From contig NZ_NESS01000005.1 of NCBI RefSeq assembly GCF_002128425.1, forward strand, positions 310,001 to 374,000: a stretch of DNA of 64,000 nucleotides, read 5' to 3'. A program made the translations under genes and the position numbers. This stretch comes from Gottfriedia acidiceleris (GTDB lineage Bacteria; Bacillota; Bacilli; Bacillales; Bacillaceae_G). Positions within the stretch are counted from its first letter, which is position 1, and the number at the start of each line of letters is the position of its first letter. The notes under the pieces were generated by a model. That model ran no database searches, was not told the DNA's origin, and worked only from the letters and a program-made list of their open reading frames with translations. Of the stretch, positions 1 through 64,000 are shown in pieces.

Positions 1-2022
1 AAGTGCTTCTTCAAACTTGTCTCTGTCTTCAGCACGATCTAAATCTTCAAGTGAAGTTCCAAGAATTTTCACACCACGTTCTACTAATTTACCTGCAAGG
101 TTAATTGCTGTTTGACCACCGAATTGAACAACTACTCCCATCGGTTTTTCTAAGTCGATAATGTGCATTACGTCTTCAATCGTTAATGGTTCGAAATACA
201 GTTTGTCTGAGATACTGAAGTCTGTCGAAACTGTTTCTGGATTGTTGTTAATAATGATTGCTTCGTAGCCAGCTTCTTTAATTGCTCTTACACAATGTAC
301 TGTTGCATAGTCAAACTCGATCCCTTGACCGATTCGAATTGGACCTGAGCCAAGAACTACTACGCTCTTCTTATCCGTTACAATTGATTCATTTTCGATT
401 TCATATGTTCCGTAGAAGTATGGTGTTGTAGATTCAAACTCTGCTGAACATGTATCAACCATTTTATATATTGGGATGATTTGATTTTGTTTTCTAAATT
501 CGTAAATTTCTTTATTTGTTGCATTCCATTGTGATGCGATGTAGTCATCACTGAAGCCCATTTTCTTAGCTTTTAAAAGTACATCTAGTTCAAAATGGTT
601 ATCTTTAATTTGTGTTTCCATTTTTATAATGTTTTCAATTTTGTGTAGGAAGAAAAAGTCAATTTTTGTAATATCGTGTATTTCTTCTAACGTCATACCT
701 GTTCTCATTGCTTCAGCAACAATGTAAAGTCTTTCATCGTCAGCTTTTGCCATGCGAGTAATCATTTCATCTTTAGTCAGATCTTTTACTGCGTTAAGCT
801 CGATGTGATTTATTCCTAATTCTAGAGAGCGCACTGCTTTTAATAATGACTCTTCAAGTGTTCTACCGATTGCCATTACTTCTCCAGTTGCTTTCATTTG
901 TGTTCCTAACTGACGGTTTGCTGTTTCAAACTTATCAAATGGCCAGCGTGGAATTTTTGATACGATATAGTCTAATGCTGGTTCGAAGCAAGCATATGTT
1001 TTCTTTGTAACTGGGTTAATCATTTCATCCAATGTTAAGCCTACTGCGATTTTTGCTGCTAATTTTGCAATCGGATAGCCAGTTGCTTTTGAAGCAAGCG
1101 CACTTGAACGTGATACACGTGGATTTACTTCGATTACATAGTATTGGAAGCTATCTGGATCTAGTGCTAGCTGTACATTACATCCACCTTCGATTCCTAA
1201 AGCACGAATGATTTTTAATGATACATTTCGTAGCATTTGATATTCGCGGTCACTTAATGTTTGAGAAGGAGCTATTACGATTGAATCTCCTGTATGAACA
1301 CCAACTGGATCGATGTTTTCCATGTTACATACTACAATCGCATGGTCATTTGCATCACGCATTACTTCATACTCGATTTCTTTAAATCCTGCGATACTTT
1401 TCTCTAATAAACATTGTGTAACTGGACTATTTTTTAATCCGCTTGCTACGATTTCAATTAGTTCTTCTTCATTGTGACAAATACCGCCGCCTGTTCCACC
1501 AAGTGTGAATGCAGGTCTTACGATAACTGGGTAGCCAATTTCTTCAACGAAGTCATATGCTTCTTCTAAAGAATGAATGATTGTACTTTCTGGTACTGGC
1601 TCGCTTAAGTCATTCATTAATGTTCTGAATAAGTCACGATCTTCTGCACGGTTAATTGCTTCTAGAGTTGTTCCTAAAATTTTTACTCCACACTCTTTTA
1701 ACACGCCAGATTTATCTAGTTCTACCGCTAGGTTAAGTCCTGTTTGACCTCCTAATGTTGGTAAAAGTGCATCTGGACGTTCTTTACGAATGATTCGGCT
1801 AACGAAATCTACTGTTAGTGGTTCAATATATACTTTATCAGCTGTTTGTACATCCGTCATAATTGTTGCAGGGTTTGAGTTTACAAGAATTACTTTGTAC
1901 CCTTCTTCTTTCAATGCCTGACAAGCCTGTGTTCCAGCATAGTCAAATTCTGCTGCTTGACCGATTACGATTGGTCCTGATCCGATTACTAAGATTGTTT
2001 CAATGTCTACGCGTTTTGGCAT
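1..2022 (-). CDS. carB: Carbamoyl-phosphate synthase large subunit, pyrimidine type, 3' truncated by window edge
   Basis: The first 674 or so residues of carbamoyl-phosphate synthase large chain are encoded here; the rest lies beyond the left edge. The enzyme makes carbamoyl phosphate from bicarbonate, ATP and ammonia delivered by CarA, the first step of UMP synthesis. The start reads [17 protein letters not shown], a typical N-terminal pre-ATP-grasp domain. An ATP-grasp domain follows ([14 protein letters not shown] near residue 175, [19 protein letters not shown] near 300). The homologous second half begins near residue 555 ([17 protein letters not shown]). The start overlaps the end of carA by 16 bp, so the two are translationally coupled. 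It is the last gene seen of the pyr operon; pyrK, pyrD, pyrF and pyrE would be expected past the edge. Identity is secure. Confidence 0.97.
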
Positions 2023-3103
2023 TGTAAGTTCCCCTCTCTTTTCTGTGCTTCCATCATGGTAATAAATTCATCAAATAAATAGTTTGCATCTTCTGGTCCA
2101 GGTGATGCCTCTGGGTGATATTGTACTGTGAATGCCGGGTATTTCTTATGTTTAAGTCCTTCTACAGTTCCATCATTTAGTGCAACATGTGTTACTTCTA
2201 AATCAGTTCCTTCAATTGAATCCATTTCTACAGCATAACCGTGGTTTTGTGAAGTGATTGCTACTTTTCCTGTTTCTAAATGTTTAACTGGATGGTTCGC
2301 ACCACGGTGTCCGAATTTAAGTTTTGAAGTATTTCCTCCATTAGCTAGAGCAAATAATTGGTGACCTAAGCAAATTCCGAATAATGGTATTTTGCCTACT
2401 ACTTCTTTAATCATTTCGATTGCTACTTGAACATCTTTTGGATCTCCAGGTCCATTACTTAACATAATTCCATCTGGAGCAAGTAAGAAAATTTCTTTTG
2501 CTGAGATATTATATGGAACGACTGTAACGTCACATTTACGGTTTGTTAATTCTCTTAAAATACCATGCTTCATACCGAAATCCACTAATACTACTCGATG
2601 TCCTCTACCTGGACTTCTATAAGGTTTTTGTGTTGAAACTCGTTCAACATGGTTTGTGAATAGAGGTGTGTTTGTTAATTCTGCAACTACTTCATCAACA
2701 TTTGCTTCCATGCTGCAGAACTTCCCTTTCATCGTTCCAACTTCACGAAGTTTTTTAGTTAACATACGTGTATCAATTCCTGCTAAACCTGGAATTCCTT
2801 TATCTTTGCAATATTGATCCAAGCTCATTTTGTTTCGGAAATTTGATGGATGCTCAGCATATTCTTTTACAATTAAGCCGTGAACTGCTGGTACGATGCT
2901 TTCAAAATCCTCTAAATTGATACCGTAGTTCCCAACTAATGGGAAAGTGAATGTTACGATTTGTCCACAGTAAGATGGGTCAGTTAATACCTCTTGATAT
3001 CCTGTCATACCTGTTGTAAATACGATTTCTCCTGTTGTTTCAACTTCGCTACCAAATCCTTCTCCTACAAAAACTGTTCCGTCTTCTAATATTAATTGAC
3101 GCA

Positions 3104-3107
<4 letters not shown>
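2007..3107 (-). CDS. carA: Carbamoyl-phosphate synthase small subunit (glutaminase)
   Basis: This 366-residue protein hydrolyses glutamine and passes ammonia to CarB for carbamoyl phosphate synthesis. The N-terminal half is the CPSase small-subunit domain ([15 protein letters not shown]). The C-terminal half is a class I glutamine amidotransferase with nucleophile Cys246 in GICLGHQ and the His331/Glu333 pair in YHPEASPGP, so it should be active. The length matches the family. The start ATG overlaps the pyrC stop codon (ATGA arrangement) and is preceded by an AGAGGAAC-type ribosome binding site. It sits between pyrC and carB in the usual Bacillus pyr operon order and should share PyrR attenuation control. 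Confidence 0.97.
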
Positions 3108-5288
<2,181 letters not shown>

Positions 5289-5364
5289 TCATCCCCCTAA
5301 ATGAATTTCATCTGTTTTATTTTTGGAGTCTTCTCACTGTCATAATGCCCCATTTAAATTTCAA

Positions 5365-6666
5365 TTATGAAGTTAAGCTCTCATCCTTATTTTCAATTGT
5401 ACGATCGCCACCAATGTTTTCTGGTAGGACTAAATTTAGTACAACTCCGATTAAAGCTGATAAAGCCATTCCTTCTAATGCGAATTGTTTACCAATGTGT
5501 ATTGCTGCTCCACCAATTCCTAATACTAGAATGACTGAAGCGATAACTAAGTTTCGTTGTTTAGCAAAATCGATTTTGTTTTCTACTAGTACTCGTAATC
5601 CGCTTGAAGCGATGATACCGAACAGTAGGATTGAGATACCACCCATTACAGGTGTTGGGATTGAGCTAATGACCGCTGAGATTTTTCCGACGAATCCAAA
5701 TGTCATGGCCAAGATTGCAGCACCTATGAATACGTATACGCTGTAAGCTCTTGTGATTGCTAGAACACCGATGTTTTCACCATATGTTGTTGTTGTAGGT
5801 CCACCAATTAAGCCTGCTATCATTGTTGAAACTGCATCTCCGAATAATGACTTATCTAATCCAGGATCTTTAATTAAATCTTTATCTACGACACTTCCTA
5901 GTACGACTTGGTGTCCAATATGTTCTGAGATTGTCACGATTGCTACTGGTACAAAGATGATTAGCAACTGGAATGTGACATGTGGTGTGTAGTGAACAAA
6001 TGGGACTGAGAAATCAGGTACTGCTATCCAATCTGCTTTTTCAATTCCTGTAAAATCTACTACTCCAAAGAAGATTGACGTAATATAACCACCAATAATT
6101 CCTACTAAGATTGGTATGACTGATAAGAAACCTCTTGTAAACAATGCTGTGATTATTGTGATTGCTAGTGTAATTAATGCGATTGAGATTGATGTTGTGC
6201 TATATTTACCGTTTGCTCCGTTCATTGCCATTCCAACCGCTACGGTTGATAAGCTTAATCCAATAACGATGATTACCGGCCCAACTACGATTGGTGGTAA
6301 TACTCTGAATAACCATTTCACGCCTACTTTGTTAATGATTAGTGCGATTACTGCATAAATAATACCTGTGATGAAAACTCCTACGAACGCTGCACCAGGT
6401 TCTAAATTTGTTTTCGCGTATATCATCGGAGCGATGAAGGCGAATGATGATCCAAGGTAAGATGGTACTTTACCTCTTGTGATTAGAATGAATACGATTG
6501 TTCCAATCCCGCTTGAAATTAGTGCGATTGAAGGGTTTATGCCGATCAAGATTGGAGCTAATACTGTTGATCCAAACATTGCGAATAAATGTTGTAAACT
6601 TAGGAAAATCCATTGACCTAAATTCGGTTTTTCATTTATCTCTAGGACAGGTTTTTGTTTTATCAT
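5365..6666 (-). CDS. pyrP: Uracil permease
   Basis: This 433-residue membrane protein of the nucleobase-cation symporter 2 (UraA/PyrP) family should import uracil with protons. It has about 12 to 14 hydrophobic segments and the family signature near residue 280 (GGPTTTTYGENIGVLAITRAYSV), which contains the Glu and Asn that contact the base. An upstream family motif, ISEHIGHQVVLG, is present near residue 245. The position between pyrR and pyrB matches Bacillus. A PyrR-type attenuator lies directly upstream, so uptake should fall when UMP is plentiful. Confidence 0.96.
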   Translation of the reverse strand: MIKQKPVLEINEKPNLGQWIFLSLQHLFAMFGSTVLAPILIGINPSIALISSGIGTIVFILITRGKVPSYLGSSFAFIAPMIYAKTNLEPGAAFVGVFITGIIYAVIALIINKVGVKWLFRVLPPIVVGPVIIVIGLSLSTVAVGMAMNGANGKYSTTSISIALITLAITIITALFTRGFLSVIPILVGIIGGYITSIFFGVVDFTGIEKADWIAVPDFSVPFVHYTPHVTFQLLIIFVPVAIVTISEHIGHQVVLGSVVDKDLIKDPGLDKSLFGDAVSTMIAGLIGGPTTTTYGENIGVLAITRAYSVYVFIGAAILAMTFGFVGKISAVISSIPTPVMGGISILLFGIIASSGLRVLVENKIDFAKQRNLVIASVILVLGIGGAAIHIGKQFALEGMALSALIGVVLNLVLPENIGGDRTIENKDESLTS

Positions 6667-6689
6667 GTTGTTTCCTCCAATTTTCCAAT

Positions 6690-6785
6690 AAAAAAACTCT
6701 TTGTGGTTTACACAAAGAGTCCAATACGTTGCTTTAAAGAAGGCAGCAACTAACTAGACCCTTTGTTAGCCTCTCTGGACCAAAT
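6690..6785 (-). promoter_or_regulatory. PyrR-dependent attenuator between pyrR and pyrP
   Basis: On the minus strand a PyrR-binding type loop (CCAGAGAGGCT, about 6770-6780) is followed by an internal hairpin and then by a terminator with stem ACTCTTTGTG/CACAAAGAGT and a run of seven T at 6691-6722. UMP-bound PyrR is known to bind such loops and favour termination. The mutually exclusive foldings are inferred from the sequence and were not computed. Confidence 0.88.
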
Positions 6786-6798
6786 TTAAAAGGGACTT

Positions 6799-7353
<555 letters not shown>

Positions 7354-7374
7354 CTACTTTTATAGTGTAGAAGC

Positions 7375-7471
7375 AAAAAACCCTCTTGCCCGATGGACAA
7401 GAGGGTAGCGCAAAGGGATACAATTATCCCTTTTCATTTTTCCGCTTCCTTCTCAACCTCACGGGGTTGTG
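7375..7471 (-). promoter_or_regulatory. PyrR-dependent attenuator in the pyrR leader
   Basis: In the minus-strand leader, the hairpin CAACCCCGTGAGGTTG (7445-7471) is the PyrR-binding anti-antiterminator type. An AAAGGGAT/ATCCCTTT hairpin (7411-7432) follows, then a terminator with stem ACCCTCTTGTCC/GGGCAAGAGGGT and a T tail (7375-7407). The order matches known Bacillus pyr leaders. Confidence 0.88.
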
Positions 7472-7495
7472 TTAAAGGTTCATTCAACTGTCCTC

Positions 7496-7524
7496 ATTAT
7501 GACCTATATCACGATCATTGTCAA
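7496..7524 (-). promoter_or_regulatory. Predicted sigma-A promoter of the pyr operon
   Basis: On the minus strand TTGACA (7524-7519) and CATAAT (7501-7496) are separated by 17 bp. The site lies between the rluD-type stop codon and the pyrR leader, so transcription would begin near 7489 and run through the first attenuator. It is read by eye; no start-site data are available. Confidence 0.8.
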
Positions 7525-7527
7525 CAG

Positions 7528-8436
7528 TTATCTGCGTAATTGTTCAATAATATTTTCTAGTACTTTTGGTATAGGTGCTGAAAACTCTAAATACTCATTT
7601 GTTCTCGGATGTTCAAATCCTAAAACAGCTGCATGTAGTGCTTGACCATCTATGTCTAATGTTTTACGTGGTCCATATTTAGGATCACCAGCTAAAGGGT
7701 ATCCTATGTATTTCATATGAACACGAATTTGATGTGTACGACCTGTTTCAAGCTGACATTCAACTAATGTAAATTCTTCATATCGCTCTAATACTCTAAA
7801 ATGAGTAACTGCTTCTTTACTATTATCTTCAGTAACTGTCATACTTTGACGGTCACTTTTATCTCGTCCGATTGGTGCATCAATTGTGCCTTCTTCATGC
7901 GGAATTACCCCATGTACAATCGCAATATACTTTCGAACAGAGGTTTTTTTACGTAGTTGCTCTGCAAGCTTCTCATGAGCTACATCATTTTTTGCAACCA
8001 TTAATAAACCTGAAGTATCCTTATCGATTCGATGTACTATACCAGGTCTTAATACACCATTAATGCCAGATAAATCTTTACAATGATACATTAGAGCGTT
8101 CACTAAAGTACCCGTTTCATGACCTAATGCAGGATGAACAACCATTCCACGTGGTTTATTTACTACAATAACATCCGCATCTTCATAATAAATATCCAGT
8201 GGAATATTCTCAAGCATTACTTCTAATGGCTTTGGATCAGGTACTGAAACTGATATTTCATCGCCTTGTTTTACTTTATAATTACGTTTAATTTTTTCGC
8301 CGTTCACTAATACAAAATCTTCTTTTAACCATGTTTGTACTTGAGACCTTGACCACTCATCATTTTGAGTTGCTATAAACGTATCGATTCTTTCTAAATG
8401 TTGATCCTCTTGAACTGTAAAAGCAAAAACTGTCAT
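7528..8436 (-). CDS. RluD-family 23S rRNA pseudouridine synthase (YlyB)
   Basis: This 302-residue enzyme of the RluA/RluD family should convert uridines to pseudouridine in large-subunit rRNA. An S4-type RNA-binding domain covers about residues 12-75. The catalytic motif [16 protein letters not shown] lies near residues 137-152 with the essential Asp in RIDKDTSG, and the family-typical [20 protein letters not shown] follows near 235. It overlaps lspA with an ATGA junction, as ylyB does in B. subtilis. The exact target uridines cannot be told from sequence. Confidence 0.93.
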
Positions 8437-8891
8437 TTCTTAACTCCTCTTTTGTCTTCCAATAAAGTAATAATAAATAATAAAATAACTCCTACACATA
8501 GAGCTGAATCTGCGATATTAAATACAGGGAAATCATAATTAAAAATATAAACATGAATAAAGTCAACTACTTCTTTACGGAAGAATCGATCAATAAAATT
8601 ACCAATCGCACCACCTAAAACTAACCCTAAAGATAAACCAAGGAAGCGATCTCCTTTTGCGTGCTTTTGAATAAAGTAAATTACTGCTGCTACAAAGACT
8701 AATGTAATTAAATAAAAGAAGCCCATTTTTCCTTGGAGCATTCCCCAAGCCGCTCCTCTATTGCGATGTGATGTTATGTAAAAAATATTTTTAATAATTT
8801 CAATATTTTCTCCTAAATACATCTTCTTTAATACTGCAAGTTTTGTCAGTTGATCAATTAAAATGACAATTAGCGCAATAATATATGCCAT
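8433..8891 (-). CDS. lspA: Lipoprotein signal peptidase (signal peptidase II)
   Basis: This 152-residue integral membrane aspartic protease cleaves the signal peptide from prolipoproteins after lipid modification. Four transmembrane segments can be seen. Both catalytic Asp motifs are intact: GNFIDRF near residue 100 and [11 protein letters not shown] near 127. It is the expected neighbour of rluD/ylyB and is translationally coupled to it. A 70-bp gap separates it from the upstream DksA-like gene. Confidence 0.96.
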
Positions 8892-8962
8892 ATTTATCCC
8901 CTACCTTATTAGATATCTCATCAAATTTTAGCATAGGGGAAACGTTTATACAATGAATAGTA

Positions 8963-9286
8963 TTAGTAATGATTCCTTACAAAACTAAAATCCTCCAACG
9001 TTCGACCTGTTGGAAGCACTTTTAATTTTTCAATTGGAATAGCTTGCCCAGTTACTTCACAATAACCAAATAATCCATGATCTATTTTTTGCAAAGCAAT
9101 TTCAATATCATATAAATCATTTTGCATGTCTTCAACGAGTATATGATGTTTATTTGTCTCTTCAAAAATTGAATGATGCTGCTCAATATCAAGAGAACTT
9201 ATTGGTTCAGAAAATAAACGATGTAGCAATTCATTTTTAATTAGTTCAAGCTCTTGTTTAATATAGAAAATTTCATTGCTCCTCAT
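8963..9286 (-). CDS. DksA/TraR-like small regulator (YlyA/YteA type)
   Basis: This is about 107 residues from the ATG at 9286 (GGGAG ribosome binding site); an ATG at 9331 with GAGGG is an alternative that adds 15 residues. The N-terminal part is a helical coiled-coil-like stretch (IKQELELIKNELLHRLF). The C-terminus has a DksA-like fold signature, GLFGYCEVTGQAIPIEKLKVLPT, but only one Cys of the usual four-Cys zinc motif remains. In B. subtilis the gene in this position is ylyA, whose product is reported to act on RNA polymerase in spore outgrowth. Function here is by homology and position. Confidence 0.8.
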   Translation of the reverse strand: MRSNEIFYIKQELELIKNELLHRLFSEPISSLDIEQHHSIFEETNKHHILVEDMQNDLYDIEIALQKIDHGLFGYCEVTGQAIPIEKLKVLPTGRTLEDFSFVRNHY

Positions 9287-9470
9287 CTTCTTCACTCCCA
9301 ATTTATTTTTGTAAACATACTTTTCCCTCAAAGTGAAGTCGATAATAGGTGAAACTTTTTCCTTTAAAGGAAATGCATAAAGATATTTCCATTCATAATT
9401 GTGATGTAAAGCGTAATTTTAAAGATTCTTTTTTTTGTTAAAATAAAAAACAAACAAAAAAGAAAACCCG

Positions 9471-9501
9471 TTTAAGATCAATTTCCTCGTTCGGGTTTTC
9501 C
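9471..9501 (-). terminator. Second candidate terminator downstream of ileS
   Basis: GAAAACCCG and CGGGTTTTC are complementary arms, and the minus-strand tail is T-rich (CTTTTTTG). It lies in tandem with the ileS terminator at 9541-9574. The stem is short and the loop is about 11 nt, so it is weaker. Confidence 0.55.
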
Positions 9502-9540
9502 TCACTACAATACCTATCATTGAGTAGTATGATCAAAGAT

Positions 9541-9574
9541 TAAAAAGAGCCGAAAGTTTTATCTTTCGACTCTT
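9541..9574 (-). terminator. Rho-independent terminator of ileS
   Basis: The arms AAGAGTCGAAAG and CTTTCGGCTCTT (minus strand) flank a 6-nt loop and are followed by a T-run. It lies 28 bp after the ileS stop. Confidence 0.85.
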
Positions 9575-9601
9575 CTTTTAAGTGATTAAACACTTTTTTG
9601 A

Positions 9602-12358
9602 TTACATACCTTTTACAACACTTGCACAACGCAAGCACAGTGTTGGGTGCTCTTCATCTTTTCCTACTTCTTCTGTAACTACCCAGCATCGTTCACAAGT
9701 TTCACCTGTCGCAGGAGTTACTTCAATACTTAATGTATCAAATTTTTGCGCTTTTTCAGGAGCCTGCTCATCGCTATTTGCAATTTCTACTTGAGAAACA
9801 ATTAATAATTGTTTGAAGTCTTCATTAATAGAATTTAATAGCTCTGCTACTTCTGCATTTGGATAGATTTTCACTGATGCAGTTAGAGATTTACCGATTA
9901 CTTTTTCATTACGTGCAACCTCTAGTGCTTTTAGAACGTCATCACGTAAATCCATGAATTTTTCCCACTTAGCTTCTAAGCTTTGAGTATCACCGAAATC
10001 TTTAACGTCTGGCATTTCAGTTAAGAAAATACTATCAACTGTAGTTCCTTCCATATGTGACCAAACTTCTTCAGCTGTATGAGGTAAAATTGGAGCAACT
10101 AAACGAGTTAGTGCTTGTAATGACTCATGTAATACTGTTTGAATTGCTAAACGATCTTTATTCGTTTTAGGCTCGATATATAAAACATCTTTTGAAAGAT
10201 CAAAATAGAATGAACTTAATTCTGTTGTACAGAAGTTTTGAATTGTGTGGTAAACATTAGCAAATTCATATTTCTCGTATGATTCACGTACAGTTTTAAC
10301 CACATTGTTTAACTTAACTAACATGTATTGATCTAATTCACGTAGCTCTTCGTATTTTAAAGCATCTTGTTCAGCGTTAAATCCATCTAAGTTTCCTAGT
10401 AAGAAACGGAACGTATTACGGATTTTACGATATACTTCTGCAACTTGTTTCATTAACGCGTCAGAAATACGAACATCTGATTGATAATCTACAGAAGCTA
10501 CCCATAGACGTAAAATATCTGAACCGTACTGATTCATAATTTTTGATGGTAGGACGATGTTTCCAATTGATTTACTCATTTTACGACCTTCACCATCTAA
10601 AACGAAACCATGGCTTACTACAGCTTTATACGGAGCTTGACCTGTTACAGCAACGCTTGTACTTAATGAAGAGTTAAACCAACCGCGGTATTGGTCAGAA
10701 CCTTCTAAATAAATGTCAGCAGGGAAAGATAATTCTTCACGAGTATTTAATACAGCCTGATGTGATGAACCACTATCAAACCAAACATCCATGATATCTT
10801 TCTCTTTTGTGAAATTACCATTTGGTGAACCAGGATGTGTAAATCCTTCTGGTAATAATTCTTTCGCTTCTTTTTCAAACCAAATATTTGAACCATGCTC
10901 TTTAAATAAGTTTGAAACATGTTCAATCGTTTCTTCAGTAATAATTGCTTCTCCGTCTTCGGCATAAAATACTGGGATTGGAACACCCCATACGCGTTGA
11001 CGTGAAATACACCAATCTCCACGATCACGAACCATGTTAAATAGACGAGTTTCACCCCAAGCTGGGAACCACTTCGTATCTTGAACAGCTTGCATTAATT
11101 GCTCACGAATTGCTTCAATTGATGCAAACCATTGTGCAGTAGCTCGGAAGATAATTGGCTTTTTCGTTCTCCAGTCGTGTGGATACGAGTGAGTAATGAA
11201 TTGTAATTTTAATAATGCACCTTTTTCTTCTAATGCATTTGTAATTTCTTTATTAGCAGCATCATAGAATAAACCTTCAAATCCAGGAGCTTCTTTCGTA
11301 AGAACACCTTTTTCATCTACTGGACATAATACTTCTAATCCATATTGTTGACCTACACGGAAGTCATCTTCACCGTGACCAGGAGCAGTGTGAACACAAC
11401 CAGTACCAGCGTCAGTTGTTACATGATCACCTAAAATTACAACTGATTGACGGTCATATAATGGATGCTTACAAATGATTCCTTCAAGTTCAGCGCCTTT
11501 GAATGTCTTTTCAACTACTGCATCTTCCCAACCAAGTTCTTTTGCTACAGTTTCTTTTAACTCACTAGCAACAACGAACTTGTCACCATTTACAGAAACT
11601 ACATCATAGCTTAAGTCAGGATGTAAACATACAGCTAGGTTAGCTGGGATTGTCCATGGAGTTGTCGTCCAAATAATGAATTTCTCTCCACCGTTTAAAA
11701 TATTTTTTCCATTTTCAACTGCAAATGCAACATAGATTGATGCTGAACGTTTATCTTGGTATTCAATTTCCGCTTCTGCAAGTGCAGATTCACTTGATGG
11801 AGACCAATATACTGGTTTAAGACCTTTATAGATTAATCCCTTAGTAGCCATTTTACCAAATACTTTAATTTGTTCGGCTTCATATTCTTTTTCAAGTGTG
11901 ATATATGGTCGGTCCCAATCACCTAAAATTCCTAAACGTTTAAATTGTTCTTTTTGACGTTCTACTTGCTCGTAAGCATATTCTTCACATAGTTTACGGA
12001 ATTCTGCTACTGACATTTCTTTACGATTTACTTTCTTATTTGCTAATGCTTGTTCAATCGGCAAACCGTGAGTATCCCAACCTGGAACGTAAGGAGAACG
12101 ATATCCATTCATATTATAAAAACGAACAATGAAATCCTTTAATACTTTATTAAGTGCATGTCCCATATGAAGGTCACCATTTGCATAAGGTGGTCCATCA
12201 TGTAAAATAAATGATGGTTTTCCTTCGTTATGTTTTTGAACTGTTGTATAAATATCTTTTTTGTTCCACTCTTCTTGAATTTGTGGCTCACGTTGAGGTA
12301 AATTTCCTCTCATAGGAAATTCAGTTTTTGGCATAAGTAACGTATCTTTGTACTCCAT
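9602..12358 (-). CDS. ileS: Isoleucyl-tRNA synthetase
   Basis: This 918-residue class I synthetase charges tRNA-Ile. The HIGH motif is HMGH at residues 64-67, and KMSKS occurs intact ([10 protein letters not shown], near residue 598). The editing domain includes [14 protein letters not shown]. The C-terminal zinc site has CERCW and CLRC pairs, typical of the bacterial form with a zinc-finger tail. The length is standard. A T-box leader reading the codon AUC precedes it by about 260 bp, so expression should rise when uncharged tRNA-Ile accumulates. The position between divIVA and ylyA is as in B. subtilis. Confidence 0.98.
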
Positions 12359-12617
12359 TTGCTTTCCTCCATTTTAAACTTTTTAAAAGATTGATCTAAA
12401 GCTAGCCGTTTTAGGCAAGTCTAACTACTCTATGCCAGCTTACTTTACATTTTTTAAATTCCACATTAACGCATTGTATCCATCTTACAAACCTTTTATT
12501 AGCGCTTGTTCTATTTGCAAAAGCTAAAAAAAATAAAATTAATGAATACACTGTATAATTTTAAAGCTTTCTTTAAAATTGGATGGATTAAATATGTATA
12601 ATAAATCGCATAAGACG

Positions 12618-12872
12618 AAAAAAAACCTTCCTCATCCCAAAAAGGGACGAGAAAGGTTTCCCGTGGTACCACCCTAATTGACAATAAATTACATTAATTC
12701 ATTGTCCACTTAGCATTCGTAACGTGAATGAAACGTCTTTTCTTACTCATTTTCAGAAAAGCACTCTAGGGTGATTTTCCTTCTATTTTCTATATCAAGC
12801 TTACACTATCCTTGACTCGCTACCTAGTTTTATAGAAGTACTCTTCCCTGTCACCGATTTACTATTAATATC
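12618..12872 (-). promoter_or_regulatory. T-box riboswitch leader (isoleucine) of ileS
   Basis: The minus-strand leader holds the conserved T-box AGGGTGGTACCACGG (about 12661-12675). A terminator with arms AACCTTTCTCGTCCC/GGGATGAGGAAGGTT and a T8 tail follows (12618-12659). Stem I pairs AGGG...CTTCTAT with ATAGAAG...CCCT, and its 3' internal loop reads GAAAATCA, giving specifier ATC (Ile) at 12775-12773. The GGTGACAGGG start and the AAGAGTA loop are also present. The assignment to Ile agrees with the downstream gene. Confidence 0.94.
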
Positions 12873-12878
12873 TAATAA

Positions 12879-12907
12879 ATTATATGTAAAACTTTACAAA
12901 TCGTCAA
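12879..12907 (-). promoter_or_regulatory. Predicted sigma-A promoter of the ileS T-box leader
   Basis: TTGACG (12907-12902) and TATAAT (12884-12879) on the minus strand are 17 bp apart, just upstream of T-box stem I and 11 bp downstream of the divIVA stop codon. Confidence 0.8.
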
Positions 12908-12918
12908 GGCTTATACGA

Positions 12919-13407
12919 CTAGTTTGCAATTTCTTCTGTTTCTTTATCTTCTAAAATATGATCCCAATCTTCATGACCTAACATTTCTAATTGAGTTTCA
13001 ATTGCCATTCTTAAACGAGTTCGGAAAACTTTGGATTGCTTCTTAAGCTCTTCAAATTCCATCGTAACTTTTCTAGATTTAATTAATGCTTCATTTATAA
13101 TACGATCAGCATTTTTCTCTGCTTCTTTAATGATCAATTTAGCTTCTTTTTGGGCACTACCTTTTACATCTTCAGCAGCTTCTTGCGCAATCAAAATTGA
13201 CTTATTTAAAGTTTCTTCTATTGTAGAAAAATGCTTTAATCTTTCTTTCATATCAAGAATTTGTTCTTCTAATTGTTTCTTCTCACGAATAACTAATTCA
13301 TAATCTTTAATGACTTGATCTAAAAACTCGTTAACATCATCTTCGTCATAGCCACGAAAACTTTTCCCAAATTCTTTATTATGAATATCAAGTGGTGTTA
13401 AAGGCAA
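12919..13407 (-). CDS. divIVA: Septum site-determining / polar protein DivIVA
   Basis: This 162-residue coiled-coil protein binds negatively curved membrane at poles and septa and recruits division and sporulation factors. The N-terminal lipid-binding signature is present: PLTPLDIHNKEFGKSFRGYD followed by DDVNEFLDQVIKDYE. Long heptad-type coiled coils run from about residue 30 to 145. The length is close to the 164 residues of the B. subtilis protein. The start ATG follows GGAGGTGGCTTA. It is the last gene of the ylm cluster before the ileS promoter. Confidence 0.96.
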   Translation of the reverse strand: MPLTPLDIHNKEFGKSFRGYDEDDVNEFLDQVIKDYELVIREKKQLEEQILDMKERLKHFSTIEETLNKSILIAQEAAEDVKGSAQKEAKLIIKEAEKNADRIINEALIKSRKVTMEFEELKKQSKVFRTRLRMAIETQLEMLGHEDWDHILEDKETEEIAN

Positions 13408-13492
13408 TTAAGCCACCTCCATGTATGTTCTTTATTAATAGGTTATAATAAATTTTCGACAGTTTCTACGTTTTTCCTTCTACAATTTCTGA

Positions 13493-14266
13493 CTATTTTT
13501 TAACACCGTAGTTTATCCGCCATTTTTCTTTCTTTGATAAACCATCAATTGACATCAACATTCCTCTACCAAATCCTTTGACAGAGAATAAATCTCCTTC
13601 TTCACATATAAACGAAGTAGAATCAATAACTCGTTGATTTACCTTAACGTGTTCGGCTTTGATTAAGCTTTGAGCTTTCTGTCTCGATATATTGTAGAAT
13701 TCACTCAATAAGACATCTAATCGTAATGATGATACAGTCCCATTATTAGTTTGCCAAACATCATCAGATTCAACCAATTCTTTAAATGAAATTCTCCTTA
13801 ATTTAATCGGCGATTTCCCTACAGAATTTAGGTTGTTTTCTACAAAACTTGCTATTTCATCAGCAACAATAACTTGAATCATATCATTTTTAATTAGAAT
13901 ATCACCAAATTTTCCTCTTGTTATTCCGAGTGACATTAATGTTCCTAATACTTGCCGATGAGATAAGGTGTGAAACTTAGTTGCATAAACTAAGTCAAAT
14001 GCAACTAAACAAAAGTCCTCTTCAACTGGTGTATAAAAACTTGGATAAATAATTGCACGCTTTCGTTCACAATCCTCACGTCCACCAAAAAAAGCGACAA
14101 AACACTCCCCTTGATTACCAATAATTGATTGCATAATCATTTGTTCTCTTAAATCAAGAAAATCCGTCAGCTTAATAGAATAGCGTTCTATTGCTTGTTC
14201 TTTCCAACTGAGGACCTTATCTACGAAAACATGCTCTTCTTTTCGAAAATGATCATAAATACTCAT
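13493..14266 (-). CDS. ylmH: S4-domain RNA-binding protein YlmH
   Basis: This protein is about 257 residues from the ATG at 14266, which has AGAGGA 9 bp upstream; the longer TTG form at 14275 lacks a good site. An S4 RNA-binding domain occupies the C-terminal part (SSLRLDVLLSEFYNISRQKAQSLIKAEHVKVN, from about residue 180). The N-terminal two thirds match the YlmH family. Family members have been linked to rescue of stalled 50S-peptidyl-tRNA complexes, and the gene sits in the division cluster. Function is by family only. Confidence 0.9.
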   Translation of the reverse strand: MSIYDHFRKEEHVFVDKVLSWKEQAIERYSIKLTDFLDLREQMIMQSIIGNQGECFVAFFGGREDCERKRAIIYPSFYTPVEEDFCLVAFDLVYATKFHTLSHRQVLGTLMSLGITRGKFGDILIKNDMIQVIVADEIASFVENNLNSVGKSPIKLRRISFKELVESDDVWQTNNGTVSSLRLDVLLSEFYNISRQKAQSLIKAEHVKVNQRVIDSTSFICEEGDLFSVKGFGRGMLMSIDGLSKKEKWRINYGVKK

Positions 14267-14308
14267 TGGATGCAATCCTCTTTTTCATCAAACTATCAAT
14301 ATTAATTA

Positions 14309-14337
14309 AAAAAGAGAACCTATTAGATTCTCTTTTT
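14309..14337 (-). terminator. Hairpin terminator between ylmG and ylmH
   Basis: The arms AAAAAGAGAA and TTCTCTTTTTT flank a 9-nt loop, with a T-rich tail on the minus strand. It could reduce read-through from sepF-ylmG into ylmH-divIVA. The stem is AT-rich, so its strength is uncertain. Confidence 0.6.
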
Positions 14338-14596
14338 AAAAGTAATGAGAAATACTTATTATTCCATATCCAGCAAATTCTAATGCAAATAATGCAACAA
14401 TTGGAGAAAAATCAAACATACCGATTGATGGAACAATTCGACGGAATGGTTCTAAATATGGCTCTGAGATCGAACCAATAAAACGACCGAAACCGGATTG
14501 TCTTATTTGAGGGAACCAAGATAAAATGATATGAATAATGATGATGATTTTATAGATTCCGATTAATCTGTATAATAAATATAAAAATACAGCCAT
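14336..14596 (-). CDS. ylmG: YggT-family membrane protein YlmG
   Basis: This is an 86-residue protein with two hydrophobic segments (about residues 1-24 and 63-83) and the YggT motif HIILSWFPQIRQSGFGRF with ISEPYLEPFRRIVPS between them. Family members lie next to sepF across Firmicutes, actinobacteria and plastids and have been linked to membrane or nucleoid organisation, but the molecular role is unsettled. It is separated from sepF by 4 bp, so co-transcription is likely. Confidence 0.9.
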   Translation of the reverse strand: MAVFLYLLYRLIGIYKIIIIIHIILSWFPQIRQSGFGRFIGSISEPYLEPFRRIVPSIGMFDFSPIVALFALEFAGYGIISISHYF

Positions 14597-14600
14597 TTAA

Positions 14601-15089
14601 TTACCACCTTTTAATGGAATTGTCTTCCTCAAATAACATATCTGTAATCGTTCCAGAAATATCTATATTATCAGGTGTACAAATAAATGTATTTGTACCA
14701 ATTTTTTTAATATCTCCACTTATTGCATAAACTGTACCACTTAAGAAATCAACAAAGCGTTTAGCTTGATCGATTTGCATTTGTTGTAAATTGATCACAA
14801 CTGCTTTTTTTGATTTCAAATGGTCTGCAACATCTTGTGCTTCTGCATATTCACGCGGCTGCGCTAATACAACTTTTGACGTCAATGATGCTCCTCCTGG
14901 TAAACTTACTAATTTTTGCTTTGATGCATTTCGCTCATGGTTAATTTCTTCATTTACATATTTGGACGTTTGTTGTTGTTGCTGCTGTTGTTGGTATTGT
15001 TGATGTTGTTGTTGCTCTTCGTACTCATAATCATCTTCATACTCATCTTCCATAGCAAAAAAGTTTCTTACTTTTCCAATAATACTCAT
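14601..15089 (-). CDS. sepF: Cell division protein SepF
   Basis: This 162-residue FtsZ-binding protein forms rings that tether and align FtsZ filaments at the septum. The N-terminal amphipathic membrane anchor ([13 protein letters not shown]) is followed by an acidic stretch ([12 protein letters not shown]) and an unusual Gln-rich linker with a run of eight Gln near residues 35-42. The conserved DUF552 core covers about residues 73-158 ([31 protein letters not shown]). The polyglutamine run is encoded by CAA/CAG triplets. It sits in the standard ylm order. Confidence 0.96.
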
Positions 15090-15094
15090 TTTCT

Positions 15095-15769
15095 CTACCT
15101 TCCCTTTCCTACTAAATCAGTACCTATTCTTATGAATGTAGCACCTTCTTCTATTGCTATCTCAAAATCATTAGACATACCCATTGATAATTCAGAACAT
15201 GGAATATTTGCAATATGTTGATCTTTTACTTTTTCTTGTAATTCCTTTAATCCTTTGAAACTATTTCGAATGATCGTTATATCCTCTGTGAAAGGTGCCA
15301 TCGTCATTAACCCTACAACTTGTACTTTATCTAATTCTGAAAGCTGTCTAGCAAATTCGATTACATCATTTGGATGTAAGCCATGCTTTGAGTCTTCTCC
15401 AGATACATTGACCTGTAGGAAGCACTTTAATGGTTTTGCTGCTCTTTTTTGTATCTCTTGTGCTAAAGATAGTCGATCTAAAGAGTGTAAGTAATCTATT
15501 CTATGTATGACGTCTTTTACTTTTCTAGTTTGAAGTGAGCCAATAAAATGCCATACAACACCACTTTGGATGTGATCTTGTTTTTCTTTTAGACCTTCAA
15601 AACGGTTTTCGCCTAATTGAATAATACCTTCAGCTAAAACTTCTTTAGCCACTTCTGTAGATACTTGTTTTGTAACAGCTATTAAAGTGACTTCATCATT
15701 TCGATTTGCTCTTACTTTAGCAGCACTAATTTGTTCACTAATACGTTCATAATTTTGTTTGACTGTCAT
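15095..15769 (-). CDS. ylmE: PLP-binding homeostasis protein (YggS/YlmE family)
   Basis: This is a 224-residue alanine-racemase-fold protein that binds pyridoxal phosphate and helps control free PLP and amino-acid pools in its relatives. The PLP Lys lies in [10 protein letters not shown] (near residue 32). The phosphate-binding region near the C-terminus reads [27 protein letters not shown], the family signature. The ATG at 15769 follows GGAGGAAATAGC. It overlaps the upstream ylmD-type stop region only slightly and is cotranscribed with sepF. Confidence 0.93.
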
Positions 15770-15773
15770 GATG

Positions 15774-16598
15774 CTATTTCCTCCAACCAATATAACTCAT
15801 CATTCTTCCTGTTTTCCCACCATCTCTACGATGAGAAAAAAACATGCTCGGGTTACAACTTGTACAATAATTTGTCATTATTATATTTTCTTCACTAATA
15901 CCCGATTTAATGAGTAATTGTTTGTTTGCTTCTTTTAAATTCAGTTTGAATTTCCCGTTATGTAAAATGGTTAAAATATTATTAGGAATCTTGTGTTCAA
16001 AAGCATCATTTAACTTATTCATTACAAAATCATCCACTTCATAACAACAATCACCAATTGATGGACCGATTGCAACTTGGATATTATTTAGTTGTAAGTT
16101 TTCTTCTGTAATCCATTTTTCAATTAGACGTCCGCCAATGTTTTGAACAGTGCCTTTCCAACCTGCATGAGCTAAACCAATAAATTTACTTGTTGGTTCA
16201 AGGAAATACAGTGGAACACAATCTGCATAGCAAGAAGTTAATAATATATCTTCCTCATTCGTATAAAAACCATCTGTCACCGGGATGCTACTCTCGTAAC
16301 CAGTAACACCTTTGCCACAATCGTTTTTTGTTACTTTCACTACATTATTCCCATGAACTTGTTCTGAACAAATCCATTTTGTCTTTGAAAACTCTAGAAT
16401 ACTTGCAAGGAGTTCTCTATTTTCTACTACAGTATCCTTCGAGTCATTTACATGTAATCCAAGATTAAAAGAAGTGAAACAACCTTGGCTAACTCCATCA
16501 TTTTTTGTTGTAAATCCTGCAACTATATGTTTATATGAGTCTTCCCAAGGTTGAATCATAAAAGTACTTTCAGTCGATTGAATGAAGCTCTCTTTCAT
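15774..16598 (-). CDS. Purine nucleoside phosphorylase / laccase-domain protein (YfiH, PgeF family; YlmD)
   Basis: This 274-residue DUF152 protein has the family metal-site signatures: LAHAGWKGTVQNIGG near residue 148 and the VAIGPSIGDCCYEVDDF segment near 183, with CADCVPLYF near 125. Relatives have been described as zinc-dependent purine nucleoside phosphorylases, as multicopper oxidases, or as peptidoglycan-editing factors. The usual YlmD place, between ylmC and ylmE, is kept. Which activity matters here cannot be decided from sequence. Confidence 0.9.
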   Translation of the reverse strand: MKESFIQSTESTFMIQPWEDSYKHIVAGFTTKNDGVSQGCFTSFNLGLHVNDSKDTVVENRELLASILEFSKTKWICSEQVHGNNVVKVTKNDCGKGVTGYESSIPVTDGFYTNEEDILLTSCYADCVPLYFLEPTSKFIGLAHAGWKGTVQNIGGRLIEKWITEENLQLNNIQVAIGPSIGDCCYEVDDFVMNKLNDAFEHKIPNNILTILHNGKFKLNLKEANKQLLIKSGISEENIIMTNYCTSCNPSMFFSHRRDGGKTGRMMSYIGWRK

Positions 16599-16840
16599 AT
16601 TTATAAGACCTCACAAAAAACTAATTTTTAGTAAATATATATGTAAACCAGTTGATGGTTTCCTATATTTTACCATAGATTTCACATTTTTGATTATTTT
16701 TGACAAAACACACATATTTTTTTTCACTTCAGAAAGTATATATTGGCAACGAGGAATCAAATCGACGTGGTAACCAATTTTAGGAATAAAGTATAACGTC
16801 TCTTACTTCTCCTAAAAGTCTCTCAGTCGTCAAGTTTTCT

Positions 16841-17122
16841 TTATGTGAATTTTACAGGACTTGCTTGGTTTTCATCTAAATCTACAGATGAACGATATTT
16901 TACTAAAATGACATCTTCACCTATCTTTACAATATCATTCCAATAAATAATCATTTCCTCTTCTTTACTAAAAAAATTTAAACCTTTCCCTGGCTTTGTT
17001 AAAATAATCGAAGTGATTTTTCCGTTTGATTGATCAATATCTAAATCAACAATATTTCCTAATTTCTTTCCATCTGCAACATTTACAACATCTTTAACTT
17101 GAAAATCTGAAATTCTGGCCAT
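16841..17122 (-). CDS. PRC-barrel sporulation-associated protein YlmC/YmxH
   Basis: About 93 residues from the ATG at 17122 (GGATGGTGAAG upstream). The longer open frame upstream encodes a hydrophobic lead with no family similarity and overlaps an inverted repeat, so I prefer the short form. The core reads MARISDFQVKDVVNVADGKKLG then IVDLDIDQSNGKITSIIL, a PRC-barrel fold typical of YlmC/YmxH. B. subtilis ylmC lies downstream of sigG in the same way. Its biochemical role is not established. Confidence 0.88.
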   Translation of the reverse strand: MARISDFQVKDVVNVADGKKLGNIVDLDIDQSNGKITSIILTKPGKGLNFFSKEEEMIIYWNDIVKIGEDVILVKYRSSVDLDENQASPVKFT

Positions 17123-17192
17123 TAACTTCACCATCCTTTTTATAAAATATATGAAGTAAGGGCCAAACATCATGATAAAATTCAAATAAAAA

Positions 17193-17236
17193 TGTGTTAG
17201 ACAATGTTGTTCGATGTTCATCCATTGTCTAACACA
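17193..17236. repeat. Perfect 14-bp inverted repeat upstream of ylmC
   Basis: TGTGTTAGACAATG (17193-17206) and CATTGTCTAACACA (17223-17236) are perfect inverse complements around a 16-bp loop. There is no T-run, so it is either an operator or a structured 5' leader of ylmC. No regulator can be named. Confidence 0.75.
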
Positions 17237-17400
17237 TAATGATCGTATTTTCATTCTTCCAGTTTAACTATTTAGTAGTTATTGGATTATTAAGTTTTTA
17301 CAATTGTTTGTTTATAATAATTTCATTAATTAGAATAAGCAATTTATAACAAGAATAAAGCTTGATTGAAATAAAGTTTCTCTTTGCTCAGGGAAAGAAG

Positions 17401-17525
17401 TGTGTTCGCTGTCCGGCTCCTAGCTCCTCGAGGTCATAAGCCAATTTCCGGTAAAGGTTAAAAAGCAACATTTACCGGAAATCGTCTTATGCTTGTCGGA
17501 GCTGAATAGTCGCCTCCGCTTTTCG
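17401..17525 (-). repeat. Intergenic palindromic repeat element, copy A
   Basis: This is a 125-bp imperfect palindrome touching the sigG stop codon. On the minus strand it begins CGAAAAGCGGAGGCGAC, then AGCTCCGACAAGCATAAGACG, a TTTCCGGTAAA/TTTACCGGAAA stem pair, and GGCTTATGACCTCGAGGAGCT. The same sequence occurs in opposite orientation at 44414-44610. It may serve as the sigG terminator. No transposase is associated. Confidence 0.85.
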
Positions 17526-18305
17526 TTAGCCCTGTATATTTTTGTTCATTTGTTTAATTGCTGATTTTTCTAGTCTGGATACTTGTGCTTGTGAAATTCC
17601 GATTTCTTCGGCAACTTCCATTTGTGTTTTTCCTTGGAAAAATCGTTTGCTTATGATCATTTTTTCTCGATCGTTTAATCGTTTCATTCCTTCACGTAGT
17701 GCAAGTTCTTCAACCCATTGCTCGTCCTTATTTTTATCATCACTTAGCTGATCCATTACAAAAATTGGATCTCCGCCATCATTATATATCGGTTCAAATA
17801 ACGAAACTGGGTCTTGAATTGCATCTAATGCAAAGACGATTTCTTCATGTGTTACGCCTAATACTTCTGCGATTTGAACAGGAGTTGGTTCTTTTGAATT
17901 CTCTGCTAATAATCGCTCTCTAACTTGTAGAGCTTTATAAGCAATGTCTCTTAATGATCTAGACACTCTTATTGGGTTATTATCCCGTAAATATCTTCTT
18001 ATTTCACCAATAATCATAGGTACAGCATACGTCGAAAATTTTACATTTTGGCTTAAATCAAAATTATCAATAGACTTCATAAGGCCTATGCAGCCTACTT
18101 GAAATAAGTCATCCACAAATTCTCCGCGGTTATTGAAACGCTGAATTACACTTAGGACAAGTCGCAAATTACCATTTACGATTGTTTCTCTTGCGCTTCG
18201 ATCACCGCTTTGCATTGCATGAAATAACTTACGCATCTCATCATTCTTTAAAACTGGAAGCTTTGATGTATCTACACCGCATATTTCTACTTTGTTTCGT
18301 GTCAT
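17526..18305 (-). CDS. sigG: RNA polymerase sporulation sigma factor SigG
   Basis: This 259-residue sigma-70 family factor directs late forespore genes. Sigma region 2 holds GEFVDDLFQVGCIGLMKSIDNFDLSQNVKFSTYAVPMI (split here across about residues 60-97). Region 4 has the helix-turn-helix MEVAEEIGISQAQVSRLEKSAI near the C-terminus. The N-terminal RNKVEICGVDTSKLP is the SigG-specific lead. It starts behind GGAGGGAACATC. A forespore-type promoter lies upstream, and sigE-spoIIGA precede it. The palindromic repeat element abuts its stop. Confidence 0.97.
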   Translation of the reverse strand: MTRNKVEICGVDTSKLPVLKNDEMRKLFHAMQSGDRSARETIVNGNLRLVLSVIQRFNNRGEFVDDLFQVGCIGLMKSIDNFDLSQNVKFSTYAVPMIIGEIRRYLRDNNPIRVSRSLRDIAYKALQVRERLLAENSKEPTPVQIAEVLGVTHEEIVFALDAIQDPVSLFEPIYNDGGDPIFVMDQLSDDKNKDEQWVEELALREGMKRLNDREKMIISKRFFQGKTQMEVAEEIGISQAQVSRLEKSAIKQMNKNIQG

Positions 18306-18342
18306 GATGTTCCCTCCTACTTGGAGTTGCTGTACTATAGGT

Positions 18343-18371
18343 AAGTATCTCCTTCGGTGGAAAATTTATGC
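18343..18371 (-). promoter_or_regulatory. Predicted sigma-F/sigma-G promoter of sigG
   Basis: On the minus strand GCATA (18371-18367) and GGAGATACTT (18352-18343) are spaced by 14 bp and fit the forespore consensus GyATA and GGnnAnAhTr in all but the last base. Transcription would start about 30 bp before the sigG ATG. B. subtilis sigG is known to be read by sigma-F and sigma-G. Confidence 0.75.
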
Positions 18372-18525
18372 ACAAAATAAAATATACAAAAATAATAAAT
18401 TCTGCCTATAAAAAAACTAGTGAATAGGTAAAAAGCAAGGATAATCTTTGCTGAATCAATGAAAATTTGCAGGTAGGGTTTTAGAAAATATTTTTAAAAA
18501 TTATTCGGATTCCTCAAATACATAG

Positions 18526-18570
18526 AAAAAACCGATTAGTATTTGAAAAACTCAAATCTAATCGGTTCTT
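18526..18570 (-). terminator. Terminator downstream of sigE
   Basis: The arms ACCGATTAG and CTAATCGGT, extended by TCAAAT/TATTTGA, are followed on the minus strand by a T-run. This separates spoIIGA-sigE from sigG, as expected if sigG has its own promoter. Confidence 0.85.
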
Positions 18571-18578
18571 CTATTTTT

Positions 18579-19298
18579 TTAAACCATTTTATTAAACTCT
18601 TTTCGAAGTCTTTTAATAATACGTTTTTCTAATCTGGAAATATATGATTGCGATATTCCAAGCATATCAGCTACATCTTTTTGGGTTTTTTCCTCAGTTC
18701 CATCTAGTCCAAATCGTAGTTCCATTATTTGTTTTTCACGATCATTAAGCTGATCTAATGCCTTTGTTAATAATGATTTATCAACATTGGCTTCTAAGTC
18801 CTTCGTTATGATATCGTCTTCTGTACCTAATACATCAGAAAGTAATAATTCATTACCATCCCAATCAATATTTAATGGTTCATCAAACGATACTTCAGAA
18901 CGGTTTTTATTATTTCTACGTAAATGCATCAGAATTTCATTTTCGATACATCTTGAAGCATAAGTAGCCAATTTAATTTTCTTTTCCGGATTAAAGGTAT
19001 TTACAGCTTTTATCAATCCGATTGTACCAATGCTAATTAGATCTTCAATATTAATCCCAGTATTTTCAAATTTTCTAGCGATATATACTACTAATCGTAG
19101 ATTTCTCTCAATTAATAGTGATCTAGCACCTAAATCTCCATTCGGTAGTTTCTGTAACAGCTTTTCTTCTTCTTCCCTTGTCAAAGGAGGTGGTAATGCT
19201 TCACTTCCTCCAATGTAGTATACTTCATCGGCTTTCAAACCAAGCTTTACTAATAGCTTATAAAAACCTAACTTTAGTTTTAAGAAAAATCGATTCAT
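18579..19298 (-). CDS. sigE: RNA polymerase sporulation sigma factor SigE (pro-form)
   Basis: This 239-residue mother-cell sigma factor is made as an inactive precursor. The first 27 or so residues ([20 protein letters not shown]) are an amphipathic pro-sequence, followed by [16 protein letters not shown], where SpoIIGA cuts in B. subtilis. Region 2 ([39 protein letters not shown]) and region 4 helix-turn-helix ([21 protein letters not shown]) are complete. The length equals the B. subtilis protein. It lies 10 bp after spoIIGA, so the protease and its substrate are coexpressed. Confidence 0.98.
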
Positions 19299-19308
19299 TT
19301 TCTACCTC

Positions 19309-20217
19309 CTATGCAATTTCATTAATTGTTCCTTGCATCATTTTTGGATGAAGGATACATTCATATAAATTGTCTGAAGACAAAGTAACATGACTCAATC
19401 CAACTAAAACCGAACTCGATGAATACCATTTCCCATTAATTTTCAATTTAACAACAGTAGGTTTTATTGCGACGAGGAATTGATTACTTTGACCAATACT
19501 TTTATAAGGAATAAAAGATCCTTGGAAGAAGCTTAAGACATCGAGTGCTTCAGTATTATGTAACGTATTTTCTGTGTCCCTTACCAACTTTACTAGTTCG
19601 ATTGGTAATCCATAATCACTAGTGGAACAATCTAAAATAATAACTGGTTTCCTAGAAAGAGGCTCATGAAGAGAGTTACCACTATCCATTAACCCTCTAA
19701 TTTTAATTGAAGTGTTACGCCACACTATTTCCATTTCATACATTTCATTCAATTTCCATTTTGTAAACGAGATATGATTGATTGATTTTCTAGCATAAAA
19801 TATTACGATCGGTAGCATTCCAATTACAAAATACCAGCTAACAGGATCCCCATAAAAAGATGATTTGGTTAAATTTGATTCATTAGAAGCAAATAAGTAA
19901 TGTAAGCCTAATAATGCGCCACCTAAAATGAATGTTGAAAAATAGAAGATACTTATTAGCTGTAAAAAAGTGATAATCCGTTGACGTCCAAATGCAAAAA
20001 ATACTATGAAAAACGATAATAATATTTTCATAAAGGGTGAGCCAACAACATATGCATAAGGAGTAAACGTCATTAAAACAACGATTGAACCTAATAACGC
20101 CCCTAACAATGACCGCAAAATAGATACATTTCTTTTTAGAATTAAGCCTGTCAATTGAATAATCAAGAAGTCCATTAACAAGTTTAATAACCAAACAAGA
20201 TCGCCATATATCACCAA
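19309..20217 (-). CDS. spoIIGA: Sporulation sigma-E processing peptidase SpoIIGA
   Basis: This 302-residue membrane aspartic protease cleaves pro-SigE. Five hydrophobic segments fill the first 150 residues, and a cytosolic protease domain follows with the catalytic triplet in GLMDSGNSLHEPLSRKPVI near residue 180. The N-terminus MVIYGDLVWLLN aligns with the known family start, which supports the TTG at 20217; GTG at 20214 is the alternative. The ribosome binding site is poor. The Spo0A-type spoIIG promoter lies about 40 bp upstream, and sigE follows directly. Confidence 0.95.
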   Translation of the reverse strand: MVIYGDLVWLLNLLMDFLIIQLTGLILKRNVSILRSLLGALLGSIVVLMTFTPYAYVVGSPFMKILLSFFIVFFAFGRQRIITFLQLISIFYFSTFILGGALLGLHYLFASNESNLTKSSFYGDPVSWYFVIGMLPIVIFYARKSINHISFTKWKLNEMYEMEIVWRNTSIKIRGLMDSGNSLHEPLSRKPVIILDCSTSDYGLPIELVKLVRDTENTLHNTEALDVLSFFQGSFIPYKSIGQSNQFLVAIKPTVVKLKINGKWYSSSSVLVGLSHVTLSSDNLYECILHPKMMQGTINEIA

Positions 20218-20257
20218 TTTTGTTCGCCATCCTCTATAGAATATTCATTTATATGTA

Positions 20258-20323
20258 AGTATAGGATGAGCACGGTAAGAAGTCTGTCAAAAAAAGGTAT
20301 CATCATTGAAGAGTTTTTCGACA
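20258..20323 (-). promoter_or_regulatory. spoIIG promoter with Spo0A boxes and long spacer
   Basis: On the minus strand TTGACA (20290-20285) and TATACT (20263-20258) are 21 bp apart, far from the usual 17 but close to the 22 bp known for the B. subtilis spoIIG promoter, which needs Spo0A. A perfect 0A box TGTCGAA is present (20323-20317), and a second near-match TGTCAAA lies over the -35. Confidence 0.8.
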
Positions 20324-20428
20324 ATACATTTGCGAAATATGGATTGGACAGGTCAGGTTTTTATAGAAATCTTTACCCTTTATCCCCTTCACTTACCATT
20401 AAATCTACCGTAAAAAAGGAGTGAGAAT

Positions 20429-21097
20429 ATGGATAAATGGATATATAATTCTCCTATTTTTGAGTTTGATCAAAATAATCCATCAATAAGACAGCACTCT
20501 GCGTGGAAAGGTCACGCAAAGTTCGCTTACGATTTAGTTCAATTCGTGAAACCAAAAAAAATTGTAGAATTAGGTACTCACTATGGTTTTTCTTTTTTTT
20601 GTTTTTGTCAAAGTGTGAAAGATCATAAGCTTTCCAGTGAATGTTTTGCAATTGATACTTGGCAAGGTGATTTGCATAGTGGAATGTATAGTAATGAAGT
20701 TTTTGATACAGTTTCTGGAGTAATTCAAAAACACTATCAAAAAGAAGCTAAAATGTTACGTAATTCATTTGATGGAGCAATTAAAAATTTCAAAGATGAT
20801 TCGATCGACATACTTCATATAGACGGGTTTCATACATTTGAAGCCGTACTACATGATTACACTACTTGGCTTCCAAAAGTATCGAAAGAAGGTATTGTTC
20901 TAATCCATGATACTGAAGTAAGAATACAAGATTTTGGGGTTTATAAGTTCTGGGAAGACATTAAACAACAACATCCTTCTTTTGAATTTACGCACTCACA
21001 TGGATTAGGCGTTTTATTACCTAAGGGTTGTAGCGATCAGTTTGAAAATGTCATTAGCAATCAACATATTTTACAAAATCACTACTCGAAAGAATAA
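20429..21097 (+). CDS. Class I SAM-dependent methyltransferase, substrate unknown
   Basis: This 222-residue protein matches the Methyltransf_24 type. Motif I reads KKIVELGTHYGFSFF (near residue 42). An acidic ribose-binding residue follows in CFAIDTWQGD, and the post-I/IV motif is SIDILHIDGFHTFEAVLHD near residue 128, with GIVLIHDT after it. It has no signal peptide. It is on the plus strand, alone, between the divergent spoIIG promoter and a convergent terminator shared with ftsZ. This interval holds bpr and bpf in B. subtilis, so the gene is an insertion relative to that order. The substrate cannot be inferred; similar proteins act in glycan or small-molecule pathways. Confidence 0.85.
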   Translation: MDKWIYNSPIFEFDQNNPSIRQHSAWKGHAKFAYDLVQFVKPKKIVELGTHYGFSFFCFCQSVKDHKLSSECFAIDTWQGDLHSGMYSNEVFDTVSGVIQKHYQKEAKMLRNSFDGAIKNFKDDSIDILHIDGFHTFEAVLHDYTTWLPKVSKEGIVLIHDTEVRIQDFGVYKFWEDIKQQHPSFEFTHSHGLGVLLPKGCSDQFENVISNQHILQNHYSKE

Positions 21098-21139
21098 AAA
21101 AAAACCAAGATAAGAGAATAATCTTATCTTGGTTTTTTA
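21098..21139. terminator. Bidirectional terminator between the methyltransferase gene and ftsZ
   Basis: The perfect arms CCAAGATAAGA and TCTTATCTTGG flank a 6-nt loop, with A-run and T-run on either side. It serves both converging genes. Confidence 0.9.
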
Positions 21140-21145
21140 CATTTA

Positions 21146-22288
21146 TTAGCGTCTTTTACGATTACGTAAGAACGCCGGAATATCTAAGTCATCAAGACTA
21201 GTTACATTTTTAGTCGTTTCTACAACCGGAGCTTCTTCACGAATTGGTTCACGTTTAATAGTTGGTTGTGGAGTTTGAGTAGGTGTTGAAATTGTTTGTC
21301 TTGCCATTGGTTTTGGAGTAGGTGGTGCTGTAATGACACCTTCAAATCCAGTCGCAATAACCGTTACAATAATTTCATCCTTTAAGTTTTCATTAATTAC
21401 AGAACCGAAAATCATATTTACTTCTGCATCACATGCAGTTGATACGATATCTGCTGCTTCTTGAACTTCATATAAGCTTAAGTTAGTTCCACCAGTTATA
21501 TTCATAAGTACACCTTGCGCACCATTAATTGAAGTTTCAAGTAATGGACTAGATATAGCTTTTTTAGCTGCTTCAGCTGCACGGTTTTCTCCACCAGCAA
21601 CACCGATACCCATTAATGCAGAACCTTTGTTAGACATAATTGTCTTAACATCTGCAAAGTCAAGGTTAATTAATCCCGGAACAGCGATTAAGTCAGAAAT
21701 ACCTTGAACCCCTTGACGAAGTACATTATCTGCTTCGCGGAATGCTTCTAGCATTGGGGTATTACGATCAACGATTTCTAATAATCGGTCATTAGGAATA
21801 ACAATTAAAGTATCAACGCTTTCCTTCATTGCAGCGATTCCTGTTGCTGCTTGAGTTGAACGTTTTCTACCTTCAAATGTAAATGGACGAGTAACTACAC
21901 CTACAGTTAATGCACCTAATTCTTTTGCTACTTGTGCAATTACTGGAGCTGCACCTGTTCCTGTACCGCCACCCATTCCAGCAGTTACGAATACCATGTC
22001 TGCTCCTTTAAGAGCTTCTTGTAATTGTTCTCTACTTTCTTCTGCTGCTTTTTTACCAACCTCTGGATTAGCTCCTGCCCCTAAACCACGAGTAAGTTTG
22101 CCACCGATTTGCATTTTCACTTCTGCTTTTGATAGATTAAGAGCTTGTGCATCAGTATTTACTGCAATAAAATCTACACCTTGTACTCCATGTTCAATCA
22201 TTCGGTTAACAGCGTTATTTCCTCCGCCACCTACACCAATTACTTTTATCTTCGCTAAAGCATCTACATTTGTATCAAAATCTAACAT
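21146..22288 (-). CDS. ftsZ: Cell division protein FtsZ
   Basis: This 380-residue tubulin-like GTPase forms the Z-ring. The GTP-binding signature GGGTGTG lies at residues 106-112. The T7-loop region ([13 protein letters not shown] type sequence) is near residue 205. A Pro/Thr-rich linker spans about 318-360, and the conserved C-terminal peptide [14 protein letters not shown] binds FtsA, SepF and EzrA in relatives. It starts behind AGGGGGATCA. It follows ftsA by 35 bp, as is usual. Confidence 0.98.
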
Positions 22289-22323
22289 GATTGATCCCCC
22301 TACTATTCAAATTCATCACAAAT

Positions 22324-23604
22324 TTAATCCCATAAATATTTAAAAATGCTTTTAACTTTACTCATGACGCGTTCTTCATCCTGCTGTTTCGGTTTTGTAT
22401 TTGAATTTGTAACAGCTACAGGTTTTCGCTCATTTGATTCGAATGCTATATTAGAGCTAAGTTTTTTTCCACGCATTTTTGATTTATAAAAAGCATACTT
22501 GATTAGTCCAACGCCAGTAATGTATTGAGGTTCTCTTACACCAATATAATCTGGTGTTGCTACCCTTACATTATTTTTAAATACCTTTTGTGCTAAATCA
22601 ATTACACCAGTCATTGTTACTGTACCACCAGTTAGAACAAATCCACCTGGTAAATTGCTTCCTCTCATTCTTACAAGCTCATTTTGAACCATAAGGAAGA
22701 TTTCTTCTAATCTAGCTTCAATAATGTCTGAAATTTCTTGTTGACTGTATTGCTGATGTTGTTCACTACCCATTATTGGAACACTTAATACTTCTTCAGG
22801 TAATGCAGTATCATAAAAGGCATGTCCAAATTTCACTTTAATTTTTTCTGCATCATCTGTTGAAGTTTTCAATCCAATTGATATGTCTTTTGTAATATGG
22901 TCTCCTCCAACGGGTAGTACTGAAGTAGCTATTAATACTCCTTCTCTAAAAAGAGAAATTGTAGTTGAGCCTCCACCGATGTCAACAAGAGCTACACCTA
23001 GGTTTTTTTCATCCTGCTTTAGTCCTATTGTACTCGCAGCCATAGGTTGTAAGCATATATCCGTTACTTCTAACCCCGCTCTTTCAACACAGCGAAGTAT
23101 ATTATGTACTAGAGTTCTTGAACCAGTGATTAATGTACCTTCCATTTCCAATCGTACACCAATCATTCCTCTTGGGTCTTTTACCTCAGAAAGGCCATCA
23201 ACAATGTATTCATGTGGAACAACATCGATAATTTCTCTTTCCGGTGGTATAGAAATTACTTGAGCCTGATCCATTACCCTTAAAACATCTTCATTGTCAA
23301 TTTCTTTATTTTCTTTAGATACTGCTACTACGCCGTTAGTACTAATCAATTGCACTTGATTTGCACTTACCCCTACAATTACTTTGTCAATATGAATGCC
23401 AACCATTCTTTCTGCTTGATCAATTGCTTTTTTGATTGATTTGACTGTTTCATCTATATCAACTATTGACCCACGTTTTAAGCCTGAAGATTTAACATTA
23501 CCAACACCGATAATGTTAAGTGTGTCGTTAACTAGTTCTCCTATGATTACTTTAATTGTTGAAGTTCCAACGTCAAGACTCACATAGATCTCATTGCTGT
23601 TCAT
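22324..23604 (-). CDS. ftsA: Cell division protein FtsA
   Basis: This 426-residue actin-like protein anchors FtsZ to the membrane. The phosphate-1 motif is SLDVGTSTIKVIIGE near residue 9; phosphate-2 reads GVALVDIGGGSTTISLF near 200; the adenosine motif GGFVLTGGTVTMTGV is near 330. The SHS2 (1C) domain lies between. The C-terminus ends in an amphipathic helix (VMSKVKSIFKYLWD), the membrane-targeting sequence. The ribosome binding site is AAAGGAGGTGCC. It is immediately upstream of ftsZ. Confidence 0.97.
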   Translation of the reverse strand: MNSNEIYVSLDVGTSTIKVIIGELVNDTLNIIGVGNVKSSGLKRGSIVDIDETVKSIKKAIDQAERMVGIHIDKVIVGVSANQVQLISTNGVVAVSKENKEIDNEDVLRVMDQAQVISIPPEREIIDVVPHEYIVDGLSEVKDPRGMIGVRLEMEGTLITGSRTLVHNILRCVERAGLEVTDICLQPMAASTIGLKQDEKNLGVALVDIGGGSTTISLFREGVLIATSVLPVGGDHITKDISIGLKTSTDDAEKIKVKFGHAFYDTALPEEVLSVPIMGSEQHQQYSQQEISDIIEARLEEIFLMVQNELVRMRGSNLPGGFVLTGGTVTMTGVIDLAQKVFKNNVRVATPDYIGVREPQYITGVGLIKYAFYKSKMRGKKLSSNIAFESNERKPVAVTNSNTKPKQQDEERVMSKVKSIFKYLWD

Positions 23605-23828
23605 GATGGCACCTCCTTTTTTTCTCTATCTATTATAATCGAACATCAATTCATTCTTAAATATCATATATGACATCTATTCAACATTTACGGGGTTTTT
23701 CCTCTTTTTTAAGTTTGATTTTTCATAATCTTTTTAATTTTTTTCATTATTTCTATTTAACTACTAGTCTACACTAACATGAAAAGTTAAAAAAGACTTG
23801 AAAGTACTGTTCACTAATGTTAAATCCA

Positions 23829-24584
23829 CTATTTAATATCAGTACTATACGGAGAAAAATATGCACCAACCTCTAAATGAATAACCCCTTTTTGATTTTT
23901 AGGTATTGACTTTAAAATTAATGGGTAATTTGACATTTTATTTGAGAATTTTCGAATCGTTGTCCTTACTTCATACCCTTCATTTGTAAAAACCGTTATT
24001 AACAAAGGATCATCCTTACTTGGTGTATAATCTATTTCAGAAATTGAATGAAATATACTTTGTGGCATTTTTTTCAATTCCGCAGCCATTTCCTGTAACT
24101 CGTCTCCTTGTTTCCAACCAATTAAATCAGGTGCTGTAGTATTTCCTAGTGAATTTTTCTCTTTAATAAGGACTCCGCTTTCTAATAATAGATACTTTTT
24201 CCCGCTGAATAAACCTTGTCCAACAGGCTGAAATTCTTTTACATCGATTTCTACTTTATTAGGAAATCTTTTATGTACGATTGCAGATTGAATTGTGTTT
24301 TCACTTTCAAGCTGATCTACTACCCTTTTTGACCTAATAGTCAAAAAGCTATCATCAACGTTTAAATCGGCTAATTTTTGAATTTCTTTATCAGAGTACA
24401 GCTTGTTTCCATTAATTACTAAATGAATTTTTGAACCAATTGATGTTTGGAAATATAATACGCATAAAAGCAAAGAAAAAAACACAAGAATTGTCACTAG
24501 TAATCGCATATTTGCTTTTTTACGTTTTTTATTACGTAAAACAGGTACACGGTCTTCTAAACTAATAATCTTATTTTCCTGCAT
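23829..24584 (-). CDS. divIB: Cell division protein DivIB/FtsQ
   Basis: This is about 251 residues from the ATG at 24584, which has GGAGG 8 bp upstream. A longer frame reaching 24680 adds a hydrophobic lead without a ribosome binding site. One transmembrane segment (LLVTILVFFSLLLCVLYF, about residues 27-44) follows a basic cytosolic part. A POTRA domain follows (LVINGNKLYSDKEIQKLADL) and then the FtsQ-like beta domain. It regulates the FtsL/DivIC and PBP2B septal complex. B. subtilis has ylxW, ylxX and sbp between this gene and ftsA; they are absent here. Confidence 0.92.
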   Translation of the reverse strand: MQENKIISLEDRVPVLRNKKRKKANMRLLVTILVFFSLLLCVLYFQTSIGSKIHLVINGNKLYSDKEIQKLADLNVDDSFLTIRSKRVVDQLESENTIQSAIVHKRFPNKVEIDVKEFQPVGQGLFSGKKYLLLESGVLIKEKNSLGNTTAPDLIGWKQGDELQEMAAELKKMPQSIFHSISEIDYTPSKDDPLLITVFTNEGYEVRTTIRKFSNKMSNYPLILKSIPKNQKGVIHLEVGAYFSPYSTDIK

Positions 24585-24754
24585 AAATATGCCTCCATTA
24601 TCAATGTTCAACTGAAAATACCTTTTTAATTTACTTTTGCTCAAGAAGTAATTTAAGAATAATAAAAAATAGAATAGCAAATGAATGCCATTCTATCTTG
24701 GTCATCATATGCTATGTAAATTATAGCATATAATTTGGTTAGTTTAGAAGAAAC

Positions 24755-25663
24755 TTACATTTTTTTCCCAACAATTTCAACTTCTGTTTCAAGTTGCACA
24801 TTAAATTTTTCTAATATAGTTTTCTTGATAAATGCTATTAGGTCCAGTACATCTTTTGAAGTAGCATTTCCAGCATTTACAATAAAGTTACCATGCATTT
24901 CAGAAACCTTCGCACCACCAATTTGATATCCTTTTAAATCTGCACGCTCAATTAAATTACCAGCATACTGTGGTAATGGATTACGGAAAATACTTCCAGC
25001 ACATGGATAATTCCACGGTTGTGTTTCTCTTCGATAATCTTTGTTTTTTTGCATTAAAGCAGTTGAAGCTTCTTTTGATCCTTCTTGAAGCTGAAGTTCT
25101 GCCTCTAATACAAACCCTTTACGTTTATGTTGTAAGACTGAAGTTCGATAAGAAAAATCTAATTCTTCATTTGATAACCATTCCATTGTTCCATCAGGAA
25201 ATAGAATGTGTGCTCTAGAAGTAATATTTGAAAAATCTGATTGATGAGCACCCGCATTCATATATACACCGCCACCAACACTACCAGGAATCCCACTTGC
25301 AAACTCTAGACCAGATAATCCTTTTCTACTTAATTGAGTAGCTAAACGAATAACTGAATATCCTGCACCTACAATTACTTTTGTACCTTCTACTTCAATG
25401 TGGTCTAAGCAATCACTAATTTTAATTACGACACCTTCAATACCTTGATCTGAAACAAGTAAATTTGAGCCTCTTCCGATTACAGTCACATTTACGCCAT
25501 GTTCATTTGCAAGGTTAATAATTTCTTTCATTTCATTCACAGTTTTAGGAATGACCAAATACTCAGCTGGCCCCCCAATTTTCATTGTCGTATGATTTGC
25601 TAAAGGCTCATTTATTAGAAGACTCGAGTCATTTAATATTTCCTTTAATTTTGATTCAAACAT
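24755..25663 (-). CDS. murB: UDP-N-acetylenolpyruvoylglucosamine reductase
   Basis: This 302-residue flavoenzyme makes UDP-MurNAc with NADPH. The FAD-binding region has [17 protein letters not shown] and [17 protein letters not shown], followed by [21 protein letters not shown] near residue 125, typical of type II (Gram-positive) MurB. The catalytic Ser lies in CAGSIFRNP near residue 225 and a conserved Glu near the C-terminus in LETEVEIVG. It is in the standard Bacillus position between murG and divIB. Confidence 0.97.
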
Positions 25664-25737
25664 TCGATATATTTCCCCCTTTAGCTTATAGTTCCTCTAT
25701 TACATTTTTATTTTATTTCAAACTTGTTCGTGCAAGT

Positions 25738-26829
25738 TCATTTACTCATTTTTTCTAATACATTTACTAGTTTTTTTGCAGCATCTGGTACACCCATTTT
25801 CAATGATGCATTTTTCATCTCTTCAAGTTTAATAGGATTTAGTAATACTTTTTCAATTTCAGTTACTAAATATTCATTATTGAAGTTTTTTTCTAATATA
25901 ACAATAGCTGCACCATTTTTCTCAAGTGATCTAGCATTAACTTCTTGATGATTATTCGTTACATAAGGACTTGGTATTAAAATACTAGGTTTTCCTAATG
26001 CAGTTAATTCTGCTAATGTAGTTGCCCCTGCTCTTGAAACTACTAAATCCACTTCTCGTAAAATTTCAGGCATATTATGTAAAAATGGTTTAACAACTAC
26101 ATTTTCCGGGTTACCTACTTTATTTATTTCCTCAATGACAGAATCGTAATGTACTTCACCTGTTACATAAATCATTTGGTAATCTTTTTCACCTAATTGA
26201 TCGACACTTTTTAAAAATGCTTGATGAATCGGTCTTGCTCCCCTCGAACCACCAACAATTAGTACTGTGCGTTTACCTGATTTTAATCCTAATGATTCTA
26301 ATACTGTTGGATTTGATTCCCCAAGTACTTCAGAAGCTCTCGGATTCCCTGTAAATACTACTTTCTCTTTATTAAAATATTCAGCAACCTCTTCAAAACA
26401 AATGGCAACTTTTGTTACATAACGATTTAAGAACTTATTTGTTAATCCAGGTATACTATTTTGTTCATGTATAACTGTAGGGATCCCTAGTTTTGCTGCT
26501 GCGTAAACAACAGGACCACAAACATATCCACCAGTTCCAACGACTACATCTGGCTTAAATTCACGAATTATTTTCTTACTATCTGATACACCCTTTAGGA
26601 ATCGATAGACTGTTTTAAAATTCTCTAAAGATATGCTTCTCTTGAACCCTGTAATAACAATAGATTTAAAAGGTATGTTTGCTTTAGATACAATCCCTTT
26701 TTCTAATCCATTTTCTGTACCAACATATAAACATTCTACATTGGAATCTTGTTTTTTTAACTCTTTAATTAGCGCAAGTGCTGGATAAATATGACCACCA
26801 GTACCCCCACCACTAACTAAAATTTTCAT
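25738..26829 (-). CDS. murG: UDP-GlcNAc:undecaprenyl-pyrophosphoryl-MurNAc-pentapeptide GlcNAc transferase
   Basis: This 363-residue peripheral membrane glycosyltransferase (GT28) turns lipid I into lipid II. The N-terminal glycine loop [15 protein letters not shown] is at residues 6-20. A second glycine motif, [13 protein letters not shown], is near 188, and the donor-binding motif [27 protein letters not shown] is near 262-288. All family motifs are intact. A complex of hairpins separates it from spoVE upstream, so it may be partly uncoupled from the upper dcw genes. Confidence 0.97.
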
Positions 26830-26936
26830 AAAGATCCTCCTAAATTACAAAACATAAATAACTTTAAGCAGTTTAAGTAGTTATTATACCAATTTTATCA
26901 CTATCATTCTAATTGTTTTTTCTTAAAAAATAAAGA

Positions 26937-26965
26937 AAACCCACCGATTGGCGAGTTTTTAGGAG
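26937..26965 (-). terminator. Hairpin between spoVE and murG
   Basis: On the minus strand AAAACTCGCC pairs with GGTGGGTTTT (including G-T pairs) around a short loop, followed by CTTTATTTTTT. It resembles an intrinsic terminator inside the dcw cluster. Confidence 0.65.
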
Positions 26966-27047
26966 AAGAAAGAGGCGTGGTTGAACATTTACATAATTTC
27001 TAAAATTGGCCACTACTTTGAGTTTTCTTCTTCTAATTCATAAAAAT

Positions 27048-27107
27048 GACCGACTCATCTTTGAAAAATTCAAGTACATAATATACTTGTTTCAATTTGA
27101 GTCGGTC
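27048..27107 (-). terminator. Long-range hairpin immediately after spoVE
   Basis: The perfect arms GACCGACTCA (27048-27057) and TGAGTCGGTC (27098-27107) enclose a smaller hairpin built on CAAGTA/TACTTG. A T-rich stretch follows on the minus strand. It starts 3 bp after the spoVE stop codon. Confidence 0.65.
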
Positions 27108-27110
27108 CAT

Positions 27111-28211
27111 TTATGAACGTGCATGTCTACTTATATTTAATAACACTCCAACAGCTAAAAGCATTAAGGTTAATGATGAACCACCATAGCTCAAGAATGG
27201 CAATGTAATCCCAGTAACAGGCATTAAGCCTATTACAACGCCTATATTAATCATTACCTGTATTGCAATCATTGAGACGATTCCTACTGCTAAAAAAGTA
27301 CCGAATAAATCAGGGGCACTTAAGGCAATTCGAATCCCTCTCCAAAGTAATAAAGAGAATAATAAAATGACAAAAGATCCACCGATAAATCCTAGTTCTT
27401 CTGATAGAATAGCAAAAATAAAATCAGTTTGTGGTTCAGGTAAATACATAAACTTTTGTCTACTTTGTCCCAATCCTAAACCAAATAATCCACCTGGACC
27501 AATCGCATATAGTGATTGGATAATTTGGAATCCAGTTCCTAATGGATCAGACCATGGATCTAGGAATGATGTAATCCTCTTTATACGATATGGAGCAGAA
27601 GCAATTAAGGCAATAAATCCTGCAACCCCAACAATACCCAACCCCATAAAATGAGATATTCTTGCTCCAGCTACGAATATGATGATTACACAAGTACCTA
27701 CCATTACTGTACCTGTTCCTAAATCAGGTTGAAGCATAATTAAACCAAATGCCAAAAACACAAGACCTAATGTTGGTACTAGACCTTTTTTAAAAGACGT
27801 AATATTTTTCTGATTATCTGCTAAGTATTTTGATAGAAATACCATCATTCCAAGTTTCATAAACTCAGAGGGCTGAATAGAGAATGCACCGATTCCAATC
27901 CAACTTCGCGCTCCACCTCGTACTAGACCAACTCCTGGAACAAGTACAAGTACCAACAAGATAAAACAAGCGATTAATATTTTTTTTGCATGTGTTCTGA
28001 AAAACCAGTAGTCAATATTTGAAACAACAAACATTCCGACTACTCCAACCCCAGCAAATAATAATTGCCGTTTAGCAAAAAAGAACGAATCATGAAACTT
28101 ATAAGATGCCCATATTGCACTAGCACTGTAAACCATAATCATACCTACTGTTAATAATGATAGCGTAACGAGAACAAGAATCATGTCAGGACTATTTTTC
28201 TTTGTTGGCAC
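27111..28211 (-). CDS. spoVE: SEDS peptidoglycan polymerase SpoVE (FtsW family)
   Basis: This 366-residue membrane protein of the shape, elongation, division and sporulation family should polymerise glycan strands from lipid II, with a class B penicillin-binding protein as partner. About ten membrane segments are visible. Signatures are GGARSWIGIGAFSIQPSEFMKL (near residue 98) with the family catalytic-region Asp in LMLQPDLGTG type sequence (IMLQPDLGTG near 157), and SYGGSSL near the end. The start is GTG behind GAGGTG. By position, between murD and murG, it is SpoVE, which works with SpoVD in the spore cortex; FtsW is normally encoded elsewhere. Confidence 0.92.
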   Translation of the reverse strand: MPTKKNSPDMILVLVTLSLLTVGMIMVYSASAIWASYKFHDSFFFAKRQLLFAGVGVVGMFVVSNIDYWFFRTHAKKILIACFILLVLVLVPGVGLVRGGARSWIGIGAFSIQPSEFMKLGMMVFLSKYLADNQKNITSFKKGLVPTLGLVFLAFGLIMLQPDLGTGTVMVGTCVIIIFVAGARISHFMGLGIVGVAGFIALIASAPYRIKRITSFLDPWSDPLGTGFQIIQSLYAIGPGGLFGLGLGQSRQKFMYLPEPQTDFIFAILSEELGFIGGSFVILLFSLLLWRGIRIALSAPDLFGTFLAVGIVSMIAIQVMINIGVVIGLMPVTGITLPFLSYGGSSLTLMLLAVGVLLNISRHARS

Positions 28212-28245
28212 TTAAATACACCTCAACTTTTGAATTAAACAAGCC

Positions 28246-29598
28246 TTACATTAATTTATGCACTGCTTGTATAAATTTATTACCACGTTCTTCAAAAGTC
28301 TTAAATTGATCCCAGCTTGCACAAGCAGGTGACAATAAAATAATATCTCCAACTTCTGAATGAGCGAATGCTTCATTTACAGCATCTTCAACATTATCTA
28401 CCGATTTTACTGCTTTCATTCCTGCTTTTTCTGCTGATTCAATTAATTTTTCTGCAGTTTGACCATAAGTGACCATTTTTTTTACATTTTTAAAATATGG
28501 AATTAAATCGTCAAAGCCATTTCCACGATCTAATCCACCAGCAATTAGAATGACTGGTTTTTGAAATGAGGAAATTGCTTTTTGTGTCGCTAAAATATTA
28601 GTAGCTTTTGAATCATTATAAAACTTTCTCTTATTTATTTCTGTCACAAACTGAAGTCGGTGCTCTACACCAGTGAAAGTTGTTAATACCTTTTCAATCG
28701 CATCATTATCAACATCGAGAAGTTTAGAAATTGCTACTGCTGCTAATATATTTTCTAAATTATGTTTACCTGGTAAGACAATTTTTTCAACTTCAATTAC
28801 TTTTTGTTCTTTAAAATAAACAAAGCCATTTTGAACATATGCACCATCTTGCACAATTTTAGTTGTAGAGAATGGAATAATTTTCGCTCTAATTAAAGAG
28901 GCCATTGCCATTACATTCTCATCATCAAAATTAACGACGGCAAAATCATTTTCTGTTTGATTTTTAAATATATTGGCTTTTGCTTTAATATACTCGTCTT
29001 TTGTACCATGATAGTCTAAATGAGCTTCAAAAATATTTGTGATTAATGAAATTTTTGGACGAAAATTTTCGATTCCCATCAATTGAAATGAAGAAAGCTC
29101 AGTTACAATAATATTATCTTCATTTGCATTTTCAGCAACTTCACAAGCGACAGTACCAATATTACCTGCAACAAGTGGTTTTTTATTGCCTTCTTGTAAC
29201 ATATTTAATGCTAAAGTTGTAGTCGTCGTTTTCCCATTTGAGCCTGTAATTCCGATAAATGGTGCTTCACTTATTAGATAAGCAAGCTCTATTTCCGTAT
29301 AGATTGGTATATTACGCTTTATAGCTTCTATTAATAATGGATTCGTATATGGAATTCCTGGGTTTTTAACTATACAAAATGGTTGATCATTTAATAATGA
29401 TAATGGATGCTCACCACATACTACTTTAAAACCTTCACTTTTTAACTTTTGTGCAATTGCATTTTGTTCAAAAGGAGTTCGATCATTAACAGTAACAGTC
29501 GCACCTAATTTTTTTAATAATTTACTGGCTGCATAACCACTCTTTGCCATTCCTAATACTAATACATTTTTATTTTGAAAGTTCGATACGTTATTCAA
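28246..29598 (-). CDS. murD: UDP-N-acetylmuramoyl-L-alanine:D-glutamate ligase
   Basis: This 450-residue ATP-dependent ligase adds D-Glu to UDP-MurNAc-L-Ala. The Mur ligase ATP loop [13 protein letters not shown] lies at about residues 117-129. The C-terminal Mur ligase domain contains the [16 protein letters not shown] motif near 320. The start codon is TTG, placed right after the mraY stop codon, with the ribosome binding site GAGGTG inside mraY. This indicates tight coupling to mraY. Confidence 0.97.
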
Positions 29599-30573
29599 TT
29601 ACATCCACACCTCAATATAGATTCCTAATAATGCAAAAAGTAATCCTACAAACCAAAATGTTACAACAACTCGCCATTCTGACCATCCAGATAATTCATA
29701 ATGATGGTGCAGCGGACTCATTTTAAATACCCTTTTACCCGTTGCTTTAAAAGATGCAACTTGAATCATTACTGATAGTGTTTCAATTACAAAAATACCA
29801 CCAATAATAACAAGTAAAATTTCTAAGTGTGTAACGATTGCAATTGCAGCCAACGCCCCACCTAACGCTAATGAGCCTGTATCTCCCATAAAGACCTTTG
29901 CAGGGTGTGCATTAAATACTAAGAAACCTAATACAGCTCCTACAACTGCGATTGAAAATATTGCAACATCAAGCTGGTGTTGGTTATATGCAAGAACTGC
30001 ATATGCACCAAACGCGATTGCAGCTGTACCTGACACAAGTCCATCTAATCCATCTGTTAAATTTACAGCGTTTGAAGTACCGACTAGCATAAAGATAATT
30101 AATAATACATAGATAAAGCCTAAATCAAATGAATAATTTGTCCCTGGTATAGATATAGTTGTAGAGATTCCCATTGCACGAATTGCGAAAAAGACAATGA
30201 TTGATACTATAACTTGGCAAATGAATTTTTGTTTAGATGTTAATCCTAGATTTCTTTTTTTAACAACCTTTATATAGTCATCTAAAAATCCAATTACTCC
30301 AAAACAAATTGTGACAAATAATAATACATATGTACGTGTTGATAAAACATCAAAATACATAGAAATTAAAAGTGCAGATAAACTTAAAGCGATTAATATG
30401 ATAATCCCACCCATTGTTGGGGTTCCTGATTTCTTTTTATGAGATTGTGGACCTTCGTCTCGAATACTCTGTCCAAATTTAAGTTTTCTTAAGTACGGTA
30501 TAAAAATAGGCGATAAAATGACTGCAATGATAAATGCTGAGATCATAGCAACTAAAATTGACGGTTCTAGCAT
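29599..30573 (-). CDS. mraY: Phospho-N-acetylmuramoyl-pentapeptide-transferase
   Basis: This 324-residue membrane enzyme transfers phospho-MurNAc-pentapeptide to undecaprenyl phosphate to give lipid I. About ten membrane helices are visible. The catalytic aspartate motifs occur as [16 protein letters not shown] near residue 96, [13 protein letters not shown] near 167-180 and [12 protein letters not shown] near 228. The C-terminal loop with [12 protein letters not shown] is complete. The start ATG follows AAGGAGGGCGTATA. Confidence 0.98.
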
Positions 30574-30679
30574 TATACGCCCTCCTTTCTAAAGTTCTCT
30601 TCTTCGTTCTTTACTTAATAGTTTAATTCTTTTATTAAGAATTATGAAATCAATTTTTCACAGTACAAAGAAGAGGATA

Positions 30680-32146
30680 CTATCCTCTTCTTTGCAAAAT
30701 TGCTTCTTTAGCTTCTTCAACATCATCAAAATGTGAAACATTCGTTCCTACAATCTGATATGTCTCATGACCTTTACCTGCAATAACAATAATATCATGT
30801 TTTTTTGCATTTTGAATCGCAAATGTTATAGCTTTTTTACGATCTTCTATTACCGTTATATTATTATGCTCTAATCCGCGTTTCATGTCATCTAAAATTA
30901 AAGTTGGGTCTTCTGTTCTTGGGTTATCTGATGTAAAAATCGCTTTTGTTGAAAGATCCGCTGCAATCTTACCCATTAGTGGTCGTTTTGTTCGGTCACG
31001 ATCTCCACCACAACCAACAACAGTATAAATATCATTTTTTGCAAATTGCTTAACAGTATTTAATACATTTTCTAAACTATCTGGTGTATGAGCATAGTCT
31101 ACAATTACAGTAAAATCTTGACCAGCATTAACTGCTTGGAAACGTCCTGGAACACCTTCAATCGTTGCAACAGCGTCTAGGATTGTCTCCATTTCTATAT
31201 TTAATGCGATTCCTGTACCAATTGCAGCTAACACATTATATACGTTAAATGTTCCAATTAGGTTCATTTCTACAACATATTGTTTATTTAAAAAATGCAA
31301 TGTGAATCTAGTACCAGCATTCGTTAATTCGATTTCATCAGCAAACAAGTCAGCCTCTTGACTTAAACCATAAGTTATTAGATTTGCTTGTGTAAACTTC
31401 ATATATTCATTGGAAGCAAGATCATCATTATTTAGGATTGCAAATTTAGGTTTTTGTGTAGAGAAGCTATTACCTAGTTGAGAGAATAATAAACCTTTAG
31501 CTTTTTTATATTCTTCCATCGTTCCATGATAATCTAAGTGATCTTGTGATAGATTTGTAAAAACAGCAATATCATATTCACAACCATGAACACGCCCTAA
31601 ATGTAATGCATGAGAAGAAACTTCCATTACAGCAGTATCCACATTTGCGTCAACCATTTTTGCAAACATTGATTGTAAAGTTAAACTATCAGGAGTTGTA
31701 TTTTTTGTTTCAAAAATCTCTTCTCCAATTTTCATACCAATAGTGCCAATGACACCTGTTTTTTTCTTATTGTGTTTAACGATTTCTTCAATAATATATG
31801 AAGTTGTGGTCTTACCATTCGTACCAGTAATACCAACTAGATTTAGTTTATGTGTTGGGTTTTCATAAAAGGCATTACCAACAACAGCCATCGAACGATT
31901 TGTATCTTTCACATAAGCTACTGGAACATTCGATTCAATTGGTTTTTGTGCAAGTATTGCTACTGCGCCTTTTTCAATTGCTTGATCTACGTACTTATGG
32001 CCATCAACTGTATACCCTTCTATACAGATGAATAAATAACCTGGTTTTACATTTCTTGAATCCATTTCAACTCCAGTGATTTCCGGATTTTCAGATGGAA
32101 GATTCACTAAAGGCTTTAATCTTGATAATAAAGTATGAAGTTTCAT
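30680..32146 (-). CDS. murE: UDP-N-acetylmuramoyl-tripeptide ligase (meso-diaminopimelate adding)
   Basis: This is about 488 residues from the ATG at 32146, which has AAAGGA 6 bp upstream; a GTG at 32167 is in frame but has no good site. The ATP loop [17 protein letters not shown] is near residue 105. The specificity motif SDNPRTEDP near residue 405 contains the DNPR sequence that marks diaminopimelate-adding enzymes. The carbamylated-Lys region is typical. The peptidoglycan should therefore contain mesoDAP, as in most bacilli. Confidence 0.96.
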
Positions 32147-32171
32147 AGTAATTCCTTTCGTATTCACTAAA

Positions 32172-34124
32172 TCATTTTTTATCTTTAGATTTAGATTTAG
32201 TTTCTTCTTTCGTTCCTAAATAAATTCTAATTTTAGAACCTTCTTTTAGTTTAACACCTGCTTTTGGTGCTTGGTCAACAACAATATTTCCGCTGCCACT
32301 ATATTCAATAGTAAAAGTATCTAGCAAAGGTTGCAAATCTTTTTTCTCCAAACCGATTAAATTTGGCACTTCATACGTTGGTGTATCACCGTATACGAAT
32401 TTTTTTTCAATCTGATTTTTTCTAGGTGGTACGCCTAAAACTTGCATACTATCACGAATAATATTCCCTACTATTGGAGCAGCTACAACTCCCCCAAATT
32501 GAACAGTACCTTTTGGATTATCAACTGCGATATATACTACTATTTGAGGATCGTCAGCAGGTGCAAAGCCTACGAACGAAACGATAAAGCTACTATCATC
32601 GTATCGTCCATCTTTTACTTTTTGCGCCGTTCCAGTTTTACCACCTACACGATACCCTTCCACAAATGCTCCTTTACCAGTACCTTGTGCAACAACACTT
32701 TCTAAAGCTAATCGTACCTCTTTAGATGTATCAGGAGAGATAACTCGTCTTTTTGATATTGGTGTTTTACGACTTACTACTTCATTTGTAACCGGATCTA
32801 CAAACTCTTTAGCAATATATGGTTGGTAAAGAATTCCTCCATTAATAGCAGCTGAAACGGCTGCAACTTGCTGAATTGGTGTAACTGATACACCTTGACC
32901 AAAAGCAGTTGTTGCTGCTTCAACTGGACCGACTCTATCCATGCTGAATAAAATCCCTGAACCTTCACCTTGTAAATCAATTCCTGTTTTTTGGCCGAAA
33001 CCAAAATTACGAATATATTTAAATAAACGGTCTTCTCCTAAACGATTACCTAATTCTACAAAACCTGGATTACACGAATTTTGAACTACCTCTAAGAATG
33101 TTTGAGAGCCATGTCCACCTCTTTTATGGCAACGTAAACGAGCTCCCGCTACTTCAGCAGCCCCATCATCATAAAAATGGTCTTTATTCAAATCTACTAA
33201 TCCCTCATTTAATGCCGCTGCAAGTGTAATAATCTTAAATGTTGAACCTGGCTCGTAATTTGACCAAACAGGTAAATTTCGATTATATACTTCTGGTGAA
33301 ACATTTTTAAAATTAGTAGGATCGAAGCTTGGACGACTGCTCATTGCAAGTATCTCACCCGTATTCGGATTCATAGCAATTCCAATCATTGAATCAGGAT
33401 TATATTGAGCTATTGCATTATTCATTTCTCGTTCAAGAATTGTTTGTATACGTGAATCTACTGTTAATTTTAAGTTTAAACCATTAATAGGCGGAATATA
33501 GTCATCTGCAATATTGGGCATTCTTTGTCCCTTTGCGTCAGAATAGAATTGCACACTACCCTTTTCACCACTTAATTGCTTGTCATAATATAATTCTAAT
33601 CCATTTAAACCTTGATTATCGATTCCTGCAAAACCTAAAACATGAGAAAGATAATCACCAAATGGGTAATACCTTTTAGAATCCTCTGCTATGTAAACAC
33701 CAGCTATGTTAAGATCTCGGATTTGTTTAGCTTTCTCATTAGTAATTTTTATACCTTCTGTGCGAATGTGTTCCATACTAGATCTTTTCGTTAAAATTTT
33801 ATAAAGCTTTACTTCGGAGATTTTTAAAATTGGGGCAAGTTTCTCAGTCGCTTCCTTAGGATCTTTAATTTGTCTAGGAACGACTAATACAGATGGAGCA
33901 CTTTTATTTGTAGCAAGAGCAACACCATTACGATCTAAAATTTCACCACGCTTTGGTTCAAATGGAATGTCTCGACTCCACGAATTTTTCGCGCGCTCTG
34001 TTAAAAGATCACCCATAGCAAATTGTACATAACCAAGCCTCGTTGCAATAATAGAAAAAATTAATAAACCACCAATAAATACAAAAAATAATCGTTTTCG
34101 AACCGTTACATTAGATACTCGCAT
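32172..34124 (-). CDS. spoVD: Sporulation-specific penicillin-binding protein SpoVD (class B)
   Basis: This is about 650 residues from the ATG at 34124 (GAGGAG upstream). One N-terminal membrane anchor ([21 protein letters not shown]) is followed by the dimerisation domain and a transpeptidase domain with SxxK in EPGSTFKI, SxN in QNSCNPGF and KTG in GGKTGTAQK. One C-terminal PASTA domain starts at [13 protein letters not shown]. subtilis SpoVD has the same layout and partners SpoVE in cortex synthesis. The paralogue pbpB lies just upstream. The name rests on gene order and the single PASTA. Confidence 0.92.
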
Positions 34125-34257
34125 CGAAACGAACACTCCTCTACATTATGTTCGTTTCAATATATGCTTGTACCAAATACAATAGACCTTCTAGCTCTTT
34201 ATTGTCCTAGAATGGTCTATTGTATTTTTTATTTAATTGATTTTATTTCAACTTTTT

Positions 34258-36450
34258 TTACTCTTGTACATCTACTTTTACATCTTTTTCATCTTTGGTA
34301 GTTCCATTAGGTTTATCTAATTCAATCGTTAAATAGTCATGATCCCTTAGCTCTGAATCTTCTTTAATACTCTGGCTTGTTACAAATCCGGATCCTTTTG
34401 ATGAGATATTTAGATTAAATAATTTCCCTAAACGGTTAACATCTGATTTTGACCAACCAATAATCGACGGCATTGTATTTGTTCCATTTGTCTTAAGATA
34501 AATTTTAGTACCTCTGACAACTTGAGTTTTTGACTTAATTGATTGACCAGTAACTTCTAACCCATTACCTAATAGAACAGGTTTTAGCCCTTCGGAAATA
34601 GCTAATGATTTTGCTTCATCTAAAGTTAGACCTTTCAAATTCGGAATTTCTATACTTTCTTTATCGATTAATTTATCTACCTTAGCATTTTCAACAGGCT
34701 TAACCTTCATATACTCTAACGCGCCCTTAGTCACTGTTCTAAATATTTCAGAAACACCATCTGAACCTATTTCAGTCGCTTCAAGTTTTGGACGAAGCAT
34801 AGCTACATAAACAACTAATTTTGGATTATCTGCTGGGGCCATACCGATAAATGAAAATAGGTTTTGACCACGTCCCTTAAGATATTTCCCGTGATCGTCA
34901 ACAACTTGGGCAGTACCAGTTTTACCAGCAACAGAGTAGCCATCAATCGCATAGTTATGCCCAGTACCATGTGGTGCTGTAATAACTGTTTCTAACAATG
35001 CTCTTTCTCTTTTTGCCGTTTCTTCTGAAATTGGATTACCAACAACTTGAGATTTATAGTCTTTAATAACTTTATTCGTATCATGATCGACAATCTTATC
35101 AACAATATAAGGCTTCATCATTTTTCCATTGTTAGCAATAGCACTTGCAGCTTGGATAATTTGAATTCCTGTTACTGTAGACCCTTGTCCAAAAGCAGTT
35201 GTTGTTTTTTCAAGTGGATAATTAAATACTAATTTACCGCTTGATTCACCTGGCAGATTAATATTAGTTTTTTGTGTAAACCCAAAGTTTTTATAGTATT
35301 GTAAAAATCGATCCGGACCTATTTTTTCATTAAGTAGGATTGAAATACCTACATTTGAAGACCTTTGAATCCCTTCGTCAAAAGTAATGGAACCCCATCC
35401 GTTTCGATTTACGTCATGGACAGTGCCTCCACCTGGTACTTTATATCGGCCAGATTGGAAATATTCATTCCCATTATAAACTCCTTCATTCATTGCAGCA
35501 CCTAAAGTGAATATTTTCATCGTAGAACCTGCTTCAATCGCATATGAAATCGGATCGTTCGTATAGTTTGTAATGTCATGAAGATTCGGATTGAAGCTAG
35601 GACGATTACTCATCGCAACAATTTTACCGGTTTTCGGATCAGAAACGATTGCCATAATCTTTTCTGGCTCATATTTTTCTTCCACTTTAGTCATTGCATC
35701 TTCTAGTAAACTTTGAATCTTTGTATCTATTGTTAAATACACATCATCACCATTATGCGGGGGAGTAACCTTCTCATTTTCATATGGTAGAATATTTCCT
35801 TTTCGATCACGTAAAAAGCTTCTTTTTCCATCTTTTTCAGTTAACTCATTATTTAATGATTTTTCTAATCCCATTTCTCCAATTAGATCGCCATCATCAT
35901 TTACATTCGTATAACCTAACGTATGTGATGCAAATACACCATTTGGATAATATCGTTGTTGTGAAGGAGTAAAAACAATACCAGGTAGCTTTAATTTCTC
36001 AATTTGTTCTTTTTTGCTTTGAGAAATATTTCTTCCACCTGGTCCTAATTCAACTTGATATTTTGGTTTACCTAATTTTTCTAAAAGTTCCGATTCATCG
36101 ATATCTAAAATGGATGATAATTCTCTAGCTGTTTTTTCTTTGTCTACTACATGCCTTTTCACTTTCGAGTTTTTTGAAGCTCTTGGGTCTAGAACTGCCG
36201 ATACAGTGTAGGAAGTCACCTCTTCCGCAAGTGGAACACCTTGTGAATCATAGATCGTGCCTCTTTTTGCAGGAATTTTTTGAGATGTATTATAATTCTC
36301 ATCAGCATAAACTTTTAAATTTTTACCTTCAACTGTAGTTGATAATTGTATATAGCAAAGTCTAGCTACAAGAGATATAAAAAGGAGAAAAGTGCCTAGA
36401 AAAAACCAACGAATACCATAATTTGTGTATTTATTCTTTTTCTTACTCAT
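34258..36450 (-). CDS. pbpB: Penicillin-binding protein 2B, septal transpeptidase
   Basis: This 730-residue class B penicillin-binding protein crosslinks septal peptidoglycan. One membrane segment near residues 14-32 is followed by the dimerisation domain and a transpeptidase domain with SxxK in EAGSTMKIFTLG, SxN in RSSNVGIS and KTG in AGKTGTAQVV. Two PASTA-type repeats follow (IPNLKGLTLDEAKSLAI and MPSIIGWSKSDVNRLGK), then a charged tail. The length is close to that of B. subtilis PBP2B. It directly follows ftsL, its membrane partner in the divisome. Confidence 0.95.
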   Translation of the reverse strand: MSKKKNKYTNYGIRWFFLGTFLLFISLVARLCYIQLSTTVEGKNLKVYADENYNTSQKIPAKRGTIYDSQGVPLAEEVTSYTVSAVLDPRASKNSKVKRHVVDKEKTARELSSILDIDESELLEKLGKPKYQVELGPGGRNISQSKKEQIEKLKLPGIVFTPSQQRYYPNGVFASHTLGYTNVNDDGDLIGEMGLEKSLNNELTEKDGKRSFLRDRKGNILPYENEKVTPPHNGDDVYLTIDTKIQSLLEDAMTKVEEKYEPEKIMAIVSDPKTGKIVAMSNRPSFNPNLHDITNYTNDPISYAIEAGSTMKIFTLGAAMNEGVYNGNEYFQSGRYKVPGGGTVHDVNRNGWGSITFDEGIQRSSNVGISILLNEKIGPDRFLQYYKNFGFTQKTNINLPGESSGKLVFNYPLEKTTTAFGQGSTVTGIQIIQAASAIANNGKMMKPYIVDKIVDHDTNKVIKDYKSQVVGNPISEETAKRERALLETVITAPHGTGHNYAIDGYSVAGKTGTAQVVDDHGKYLKGRGQNLFSFIGMAPADNPKLVVYVAMLRPKLEATEIGSDGVSEIFRTVTKGALEYMKVKPVENAKVDKLIDKESIEIPNLKGLTLDEAKSLAISEGLKPVLLGNGLEVTGQSIKSKTQVVRGTKIYLKTNGTNTMPSIIGWSKSDVNRLGKLFNLNISSKGSGFVTSQSIKEDSELRDHDYLTIELDKPNGTTKDEKDVKVDVQE

Positions 36451-36461
36451 ATCACAATCTC

Positions 36462-36827
36462 CTAGTTGCTAGTGTCGGTAAACTTTACATTGTTACTATC
36501 AATATTTAAACCTAACTCTTTTGCTTTTTGCCATATACGCTCATATGTGCTTAACTCATCAATCTTCATTTTAAGCTCAGAGTTATGCTGTTTTCCATTT
36601 GCTATTTCATTTTTCACACTTTGAATTTTTAAGTTTGTATCATATATTTCCGCTTGGGTTTTAATTATTTTTGTACCCATAAAGAAGCATGCAAAAATAA
36701 ATCCTAGGTAAAGTATTTTTTCAATAGGGGTAATTTTTGATGCTCTCTTTTGTTTTTTCTTGTTAGAAGGTCTTTGTTGTAAATCAGTAACTTGTTTTTG
36801 TTGTAGCTTTCTAGCCAAATTACTCAT
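36462..36827 (-). CDS. ftsL: Cell division protein FtsL
   Basis: This 121-residue bitopic membrane protein belongs to the FtsL-DivIC-DivIB divisome subcomplex. A basic cytosolic lead with KKKQKRASKI is followed by one membrane segment (ILYLGFIFACFFMGTKII, about residues 39-57) and an extracytoplasmic leucine-zipper-like coiled coil (IYDTNLKIQSVKNEIA...). Sequence similarity in this family is weak, so the call rests on size, topology and the position between rsmH and pbpB, which is diagnostic. Confidence 0.93.
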   Translation of the reverse strand: MSNLARKLQQKQVTDLQQRPSNKKKQKRASKITPIEKILYLGFIFACFFMGTKIIKTQAEIYDTNLKIQSVKNEIANGKQHNSELKMKIDELSTYERIWQKAKELGLNIDSNNVKFTDTSN

Positions 36828-36839
36828 TATTTTCCCTCC

Positions 36840-37772
36840 TTATAATTTTTCTGCAACCCTTAACTTTGCAGATCTTGCTCGTTTATTAAATTCGACTTCT
36901 TCATCTGTTGGTAAAAGCGGCTTTCTTGTCACTAGTTTTAATTTAGGCTTAAACTCATCAGGAATAATTGGTAAACCTGGTGGTAACGGTGGAAGTGAAC
37001 TAGCTTCTTTAAAAATCGTTTTACAAATGCGATCCTCTAATGAATGGAACGTTATTACACTAATTCTACCTTTTGGTTTTATAAGGGTAATTGCATCTTT
37101 AAGTGCTTCTTCAAATACACCTAGTTCATCATTTACAGCTATACGAATTGCTTGGAAAATTCTTTTAGCAGGATGTCCACCTGTTCTTCTTGCAGGAGCA
37201 GGGATTGCATCTTTAATGATTTCGACTAACTCAAAAGTTGTTTCAATCGGTTTCTTCGCTCTTAATTCTTCAATTCTTCTTGCAACTTGTTTAGAGAATT
37301 TCTCTTCTCCATATCGGAAAAATATTTTTACAAGTTGCTCATATGGCCAGTCATTTACAACCTCGTATGCTGATAATGTTTGTTCTTGATTCATACGCAT
37401 ATCAAGTGGTGCTTCTTGATGAAAACTAAATCCACGTTCAGCTACATCTAATTGTGGTGACGAAACGCCTAAGTCAAATAAGATGCCATCGACCTCAAAA
37501 ATTCCTAAATTATGAAGTTCCTCTTTTATATGTTTAAAATTACTTTTTACAATTGTTAATTGATTTTCGTATTTATTCAATCTCTCTTTTGCATGTTTAA
37601 TTGCTGTTTCATCTTGATCAAAAGCGATTAATCTACCCTTAGATGAAAGTTGAGATAGTAAGTATTCACTATGTCCTCCACCGCCAAGTGTACAATCTAC
37701 ATAAATGCCATCTTCATTTATTTCTAAAGAATCAACAGTTTCTTTTAATAAAACCGTAATATGTTCAAACAT
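36840..37772 (-). CDS. rsmH: 16S rRNA (cytosine1402-N4)-methyltransferase
   Basis: This 310-residue SAM-dependent enzyme methylates N4 of C1402 in the 16S rRNA decoding site. Motif I reads [16 protein letters not shown] near residue 24-39, [15 protein letters not shown] is near 98, and [14 protein letters not shown] with [13 protein letters not shown] complete the MraW signature. The ribosome binding site upstream of the ATG is weak. It is the second gene of the dcw cluster after mraZ. Confidence 0.97.
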
Positions 37773-37803
37773 GATGCTTTCACTACTTTCAATTTGTTAA
37801 TTT

Positions 37804-38235
37804 TTACAAGTCAAATCCGATTAAGTTTTCTGCTAACTCACCAAATGACTCTTCTGATTCATTCATATATGTATTCCAAGTTGATAAATCCCAAATCTCG
37901 ATACGATTTGTAACACCAACTACTACACATTCTTTTTCTAATTTTGCATAACTACGTAAATTAGGTGTTATATTAATTCTCCCCATCTTATCCATCTCAC
38001 ATTCCATTGCCCCTGAGAAGAAAAAACGGGTAAATGCTCTTGCATCTTTTTTAGTTAGTGGTAGTGTGCGCAGTTTATCTTCAATTACACTCCATTCGGC
38101 CATTGAATAACCAAATAAGCATTGATCTAAACCTCTTGTAACAATGAAGTTTTCACCAAGCTTGTCTCGAAATTTTGAAGGTATAATAAGACGTCCTTTA
38201 ACATCGATATTATGTTGATATTCACCGATAAACAT
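37804..38235 (-). CDS. mraZ: Transcriptional regulator MraZ
   Basis: This 143-residue protein consists of two SpoVT/AbrB-like double-psi barrels, with the repeated DxxGR signature in [19 protein letters not shown] and in [13 protein letters not shown] near residue 80. It represses the dcw operon in several bacteria by binding repeated GTGG-type boxes upstream of its own gene. Four such boxes lie directly upstream here, the last overlapping the ribosome binding site, which suggests autoregulation. Confidence 0.96.
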
Positions 38236-38241
38236 CCTATT

Positions 38242-38290
38242 CCCCCACTTTCTAACACAAACTTACCACAATCCCCCACTTCTTACCACC
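38242..38290 (-). promoter_or_regulatory. MraZ operator: repeated GTGG boxes before mraZ
   Basis: On the minus strand GTGGTAA (38289-38283), GTGGGGG (38279-38273), GTGGTAA (38269-38263) and GTGGGGG (38248-38242) occur; the first three are 10 bp apart and the last is about 21 bp further on. Ten-base-pair periodicity is the known format of MraZ boxes. Confidence 0.8.
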
Positions 38291-38312
38291 TTTTCTAAAA
38301 AATTCTTTAAAA

Positions 38313-38346
38313 AAACAAAAAATCCTGCTAACAGTGCAGCAGGATT
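38313..38346 (-). terminator. Terminator between bshC and mraZ
   Basis: The arms AATCCTGCT and AGCAGGATT flank an 8-nt loop. A TTTTTTG tail follows on the minus strand. It isolates bshC from the dcw cluster. Confidence 0.85.
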
Positions 38347-38437
38347 TCATTTTTATTATAAAATTCAGCTTATTTTAAAGTAATGTTGCTTATTGAAAAT
38401 CAACTTACACATATTAAATAAAAGCAATATTATACGC

Positions 38438-40066
38438 TTAAATTTTTACGATTTGATGTGCGTGATCCCATGATAGTTCTAAACTACAAAGTTCATGAAC
38501 AAAATCAAAACCATATTTATTTATATAATAAAGGATATTTAGCGTTCGTTCTTGTGGTTTCCCATTAGGAGAAATAGAACATATAATTCGATTCCACTTT
38601 TCAATCTGTTCTTCATTTTGCTTTAAAATTGATTCTTCTATTTTTCGTTCTAAAAGTAGAATTTGTTCTTCTATTTTAAAATAATTCTTTATAGAAAAAT
38701 CCTTTAAATTCGGTGTTACTTTTTTTGTTACATCTTGAAGAGGTTTATGCAATTCTTCTAAAGATTTTTTAGCATTACTAAACACTACTTTATAGTCTAG
38801 TTTTACTTGATCTTTAATCCATTCAGCTTTCTTTTCTTCTAATGATATTTTCAGTACATCATTAATATCTAATGAAAAATCTTCTAGTGCTGATATGATA
38901 TTTCTTTCAAAAATAGTAAACATATGTCTTAAAAACACAGGTGGCATTTGCAGGTTAAATATATTAAAAATGTCCTTTAGCTCAGCCCAATAAGCAATTT
39001 CACCAGGACCTCCGACAAATGCTAATGTTGGAAATAAATACTCCTGCATGATTGGTCTAGTAACCACATTATTACTTAATAAAGCTGGCTGTTCATTAGC
39101 TATTTTAATCAACTCATGCTTAGAGAACTGATAATTCTTATTCTTCGTTTGAAAAACCTCTTCATTTTCAGACACTTCTAGTAGCTGTCTACCTTCTTTA
39201 CTATGGTAAAAAAGATGAATACTCTGTTCAGAAATTTGAAGTGTTTCGTGGTACCCGGATTTTATTAATCTGCTTTTCGTATCCTTTAATACCCCTCTTA
39301 CGATATCCTGCTTTAGAATCATTTCTTCAAATAAAGATGACTCCAACTCTCGGACATTCGGATCATCAGCATCAATTAAGACAAGTCCTTCTTTTTCAAA
39401 CAATTTAAAAATAATTTTCGCAAAAAAATCTACGTAAGTAGTAGATTGCTCAGTCATCGAATATAGTTCTTCAAGTAATTCCTTTGAATAATTCGTTTCA
39501 TTAAATGTTTTAACTATTTTATCAATCCACTTTCTCATTTCTTGCGGATCTAATTCTGTTCTAGAAGCAGAATGAGAATAAGTATTTTTTTGATAAAAGG
39601 TTTGTTTTTTTACTGCATTGTTCTCAATTGTATGAATATGGTTTATTTCATCTATATCGTGGTCTTCACCAGCAATCCAAAATACTGGGACAACTGTTAG
39701 GCTATGTTCTTTTTCATATTTCTTAGCCAATTGAATAATTGAAATAATTTTATGTATAGAATACAATGGGCCAGTTAATAAGCCAGCTTGTTGTCCACCA
39801 ATTACAACAAATGAATCTTTATTAAGTAATTTTTTCACATTTTCTAATGATTCATTACTTGCATGATGCTTATGATGAAACTTCTCAAGTGCATTTACTA
39901 ATCCTGTGCGATTATAAGAACGCTCCATTACATTTTTAATTCTATATTCCATTTCTTCCTTAACTAATGGATTTTCACCAAAGAAAGAAGAAATTACTTC
40001 ATTTCCATTTACAAAATCATTCAGCAATTTATTTTGCCCGCCTAAATGGACTTTACTAATTTGCAT
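38438..40066 (-). CDS. bshC: Putative cysteine ligase of bacillithiol biosynthesis
   Basis: This 542-residue protein should add cysteine to GlcN-malate in the last step of bacillithiol synthesis. The nucleotide-binding-like motif SFVVIGGQQAGLLTGPLYSIHKI is near residue 85, followed by FWIAGEDHDIDEINH near 135 and AFVGGPGEIAYWAEL near 345, all BshC signatures. A long coiled-coil insert occurs between about 430 and 480. It lies directly upstream of mraZ, as yllA does in B. subtilis. The enzymatic assignment rests on genetics in relatives. Confidence 0.93.
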   Translation of the reverse strand: MQISKVHLGGQNKLLNDFVNGNEVISSFFGENPLVKEEMEYRIKNVMERSYNRTGLVNALEKFHHKHHASNESLENVKKLLNKDSFVVIGGQQAGLLTGPLYSIHKIISIIQLAKKYEKEHSLTVVPVFWIAGEDHDIDEINHIHTIENNAVKKQTFYQKNTYSHSASRTELDPQEMRKWIDKIVKTFNETNYSKELLEELYSMTEQSTTYVDFFAKIIFKLFEKEGLVLIDADDPNVRELESSLFEEMILKQDIVRGVLKDTKSRLIKSGYHETLQISEQSIHLFYHSKEGRQLLEVSENEEVFQTKNKNYQFSKHELIKIANEQPALLSNNVVTRPIMQEYLFPTLAFVGGPGEIAYWAELKDIFNIFNLQMPPVFLRHMFTIFERNIISALEDFSLDINDVLKISLEEKKAEWIKDQVKLDYKVVFSNAKKSLEELHKPLQDVTKKVTPNLKDFSIKNYFKIEEQILLLERKIEESILKQNEEQIEKWNRIICSISPNGKPQERTLNILYYINKYGFDFVHELCSLELSWDHAHQIVKI

Positions 40067-40092
40067 TACGAACTTCCTCTCTCGTTCTTCAA

Positions 40093-40485
40093 TTAAGCAT
40101 TATACTCAGTTATTTTTAAAGCTAAACCAGTCAACATGGTTATAAAGTGAAGAATAATAAATAGAATACATGACATTCTCCAAAAACCTTTTAGTAGCTT
40201 AGTAAACCGAATATCCCTCTTTGCTTTCCATTGAAGAATAATACTAATAAATAAGATAACCAATAATAAATTAATTAATATCCAACCTGTTGCAGTCGGA
40301 AATATCATATTTAAACCAAAATAAAATGAACTAATATATAGAATTGTAGATAAATCTAACGTAAAAAGCAAAAGTTTACGCTTGTTATTTTTAAAAAATA
40401 ATTTTAAAAACATATAGATAAATATTGATGAAAAAATCGGAAATTCAATTAATAGTGAAATAAAGAAAATGAAAAATTTTTCCAA
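40093..40485 (-). CDS. DUF3397-type small membrane protein
   Basis: This is a 130-residue protein with four or five hydrophobic segments (for example FFIFFISLLIEFPIFSSIF and LINLLLVILFISIILQW) and little hydrophilic sequence. Proteins of this size and topology, DUF3397, commonly sit between the panE-like gene and bshC in bacilli. No function is known, and no catalytic motif can be seen. It is separated from the panE-like gene by only 6 bp, so they are probably cotranscribed. Confidence 0.75.
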   Translation of the reverse strand: MEKFFIFFISLLIEFPIFSSIFIYMFLKLFFKNNKRKLLLFTLDLSTILYISSFYFGLNMIFPTATGWILINLLLVILFISIILQWKAKRDIRFTKLLKGFWRMSCILFIILHFITMLTGLALKITEYNA

Positions 40486-40491
40486 AAAGAA

Positions 40492-41391
40492 TTACCCCTT
40501 TTTCTTCTCAAGTCCTTTTATACTATTGTACACAAGTTCAATTGTCGGTACATTTATTTTTTTATTAATTGCCAATTTTTTAACAAATCCTAGCATACTT
40601 TCAATTTCTGTTTGTCTACCGTGAAATAAATCTCGATTCATTGAAGAGTAGTTCTCTTTCGTTTTCTCACATATTTCTACTAATTTATCCCACTCATTTT
40701 GGTGATTTAAATCTAGAACAGTTGCAACCTCATTAAATAATAATTTACAAATTGGTTTAAAATACTCATTAGTAATTAATTCACCATTTCGAACGTTCAA
40801 TATAGACGTTAAAGGGTTAATAACACAATTTACTAAACATTTTTGTTTAAGTATATACTCCCAATCATCTTGGCTTTTGATTGGAAAATCAGCAGTATGT
40901 AAACCCGATAAACGCTTTAAAGCATCTTTTTCACCTTTTATTTGTCCTATTCGAATAATACCTTTACCAGTATGTGTAATTTCATTCGGAGAAGTTTTTA
41001 ATGCGCCATGTTCAACTATACCTATAAAACAATTTGGAATGGGTAAATTTTTAACGATTTCAATATGAGACATTCCATTCTGTAGAAATAATATATTCTC
41101 ACCCTCATATTGATTTAACGTGTTTACAATTTGAGTTAAATGATATTGCTTTACACAAACGATTAGTAGATCGAACGTGTTTATTTTAGGTAATAATTTA
41201 TTTGCAGTTATACACATTTGTTTCTTTTTTTCATCTAATGAAAGTATAACACCTAAGTTATTTATTAGATTTGCCTGTTCTTCTGTTCTCGTAAACAATG
41301 TAACATTATGTTTATTTTGATACAAATACGATGCTGTAAGAAGACCAACGGCACCACCACCAATTATTCCTATTTTCATTGATTTCTCCAT
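40492..41391 (-). CDS. 2-dehydropantoate 2-reductase (PanE/ApbA family; YlbQ)
   Basis: This 299-residue NADPH-dependent reductase reduces ketopantoate to pantoate in coenzyme A synthesis. The nucleotide loop is IGIIGGGAVGLLTASYL at the N-terminus. The catalytic Lys appears in KQKCLVNCVINPLTSILNVRNG near residue 190, and the C-terminal domain has SSMNRDLFHGRQTEIESMLG near 250. B. subtilis has the panE homologue ylbQ in this position. A second paralogue may exist elsewhere, so I leave the symbol blank. Confidence 0.9.
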   Translation of the reverse strand: MEKSMKIGIIGGGAVGLLTASYLYQNKHNVTLFTRTEEQANLINNLGVILSLDEKKKQMCITANKLLPKINTFDLLIVCVKQYHLTQIVNTLNQYEGENILFLQNGMSHIEIVKNLPIPNCFIGIVEHGALKTSPNEITHTGKGIIRIGQIKGEKDALKRLSGLHTADFPIKSQDDWEYILKQKCLVNCVINPLTSILNVRNGELITNEYFKPICKLLFNEVATVLDLNHQNEWDKLVEICEKTKENYSSMNRDLFHGRQTEIESMLGFVKKLAINKKINVPTIELVYNSIKGLEKKKG

Positions 41392-41526
41392 TCGAAAAAT
41401 TATTTTTCCACCATTATCTTTTTGATAATAAATTTACACCGAATCTATCTTTTTTTAAATTTAATTGTACGATATAATTATATTTAAAATATTAAAAATT
41501 TACATTCTTTTTAAGGGGGAGCTTTT

Positions 41527-41940
41527 TTGAACATCAAGATAGAACGTTTACAAATAAATTTTAAAACACTTGAACAATTTCAGCAATTTTCTGGTTACGG
41601 ATTACAAGAGCTATCAATGCTTGAAGATCTTGAATCAAATTTAATTGATAACGAGTTCCAATCTCCTTTCTATGGTATATACTTAGGCAAGGCACTTATT
41701 GCCCGAATGAGTTTATATACACATAATGAAAATAATGAAGAAATCATTGAAATAAATAAGATGGAAGTTCTACCTTATTATCAAAAGAATGGGTACGGAA
41801 AAGAACTAGTAAATTTCGCAAAATCCTTTAAGAAAACAATCAAAACAATACCAAGAGCAAATTCAAATGAATTTTGGAAAAAACAAGGTTTCATTGAGGC
41901 AGATTCTGAATTCGTCATTTGGAAACCAGTAAATAAATAA
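41527..41940 (+). CDS. ylbP: GNAT-family N-acetyltransferase YlbP
   Basis: This is a 137-residue protein with start TTG preceded by AAGGGGGAGC. The GNAT acetyl-CoA binding region is INKMEVLPYYQKNGYGKELVNFAK (Q/RxxGxG type) near residue 80, and the C-terminal FWKKQGFIEAD is typical. It matches the YlbP family by size, N-terminus and position between rsfA and the panE-like gene. The substrate is unknown. It converges on rsfA with a shared terminator. Confidence 0.87.
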   Translation: MNIKIERLQINFKTLEQFQQFSGYGLQELSMLEDLESNLIDNEFQSPFYGIYLGKALIARMSLYTHNENNEEIIEINKMEVLPYYQKNGYGKELVNFAKSFKKTIKTIPRANSNEFWKKQGFIEADSEFVIWKPVNK

Positions 41941-41942
41941 AG

Positions 41943-41983
41943 AAAAAAACTCAACCTCCCTTTAAAGATGTTGAGTTTTTTTC
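41943..41983. terminator. Bidirectional terminator between ylbP and rsfA
   Basis: The arms AAAAAACTCAAC and GTTGAGTTTTTTT flank a 14-nt loop. There is an A-run on one side and a T-run on the other. Confidence 0.88.
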
Positions 41984-41986
41984 ATT

Positions 41987-42571
41987 TTATTTTACTTTCG
42001 AGTCATTTTTAGAACTAACTACTATTTTTCGTTTTTGATCTAAAAAATCAAATAAATGTTCATATTCATTTTGGAGCTCATTTAGTTTTTCAACTAATTG
42101 TTGCTTTTCAATTTTCAATTGTTCGTTTTCTTGTTTATATTTCAATAGCTTTTTTTCTAAAGATTGTATATCTTTAATTCGTCCACCGGCATCAACTTTT
42201 AATCTCAAATATTCAAGGAATTTATATACTGATTCAAAAGTTATTTCGGAATGGACTTTTTCTGTTGTAGCCTCTTCATGAGCTTGATTCGTAATTGTTT
42301 TTGAATCGTCTGTGGGTTCTACTTCACTTGATGGAACAGCTTGTTTTTTATTACTATTTTTTGCTTTTTCAATCTCTTCTTTATAAAACTTTCTAACAAA
42401 AGAATTCCAGCGGTAACCACAAGCAGCTGCTGTCCTAGACAAGTTCTTTGCGACAACTTTAAATGCCATTAATTGAGTTGACCCTTCATTTATCGTTTTT
42501 AAAACTACTTCAGCTAAGTAGTTATCTTCATCTTTTGTCCATGCATCCTGGCGATTTGCAACCATTTGCAA
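41987..42571 (-). CDS. rsfA: Prespore-specific transcriptional regulator RsfA (YlbO)
   Basis: This is a 194-residue protein. The N-terminal Myb/SANT-like DNA-binding domain reads RQDAWTKDEDNYLAEVVLKTINEG... and ACGYRWNSFVRK near residues 5-65. A charged linker follows, then a C-terminal coiled coil (LEKKLLKYKQENEQLKIEKQ). This layout defines the RsfA/YlbO/YwfN family, which fine-tunes sigma-F-dependent genes in B. subtilis. It sits in the ylbO position. No clear forespore promoter could be read upstream. Confidence 0.9.
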   Translation of the reverse strand: MQMVANRQDAWTKDEDNYLAEVVLKTINEGSTQLMAFKVVAKNLSRTAAACGYRWNSFVRKFYKEEIEKAKNSNKKQAVPSSEVEPTDDSKTITNQAHEEATTEKVHSEITFESVYKFLEYLRLKVDAGGRIKDIQSLEKKLLKYKQENEQLKIEKQQLVEKLNELQNEYEHLFDFLDQKRKIVVSSKNDSKVK

Positions 42572-42641
42572 TCCCCTCCAATTTCTTATGCAATAAGCAG
42601 ATTTTACTAATTCATATGCACAAAAAAATGAAGGTAGAAGA

Positions 42642-43409
42642 TTACTTTTCCAATTTTTTTGTAAATTGTTCGATATTTTTTATATGTTCATCTGAAAACC
42701 AAAGTGGCATAGCAGAAATAACTTCTTCTTGCATTCGTCTCTTAAGATTTTGCTCGGTCCATTTACGAATAAGTATTTTTTTGTTTTGATGATGAATATG
42801 TGCTGGAATACTACTAGCTAAACTTATAAAACTTTCATTATGTAAACTTGTTAAATCTTTCGATAGTTCATGTATAAAGCCGATCTTCTTAGCTTGAAAT
42901 GCGGTGTAAATATTTGAGGATGATAGTAAAGTAATCCAATCTTGATGGCTCATTTTTTCTTGAAGTACGGTACCTCCACCCCATGAGGTTGGGATTCCCA
43001 TTCTTCCTTGAATAAATCCTACTTTTGCATTGTGACTTGCGTATCTAAAATCGAAAGCACTTGCAAGTTCGCAACCGCCACCTAAAGCATAACCATTAAT
43101 AAAACAGATTGTAATTTGAGGCAACATAGCTATTTGATAAATCACATCACACATTTTAAGATTAAAAGATTCTAATCCATTTAAATTATTTTTAAACTTT
43201 AAGATTGTATTTAAATCTCCACCAGTACAAAAATATTTCATACCTTCCCCAGTTAAAACAACTAGTTTACTTTGAGATTTCATTCGGATTTCTTGGATAA
43301 TTTCAGAAAGTTTTTCTACAGTATTTTCATCAATGCAATTCCCGTAATTAGGCCTATTTAAAAATATATAATCTATTTCATCTCTTTGATAAGTAATTAC
43401 TTCAGACAT
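42642..43409 (-). CDS. Enoyl-CoA hydratase/isomerase family protein (crotonase fold), atypical active site
   Basis: This 255-residue protein has the crotonase oxyanion-hole segments FCTGGDL near residue 60 and INGYALGGGCELASAFD near 105. By eye, the catalytic Glu pair of true enoyl-CoA hydratases is not conserved: the FGQPE-type motif reads GFIQGRMGI, and the later Glu position reads HQDWI. It may therefore act as a decarboxylase, hydrolase or other crotonase-type enzyme. It lies between rpmF and rsfA, where B. subtilis has no gene. The start has a usable ribosome binding site (GAGAGGGATTCC). Confidence 0.88.
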   Translation of the reverse strand: MSEVITYQRDEIDYIFLNRPNYGNCIDENTVEKLSEIIQEIRMKSQSKLVVLTGEGMKYFCTGGDLNTILKFKNNLNGLESFNLKMCDVIYQIAMLPQITICFINGYALGGGCELASAFDFRYASHNAKVGFIQGRMGIPTSWGGGTVLQEKMSHQDWITLLSSSNIYTAFQAKKIGFIHELSKDLTSLHNESFISLASSIPAHIHHQNKKILIRKWTEQNLKRRMQEEVISAMPLWFSDEHIKNIEQFTKKLEK

Positions 43410-43549
43410 TGGAATCCCTCTCTCTTTATCTAGTTTCCTATTAGTTTTTATTATACTATACGAGAATTGAAAAGGGCAGAGGTAAAGGGTAGCATGATTT
43501 TAGAGGATTCGATGAGATTTTTTAGCCATTCAAACAACGTTTAAAGACA

Positions 43550-43580
43550 AAAGGAAAAGCACATAGTTTCCTATGTGCTC
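43550..43580 (-). terminator. Terminator of rpmF
   Basis: The perfect arms AGCACATAG and CTATGTGCT flank a short loop, with a TTTTCCTTTT tail on the minus strand, 13 bp after the rpmF stop. Confidence 0.85.
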
Positions 43581-43592
43581 TAAAAGACTAGC

Positions 43593-43766
43593 TTATTTGC
43601 TAAGTACTTGTTTTCCTTTGTAGTGTCCGCATGATTTACATACGCGGTGTGCTAATGTTAATTCACTACAGTTTGGGCATTCAACCATTCCAGGTACCGC
43701 TAATTTAAAATGCGTACGACGCTTTCTTTTTACAGTTTTGGACGTTCTTCTTGCAGGTACTGCCAT
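43593..43766 (-). CDS. rpmF: 50S ribosomal protein L32
   Basis: This is 57 residues from the ATG at 43766, which follows AAGGAGGTGGGATCA; a longer in-frame extension to 43841 runs into ylbN and has no support. The sequence [19 protein letters not shown] is the L32 N-terminus. The zinc-ribbon Cys pairs are CPNC and CKSC. The zinc-bound form suggests no dependence on a zinc-free paralogue. It is encoded after ylbN, the usual pair across bacteria. Confidence 0.97.
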
Positions 43767-43821
43767 TGATCCCACCTCCTTAAAGTCAGTGTTTGTTATG
43801 AAGCCGGTTATCCGGTACTTC

Positions 43822-44337
43822 TCAATTATCTTGTTTGTCAAAAAATTTTGCTAATCCAGCAAGACGAGGGTCAATTTTTTGCTCTACTTCGACATGTTCC
43901 CTAACTTCCCAATCTGTTCCTGACGTAGGAGCTGTTTCTTTCCCCTCAATATCCTCTGCATAAACCTGCATTGGAATCTCGGCTAAAATACATTCCTCAA
44001 TCACTGGGGTTAAGTCTAACACATCACCCTCTAGGATGTGAAAATTCTCATCTTCACTTTTCCATTCAGTTGTTGTAAAAAATGTTTCTGTTGTGGTAAT
44101 CGACAAAGGATATTTTACATCAACTAATGTTCTTACACAAGGTAAAATTAAATATCCAGTTATTGTTAAATGAAACGTATATCGGTTCGTTCCAAAATCA
44201 ACTCGTCCAGTAACTCGAATAGGAGAAACCTCTCGAATATCAGTATTACGTTCCTTTATTTGACTAACATCAATTGTCTCATCTAAATTTAAACCTTTAT
44301 GTCTTAATTTCTGCAACTGGTGCACTGACCATTTCAT
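43822..44337 (-). CDS. DUF177/YceD-family protein YlbN
   Basis: This is a 171-residue protein of the YceD/DUF177 family, which is found next to rpmF in most bacteria and is linked to 23S rRNA or ribosome assembly. The conserved motif is CVRTL (a shortened form of the family CxxxC region) with the C-terminal [11 protein letters not shown], a typical YlbN end. No zinc site is complete. It is 55 bp upstream of rpmF and cotranscribed with it. Confidence 0.9.
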
Positions 44338-44413
44338 AAATAAACCACCTCAAGGCAACAATGAAAATTATATATTCTTTATAATCACTTGTCAATATTT
44401 TTTCTTTACAGTT

Positions 44414-44610
44414 AGAAAAGCGGAAGGCGTTCGCTCTGCCCCGACAAGCATAAGACGATTTTCGGCTAAGGTTTGCAGTTTAACCTTTGCCGAAAATTGG
44501 CTTATGACCTCGAGGGGCAAACGCCTGGAGCTAGACATCTCGAAAAGCGGAGGCGACAGCTTAGCTCCGACAAGCATAAGACGATTTTTAGCTAAGATTT
44601 GCTCTTATAG
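44414..44610 (+). repeat. Intergenic palindromic repeat element, copy B plus a partial second unit
   Basis: On the plus strand a full unit runs from AAAAGCGGAAGGCG at 44416 through CCCCGACAAGCATAAGACG, a TTTTCGGC/GCCGAAAA stem pair and GGCTTATGACCTCGAGGGGC to about 44533. A second start unit, CGAAAAGCGGAGGCGAC, follows and is cut off after ACGATTTTTAGCTAAG. It matches copy A at 17401-17525 in the reverse direction. A short open frame across it on the minus strand is a by-product of the palindrome and not a gene. Confidence 0.85.
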
Positions 44611-44815
44611 CATACTAAAAATAGTATTAATCCCTTATCTTTCCTCTAGCTTTTCTTTTATATCATAGACCTTACTTCAAATATGTAACCCATCTAATAT
44701 ATTATTTTCCACAATAAAATTCAATACAATTCACACCGGGTTGCGAATTATTTCTTAAAACTGGTATTCTTAATGTATAAATTCGTGAAATTAGTAAATA
44801 TTGGAGGTGCATTTC

Positions 44816-46051
44816 TTGCGTTCGGTTGGTGTAGTAGTTGAGTATAACCCATTACATAATGGACATGTTTTTCACTTAACTAGTTCTAAAGAAACTACAA
44901 ATGCTGATGTTGTTATTGCGGTAATGAGTGGTCAGTTTTTACAAAGAGGCGAGCCTGCAGTCGTTCCAAAGCATGTACGAACAAAGTTGGCTTTACAAGC
45001 AGGAGCAGATCTTGTTATTGAATTACCTTATAGCTATTCGACTCAACACGCTAGCATCTTTGCCAAAGGAGCTATTTCAATCCTAGATTCTTTAAAATGT
45101 GACTTTGTTTGTTTTGGAAGTGAAGAAGGAAAAATTGAGACATTTTACGAGTTAATCAAACAAAAGAAGCAGCTTACTTCTTCAATCAATTCAAGTATAC
45201 GTACTTTTCTTGATGAAGGGTTAAGTTACCCTGCTGCATATAGCACTGCTTTACAAAAAAATCTTGAAACATCAAAGCTAGATGTTTCACTTCCAAATAA
45301 TATTTTAGGAATACATTATTTAGAAGCTATTGAACATTTTGATAGTAAGATGGAAGGTAGAACGATTCAACGAATTGCTGCAAATTATCATGATGAAGAA
45401 ACCAATCATCATAGTATCGCTAGCGCTACAGCAATTCGAAAAATTCTTATGGGTGATAATCAATCGATTTCTGACTTTGTTCCAAGCTTTACTAGAGAGT
45501 CAATTGAGGAATACATAAACGAGTATGGTGCCCTTCATTCTTGGAATGAATATTTACCATTTTTGAAATACAAATTAATGACTTCAACTAAAGAAGCACT
45601 TGAAGAAATTTACGAAGCTGTCGAAGGTTTAGAGAGAAGAGTTTTACATTCTGTTTTAAACTGTCTTAATTTTGAAGAGCTAATGACATCAATAAAAACA
45701 AAGAGATATACTTGGACTCGAATTCAAAGATTGTTAACACATATCTTAACAAATACATCAAAAAAAGAAATGTCAACAATATTAGAAAAAGACCGAGTTC
45801 CATATATTCGTTTACTTGGTATGAGTTCAATGGGAAAAACTTATTTAAATAGCAAAAAAAAATTAATTGAATTACCAATTTATACGACTATTAATCAACA
45901 AAATCAAAAAGAACTAAGTACAGATTTGAAAGCAACCTATACTTATGCTTCTATTCTTTCATTAAGCAATCAACAAAAGTTAATAAAAACCGAATATTCA
46001 TTGTATCCAATTATTTATGATGAAAATAGTAATCAATTTAGTAGATCTTAG
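44816..46051 (+). CDS. tmcAL: tRNA(Met) cytidine acetate ligase TmcAL (YlbM)
   Basis: This is about 411 residues from the TTG at 44816, preceded by GGAGGTG; an upstream in-frame TTG at 44801 overlaps the ribosome binding site. The nucleotidyltransferase-like signature VGVVVEYNPLHNGHVFHL is at the start (HIGH-type HNGH), with VVIAVMSGQFLQRGEPAVV after it. The family forms N4-acetylcytidine at the tRNA-Met wobble base using acetate and ATP. It lies divergent to the ylbN-rpmF pair with ylbL downstream, as in B. subtilis. Confidence 0.9.
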   Translation: MRSVGVVVEYNPLHNGHVFHLTSSKETTNADVVIAVMSGQFLQRGEPAVVPKHVRTKLALQAGADLVIELPYSYSTQHASIFAKGAISILDSLKCDFVCFGSEEGKIETFYELIKQKKQLTSSINSSIRTFLDEGLSYPAAYSTALQKNLETSKLDVSLPNNILGIHYLEAIEHFDSKMEGRTIQRIAANYHDEETNHHSIASATAIRKILMGDNQSISDFVPSFTRESIEEYINEYGALHSWNEYLPFLKYKLMTSTKEALEEIYEAVEGLERRVLHSVLNCLNFEELMTSIKTKRYTWTRIQRLLTHILTNTSKKEMSTILEKDRVPYIRLLGMSSMGKTYLNSKKKLIELPIYTTINQQNQKELSTDLKATYTYASILSLSNQQKLIKTEYSLYPIIYDENSNQFSRS

Positions 46052-46080
46052 TTAGTTTCAACTAAACATTAGAAACAAAA

Positions 46081-46136
46081 AATAAGCAGGTATAGGTATT
46101 AGAATTTAATTCTTCCCCTATATCCTGCTATTTTTT
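46081..46136. terminator. Bidirectional terminator between tmcAL and ylbL
   Basis: AGCAGGTATAGG and CCTATATCCTGCT form a near-perfect stem around an AT-rich loop, with A/T runs at both ends. It serves two converging genes. Confidence 0.85.
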
Positions 46137-46160
46137 GTGATGCACCTATACATAATCAAA

Positions 46161-47186
46161 TTATTTTTTTGTCTTTAACTTTTCAAGATAATTGATTGCT
46201 TGTGCATATGTATCAATCGGTACTATTTTCATTTTCAAGTCATGTTTTTTCGCACTTTTTACAGCTTCATTATAATTTGAATTCTTTTTACCATTTTCAT
46301 TTGGTGCAAAGAAAATCTCTGCCCCCGAATCAGATGCTGCAATGATTTTTTGAGAAATACCACCAATCGGACCAACGACTCCATTTCTATCTATTGTCCC
46401 AGTACCAGCTATTTCGTGACCTTTTGCTAAATTTTCGTCTTTTAATTGATCATAAATTTCTAGCGCAAACATAAGCCCCGCTGAAGGTCCACCTATCTCT
46501 TCTGAATTTATTTTAACCTTTGGATTTGTATTTAAATTTAAATTTTCTGCAATAGAAACACCAATTCCAGCACGATTAGGTTCATCTTTAAAAGCTTTTG
46601 TTTTAATATTAAAGTTTTTAATCTTACCTTTTCTACTTACTTCTAAATTAAAATTTGAACCAGGTTTACTACTTTTTACAGTATTCGTAAAATCATTTAA
46701 TGTACGAATATCTTTCCCATTGATTTTCGTAATAATGTCTCCTAGCATTAATACATTATGAGCTGGCATATCCTTTAAAACAGATAATACGACAATACCA
46801 TTTCCCGTCACTTTATATGATTTTTTAGCTTCTCTATAAGCGTTTAATATCGCAGCTTGCTTTGACTCTTCCATGTATCTTAATTGGCGGAACTGATAAT
46901 CTTCATCACTTTCACCTTTTACTTTTATTTCATTTATTTTGTATAGATGATAGTTGTCATTAATTTTCGTACCAATATATGAATAGATATTTGCCTTCCC
47001 CATTGCTACGGTGGTTAGCATAAATTCACCTTTATCTTTTTTTGCACCTTCAACTTTTACATATGGCCTTAGAGGCTCGGCTAAGCCTGGTTTTGTAACA
47101 TAATATGGTAATGGAATGAAATATAAAAGAATTAGCGTAATACCAAGTACTAATAGTACATTAAGAATTCTGATCCTTTTTATCAC
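46161..47186 (-). CDS. ylbL: PDZ-containing Lon-like protease YlbL
   Basis: This is about 341 residues from the GTG at 47186, which has AAGGAG 7 bp upstream; the longer ATG start at 47219 would lie inside ylbK without a site. An N-terminal membrane anchor (LNVLLVLGITLILLYFIPLPYYV) is followed by a PDZ domain (about residues 120-210) and a Lon-type protease domain with the Ser in GGPSAGLMFALEIYD and the Lys in GGISQKIIAASDSGA, giving the Ser-Lys dyad. Relatives cleave membrane-associated cell division and DNA damage proteins. It overlaps ylbK by 26 bp. Confidence 0.93.
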   Translation of the reverse strand: MIKRIRILNVLLVLGITLILLYFIPLPYYVTKPGLAEPLRPYVKVEGAKKDKGEFMLTTVAMGKANIYSYIGTKINDNYHLYKINEIKVKGESDEDYQFRQLRYMEESKQAAILNAYREAKKSYKVTGNGIVVLSVLKDMPAHNVLMLGDIITKINGKDIRTLNDFTNTVKSSKPGSNFNLEVSRKGKIKNFNIKTKAFKDEPNRAGIGVSIAENLNLNTNPKVKINSEEIGGPSAGLMFALEIYDQLKDENLAKGHEIAGTGTIDRNGVVGPIGGISQKIIAASDSGAEIFFAPNENGKKNSNYNEAVKSAKKHDLKMKIVPIDTYAQAINYLEKLKTKK

Positions 47187-47967
47187 TATTTTTCTCCTTC
47201 CATTGCTCAATCTTTTCAAGAATCTCTGGTATTAATTTTTCTGTTGCTTCTTCACCTATTTTGATAACATTTTCAAGGTCAGTAAAGTTTCTAGAATTAA
47301 CATGATCTAATTTAGGTCTTATCATAACATTAGAGGCAATTTCTCTATTTCTAACGAGCTCGTGTTGCATTATTTCAATACTTTGCATAATCACGTCATA
47401 GATCGTTGAAACTTCACCACTAACTTGAATCGGTGAAGCATCTACTCCAATAATAAAATCCGCTCCCATCTCTTTTACAACTGAAACTGGGATACGATCG
47501 ATTACTCCACCATCAACTAAAAGTCTTCCATTCCATGTTTCTGGTACAAAAATTCCCGGTATTGAAATACTCCCTCGGACTGCTGTAGCAATATCCCCTT
47601 TTTGAAATACAATTTTTTCACCTGTTAATAAATCAGTAGCAATTACCGACACTGGCAAATCTAAATCTTCAAGCTTTCTACCAAATGATAGTACTTTTAT
47701 CAACTCTTTAACTCTGTTCCCAGAAATTAAACCCATTTTTGGAACAGCATAGTCAATATAGTATTTAGATTGAAATACTTTTGCTATTTTATATAGACGA
47801 TCTACATCCGCACCCGCACCGTATAAAACAGCAACTAAAGCACCTATACTACTACCTGCAATCAGATCTATAGGAATATTATGCTTTTTTAAAACGGAAA
47901 TTACACCAACATGTGCAAAACCTCTTGCACCTCCTGAACCTAATGCTAAACCAATTTTCGGTTCCAA
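47161..47967 (-). CDS. Patatin-like phospholipase (RssA/YlbK family)
   Basis: This is a 268-residue alpha/beta hydrolase of the patatin type. The anion hole GSGGARGFAHVGVI is near residue 10, the nucleophile Ser lies in AGSSIGALVA near 40, and the catalytic Asp is in LLVDGGVIDRIPV near residue 150. Family members are presumed phospholipases acting on membrane lipids. It is positioned as B. subtilis ylbK, between ylbJ and ylbL. The in vivo substrate is unknown. Confidence 0.92.
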   Translation of the reverse strand: MEPKIGLALGSGGARGFAHVGVISVLKKHNIPIDLIAGSSIGALVAVLYGAGADVDRLYKIAKVFQSKYYIDYAVPKMGLISGNRVKELIKVLSFGRKLEDLDLPVSVIATDLLTGEKIVFQKGDIATAVRGSISIPGIFVPETWNGRLLVDGGVIDRIPVSVVKEMGADFIIGVDASPIQVSGEVSTIYDVIMQSIEIMQHELVRNREIASNVMIRPKLDHVNSRNFTDLENVIKIGEEATEKLIPEILEKIEQWKEKNSDKKDQNS

Positions 47968-48140
47968 GTTGTTTCCCCTCCAATTAAACTCTTTGGTCTA
48001 AAATTGAATTCCAACAACGTATATTTAATTGTACAAGTTTTTTTTATACATATATTACTATCTTATTTCCTATTCAATGTTCTTACTACAATTAGACAAA
48101 AATCTATATGTTTTTTAAGTTTATCTTTGGAGGTTTATAT

Positions 48141-49364
48141 GTGAAAAAAAATTACTTCATTACATTACTAATTTTTTTAATACTTATATTTCTGACATCA
48201 ACAATTATTCTGCATCCTGAAGTAGCATTTAAAGGCTCGATAAGAGGATTAAATATGTGGTGGGGTATCGTATTTCCTTCTCTCCTTCCTTTTTTCATTT
48301 TAAGTGAACTTCTAATTTGCTTTGGAATTGTACAATTTATTGGTGTATTTTTAGAGCCAGTTATGAGACCTTTATTTAGAGTTCCTGGTGTAGGAGCATT
48401 CGTTTGGGCGATGGGGATGGCTTCAGGATTTCCTTCAGGTGCAAAACTTTCTGCTAAACTGTATAAAGATGGAGAATTAACAAAATTAGAAGCAGAACGA
48501 CTTAATTCATTTACAAATTCGTCTAATCCATTGTTTATTTTTGTTGCAATATCTGTTGGTTTTTTTCATAACGCAAAGATCGGACTCGTGCTTGCCATCA
48601 GTCATTATTTATCTAACGCGATTGTAGGCCTTATTATGAGGTTTTATGGCAGAAACCAACCTAACTACTCTCGAAAAGAAAGAATCCATTCTAACCGCTT
48701 TAAATACGCTTTTAAGGTAATGCATGAAAAACGATTAAGTGAAAGAAGACCGATTGGTAAAATTTTAGGAGACGCTATAGCTTCTTCTGTACAGACATTA
48801 TTAATGATTGGTGGATTTATTATCGTTTTTTCTGTACTTAATATGCTTTTAATCGAAATTGGATTTATATCTAATGTTGGAAAAATAATTGCATATTGCT
48901 TTTCAAATTTAAGGGTTAATCACAATTTATCAACGCCTTTTTTATCTGGATTATTTGAAATCACTTTAGGATCTAAATTAGTAAGTGAACTAGGCAATAG
49001 TACTTTATTGCAGCAAGTAGCTTTAACTAGCTTTATTTTAGGATTTGGGGGTTTTTCAATACAAGCCCAAGTAGCAAGTATTATTTCTGAAGTTAAATTA
49101 AGTATTAAACCTTATTTAATCGGTCGTTTATTACAATCTGGAATCGCACCTATTTTAGCAATTATCTTTTGGAAGCCACTGTATCTTAACCAGTTAACAA
49201 CTAATGCTACACATAATACATTACCTGTAATAAAGATTTTTACGGAGAAACAGTTTAACCTCGAATCGTTGATTTCAATAGGTTCATTCATAACATTAAT
49301 TTCTCTCTACATTTATGTAATTATCTTAATTTATAAAATGTATTCTAAAAAGCTATATTCTTAA
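48141..49364 (+). CDS. ylbJ: Sporulation integral membrane protein YlbJ
   Basis: This is about 407 residues from the GTG at 48141 with GGAGG upstream, which gives the B. subtilis YlbJ length. Around eight hydrophobic segments are visible, including LLIFLILIFLTSTIIL near the start and nucleoside-recognition (Gate) domain-like repeats with AMGMASGFPSGAKLSAKLYKDGEL and SNPLFIFVAISVGF. YlbJ is a mother-cell membrane protein needed for heat-resistant spores. It lies between ylbK and coaD on the plus strand and converges on coaD. Confidence 0.93.
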   Translation: MKKNYFITLLIFLILIFLTSTIILHPEVAFKGSIRGLNMWWGIVFPSLLPFFILSELLICFGIVQFIGVFLEPVMRPLFRVPGVGAFVWAMGMASGFPSGAKLSAKLYKDGELTKLEAERLNSFTNSSNPLFIFVAISVGFFHNAKIGLVLAISHYLSNAIVGLIMRFYGRNQPNYSRKERIHSNRFKYAFKVMHEKRLSERRPIGKILGDAIASSVQTLLMIGGFIIVFSVLNMLLIEIGFISNVGKIIAYCFSNLRVNHNLSTPFLSGLFEITLGSKLVSELGNSTLLQQVALTSFILGFGGFSIQAQVASIISEVKLSIKPYLIGRLLQSGIAPILAIIFWKPLYLNQLTTNATHNTLPVIKIFTEKQFNLESLISIGSFITLISLYIYVIILIYKMYSKKLYS

Positions 49365-49380
49365 ACCTTTTCATATAGAA

Positions 49381-50467
<1,087 letters not shown>

Positions 50468-50560
50468 TAATTTACACCTACTATAAATTTCAATTTACGA
50501 AAATATCCTATCATAATTTCACTAAAACAAAAACATTTCTTTCCATATTCTCCTACTAAT

Positions 50561-50589
50561 GTATAAAATCATCCACTTTGGCAATAATT
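50561..50589 (+). promoter_or_regulatory. Predicted sigma-F/sigma-G promoter of csfG
   Basis: GTATA (50561-50565), 14 bp spacer, and GGCAATAATT (50580-50589) fit the forespore consensus at the same spacing as the sigG promoter. Transcription would begin near 50596 and run into the hairpins described next. Confidence 0.75.
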
Positions 50590-50595
50590 AATTTT

Positions 50596-50745
50596 AACAA
50601 CATCTCAGTTGATGTTGTTGCCAACCGCGGAGAAGACTTACGTTTCCCCATAAGTTCTTCCTCCGGTTTCTCCTCTCCCTTTGCCTTCTTTTAAGTGATT
50701 ACACTTTAATAAGAGGGGCCCTGCAAATGCGGGGTTTTTTTTTAT
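50596..50745 (+). ncRNA. csfG: Probable sporulation small RNA CsfG
   Basis: A short noncoding gene of about 150 nt lies on the plus strand between rsmD (ylbH) and the next plus-strand gene. It contains a hairpin AACAACATC/GATGTTGTT, a long stem with arms AACCGCGGAG... and ...CTCCGGTT whose loop carries TTTCCCCAT, a single-stranded pyrimidine-rich tract CTCCTCTCCCTTTGCC, another small hairpin (TTAAGTG/CACTTTAA), and a terminator CCCTGC/GCGGGG with a T9 tail. B. subtilis csfG lies in the ylbG-ylbH gap, is sigma-F/G driven and is conserved in spore formers. C-rich tracts of this type often pair with ribosome binding sites. Confidence 0.72.
50719..50743 (+). terminator. Terminator of the csfG RNA
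   Basis: CCCTGC and GCGGGG flank AAAT, followed by nine T residues. The T-run places transcription on the plus strand. Confidence 0.88.
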
Positions 50746-50834
50746 GCTTTTATCCTGTAGAATAAGTGTTGCATTTATGACCATACTTTTTTTTGAAAAC
50801 TCGTAAAGTATTTACGTTTTAAGGGGGAACACTC

Positions 50835-51224
50835 ATGATTCAACGCATGATTGAAATTGGAGAAGGATACTCAGACTTATATGAACTATTTGAAATTGCT
50901 AAATCGCAAAAAGATCGAGTTAAATTCTTACTTAAATTAACATCTGAAAATAAAGGTTCAAACTGCTGTTCTTTTGCTGTTATATTAAGCCCTACTTCTA
51001 TTGGTGAATTCCAGCCAATATATTACTGTAGAGAAGGAATTACATTAAAAGAAGATTCAGTTACAAAACGTGAAGTGTTGTTTGAAGAATTAGCTACAAC
51101 TTTGAACAAAGAAATCATCACACTACAAATTAGACATTCAAGCTCATTTCATGAAACCGATTTATTCCACCAATACATTATCGGAATTTTACGCTTAAAT
51201 CACTTAATTCCACCAATGAAATAA
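50835..51224 (+). CDS. Small uncharacterised protein, probably DUF7147 type
   Basis: This is a 129-residue soluble protein starting MIQRMIEIGEGYSDLYELFEIA with a good ribosome binding site (AAGGGGGAACACTC). No catalytic motif or membrane segment is apparent. Its region between csfG and ylbG is often occupied by a similar small gene in bacilli, sometimes misannotated as methylthioribose kinase. I place it in that family from memory of the N-terminus, with moderate confidence. No function can be given. Confidence 0.7.
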   Translation: MIQRMIEIGEGYSDLYELFEIAKSQKDRVKFLLKLTSENKGSNCCSFAVILSPTSIGEFQPIYYCREGITLKEDSVTKREVLFEELATTLNKEIITLQIRHSSSFHETDLFHQYIIGILRLNHLIPPMK

Positions 51225-51275
51225 CTAGAGCAGGGAATTGTTTTACTATTTCCTAATCTTTTTCATAAAGTACTA

Positions 51276-51309
51276 AGAAAAAAAGGGATAGTTTTTTACT
51301 ATCCCCTTA
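51276..51309 (-). terminator. Candidate terminator for ylbG
   Basis: AAGGGGATAGT and ACTATCCCTTTTTTT pair on the minus strand, with the T-run on that strand. It lies about 95 bp after the ylbG stop. Confidence 0.65.
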
Positions 51310-51401
51310 CCTCTCAAGACATACCACAAGAAAAACGATTGAACGGTTTTTTAATTCAGATCGGTTATCCCTTCCTAAATTAATTATCCATTCAATCGTT
51401 T

Positions 51402-51674
51402 TTAATCTACTTGATAATCATATTCCTTTGCTTCGTCTGGTTTCGCATTTTCGTACTCAGTCTTAATAAAAGGTTTATATGACAATTCAATTCGTTTTAC
51501 AAAATGAAATTTTTTCAATCTCTCTATTGTTCGATCTATATCATCCATATTACAATATAGGACTACGTATTTCAAACGTTTAGAGACAAAGTGAATATTT
51601 CCAAATTTACGTAACATTTTTGCTTGTTTTAATGACTGTAAATAAATAATAATACCTTGTCTTTGCACGAACAT
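51402..51674 (-). CDS. ylbG: YlbG family protein (DUF2129)
   Basis: This is a 90-residue soluble protein, [25 protein letters not shown] at the start, then [12 protein letters not shown] and a conserved [20 protein letters not shown]-like segment. This matches the DUF2129/YlbG family, an uncharacterised ferredoxin-like fold. It follows ylbF after a small divergent gene. Function is unknown. Confidence 0.9.
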
Positions 51675-51774
51675 AGCTTTCTCCTTTAAAAATCCGTTAG
51701 AAATAGAATATCATATCCCAAATTTCTTTTGCAACGAAACTTTCATAAATAGTTTTTAGAAAGGATTGAAAATT

Positions 51775-52092
51775 ATGTTAGATGATGTTTGGGAGCAATT
51801 TTTTAACTGTATTTCAAATTATAAACAAATTATTCAGTTTTCAAACAAACAAATTTGCGGTTCAAATTTCCTATATATTCAGACAGAAAGTCAACAGACC
51901 GAAGAAACGATCAAAAAACTACTGATTTATTGCTCAAAAACCATTACTGAACAATTTACACTAATTTACCGAATTGAATTTATCCGTCATGAAAATAATA
52001 TTTTCGTATTTAGACATCGATTTTACGTTCCGAATAAAAAAATGTTTTGTTGTGGAAATAATTGTGCTAACTGTACTAGGTTCAGAAAATGA
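51775..52092 (+). CDS. Small hypothetical protein with Cys-rich tail
   Basis: This is a 105-residue protein from the ATG at 51775, which has AAAGGA 9 bp upstream. I do not recognise the family. The N-terminal two thirds look like a mixed alpha/beta fold with many Gln, Ile and Phe. The C-terminus ends CCGNNCANCTRFRK, four cysteines in 9 residues, which suggests a metal or iron-sulfur site. It lies between ylbG and ylbF, whose product also ends in a Cys-rich segment. It converges on ylbF with a shared hairpin. Confidence 0.65.
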   Translation: MLDDVWEQFFNCISNYKQIIQFSNKQICGSNFLYIQTESQQTEETIKKLLIYCSKTITEQFTLIYRIEFIRHENNIFVFRHRFYVPNKKMFCCGNNCANCTRFRK

Positions 52093-52100
52093 ATTTCATT

Positions 52101-52134
52101 AAAAAAAGACTCATTATTAAATAATGAGCCTTTC
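52101..52134. terminator. Bidirectional terminator between the Cys-tail gene and ylbF
   Basis: GACTCATTATT and AATAATGAGCC form a stem, with A-run and T-rich tail on the two strands. Confidence 0.75.
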
Positions 52135-52145
52135 AATATACTCTA

Positions 52146-52601
52146 TTACCTCGTTTTACATCCACACTTTCCACCTGTGCCACATCCACCAGTACTACAT
52201 CCTCCACCTGTATTCACGAAGAATGGATTACCCGCTGGAACTTTTACTGAAGGCGAAACAGCCTGAGCAATTAAATAGCTAGTCTCATCTAAAAGTAATT
52301 GGACTGCATCTTCCGCTTGCTTAAAAGCAGCGATTGTATCGTTTAATTGAAGTTCTCTTTTAACTTCACTCATTTTTTTTCGAATTTCTTTATAATCAGG
52401 ATGATATTTTCCAAATCGCTGAACATCCTCATATAAATCCTTCGTTTTCATAAAACGGCTAATAATTTCTTGAGCAGTTTTATCATTATTTAATGCAATA
52501 TATGAAGTTCGATACTGATCTGCAACATCCGAGTTTACGATCATTGAAGCAAGTTCTTCTGAGACTGTTATAAGTTGCAAGGTTTCCATTGTTGCATACA
52601 T
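52146..52601 (-). CDS. ricF: YlbF/RicF regulator of the Ric (Y) complex
   Basis: This is a 151-residue helical protein. The YlbF family core spans about residues 10-110 (EELASMIVNSDVADQYRTSYI through LNDTIAAFKQAEDAVQLLL). The C-terminal tail contains CSTGGCGTGGKCGCKTR with four Cys. In B. subtilis RicF works with RicA and RicT, carries part of a [4Fe-4S] centre, and promotes RNase Y processing, competence and sporulation. The Cys tail is consistent with this. The start follows GGAGGTGTAAGGAA. Confidence 0.92.
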   Translation of the reverse strand: MYATMETLQLITVSEELASMIVNSDVADQYRTSYIALNNDKTAQEIISRFMKTKDLYEDVQRFGKYHPDYKEIRKKMSEVKRELQLNDTIAAFKQAEDAVQLLLDETSYLIAQAVSPSVKVPAGNPFFVNTGGGCSTGGCGTGGKCGCKTR

Positions 52602-52662
52602 TTCCTTACACCTCCAAGAATAAACTATATCACATTTAATTCCTTAAATAAAAGAACTTGTC

Positions 52663-53235
52663 CTAAGCCTTTATATGATCAGATATATTAAATTCATTTA
52701 TCTTCCATTTACCATCTTTAAATTCAATAAAATTTGCACAAGCATTTTTTAAAGTTGTCCTAAAGTTAACTTTCTCAGGATCAATCGCATGTAAAATTGC
52801 CTTAATTGTATGAGAGTGTGCAACAATTACAACTCGTTTACCTTCATAATTTTGAGCAATGTTTTTTAATGCACTAAACGCTCGATCAATTAATTCTTCA
52901 TTTGTTTCCATTCCTACTACATTATTATTATAAATGTTTTCATGAAAATCGGAAACAGGTTTTCCACTAGCCTCACCAAATTCTCTTTCTAAAAATCGTT
53001 CATCCTCTATAATTTCATCAATTTTAGAAAACTCTGCAATTGCCTGTGCAGTTTGTTTTGCCCTAATTAATGGACTTGTAATAACCCGATCCCATTTTTG
53101 AGCACTTAAAAACAAAGCACTATCATTCGCCTGTTGTTTACCTATCGTATTTAAAGGAATATCTTCTCTTCCTTGAATTATATTGTTAAAATTCCAATCA
53201 GTTTGTCCATGTCTTACTAAACAAATTTCTGTCAT
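52663..53235 (-). CDS. Histidine phosphatase (phosphoglycerate mutase family)
   Basis: This is a 190-residue protein of the histidine phosphatase superfamily. The catalytic RHG motif appears in CLVRHGQTDWNFNNIIQGR near the N-terminus, and the second His lies in RVVIVAHSHTIKAILHA near residue 140. It resembles broad-specificity phosphatases such as PhoE/YhfR more than glycolytic mutases, which are longer. It lies between ylbF and ylbE, a position not occupied in B. subtilis. The substrate is unknown. Confidence 0.9.
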   Translation of the reverse strand: MTEICLVRHGQTDWNFNNIIQGREDIPLNTIGKQQANDSALFLSAQKWDRVITSPLIRAKQTAQAIAEFSKIDEIIEDERFLEREFGEASGKPVSDFHENIYNNNVVGMETNEELIDRAFSALKNIAQNYEGKRVVIVAHSHTIKAILHAIDPEKVNFRTTLKNACANFIEFKDGKWKINEFNISDHIKA

Positions 53236-53308
53236 AACTATTACTCCTTTTTAAAACTTGTTTCTTCATTGTAGCAAAAAGCTATGACAGATTGAACTAT
53301 TATACTTT

Positions 53309-53605
53309 TTAATCTTCTTTTGATTCAGCATCTAATGATTCACTACTAGTACTTTGTTGATCCTTTAATACATGGAACATATCAATCATAAACGATGCCA
53401 TTTGAACTTGATTTGACAATTTATCAACTCGTTGTGGAATAGTTTTACCAAAAAACTCAAGGGAAGCCAGTCTAAACTCATCAGTAAGCTCAGGATTTCT
53501 AGAAAGTTTACGATACCATTTTGGTTGTTGTCGTAAAAATTTTAAGTAATCTTCTTCGCTCTGAAGAAATTCCAAAACATCTTTTCTCACTTTAGATCTC
53601 CTCAA
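53309..53605 (-). CDS. YlbE-like protein
   Basis: This is a 98-residue protein, KVRKDVLEFLQSEEDYLKFLRQQPKWYRKLSRNP at the start, the YlbE-like family signature, followed by a helical region and an acidic Ser-rich tail. No enzymatic motif can be seen. It overlaps ylbD by 4 bp, so the two are coexpressed. The family is confined to bacilli and its role is unknown. Confidence 0.88.
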   Translation of the reverse strand: MRRSKVRKDVLEFLQSEEDYLKFLRQQPKWYRKLSRNPELTDEFRLASLEFFGKTIPQRVDKLSNQVQMASFMIDMFHVLKDQQSTSSESLDAESKED

Positions 53606-54015
53606 TCCTGTCTAAAATTAAATTGCTGTGACACTGGCTTTTCTTCTCTTTGATTAGTTGAAGTAGCTGGAGATTTAAATTGTGATATAAGCTGTTGAAT
53701 ATTAGTTAAAGTAGAATTTACATTTGTTAAATGGTCTTGAATTTGATCTGGATCTAAATTTTTCACAAAAGAAATTACCTTTCCAACATAACCTTCTTCC
53801 GATTGTTCCTTTTTAGCAGTTTTCTTTTGAGACTTTGTATTATTGTCATTTCTGTATTCATCCCACATTTCATGGTCTTGACCTTTGTAATACCAATCTT
53901 CAAAATATTGTTGCCATGTTTTTTTACCCGTTTTTACTTCCTCACGAAGTTTTGGGTGTTCCATAACGAATTGCCTAAATTGTTCGATAGATGGACGATT
54001 ATTTTCATTTCCCAT
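53602..54015 (-). CDS. YlbD-type putative spore coat protein
   Basis: This is a 137-residue protein, RPSIEQFRQFVMEHPKLREEVKTGKKTWQQYFEDWYYKG near the start, which is the YlbD family motif. A basic linker and a helical region (DPDQIQDHLTNVNSTLTNIQQLISQF) follow. B. subtilis YlbD is listed as a putative coat protein. It lies upstream of ylbE with a 4-bp overlap. Localisation here is inferred from the family. Confidence 0.87.
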   Translation of the reverse strand: MGNENNRPSIEQFRQFVMEHPKLREEVKTGKKTWQQYFEDWYYKGQDHEMWDEYRNDNNTKSQKKTAKKEQSEEGYVGKVISFVKNLDPDQIQDHLTNVNSTLTNIQQLISQFKSPATSTNQREEKPVSQQFNFRQD

Positions 54016-54087
54016 TCATATCACTCCAATTAAAAGCATTTATTACAAAATTATGTCTTTTGAATAATTTTGTGCTTGTTTGGAAAT

Positions 54088-54125
54088 AAAAAAATCAAGC
54101 ACTAGCTTTCGCTTTTGCTTGATTT
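54088..54125 (-). terminator. Terminator of ylbC
   Basis: AAATCAAGC and GCTTGATTT are perfect arms around a 16-nt loop. The minus-strand side carries a T-run. It lies 6 bp after the ylbC stop codon. Confidence 0.8.
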
Positions 54126-54130
54126 CGTCA

Positions 54131-55174
54131 TTATTTTATAAAATTTTGAGTGTAATATTTATTAAAAGCTCCAACACCAAGTGTGGTATATTCTTTTTTA
54201 TACATATTTACTCGATGACCTTTACTATTAATCCATCCATATACAGATGCTATCCCATCAACATAATTAGCCGATATATTTTCACCAGCAATTCTGTATG
54301 GAACATTTGCATCATTTAAACGATCAGCTAAACTACCATATAAATTAGAATAGTGATCAAAATATTTATTTTGAACCATATCTTTACTATGTCCTAGGGC
54401 TACTTTGGCAGCACCAGTATTCCAATTTAAAGGACTTAAATTCATTCTTTTTCGATAAACATTCGTTAAATTAAATATCTGTCTCTCTTCTTCACGATCA
54501 ACGATTGCTTCTTGAAATGAATTTAATTTTTTTGCATTTATTAAATTACCACTATAAATTAATTCGTACGGTTTTTGCTTAACTAAAGTTTCTGGTGATA
54601 AATAACGAACACCTAATAAACTTCCGGTAAAACGGTCAAAATAAAGTTGAGCAAAACAATTATTTAATGAAACAAGTGGACGTTCATGTAAATCATTTGT
54701 CGATAATTTAAAAGTATATTGATTACTTAAAATCGAAAATGAGACTTTATCATGTAAAGCTATATTATCCATTGTTTCTTCATAGTGACTACCCATTACA
54801 AATGGATTAATATCAACTTTATTACCAGCAACAAAAATTGTTACAACTTTGCCATTTAGTACACCAAATTGAGTATACTTTGTAACATCCTTATCATAAA
54901 CAAGCCAATCATAGTCATATTGAGAAGGAACCTTTCTTGACGGTTTACCAAAGGTTTTTAATATTTCTTGTTCACTTTTACCAATATACTGAGAAACTGA
55001 GTATGTAACATTTTTAGTACTTGCATTTTCAATCATTGGCATATTCACTTCTTCTACTTTTTGATATTGTTTAAATGATGTCATATTGGTGATCCAATCT
55101 TTAATAAGTGGACTGAACATAAAAACTGTTATAAAACTTATTGTAAAAAAGAAAAGTTTTATAAGCTTTTCCAT
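54131..55174 (-). CDS. CAP-domain extracellular protein YlbC
   Basis: This 347-residue protein has an N-terminal signal or anchor segment (LIKLFFFTISFITVFMFSPLI). A CAP-associated region spans about residues 60-190 (YIGKSEQEILKTFGKPSRK). A CAP/SCP domain forms the C-terminal 120 residues (NVYRKRMNLSPLNWNTGAAKVALGHSKDMVQNKYFDH and HRVNMYKKEYTTLGVGAF). It is the YlbC type seen in bacilli. It is probably surface-associated, but its activity is unknown. Confidence 0.9.
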   Translation of the reverse strand: MEKLIKLFFFTISFITVFMFSPLIKDWITNMTSFKQYQKVEEVNMPMIENASTKNVTYSVSQYIGKSEQEILKTFGKPSRKVPSQYDYDWLVYDKDVTKYTQFGVLNGKVVTIFVAGNKVDINPFVMGSHYEETMDNIALHDKVSFSILSNQYTFKLSTNDLHERPLVSLNNCFAQLYFDRFTGSLLGVRYLSPETLVKQKPYELIYSGNLINAKKLNSFQEAIVDREEERQIFNLTNVYRKRMNLSPLNWNTGAAKVALGHSKDMVQNKYFDHYSNLYGSLADRLNDANVPYRIAGENISANYVDGIASVYGWINSKGHRVNMYKKEYTTLGVGAFNKYYTQNFIK

Positions 55175-55350
55175 TTAGATCTTCCCTTCCCAATTGTTAA
55201 CTCTTTGTCTATATATCCATTGTAGCCAAATTATTCAAAAAAATATATAAATTAGTTAAAATACATTTATCAGCTTTTCATTGCTAATTATTGTCATAGA
55301 TAATATTATATTAGTAGGGATTTTTTCTAAGTAATTTAGGGGGTAATAAC

Positions 55351-55722
55351 ATGAAATTTGAGAATACAAATTTAGAAAATCATGTATTAAATGTAAATTT
55401 ATTAACTGAAATCATGGAAGAATTAGGCTTTGTCCTTGCTGGTCAATGGGATTACGAAAGAGTAACTTACGATTATAAATTTGAACAACGTAATGAAATC
55501 TACTACTTACGTGTTCAAGGTTTCGCAGTAGAAGGACATGTAGAGTCAAGTAAAGGTAAAATCCAATTACTTACTCCACTTTTAGGTAAATACTATTATC
55601 CTCACGGTGTAGAATACGGAGAAGGCGAAAACTTCCCTGAAAGTATCGTTGAGAAAAGTAAAGACTTACTTAAAAAAGCTGAAGAGCAAATTTCTTTAGT
55701 AAGCAAGTTCATTATTCTATAA
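55351..55722 (+). CDS. YugN-like family protein (YlbA type)
   Basis: This is a 123-residue soluble protein with ribosome binding site AGGGGGTAATAAC. The sequence LTEIMEELGFVLAGQWDYERVTYDYKFE and LLTPLLGKYYYPHGVEYGEGE matches the YugN-like fold family. No enzymatic motif can be seen. B. subtilis ylbA occupies this place near ctaG. It lies divergent to ylbC; ylbB, a CBS-domain gene in B. subtilis, is missing. Confidence 0.82.
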   Translation: MKFENTNLENHVLNVNLLTEIMEELGFVLAGQWDYERVTYDYKFEQRNEIYYLRVQGFAVEGHVESSKGKIQLLTPLLGKYYYPHGVEYGEGENFPESIVEKSKDLLKKAEEQISLVSKFIIL

Positions 55723-55727
55723 TTATT

Positions 55728-55774
55728 AAAAAGAGTGAGTAAAAAGAAGTACAACTTCTTTTACTCACTCTTTT
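55728..55774. terminator. Bidirectional terminator between the YugN-like gene and the DUF420 gene
   Basis: AAAGAGTGAGTAAAAAGAAG pairs with CTTCTTTTACTCACTCTTTT around a 5-nt loop: a long, near-perfect stem. It serves two converging genes. Confidence 0.9.
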
Positions 55775-55791
55775 ATATTTACTTTTTTTAC

Positions 55792-56265
55792 TTAAAATCC
55801 TAAAACCGCTTTTATAACTGAAGTAGTGTCTCCACCTTTGTAGAAAACGTACAATAAACAATAAACTACTACACCTGTAATTGCGGTAAAAAACCAAATA
55901 ATACTAGTAATTGGTCCAATTTTTTTGTGTAGTTTTAATTTGTTTTTAAAACCTGAAATAATTGAAACTAGACCAAATACTCCGCCAGTTGTAGCTAAGA
56001 ATATATGGAAAAACAAAAAGATATGATAATACAACTTTAAACTTTTTGGTCCCCCAAATGAAGTATTTCCAATAAATATTGTTCTAGTTGCGTACACAAT
56101 GAAAAATGAGAGCGCAAATACTCCAGCAAAGAACATAACTTTCTTATGTCCTTCTACATTTCTTTTTGCAATAAGAGACCAGCCAATTGCAACTAATATG
56201 GCGCTAATTACAATAAAGCTTGTACTTATTGTTGGTAAAATTGGTAACGAATTCAAAATTTCCAC
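55792..56265 (-). CDS. DUF420 membrane protein (CtaG-associated; YozB type)
   Basis: This 157-residue protein has four membrane segments, with His residues in YYHIFLFFHIFLATTGGVFG and a GHKKVMFFAGVFALSFFIVY segment typical of DUF420. The family is encoded beside cytochrome c oxidase assembly genes in bacilli and may act in heme or copper insertion, though no activity has been established. It overlaps neither neighbour; ctaG lies 2 bp upstream, so they are cotranscribed. Confidence 0.9.
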   Translation of the reverse strand: MEILNSLPILPTISTSFIVISAILVAIGWSLIAKRNVEGHKKVMFFAGVFALSFFIVYATRTIFIGNTSFGGPKSLKLYYHIFLFFHIFLATTGGVFGLVSIISGFKNKLKLHKKIGPITSIIWFFTAITGVVVYCLLYVFYKGGDTTSVIKAVLGF

Positions 56266-56267
56266 CC

Positions 56268-57197
56268 CTACGATTTTTTAAGCAATAACGGATTACTACT
56301 GATTGGATCAATTTTATTTCCATTTTGTTCTCTTTTAGCCCATTTGAAGAAATTGTATCCAATAACAGATCCATAAACTATTTCCTGGATAATTTTCATG
56401 ATAACTCCGCCAACCTGCTGATCTTCCCTTGCTGACATAAAGTTAAATACTTCTGGGCCTGAAATATTTAGTGATTTTAATAAATCTGGTGATACACATA
56501 ACTCCATCGCTTTACTCCATAATACTGGATCATTATAAGTCGCGTAAAATGGATGTCCTGCAAAAATAATAAGTGCACATGCTGGTGTTAATAAAATACC
56601 ATTTCCAAACATATAACCAATCTTTTGGATATCAGATAGGGTCTGTCTCTCAGGTAAGTTATTAATAACAGGAAACCACATAAATACTGCCATGAAAAAT
56701 AATATATTTGTAAATAAGAAATGATAGACATTATTCGTTTTTACAGTATCAAATACTAACGGGTAATGGTAAATCGAAAATACTACATTAAAAATAAGTA
56801 AAGCAATTAATGGTTTTGTAGCAAAATTAAAAAACGAATTAACGAATTTTGGTTTAAGTATGTTTCTCCATAACCAATTTGGAATACCATTAATAAGAAA
56901 GATCGGTGCAACTAAATATAACACAGCCATTTCAGTCATATGTGCACTAAAGATAATATGACCAATTAAATCAATTGGACTGCCTTGTGCAATATAAACT
57001 AACAAAATTCCAATTACGAAATACACCTTTTGTTTAGTCTCAGTAAAATGGTTTTTATCTTTAAATTTATTAATTATGTAAAAATAACCTAAAATGACTA
57101 AAACCAAAAACACAAATAAATATGGACTCCAAAGTGCTTTAAACCCGAACATCCCTAAGCTAATCATGAATGCACACCCTTTAATTATTCTATTCAC
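56268..57197 (-). CDS. ctaG: Cytochrome c oxidase assembly factor CtaG (caa3 type)
   Basis: This is a 309-residue protein with about seven membrane segments. The CtaG motifs ILLVYIAQGSPIDLIGHIIFSAHMTEMAVLYL and FSIYHYPLVFD contain the conserved His residues, and GHPFYATYNDPVLWSKAMELC with the later EDQQVGGVIMKIIQEIVYG segment completes the caa3_CtaG family pattern. It is needed for formation of active caa3 oxidase in B. subtilis. There ctaC-D-E-F precede it, but here upstream sequence carries no such genes. Confidence 0.93.
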   Translation of the reverse strand: MNRIIKGCAFMISLGMFGFKALWSPYLFVFLVLVILGYFYIINKFKDKNHFTETKQKVYFVIGILLVYIAQGSPIDLIGHIIFSAHMTEMAVLYLVAPIFLINGIPNWLWRNILKPKFVNSFFNFATKPLIALLIFNVVFSIYHYPLVFDTVKTNNVYHFLFTNILFFMAVFMWFPVINNLPERQTLSDIQKIGYMFGNGILLTPACALIIFAGHPFYATYNDPVLWSKAMELCVSPDLLKSLNISGPEVFNFMSAREDQQVGGVIMKIIQEIVYGSVIGYNFFKWAKREQNGNKIDPISSNPLLLKKS

Positions 57198-57494
57198 ACT
57201 TATTATTTTTACCTAATGTTTAAATTAATATTGGACTATGTAAATATATTGTAGATTTTTACAACAATAAACAAAAACTTCACAAAGACAAAAAAATATA
57301 AACATTACTTCTATCATATAATATTTAATGATAATATCCAAACTATTATACTACTAAATTATATAACAGTGATAACGGTTTATTCAAATTAAAATACGAT
57401 ATGAAAATGTTATTCATTTTTAAATGATAAGTATTTATAGGGAATCCATATCTACGAAAAGCCAAACGGTGATTTCCACTGAAGGGTGCTAGCT

Positions 57495-57568
57495 TTCTAT
57501 AGGAGATGATTCTTGTGCCCCCACGTTGCGTTTGCTTTTGTGTGGGCCTCACTTCATCTCCTATAGAA
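57495..57568. repeat. 74-bp palindrome at the left border of the accessory island
   Basis: Perfect 15-bp arms TTCTATAGGAGATGA (57495-57509) and TCATCTCCTATAGAA (57554-57568) enclose 44 bp with an inner stem (GCCCCCAC/GTGTGGGC). No T-run follows. It may be a mobile element end or a structured RNA. The gap 57198-57678 otherwise holds AT-rich DNA, and a short plus-strand stretch (about 57575-57683) that reads like a coding remnant but has no start. Confidence 0.8.
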
Positions 57569-57678
57569 GTATTTCCAATCTCTTTCTCTATTGATATTAA
57601 TCATTTAACAGAAGGTACAAAAGATATTGTTGTCGGTACTTCAAAAGTGATGATGAATTTGATCCAACTATTCAATCC

Positions 57679-58746
57679 TTATTGACGTTTTGACACTAAC
57701 AAAGCCAATGCAGCAGCCAAAAACCCAGCTGTCAGTTTGCCGACAATCAGCGGAATGACAAAATTCTTCTCCACACCCGCTACAAACCCTAAGTGACTTC
57801 CAAAAACAAATGCGCCGCTTACGGCAAATGCCGTATTTATGACTTTCCCACGGTCGTCCATCTCGTGCAGTGTTGCAAACATAGGTATGTGGTGAGCGAA
57901 GCAGGCAATGAATCCCCCTAATGCTTGTTGATTCATACCTAGCTTAGTTCCGAGTATTGCAAAAGGCTTTTTTAAAACTTTTACTAACACAAATACAAAT
58001 GGAAACGCACCGGCAAGTATGATTGTTATTTTTCCAACTGTTACAAATCCTTCTGAAAGCGGCATCATACCTGGAATAATAACGATACCTGTTAAAGTTT
58101 CAATGATAATCGAGATAAGACCAATGATAATTACTATTTCAATTCCTTTACCAAACCATTTAAAACCACGGATCATCACGGATTGAGCGAATAACATTCC
58201 TATGCCAATCAAGACAGATATGAGGATTGAAGGAATCAGATTTTTCACCATCCAAATTAAGCCAAATCCTGCTACGAATCCTCCCGCTAAACATCCAAAT
58301 GGAATCGTCATGAGCCCAACTAAAATTCCTTTCGCAAAAAAGGGATGATCATTTTTATGAACGATACTTAATGCAACCGGAATAGTAAAAACAATAGTTG
58401 GTCCCATCATCGTTCCTAAAAACACCCAAGAAAATAAAGCAGCATCACTCGATTGAGCCATTTCATTTGCCAATGAGTATCCACCCATATCAAGAGCTAA
58501 AAACGTAGATGAAAACATCGACGGATCCGCTCCAAGAAATTGGTAGATAGGGGATACAATCGGTATTAACCATTTTGCTAACACAGGCGATAGTGAGATC
58601 ATTCCAACCATTGAAAGGGCTAGTGCTCCCATAGAATTGAAGGCTTCCTTAAATTTTTGTCCGACTCCATACCGATTACCCAACAGATAATCTATAGCTG
58701 CTAGGACCATAAATCCCGTCATAATATATAAGATGATTTCATTCAT
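57679..58746 (-). CDS. eutH: EutH-type ethanolamine transporter-like protein
   Basis: This is about 355 residues from the ATG at 58746 (GGGGG upstream); an ATG at 58794 would add 16 residues and lacks a site. It has roughly ten membrane segments. The EutH family pattern is seen in MNEIILYIMTGFMVLAAIDYLLGNRYG, SPIYQFLGADPSMFSSTFLALDMGGY and GGFIACFAHHIPMFATLHEMDDRGKV. EutH carries ethanolamine across the membrane in enteric bacteria and Listeria. No eutBC, eutL or other microcompartment gene is present, so the substrate may differ. It is the last gene of the sigma-54 unit. Confidence 0.85.
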   Translation of the reverse strand: MNEIILYIMTGFMVLAAIDYLLGNRYGVGQKFKEAFNSMGALALSMVGMISLSPVLAKWLIPIVSPIYQFLGADPSMFSSTFLALDMGGYSLANEMAQSSDAALFSWVFLGTMMGPTIVFTIPVALSIVHKNDHPFFAKGILVGLMTIPFGCLAGGFVAGFGLIWMVKNLIPSILISVLIGIGMLFAQSVMIRGFKWFGKGIEIVIIIGLISIIIETLTGIVIIPGMMPLSEGFVTVGKITIILAGAFPFVFVLVKVLKKPFAILGTKLGMNQQALGGFIACFAHHIPMFATLHEMDDRGKVINTAFAVSGAFVFGSHLGFVAGVEKNFVIPLIVGKLTAGFLAAALALLVSKRQ

Positions 58747-58816
58747 ATCGAATACGCCCCCATTAAAAAGAACGGTCATCTTTATAAAATTCATTAGATG
58801 ACCTGTTCAATACTTT

Positions 58817-59879
58817 TTATAAGATAATTAAGTGCCTAGGAGAATGGGTAATGATTTCATAACCATTCTCAGTTACTACAAGATCATCTTCAATCCGGCA
58901 GCCACCCCATCCTGGGATATAGATTCCTGGCTCGACGGTAACAACCATACCAGTTTGAAGATTTTCTACACTTTTGTCAGAAAGCCGGATCGGTTCGTGA
59001 ACTTCCATACCTAACCCATGACCCGTTGAATGTCCGAAACTTTTTTTAGAATCCTTTTACTGTAATATATTCTCTCGTTAAATCGTCGATCGTTTTCGCT
59101 TTTGCACCTGCTCGAATTCCTTCTGTTCCTCGTTTTAGAGCTTCTAATACGATGTGATAAATGTTGTGGAACTCATCCGAGCAGTTTCCAACGACAATAG
59201 TTCTCGTAATATCAGAGCAATAACCATTGTACAATGCACCAAAGTCAAGGGTTACCATGTCACCATGCTCGATCACTTTTTCGGAAGCCAATCCATGTGG
59301 TAGGGCAGCCCTCTTACCAGATGCAATAATAGTATTAAAGGATGATGAAGTTGCCCCTTGCTTACGCATAAAAAATTCCAGCTCATCACGGATTGCTAAT
59401 TCCGTAACCCCTGGTTTTATGACATTCAAAATTTAATCAAACGCCTGATCAGAGATTTTAGCAGCCGTTCTCATTAATTCTATTTCTAGCGACTCTTTGA
59501 TTTCTCTAACCTTTTCAACGATATTTTCCAATTGGAGCCATTGTACATCTCCATACTCTTGTAACGTAGAGAACGTCTTCAATGTCATGGCATTTGCTTC
59601 AACAGCGACCTTTTTAAGACCTTGACGTTCGATTTCATTGGCAACTTCTTTTTCAAGATTACCTTCATGGACGATAATCTTAGCGTTTTTCACTTCATTT
59701 TGGGCCTGTTCAGCATAGCGGAAGTCAGTGATAAAGGTAGCAGCTATTTTTGAAATTAGCACCATACCTGCTGAACCTGTAAAACCTGTTGTATATCAAC
59801 GATTTTCACTCTTTGTAATTAATATTGCATCGACATTGTTCTCTAAAAGCTGTTTCTGTATTTTTTCGATTCTGTTCAT
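58817..59879 (-). pseudogene. Decayed M24-family peptidase (Xaa-Pro dipeptidase-like)
   Basis: Read from the ATG at 59879 (MNRIEKIQKQLLENNVDAIL), the frame has an in-frame TGA after KSENR (59796-59798), continues as YTTGFTGSAG, meets an in-frame TAA after KISDQAFD (59433-59435), continues as ILNVIKPGVTE, then needs a one-base frame change after EYITVKGF (about 59045-59055) to reach FGHSTGHGLGMEVHE and the end at 58817. The metal-ligand motifs of M24 peptidases (YCSDITRT, GHSTGHGLG, VEPGIY, RIEDD) are all still visible, so decay is recent. It resembles the intact gene just upstream and was probably a duplicate. Confidence 0.88.
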
Positions 59880-59881
59880 TA

Positions 59882-60982
59882 TCATTTAGCTCCTACAACC
59901 ATTAATTTTTTTGGAAACTTCGTTAATACTTCATTCCCATTCTCTGTAATGACAACATCATCTTCAATACGAACACCACCAAGGCCATTAAGATAAATGC
60001 CAGGTTCAATGGTGATGACCATTCCTGACTTCAATAATCCCTCATTAGCATCGTGCATAGAAGGTGCCTCATGAATATCAATACCAAGGCCATGACCAAT
60101 TCGATGTGGAAAAAAATCACCGTAGCCAGCCGCTTGAATGACGCGTCTTCCAGAGAGATCAACTTCACCAATTCTTGTTCCAGGTTGAGAAGCATCCACC
60201 CCAGCAAGATTGGCTTGTAAAACTGTATTGTAGATATTTACGAGTTCACTATTGGGATCACCATAAATGACTGTTCTTGTAATATCAGAGCAATATCCCT
60301 TATATTTCACACCTATATCAAATAGGGCAGTATCTCCTTTTTTTAACTTATTGTCTCCTGATGCTCCATGTGGGTTACTTGCATTTTGTCCAAACAGTAC
60401 AATGGGAGGGAATGACATTTCTTTAATCCCTTTTTTCTTTAATTCAAATTCAATTTTCCCTAATACTTCAAGTTCTGTAATGCCTTCTTTTAAAGCTTCA
60501 ATACCCACTTGTACTCCGTAATCAGCAAAAGCGGCGGCTTCACGTAAAACTTCAATTTCAACAGCATCTTTAACTAGTCGCATTTCTGTAAGTATAGAAT
60601 CTAGTGATGCAAACTCTACTTCACCAAAAATCTGTTGCAGACTTTCAATGTAAAGATAGGAAATATCATGCTTCTCAACAGCAAATAGTTTCATTTTGTT
60701 TCTGCTTTCAATCACGTGACGAACAAGTGCCCACGGGTGATCGGAATCTGTGTAACTTAGAATTGGATGGATCCAGCCTGCTTCCTTTATCATTTGAACT
60801 TCCATTGCCGGTGTAATAAAAATGGGTTCGTCATTTGGGAAGACTAAAATACCTACAAATCGTTCGTGCGGATCGTAATCAAAATTCGATAAATAGTAAA
60901 TATTTTCACGCGATGTGATCAAACCACCTGGAATACTTTGTTTTTGTAAAAATGTTTGTAATTCTTGCAATCGATTCTTCAT
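59882..60982 (-). CDS. M24-family metallopeptidase, Xaa-Pro dipeptidase/aminopeptidase-like
   Basis: This is about 366 residues from the ATG at 60982 (GGAG 8 bp upstream). A creatinase N-terminal domain covers residues 1-125. The C-terminal pita-bread domain has the five metal ligands: Asp in LFDIGVKYKGYCSDITRT (two), His in HRIGHGLGIDIHE, Glu in ITIEPGIY and Glu in VRIEDDVV. This matches PepQ/PepP peptidases, though M24 also includes creatinase-like and ectoine hydrolases. It is the first gene downstream of the sigma-54 promoter, with the decayed copy and eutH following. Confidence 0.9.
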   Translation of the reverse strand: MKNRLQELQTFLQKQSIPGGLITSRENIYYLSNFDYDPHERFVGILVFPNDEPIFITPAMEVQMIKEAGWIHPILSYTDSDHPWALVRHVIESRNKMKLFAVEKHDISYLYIESLQQIFGEVEFASLDSILTEMRLVKDAVEIEVLREAAAFADYGVQVGIEALKEGITELEVLGKIEFELKKKGIKEMSFPPIVLFGQNASNPHGASGDNKLKKGDTALFDIGVKYKGYCSDITRTVIYGDPNSELVNIYNTVLQANLAGVDASQPGTRIGEVDLSGRRVIQAAGYGDFFPHRIGHGLGIDIHEAPSMHDANEGLLKSGMVITIEPGIYLNGLGGVRIEDDVVITENGNEVLTKFPKKLMVVGAK

Positions 60983-61032
60983 GATCATTTCTCCTTTAAT
61001 GTATGGATTAAAAATAGACACGAAATATTAAA

Positions 61033-61047
61033 GCAAGTTCTGTGCCA
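61033..61047 (-). promoter_or_regulatory. Consensus sigma-54 promoter
   Basis: The minus strand reads TGGCACAGAACTTGC (61047-61033): GG at -24 and GC at -12 with 10 bp between them, the strict sigma-54 (SigL) spacing. The start would be near 61021, about 39 bp before the M24 peptidase ATG. Confidence 0.88.
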
Positions 61048-61097
61048 TTTTTATAATCTTTTATTTAGAGGATTTTTCAGGAAATGGTGTATATGTT

Positions 61098-61137
61098 TTT
61101 AGACACTGTATAACGCTTAGTGTCTAAATATTTAGAC
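61098..61137. promoter_or_regulatory. Probable activator binding site upstream of the sigma-54 promoter
   Basis: The perfect inverted repeat TTTAGACACT (61098-61107) and AGTGTCTAAA (61119-61128), 11 bp apart, is followed by a third half site TTTAGAC (61131-61137). It lies about 60-90 bp before the -24 element, the usual distance for an enhancer-binding protein. The EBP encoded next door is the likely ligand. Confidence 0.75.
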
Positions 61138-61351
61138 GGTAGATTTGAAGAACAGTAGAGCATGCTATAAGTGGAGTTTTATTTGAGATAGGGAGCTTAC
61201 TTACGGGTAGAAGAGAAATTCTTTCGGTAAGGGAAGATAACTTGAAACTAACTTTGCATGACGTTCGTAAACTTTTGATTTCAAATTTCTAAATCAGCCC
61301 AGGAGTTTTTACGCTCGTCTAGGCTAATTTAGAGACAGAGGCAATTTGTTC

Positions 61352-63040
61352 TTAAAGCTCAATCTGTAATTTTTTCATTTTATTGTATAAAGTAGCTCGA
61401 GAAATTCCTAGTTTTTTTGCAGCTGCTTGCTTGTTGCCATTCTCAGTTTGAATAGCTTCAATGATTTTATTTTTTTCAAAATCATTTAGATCATCTTGTA
61501 AGGAGTCATCGTATCCAGTCGATAACAATGCAGATTGTAACAGCTTTGGCGGTAAGGATCCAGCAGAGATGGTTCCTTCTGCTGACAATAATACTAATCG
61601 TTCGATAACATTTTTCATCTCCCTCACATTTCCAGGCCAATCGTATTGTAATAATGCGGAAGTTATCTGAGGATCAACGACAGTAATCGTTCGATGATAT
61701 AGCAATGAAAACTCATAAATAAATTGATGAAGGAGCTCCATAACATCTTCTTTTCGTTCTCTCAGTGGGGGAATCGTAATAGATAGAATGTTAAGACGAT
61801 AATAAAGGTCTTCTCGAAATGTATTAGCTTCAACCATTGCTTCTAAATCCTTATTTGTAGCAGCGATGATTCGGCACCTAGCTTTCAGTTGCTTTGTACC
61901 ACCAACCCGGTAATACGTTTTATCTTGCAATACTCGGAGTAACTTCACTTGCATATCCAAAGGTAAGTCACCAATTTCATCCAAAAAAAGTGTTCCTCCC
62001 TGCGCTAACTCTATTTTTCCTTTTTTACCTTTTGCATCTGCACCGGAAAATGCTCCCTTTTCATAGCCGAAAAATTCACTCTCAAACAATGATGGTGTAA
62101 TCGCACCACAGTTCACAGCAATAAATGGAGAGGTTGATCCACGATAAAAATGTATAGCTTTTGCGAAGACTTCTTTTCCAACCCCAGTTTCACCTAATAA
62201 TAAAATGTTCGCACTTGTTTCAGACATTTTCCTTGATAATGAAACTGTTTCTTTCATCAATTGACTCGATCCTTTAATTTGTTGAAAAGAATCATGCGAC
62301 AATTGCAGCCTTGAAACCTCCTTCTGCAGTTTAAGAATTTTGGAGGAAGCATTCATCAGTTCTTGATTCATTACCACTTGACTCGTAATGTCAGTTTCTG
62401 CAGCAACTGCACCTACGATTTGATCATTGATAAAGATCGGACTACTATTAATCATGACAAAGAGATCCTCACGTGGTTTATGCTGATGATGACGAAAAGA
62501 TTGACCTGTTTCCATCGTAACTTTATTTAATAACATATCTTTTGGAAAAAACTGCTCCATTTCATTCCCGATAATTTCTTCTTTGGGAATTGAAAAGATC
62601 CTCTCAGCACCATGAGTCCAAACAACCGTTTTTCCAGCTTCATCCACAATCGAGACCGAACCATCCATTGTATCAATCATCGTTCGAAAATAGGCCTCTA
62701 AATATTGATAAGATTCAAACACTTTAGAAAGTAAAACACTAGAATCGATGTAGCCCTTGATTTTTCCTTCTTCATCCGTGATGACTACAACACCTGATGT
62801 TTGCACTTCTTGAATCACGTCTTGAATAACAGCTTTTTCATTGAAAACAGACGCTTTTTTCCAATAAAATTCATTGATATTCTTGCTTTTAAAATGAAGA
62901 TACTCATTTATCGTTAACATCCTGACTTCACTATGATGCTGTTTAATTATAATTGCTGTTTCATTATTGTCATCCATATCAGAAAGCAAAGAGAAATTTG
63001 TTTGCAACAAATCTTCTATACTCGGAAGAAGATGTTTCAT
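61352..63040 (-). CDS. Sigma-54-dependent transcriptional activator with PAS and AAA+ domains
   Basis: This is about 562 residues from the ATG at 63040 (GGTGG 8 bp upstream); an ATG at 63073 lacks a site. A CBS-like N-terminal part (about residues 1-120, VVVITDEEGKIKGYIDSS), a PAS domain (about 120-240, IDTMDGSVSIVDEAGKTVVWTHGAERIFSI), an AAA+ domain with Walker A GETGVGKE, the sigma-54 contact loop GAFSGADAKG (usual GAFTGA with Thr changed to Ser), Walker B GGTLFLDEIGDL and FREDLYYRLN, and a Fis-type helix-turn-helix (NKQAAAKKLGISRATLYNKM) are in order. It should activate the neighbouring operon. Confidence 0.92.
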   Translation of the reverse strand: MKHLLPSIEDLLQTNFSLLSDMDDNNETAIIIKQHHSEVRMLTINEYLHFKSKNINEFYWKKASVFNEKAVIQDVIQEVQTSGVVVITDEEGKIKGYIDSSVLLSKVFESYQYLEAYFRTMIDTMDGSVSIVDEAGKTVVWTHGAERIFSIPKEEIIGNEMEQFFPKDMLLNKVTMETGQSFRHHQHKPREDLFVMINSSPIFINDQIVGAVAAETDITSQVVMNQELMNASSKILKLQKEVSRLQLSHDSFQQIKGSSQLMKETVSLSRKMSETSANILLLGETGVGKEVFAKAIHFYRGSTSPFIAVNCGAITPSLFESEFFGYEKGAFSGADAKGKKGKIELAQGGTLFLDEIGDLPLDMQVKLLRVLQDKTYYRVGGTKQLKARCRIIAATNKDLEAMVEANTFREDLYYRLNILSITIPPLRERKEDVMELLHQFIYEFSLLYHRTITVVDPQITSALLQYDWPGNVREMKNVIERLVLLSAEGTISAGSLPPKLLQSALLSTGYDDSLQDDLNDFEKNKIIEAIQTENGNKQAAAKKLGISRATLYNKMKKLQIEL

Positions 63041-63196
63041 GATCATTCCACCACCCAATTGTCTATTTTTCATATTACTCGATCATTTGCTGAGTTTGCT
63101 TCATAATTAATATCTTGTGAGTACTAACATTCCAATCGTTCTGGAATTTTTTGTTTTTTGTATGCTAATGGTGTCAAGTTCATCGACTATCGGAAT

Positions 63197-63535
63197 TTAT
63201 GAGCTATTTAATCCTAATTGATAAGAAACATCAGTGACATTAGACTCTAGTTGTTGTATTAATATTAAACTTTTTTGAATTCGATAATCAGATACATAGT
63301 TTAAAGGTGTTATTTTTTAAAATCCGTTTGAAATATCGACAACACTCAGATCCGCTTAATTGACCAGCTTTTACAATGTCGTCTAATGTTAGCTGTATGC
63401 TGACGTCGATTTCATAGAATGGTGAATTTTGTTTGATCAACTGATTGAATTTTAAAATATAGCTTAAAATGTTATTCGCCCGAAACTCCTTGGATCTAAG
63501 AATAAAAGAATCATGTTGGTTATATAAATATTTTC
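63197..63535 (-). pseudogene. AraC-family transcriptional regulator fragment
   Basis: On the minus strand a frame reads SFILRSKEFRANNILSYIL, then LTLDDIVKAGQLSGSECCRYFKRILKNN, the first helix-turn-helix of an AraC C-terminal domain. At a T6 run near 63312-63318 the frame must change by one base to give PLNYVSDYRIQKSLILIQQLESNVTDVSYQLGLNSS, the second half. It ends at 63197-63199, short of the usual domain end. No N-terminal sensor domain or start codon can be seen upstream. It is a nonfunctional remnant. Confidence 0.75.
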
Positions 63536-63809
63536 GTCACTAGCATTTGGTTTTTAAAAATGTTTTTAAACCACATCATGAACAAGAATACACTTCCATT
63601 TTTTCGCTGCTAATAACTGATTATTTTTATGGCTTTTAGTTTAGCATATTTTAAGCAACTGTACCGCCTTTAAGACAATAAAAAACGGACTACCGAAGTA
63701 GCCCAGATTTAATAACGCATGCGCTTGTGATGTATCAAAATTTATTCATAAATAACTTGGTTGAAATGGAAATAAAACTGGGTATAACTAAAAAAATCAA
63801 TTTTATCTA

Positions 63810-64000
63810 CTAAAAAATCACCTTAGGATACAAAGCTATCTTTTCCTTGTCTGACCTTGAAACCTTCACATATTTTTTTGGGTCAACAATTTCTCGACTT
63901 ATAGATATCGGTTTCCTTAATATCGTTTCCTGTACGCCTTGCCTTGAATTGGAATATCCATGAAACCTTGTCCGCCCCAGATTTTATGCTCTGTTAATTT
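63810..64000 (-). pseudogene. Possible eroded coding remnant at window edge
   Basis: Two overlapping minus-strand frames look protein-like but neither is whole. One runs in from the edge (WGGQGFMDIPIQGKAYRKRY) and stops at 63916-63918. The other reads ETILRKPISISREIVDPKK and ends at 63810-63812, with a stop upstream at 63984-63986. A single frameshift would join them. I do not recognise the protein. The rest of 63536-63809 shows nothing clear. Confidence 0.3.

Follow-up and report, generated by a model that had tools for sequence, protein, structure and literature searches.

The minus strand of the window (the whole 64,000-nucleotide stretch of Gottfriedia acidiceleris DNA that we analyzed) carries genes for a sigma-54 activator (EBP), two prolidase-type proteins of the M24 family (M24a, and M24b as a pseudogene), and a membrane protein of the EutH family (Table 1). 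A predicted -24/-12 promoter and a candidate UAS doublet lie between the EBP and M24a. The earlier note had described a one-strand unit of EBP, palindrome, -24/-12 promoter, M24 gene, decayed M24 gene, and EutH, and Pfam matches bear out this anatomy and its coordinates. The EBP matches PF00158 (220.4 bits) as well as PAS and HTH_8; M24a matches PF00557 (226.5 bits) and PF01321 (71.4 bits); and M24b is matched in three broken pieces only. EutH belongs to its family by both Pfam (PF04346, 461.9 bits) and NCBIfam (NF011666, 491.8 bits against a cut-off of 482). It also exceeds the cut-off for NF011667, and both NCBIfam models carry the name "ethanolamine utilization."

Table 1. Features of the operon and its activator, in positions of the window.
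Feature	Position	Strand	Remarks
Sigma-54 activator (EBP)	61352..63040	(-)	562 aa, likely ATG 63040; domain order: N-terminal region (weak CBS-like match), PAS, AAA+ sigma-54 domain, Fis-type HTH
Hairpin directly 3' of the EBP stop	61290..61331	(-)	fold z -2.46
Upstream palindrome of candidate UAS doublet	61121..61138		TGTCTA-N6-TAGACA type, 1 mismatch
Downstream palindrome of candidate UAS doublet	61088..61105		1 mismatch
Predicted -24/-12 promoter	61032..61047	(-)	TGGCACAGAACTTGCT, exact match
M24a, intact prolidase/aminopeptidase-P-type peptidase	59882..60982	(-)	ORF opens 61021, likely start 60982
M24b, second prolidase-type gene	58817 to about 59879	(-)	pseudogene here
EutH-family membrane protein	57679..58749	(-)	ORF opens 58794, likely start 58749

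M24a has the domain content of the prolidase/aminopeptidase P group (M24B), namely Creatinase_N plus M24. Its best relative of solved structure is the prolidase 4zng (283.5 bits), versus 74 bits for DoeA and 69 bits for creatinase. In a 10-row alignment, the metal-ligand columns (D, D, H, E, E) and histidine columns are kept: H218, D235, D246, H306, H310, H317, E339, and E353 are invariant, and we take these to be the metal ligands and catalytic histidines. Judged against two intact relatives, the M24b reading frame is broken by three in-frame stops and one +1 shift; this marks a pseudogene and not a single read error. M24b is intact in seven of the ten other loci with this gene set, and the intact copy in L019 is most similar to the proline dipeptidase 3q6d (418 bits). 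The second M24 gene is indeed decayed, as had been noticed, but it is not a recent duplicate of the first: M24a and M24b are 34% identical and belong to different M24 subgroups. Overall, the placement of both proteins in the prolidase family, far closer to it than to creatinase or ectoine hydrolase, is a well-supported prediction. M24a is presumably kin to PapB of Bacillus subtilis, and M24b to PapA; we know of no EBP or EutH that is linked to either. PapA and PapB resemble the predicted enzymes in being peptidases for proline-containing peptides, according to the available text of PMC5052260.

The sequence TGGCACAGAACTTGCT is the sole exact -24/-12 match in the window; with up to one mismatch, two matches are found versus 1.31 expected by chance, and taken alone against chance, the match is weak evidence. 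All 11 loci that retain both the EBP and M24 have TGGCA[CT]-N5-TTGC[AT] between the EBP gene and whichever M24 gene comes first, and this site is absent from all three of the remnant loci described below. The palindromic upstream site that had been reported is present and turns out to be a doublet, with the palindromes 33 bp apart. By itself, one motif is nothing unusual: the genome has 12 sites with at most one mismatch, versus 13 for the reversed control. Because single sites do not exceed this control in number, no wider regulon emerged from the UAS search. The evidence for the UAS is instead its doubling and its conservation across nine aligned loci, in which GTCTA and GAC are invariant. 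The accessible part of PMC6615313 gives a TGT/ACA form with a 10–12 bp spacer for PrdR and 14 other groups, with which TGT-N12-ACA agrees. The genome contains a sigma-54 gene, the EBP has both AAA+ and HTH domains, and the -24/-12 site is upstream of the structural genes. These features support a sigma-54-type unit, in which the EBP would act on the predicted promoter via the candidate UAS.

The EBP, at least one intact M24 gene, and EutH occur together in 11 loci, which we call cassettes: seven in the window's genus (including its own), one in Neobacillus niacini, and three in genomes from two more genera. The N. niacini cassette lies in another genomic context and has 92% DNA identity to L019. 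In the 11 loci (family labels f1, f29, and f47, and N. niacini), one or two M24 genes come first and EutH comes next on the same strand, with a single -24/-12 site ahead of them. The earlier note had proposed a separate system and made this depend on the trio turning up elsewhere, which it does. Across the four genes, dN/dS is 0.07–0.27 (for M24b, intact copies only; for M24a, 0.14–0.27), and the genes are under purifying selection. Three of the 14 members of the EutH clade described below (L018, L022, and L032) lack an intact EBP or M24. The dN/dS of EutH is 0.10–0.12 in L018 and L032, the two remnants tested, which suggests that EutH can work alone.

The best NCBIfam match of the EBP is PrdR (NF041552), at 537 bits, which is under the cut-off of 795. 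The EBP adjoining prdC-prdA in L205 is likewise under this cut-off (499 bits). PrdA, PrdC, and the racemase of L205 have no match in any of the 11 cassette stretches (E 1e-5), so neither its score nor its linked genes identify the EBP as PrdR. In a midpoint-rooted tree of 49 EBPs, the EBP from the window and 10 others form a single cassette clade (support 100/100), which is nested within a clade of 36 (support 100/100). The 25 non-cassette EBPs of the larger clade are at 18 hydroxyproline-type loci, 3 prd loci, 2 proline dehydrogenase loci, and 2 unassigned loci. One of the prd loci was verified, with PrdA (871 bits) and PrdC (585 bits) both above cut-off. Two of the 18 hydroxyproline-type loci (L218 and L209) contain a prolidase-family gene, and in L209 there is a -24/-12 site 210–230 bp upstream. 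One cassette genome, G315, also has a hydroxyproline-type operon (L224). Kinship of the EBP with regulators of proline-related loci is thus well supported by the tree; the initial reading had rightly recognized a PAS/AAA+ activator and had missed the kinship to PrdR. When we surveyed 397 genomes of the order with the EBP's N-terminus, the best 10 hits were 10 cassettes (390–468 bits), and the next was at 215 bits. Against the PDB, the N-terminus had four weak matches, including CBS- and PAS-containing chains (E 0.0033 for the CBS-like match), and its predicted structure was too poor for use (mean pLDDT 36.9).

Is EutH part of an ethanolamine system? EutB is absent from the window's genome, and EutA, EutB, EutC, EutL, EutM, and EutT are absent from all 11 cassette stretches (EutB was sought across the genome and EutC in the cassette stretch), so the EutBC ammonia-lyase of a eut system was not found. 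The idea of a separate system, which would also have suffered from eut catabolic genes nearby, therefore survives. G315 keeps the cassette and has a eut operon elsewhere, with its own long EutH. The EutH proteins from cassettes and remnants group in a single clade (support 96), apart from those of eut operons; this tree does not include L157 (G772), as its EutH was not recognized by BLAST. All 16 EutH proteins from eut-type operons have an asparagine and an aspartate that none of the 14 in the cassette clade share. All 14 have histidine and serine at these positions (His301 and Ser333 in the window). Our guess is that the Asn/Asp pair binds ethanolamine. No relative of EutH was found in the PDB by sequence (E 0.1), and its predicted structure was too poor for use (mean pLDDT 46.6). 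We conclude, with support from these comparisons, that the operon is a sigma-54-type unit that recurs and is separate from the catabolism of ethanolamine.

EutH without eutBC had been viewed as an oddity, which is not borne out: for the short form, it is the rule in this order. EutH is found in 111 of 397 sampled genomes of the window's order, and 80 of the 87 short-form proteins are from genomes that lack EutB. Among our control genomes is one of B. subtilis that has EutH but lacks EutB. Most EutH loci (81/112) have neither eut genes nor M24 adjoining, and none of the fetched flanks of these 81 solo EutHs contain an M24 gene, so the family at large is not linked to prolidases. As a hint of another pairing, EutH is found with a long aminopeptidase-P-type gene in G016 (L026) and G594 (L156). 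We disregarded this as a second link between EutH and peptidases because G295 L105, a near relative of G016 L026, has no M24 in its stretch, and two cases are too few.

We favor, with a probability of roughly 0.5, an imino-acid-responsive sigma-54 operon for small proline-containing molecules (X-Pro), with EutH filling the transporter slot. For the inducer, the peptidase activity, the cargo and direction of EutH, and the fate of the product, we infer the following. The EBP would bind the UAS doublet, its N-terminal sensor would perceive proline or a related imino compound (as suggested by its kin), and the -24/-12 promoter would be opened with sigma-54. X-Pro dipeptides would be split in the cytoplasm by the prolidase M24a, joined by M24b where that gene is intact. 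EutH would move the substrate or product, which might be proline itself, an X-Pro compound, or something closely analogous, and housekeeping enzymes would complete the catabolism of proline. Of the substrates suggested by the earlier note, the regulator and enzyme families favor the proline type, while an ethanolamine amide is left without support. Counting against this reading are the EBP's score below the PrdR cut-off, the naming of EutH for ethanolamine by the curated models, the persistence of EutH without the EBP or M24 in 3 of 14 cases, and the lack of M24 genes beside the 81 solo EutHs. Also, according to the part of PMC4941409 available to us, SoxR, the EBP of a hydroxyproline-type locus of Bacillus thuringiensis, serves sarcosine and has no effect on the use of proline. 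In the open-licence literature, we found no inducer, transport, or peptidase assay on the operon and nothing on Gottfriedia and proline; among the titles and abstract openings listed from that literature, we found no description of EutH paired with proline, Xaa-Pro, prolidase, or M24.

An alternative that we consider unlikely, yet worth weighing, is that EutH is a free-standing carrier of an unrelated small amine that joined the operon, with a cargo unconnected to the peptidases. The many solo EutH loci, the survival of EutH past the EBP and M24 in three remnants, and the selection on EutH in both tested remnants fit this view; against it stand the order of M24 and EutH behind a single -24/-12 site in 11 loci and the single clade of cassette and remnant EutHs.

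It is improbable that this is a sarcosine or creatine system, with a creatinase-like M24a, an EBP that senses sarcosine as SoxR does, and import of creatine or sarcosine by EutH. Creatinase does belong to M24, and sarcosine use needs SoxR (in the available text of PMC4941409), but M24a is far closer to prolidase (283 versus 69 bits), the operon lacks an oxidase gene, and intact M24b is closest to a proline dipeptidase. We give similarly little credence to an operon specific to hydroxyproline peptides, such as those derived from collagen. The 18 EBPs at hydroxyproline-type operons would favor it, but among nine cassette genomes searched, none has a proline-racemase/hydroxyproline-epimerase match over cut-off (seven have a match below it), whereas G315, a tenth, does have a hydroxyproline-type operon. 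Import of ethanolamine or its amide by EutH, with cleavage by M24, was the first option of the earlier note and seems more doubtful still: the NCBIfam name speaks for it, and the missing EutB, the missing Asn/Asp pair, and the separate eut operon of G315 speak against it. Finally, M24a is almost certainly not ectoine hydrolase, as its DoeA matches are weak (117.9 and 86.1 bits, with cut-offs of 575 and 613) and its prolidase match is much stronger.

The X-Pro operon that we favor can be compared to several known systems. It shares with the prd (D-proline reductase) regulon the EBP's best NCBIfam match, a TGT/ACA-type UAS, and sigma-54, but its EBP falls short of the PrdR cut-off and precedes prolidases and EutH instead of PrdA, PrdC, and a racemase. 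The sox locus of B. thuringiensis has sigma-54 promoters and encodes a proline racemase, a dihydrodipicolinate-synthase-like protein, an aldehyde dehydrogenase, and oxidase subunits (as given in the available portions of PMC4941409 and PMC4428206). In gene content, it resembles the hydroxyproline-type loci at which relatives of the EBP lie. It differs from the cassette in its structural genes and in the SoxR site, an 11-bp inverted repeat with a 7-bp gap. HD73_4161 of B. thuringiensis is a sigma-54-dependent proline dipeptidase that, like M24a, is behind a -24/-12 promoter; in the portion of the 2015 study that we could access (PMC4428206), it is listed singly, without an adjacent EBP or EutH and with no EBP known. 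A sigma-54-driven prolidase was therefore already published, which had been overlooked when the system was called a candidate undescribed one, and the operon is another form of a known theme. The operon suggests what type of EBP may drive this prolidase.

It also offers a cargo that can be put to the test for EutH, a widespread family of transporters whose label may be wrong. We speculate, with some diffidence, that in the window's order most EutHs do not carry ethanolamine at all: Asn/Asp would mark the ethanolamine type, and the large His-type group would be a separate class of carriers, with imino acids or further small amino compounds as cargo. The operon would then be the first whose regulator and enzymes indicate the cargo (X-Pro compounds or proline).

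Finally, the region from 57000 to 64000 has no Rfam hits at gathering scores, and the hairpin beyond the EBP is not among the terminators called for the region. Its arms are the same in seven of the eight sequences compared, while L025 carries a different hairpin, and perhaps it marks the end of the EBP transcript.

The operon that encodes the EutH-like transporter is best read as a system for imino-acid-induced X-Pro utilization. It is a new combination of parts that are each already known, and its main interest lies in what it says about EutH. The operon is real, recurring, selectively maintained, and of the sigma-54 type. The earlier note proposed a system of M24, EutH, and EBP (sigma-54 activator) genes, and this trio does recur: we found it at 11 loci, with seven from the genus, one from N. 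niacini, one each from G245 and G046 (two genomes of one further genus), and one from G315 (a genome of another genus). All 11 of these loci, which keep the EBP and M24, have a -24/-12 site. EutH itself is present in 10 of the 19 genomes from the family, all of them within the genus, and in 111 of the 397 genomes from the order.

A tree of 113 EutH sequences (112 loci and E. coli; built with a quick method) places the EutHs from the cassettes and from three remnants in a single clade of 14, with support of 96; L104 is the deepest row of this clade and lies on a long branch. Within the clade, the EBP, M24a, M24b, and EutH are all intact in six loci (L019, L020, L021, L025, L033, and L081), M24b is absent from three cassettes (L023, L024, and L104), one cassette (L082) has no M24a ORF, and M24b is a pseudogene in the window's locus. 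In the remnants (L018, L022, and L032), the EBP and M24 are lost or broken, and none of the three has a -24/-12 site. The cassette of N. niacini F8 (L033) has 92% DNA identity to the G. acidiceleris copy and lies among different neighbor genes, and the lone EutH of Paenisporosarcina OV554 (L032) is a 91% DNA match, also in a different context. Because of this identity in other contexts, horizontal transfer is likely; it is the simplest account of the distribution, and the operon has probably spread in this way.

Features of the EutH operon and its surroundings in the window, in order of transcription
Feature	Position	Strand	Remark
AraC-family regulator gene	63145-63500	-	broken; upstream of EBP
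EBP	61352-63040	-	first in transcription order
Hairpin	61290-61331		fold prediction, minus strand; between EBP and UAS doublet
UAS doublet	61121-61138 and 61088-61105
-24/-12 promoter	61047-61032	-
M24a	59882-60982	-
M24b	58817 to about 59879	-	broken
EutH	57679-58749	-	last in transcription order
Hairpin	57496-57567		strong, imperfect; downstream of EutH

M24b, which had been described as a decayed M24 paralogue, is indeed a pseudogene here: compared with otherwise nearly identical relatives, its sequence contains three in-frame stop codons and a frameshift. The AraC-family gene is broken as well; intact ORFs with the same start and place are found in L020, L021, L022, and L023 (family checked with Pfam for L021). 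As both genes are broken, the locus is undergoing decay in the window. M24a, the EBP, and EutH are still under purifying selection, with dN/dS relative to the window of 0.16–0.27, 0.12–0.26, and 0.08–0.13, respectively. The genome encodes two other full-length M24 peptidases, L012 (47% identical to M24a) and L013 (52% identical to M24b), and this redundancy may explain why the loss of M24b is tolerated. No -24/-12 match lies in the fetched stretch of either one, and the L013 gene adjoins apparent efp and aroQ genes. The hairpin downstream of EutH (z of -5.4 for 57480-57600) has 14-bp inverted ends, whose exact sequence is found in 4 of 248 loci, all from this genome, and 57446-57684 has no match to the cassette query from L019. 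The hairpin is possibly a small inserted element.

The top named match of the cassette EBP is PrdR, with 537 bits where the cut-off is 795. The EBP's kin are poorly separated by this cut-off, with 499 bits for the L205 EBP next to prdC-prdA and 532 bits for the EBP of a hydroxyproline-type locus. When the N-terminal 239 residues were compared to the 397 order genomes, ten matches scored 390–468 bits, all of them cassettes, and the next scored 215 bits. The lower-scoring rows, which we inspected by eye, were never within 20 kb of the EutH matches from the order survey. We fetched 40 related stretches and classified the 38 that hold an EBP by their neighbor genes: 18 are hydroxyproline-type, three are prd, seven are proline-dehydrogenase-family, five have ABC genes (by their look, presumably a branched-chain amino acid system), and five are unassigned. 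In each of the 18 hydroxyproline-type loci, five or more of seven gene clusters are present (a racemase family, two FAD oxidoreductases, two 2Fe-2S proteins, a DHDPS-like protein, and an aldehyde dehydrogenase); when the genes of L218 were checked with models, its racemase-family protein was below every equivalog cut-off. PrdA and PrdC from L205 are above cut-off. The prd (D-proline reductase)-type loci with a PrdR-like EBP (L202, L203, and L205) come from three order genomes. Two of the seven proline-dehydrogenase loci were checked with models, and the L225 protein was below its NCBIfam cut-off.

In a midpoint-rooted tree of 49 EBPs, the cassette EBPs form one clade (100/100), which is nested in a larger clade of 36 rows (100/100); the other members there are 18 hydroxyproline-type, three prd, two proline-dehydrogenase, and two unassigned EBPs. 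According to PMC6615313, PrdR controls the prd genes, and its UAS consists of two inverted TGT/ACA repeats with 10–12 bp spacing, a form that is common to 14 other EBP groups; the cassette UAS is TGT-N12-ACA. In B. thuringiensis, SoxR governs a locus with hydroxyproline-type gene content and, according to two reports (PMC4941409, PMC4428206), is required for the use of sarcosine, not of proline. SoxR's footprint is unlike the cassette UAS. The cassette's inducer should thus, by analogy, be some imino acid, with more than one candidate.

The enzymes resemble prolidases. The best solved relatives of M24a are prolidase 4zng (283 bits) and Xaa-Pro peptidases, as against 74 bits for ectoine hydrolase and 69 bits for creatinase, while the intact M24b of L019 matches proline dipeptidase 3q6d at 418 bits. 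An alignment of ten M24 proteins shows no variation at the Asp, Glu, and His columns that probably correspond to the metal ligands and catalytic His residues. Two of the 18 hydroxyproline-type loci (L218 and L209) also have a prolidase-family gene, and the one in L209 has a -24/-12 site 210–230 bp upstream. PMC4428206 lists a sigma-54 promoter and an unknown EBP for the proline dipeptidase HD73_4161 of B. thuringiensis, and its table of affected genes gives this gene's value as 103.5. As for the products, no match to the proline-racemase/hydroxyproline-epimerase family reached the cut-off in any of the nine cassette genomes searched (a set outside of which G315 falls), so hydroxyproline catabolism by the racemase/epimerase route is unlikely in those nine. 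G315 holds a hydroxyproline-type operon (L224).

We classified 119 EutH matches from 111 order genomes by their distance from EutB, leaving out one partial match. Most long-form EutHs (29/32) are within 20 kb of EutB. EutH without eutBC had been taken as odd, but 80 of the 87 short-form EutHs are in order genomes without EutB; five are in genomes with EutB elsewhere, and two are within 20 kb of it. We then named EutH locus groups after their neighbors were seen, in stretches of mostly ~6 kb on each side (some ended at contig ends). None of the 81 solo stretches and none of the 11 cassette stretches contains EutA, B, C, L, M, or T. Among the 15 eut-type loci, nine show EutB or EutC and six show other eut genes only; in L145, EutT alone is clear. 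Besides its cassette EutH, G315 has a long one elsewhere in the genome, within a eut operon. An M24 gene is present in 13 of the 112 EutH stretches (the 11 cassettes, L026, and L156), and in none of the solo (0/81), eut-type (0/15), or remnant (0/3) stretches.

Curated models name the window's protein ethanolamine EutH, above cut-off. No solved EutH structure was found by sequence match, and the predicted model was too poor for use. We compared residues in an alignment numbered by the window's ORF, with 16 eut-type EutHs (15 loci and E. coli). Position 301 is Asn in 16/16 eut-type and His in 14/14 cassette-clade EutHs; in the 81 solo EutHs it is His (73), Asn (6), or other (2). Position 333 is Asp in 16/16 eut-type and Ser in 14/14 cassette-clade EutHs, and among the solo EutHs it is Gly (46), Ser (26), Ala (5), Pro (3), or Asp (1). 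The sole Asp belongs to L087, a row grouped with the eut-type EutHs. Operons of the cassette EBP's clan can hold a secondary carrier gene: by cluster, four (L211, L212, L213, and L219; L212 was checked with models) of the 18 hydroxyproline-type loci have an NhaC-type carrier gene, and the B. thuringiensis sox operon includes an amino acid carrier. EutH is the only carrier gene of the cassette, and we infer X-Pro compounds or proline as its cargo, although EutH also occurs alone, which argues against this.

In L026 (11551-14446) and L156 (6019-8869), EutH is followed directly by an aminopeptidase-P-type gene of roughly 600 amino acids; the pair sits behind an XRE-cupin regulator in L026 and adjoins an apparent amino-acid ABC system in L156. 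The solo EutHs of L118–L121 and L175–L180 (family label f25) are repeatedly near ABC transporter-like genes, which we take from their look to be Bmp-type nucleoside transporters, in some cases with what we take to be a DUF1028-type protein. In the B. subtilis control genome, EutH is present and EutB is absent, which makes it an example of a lone EutH in a laboratory species.
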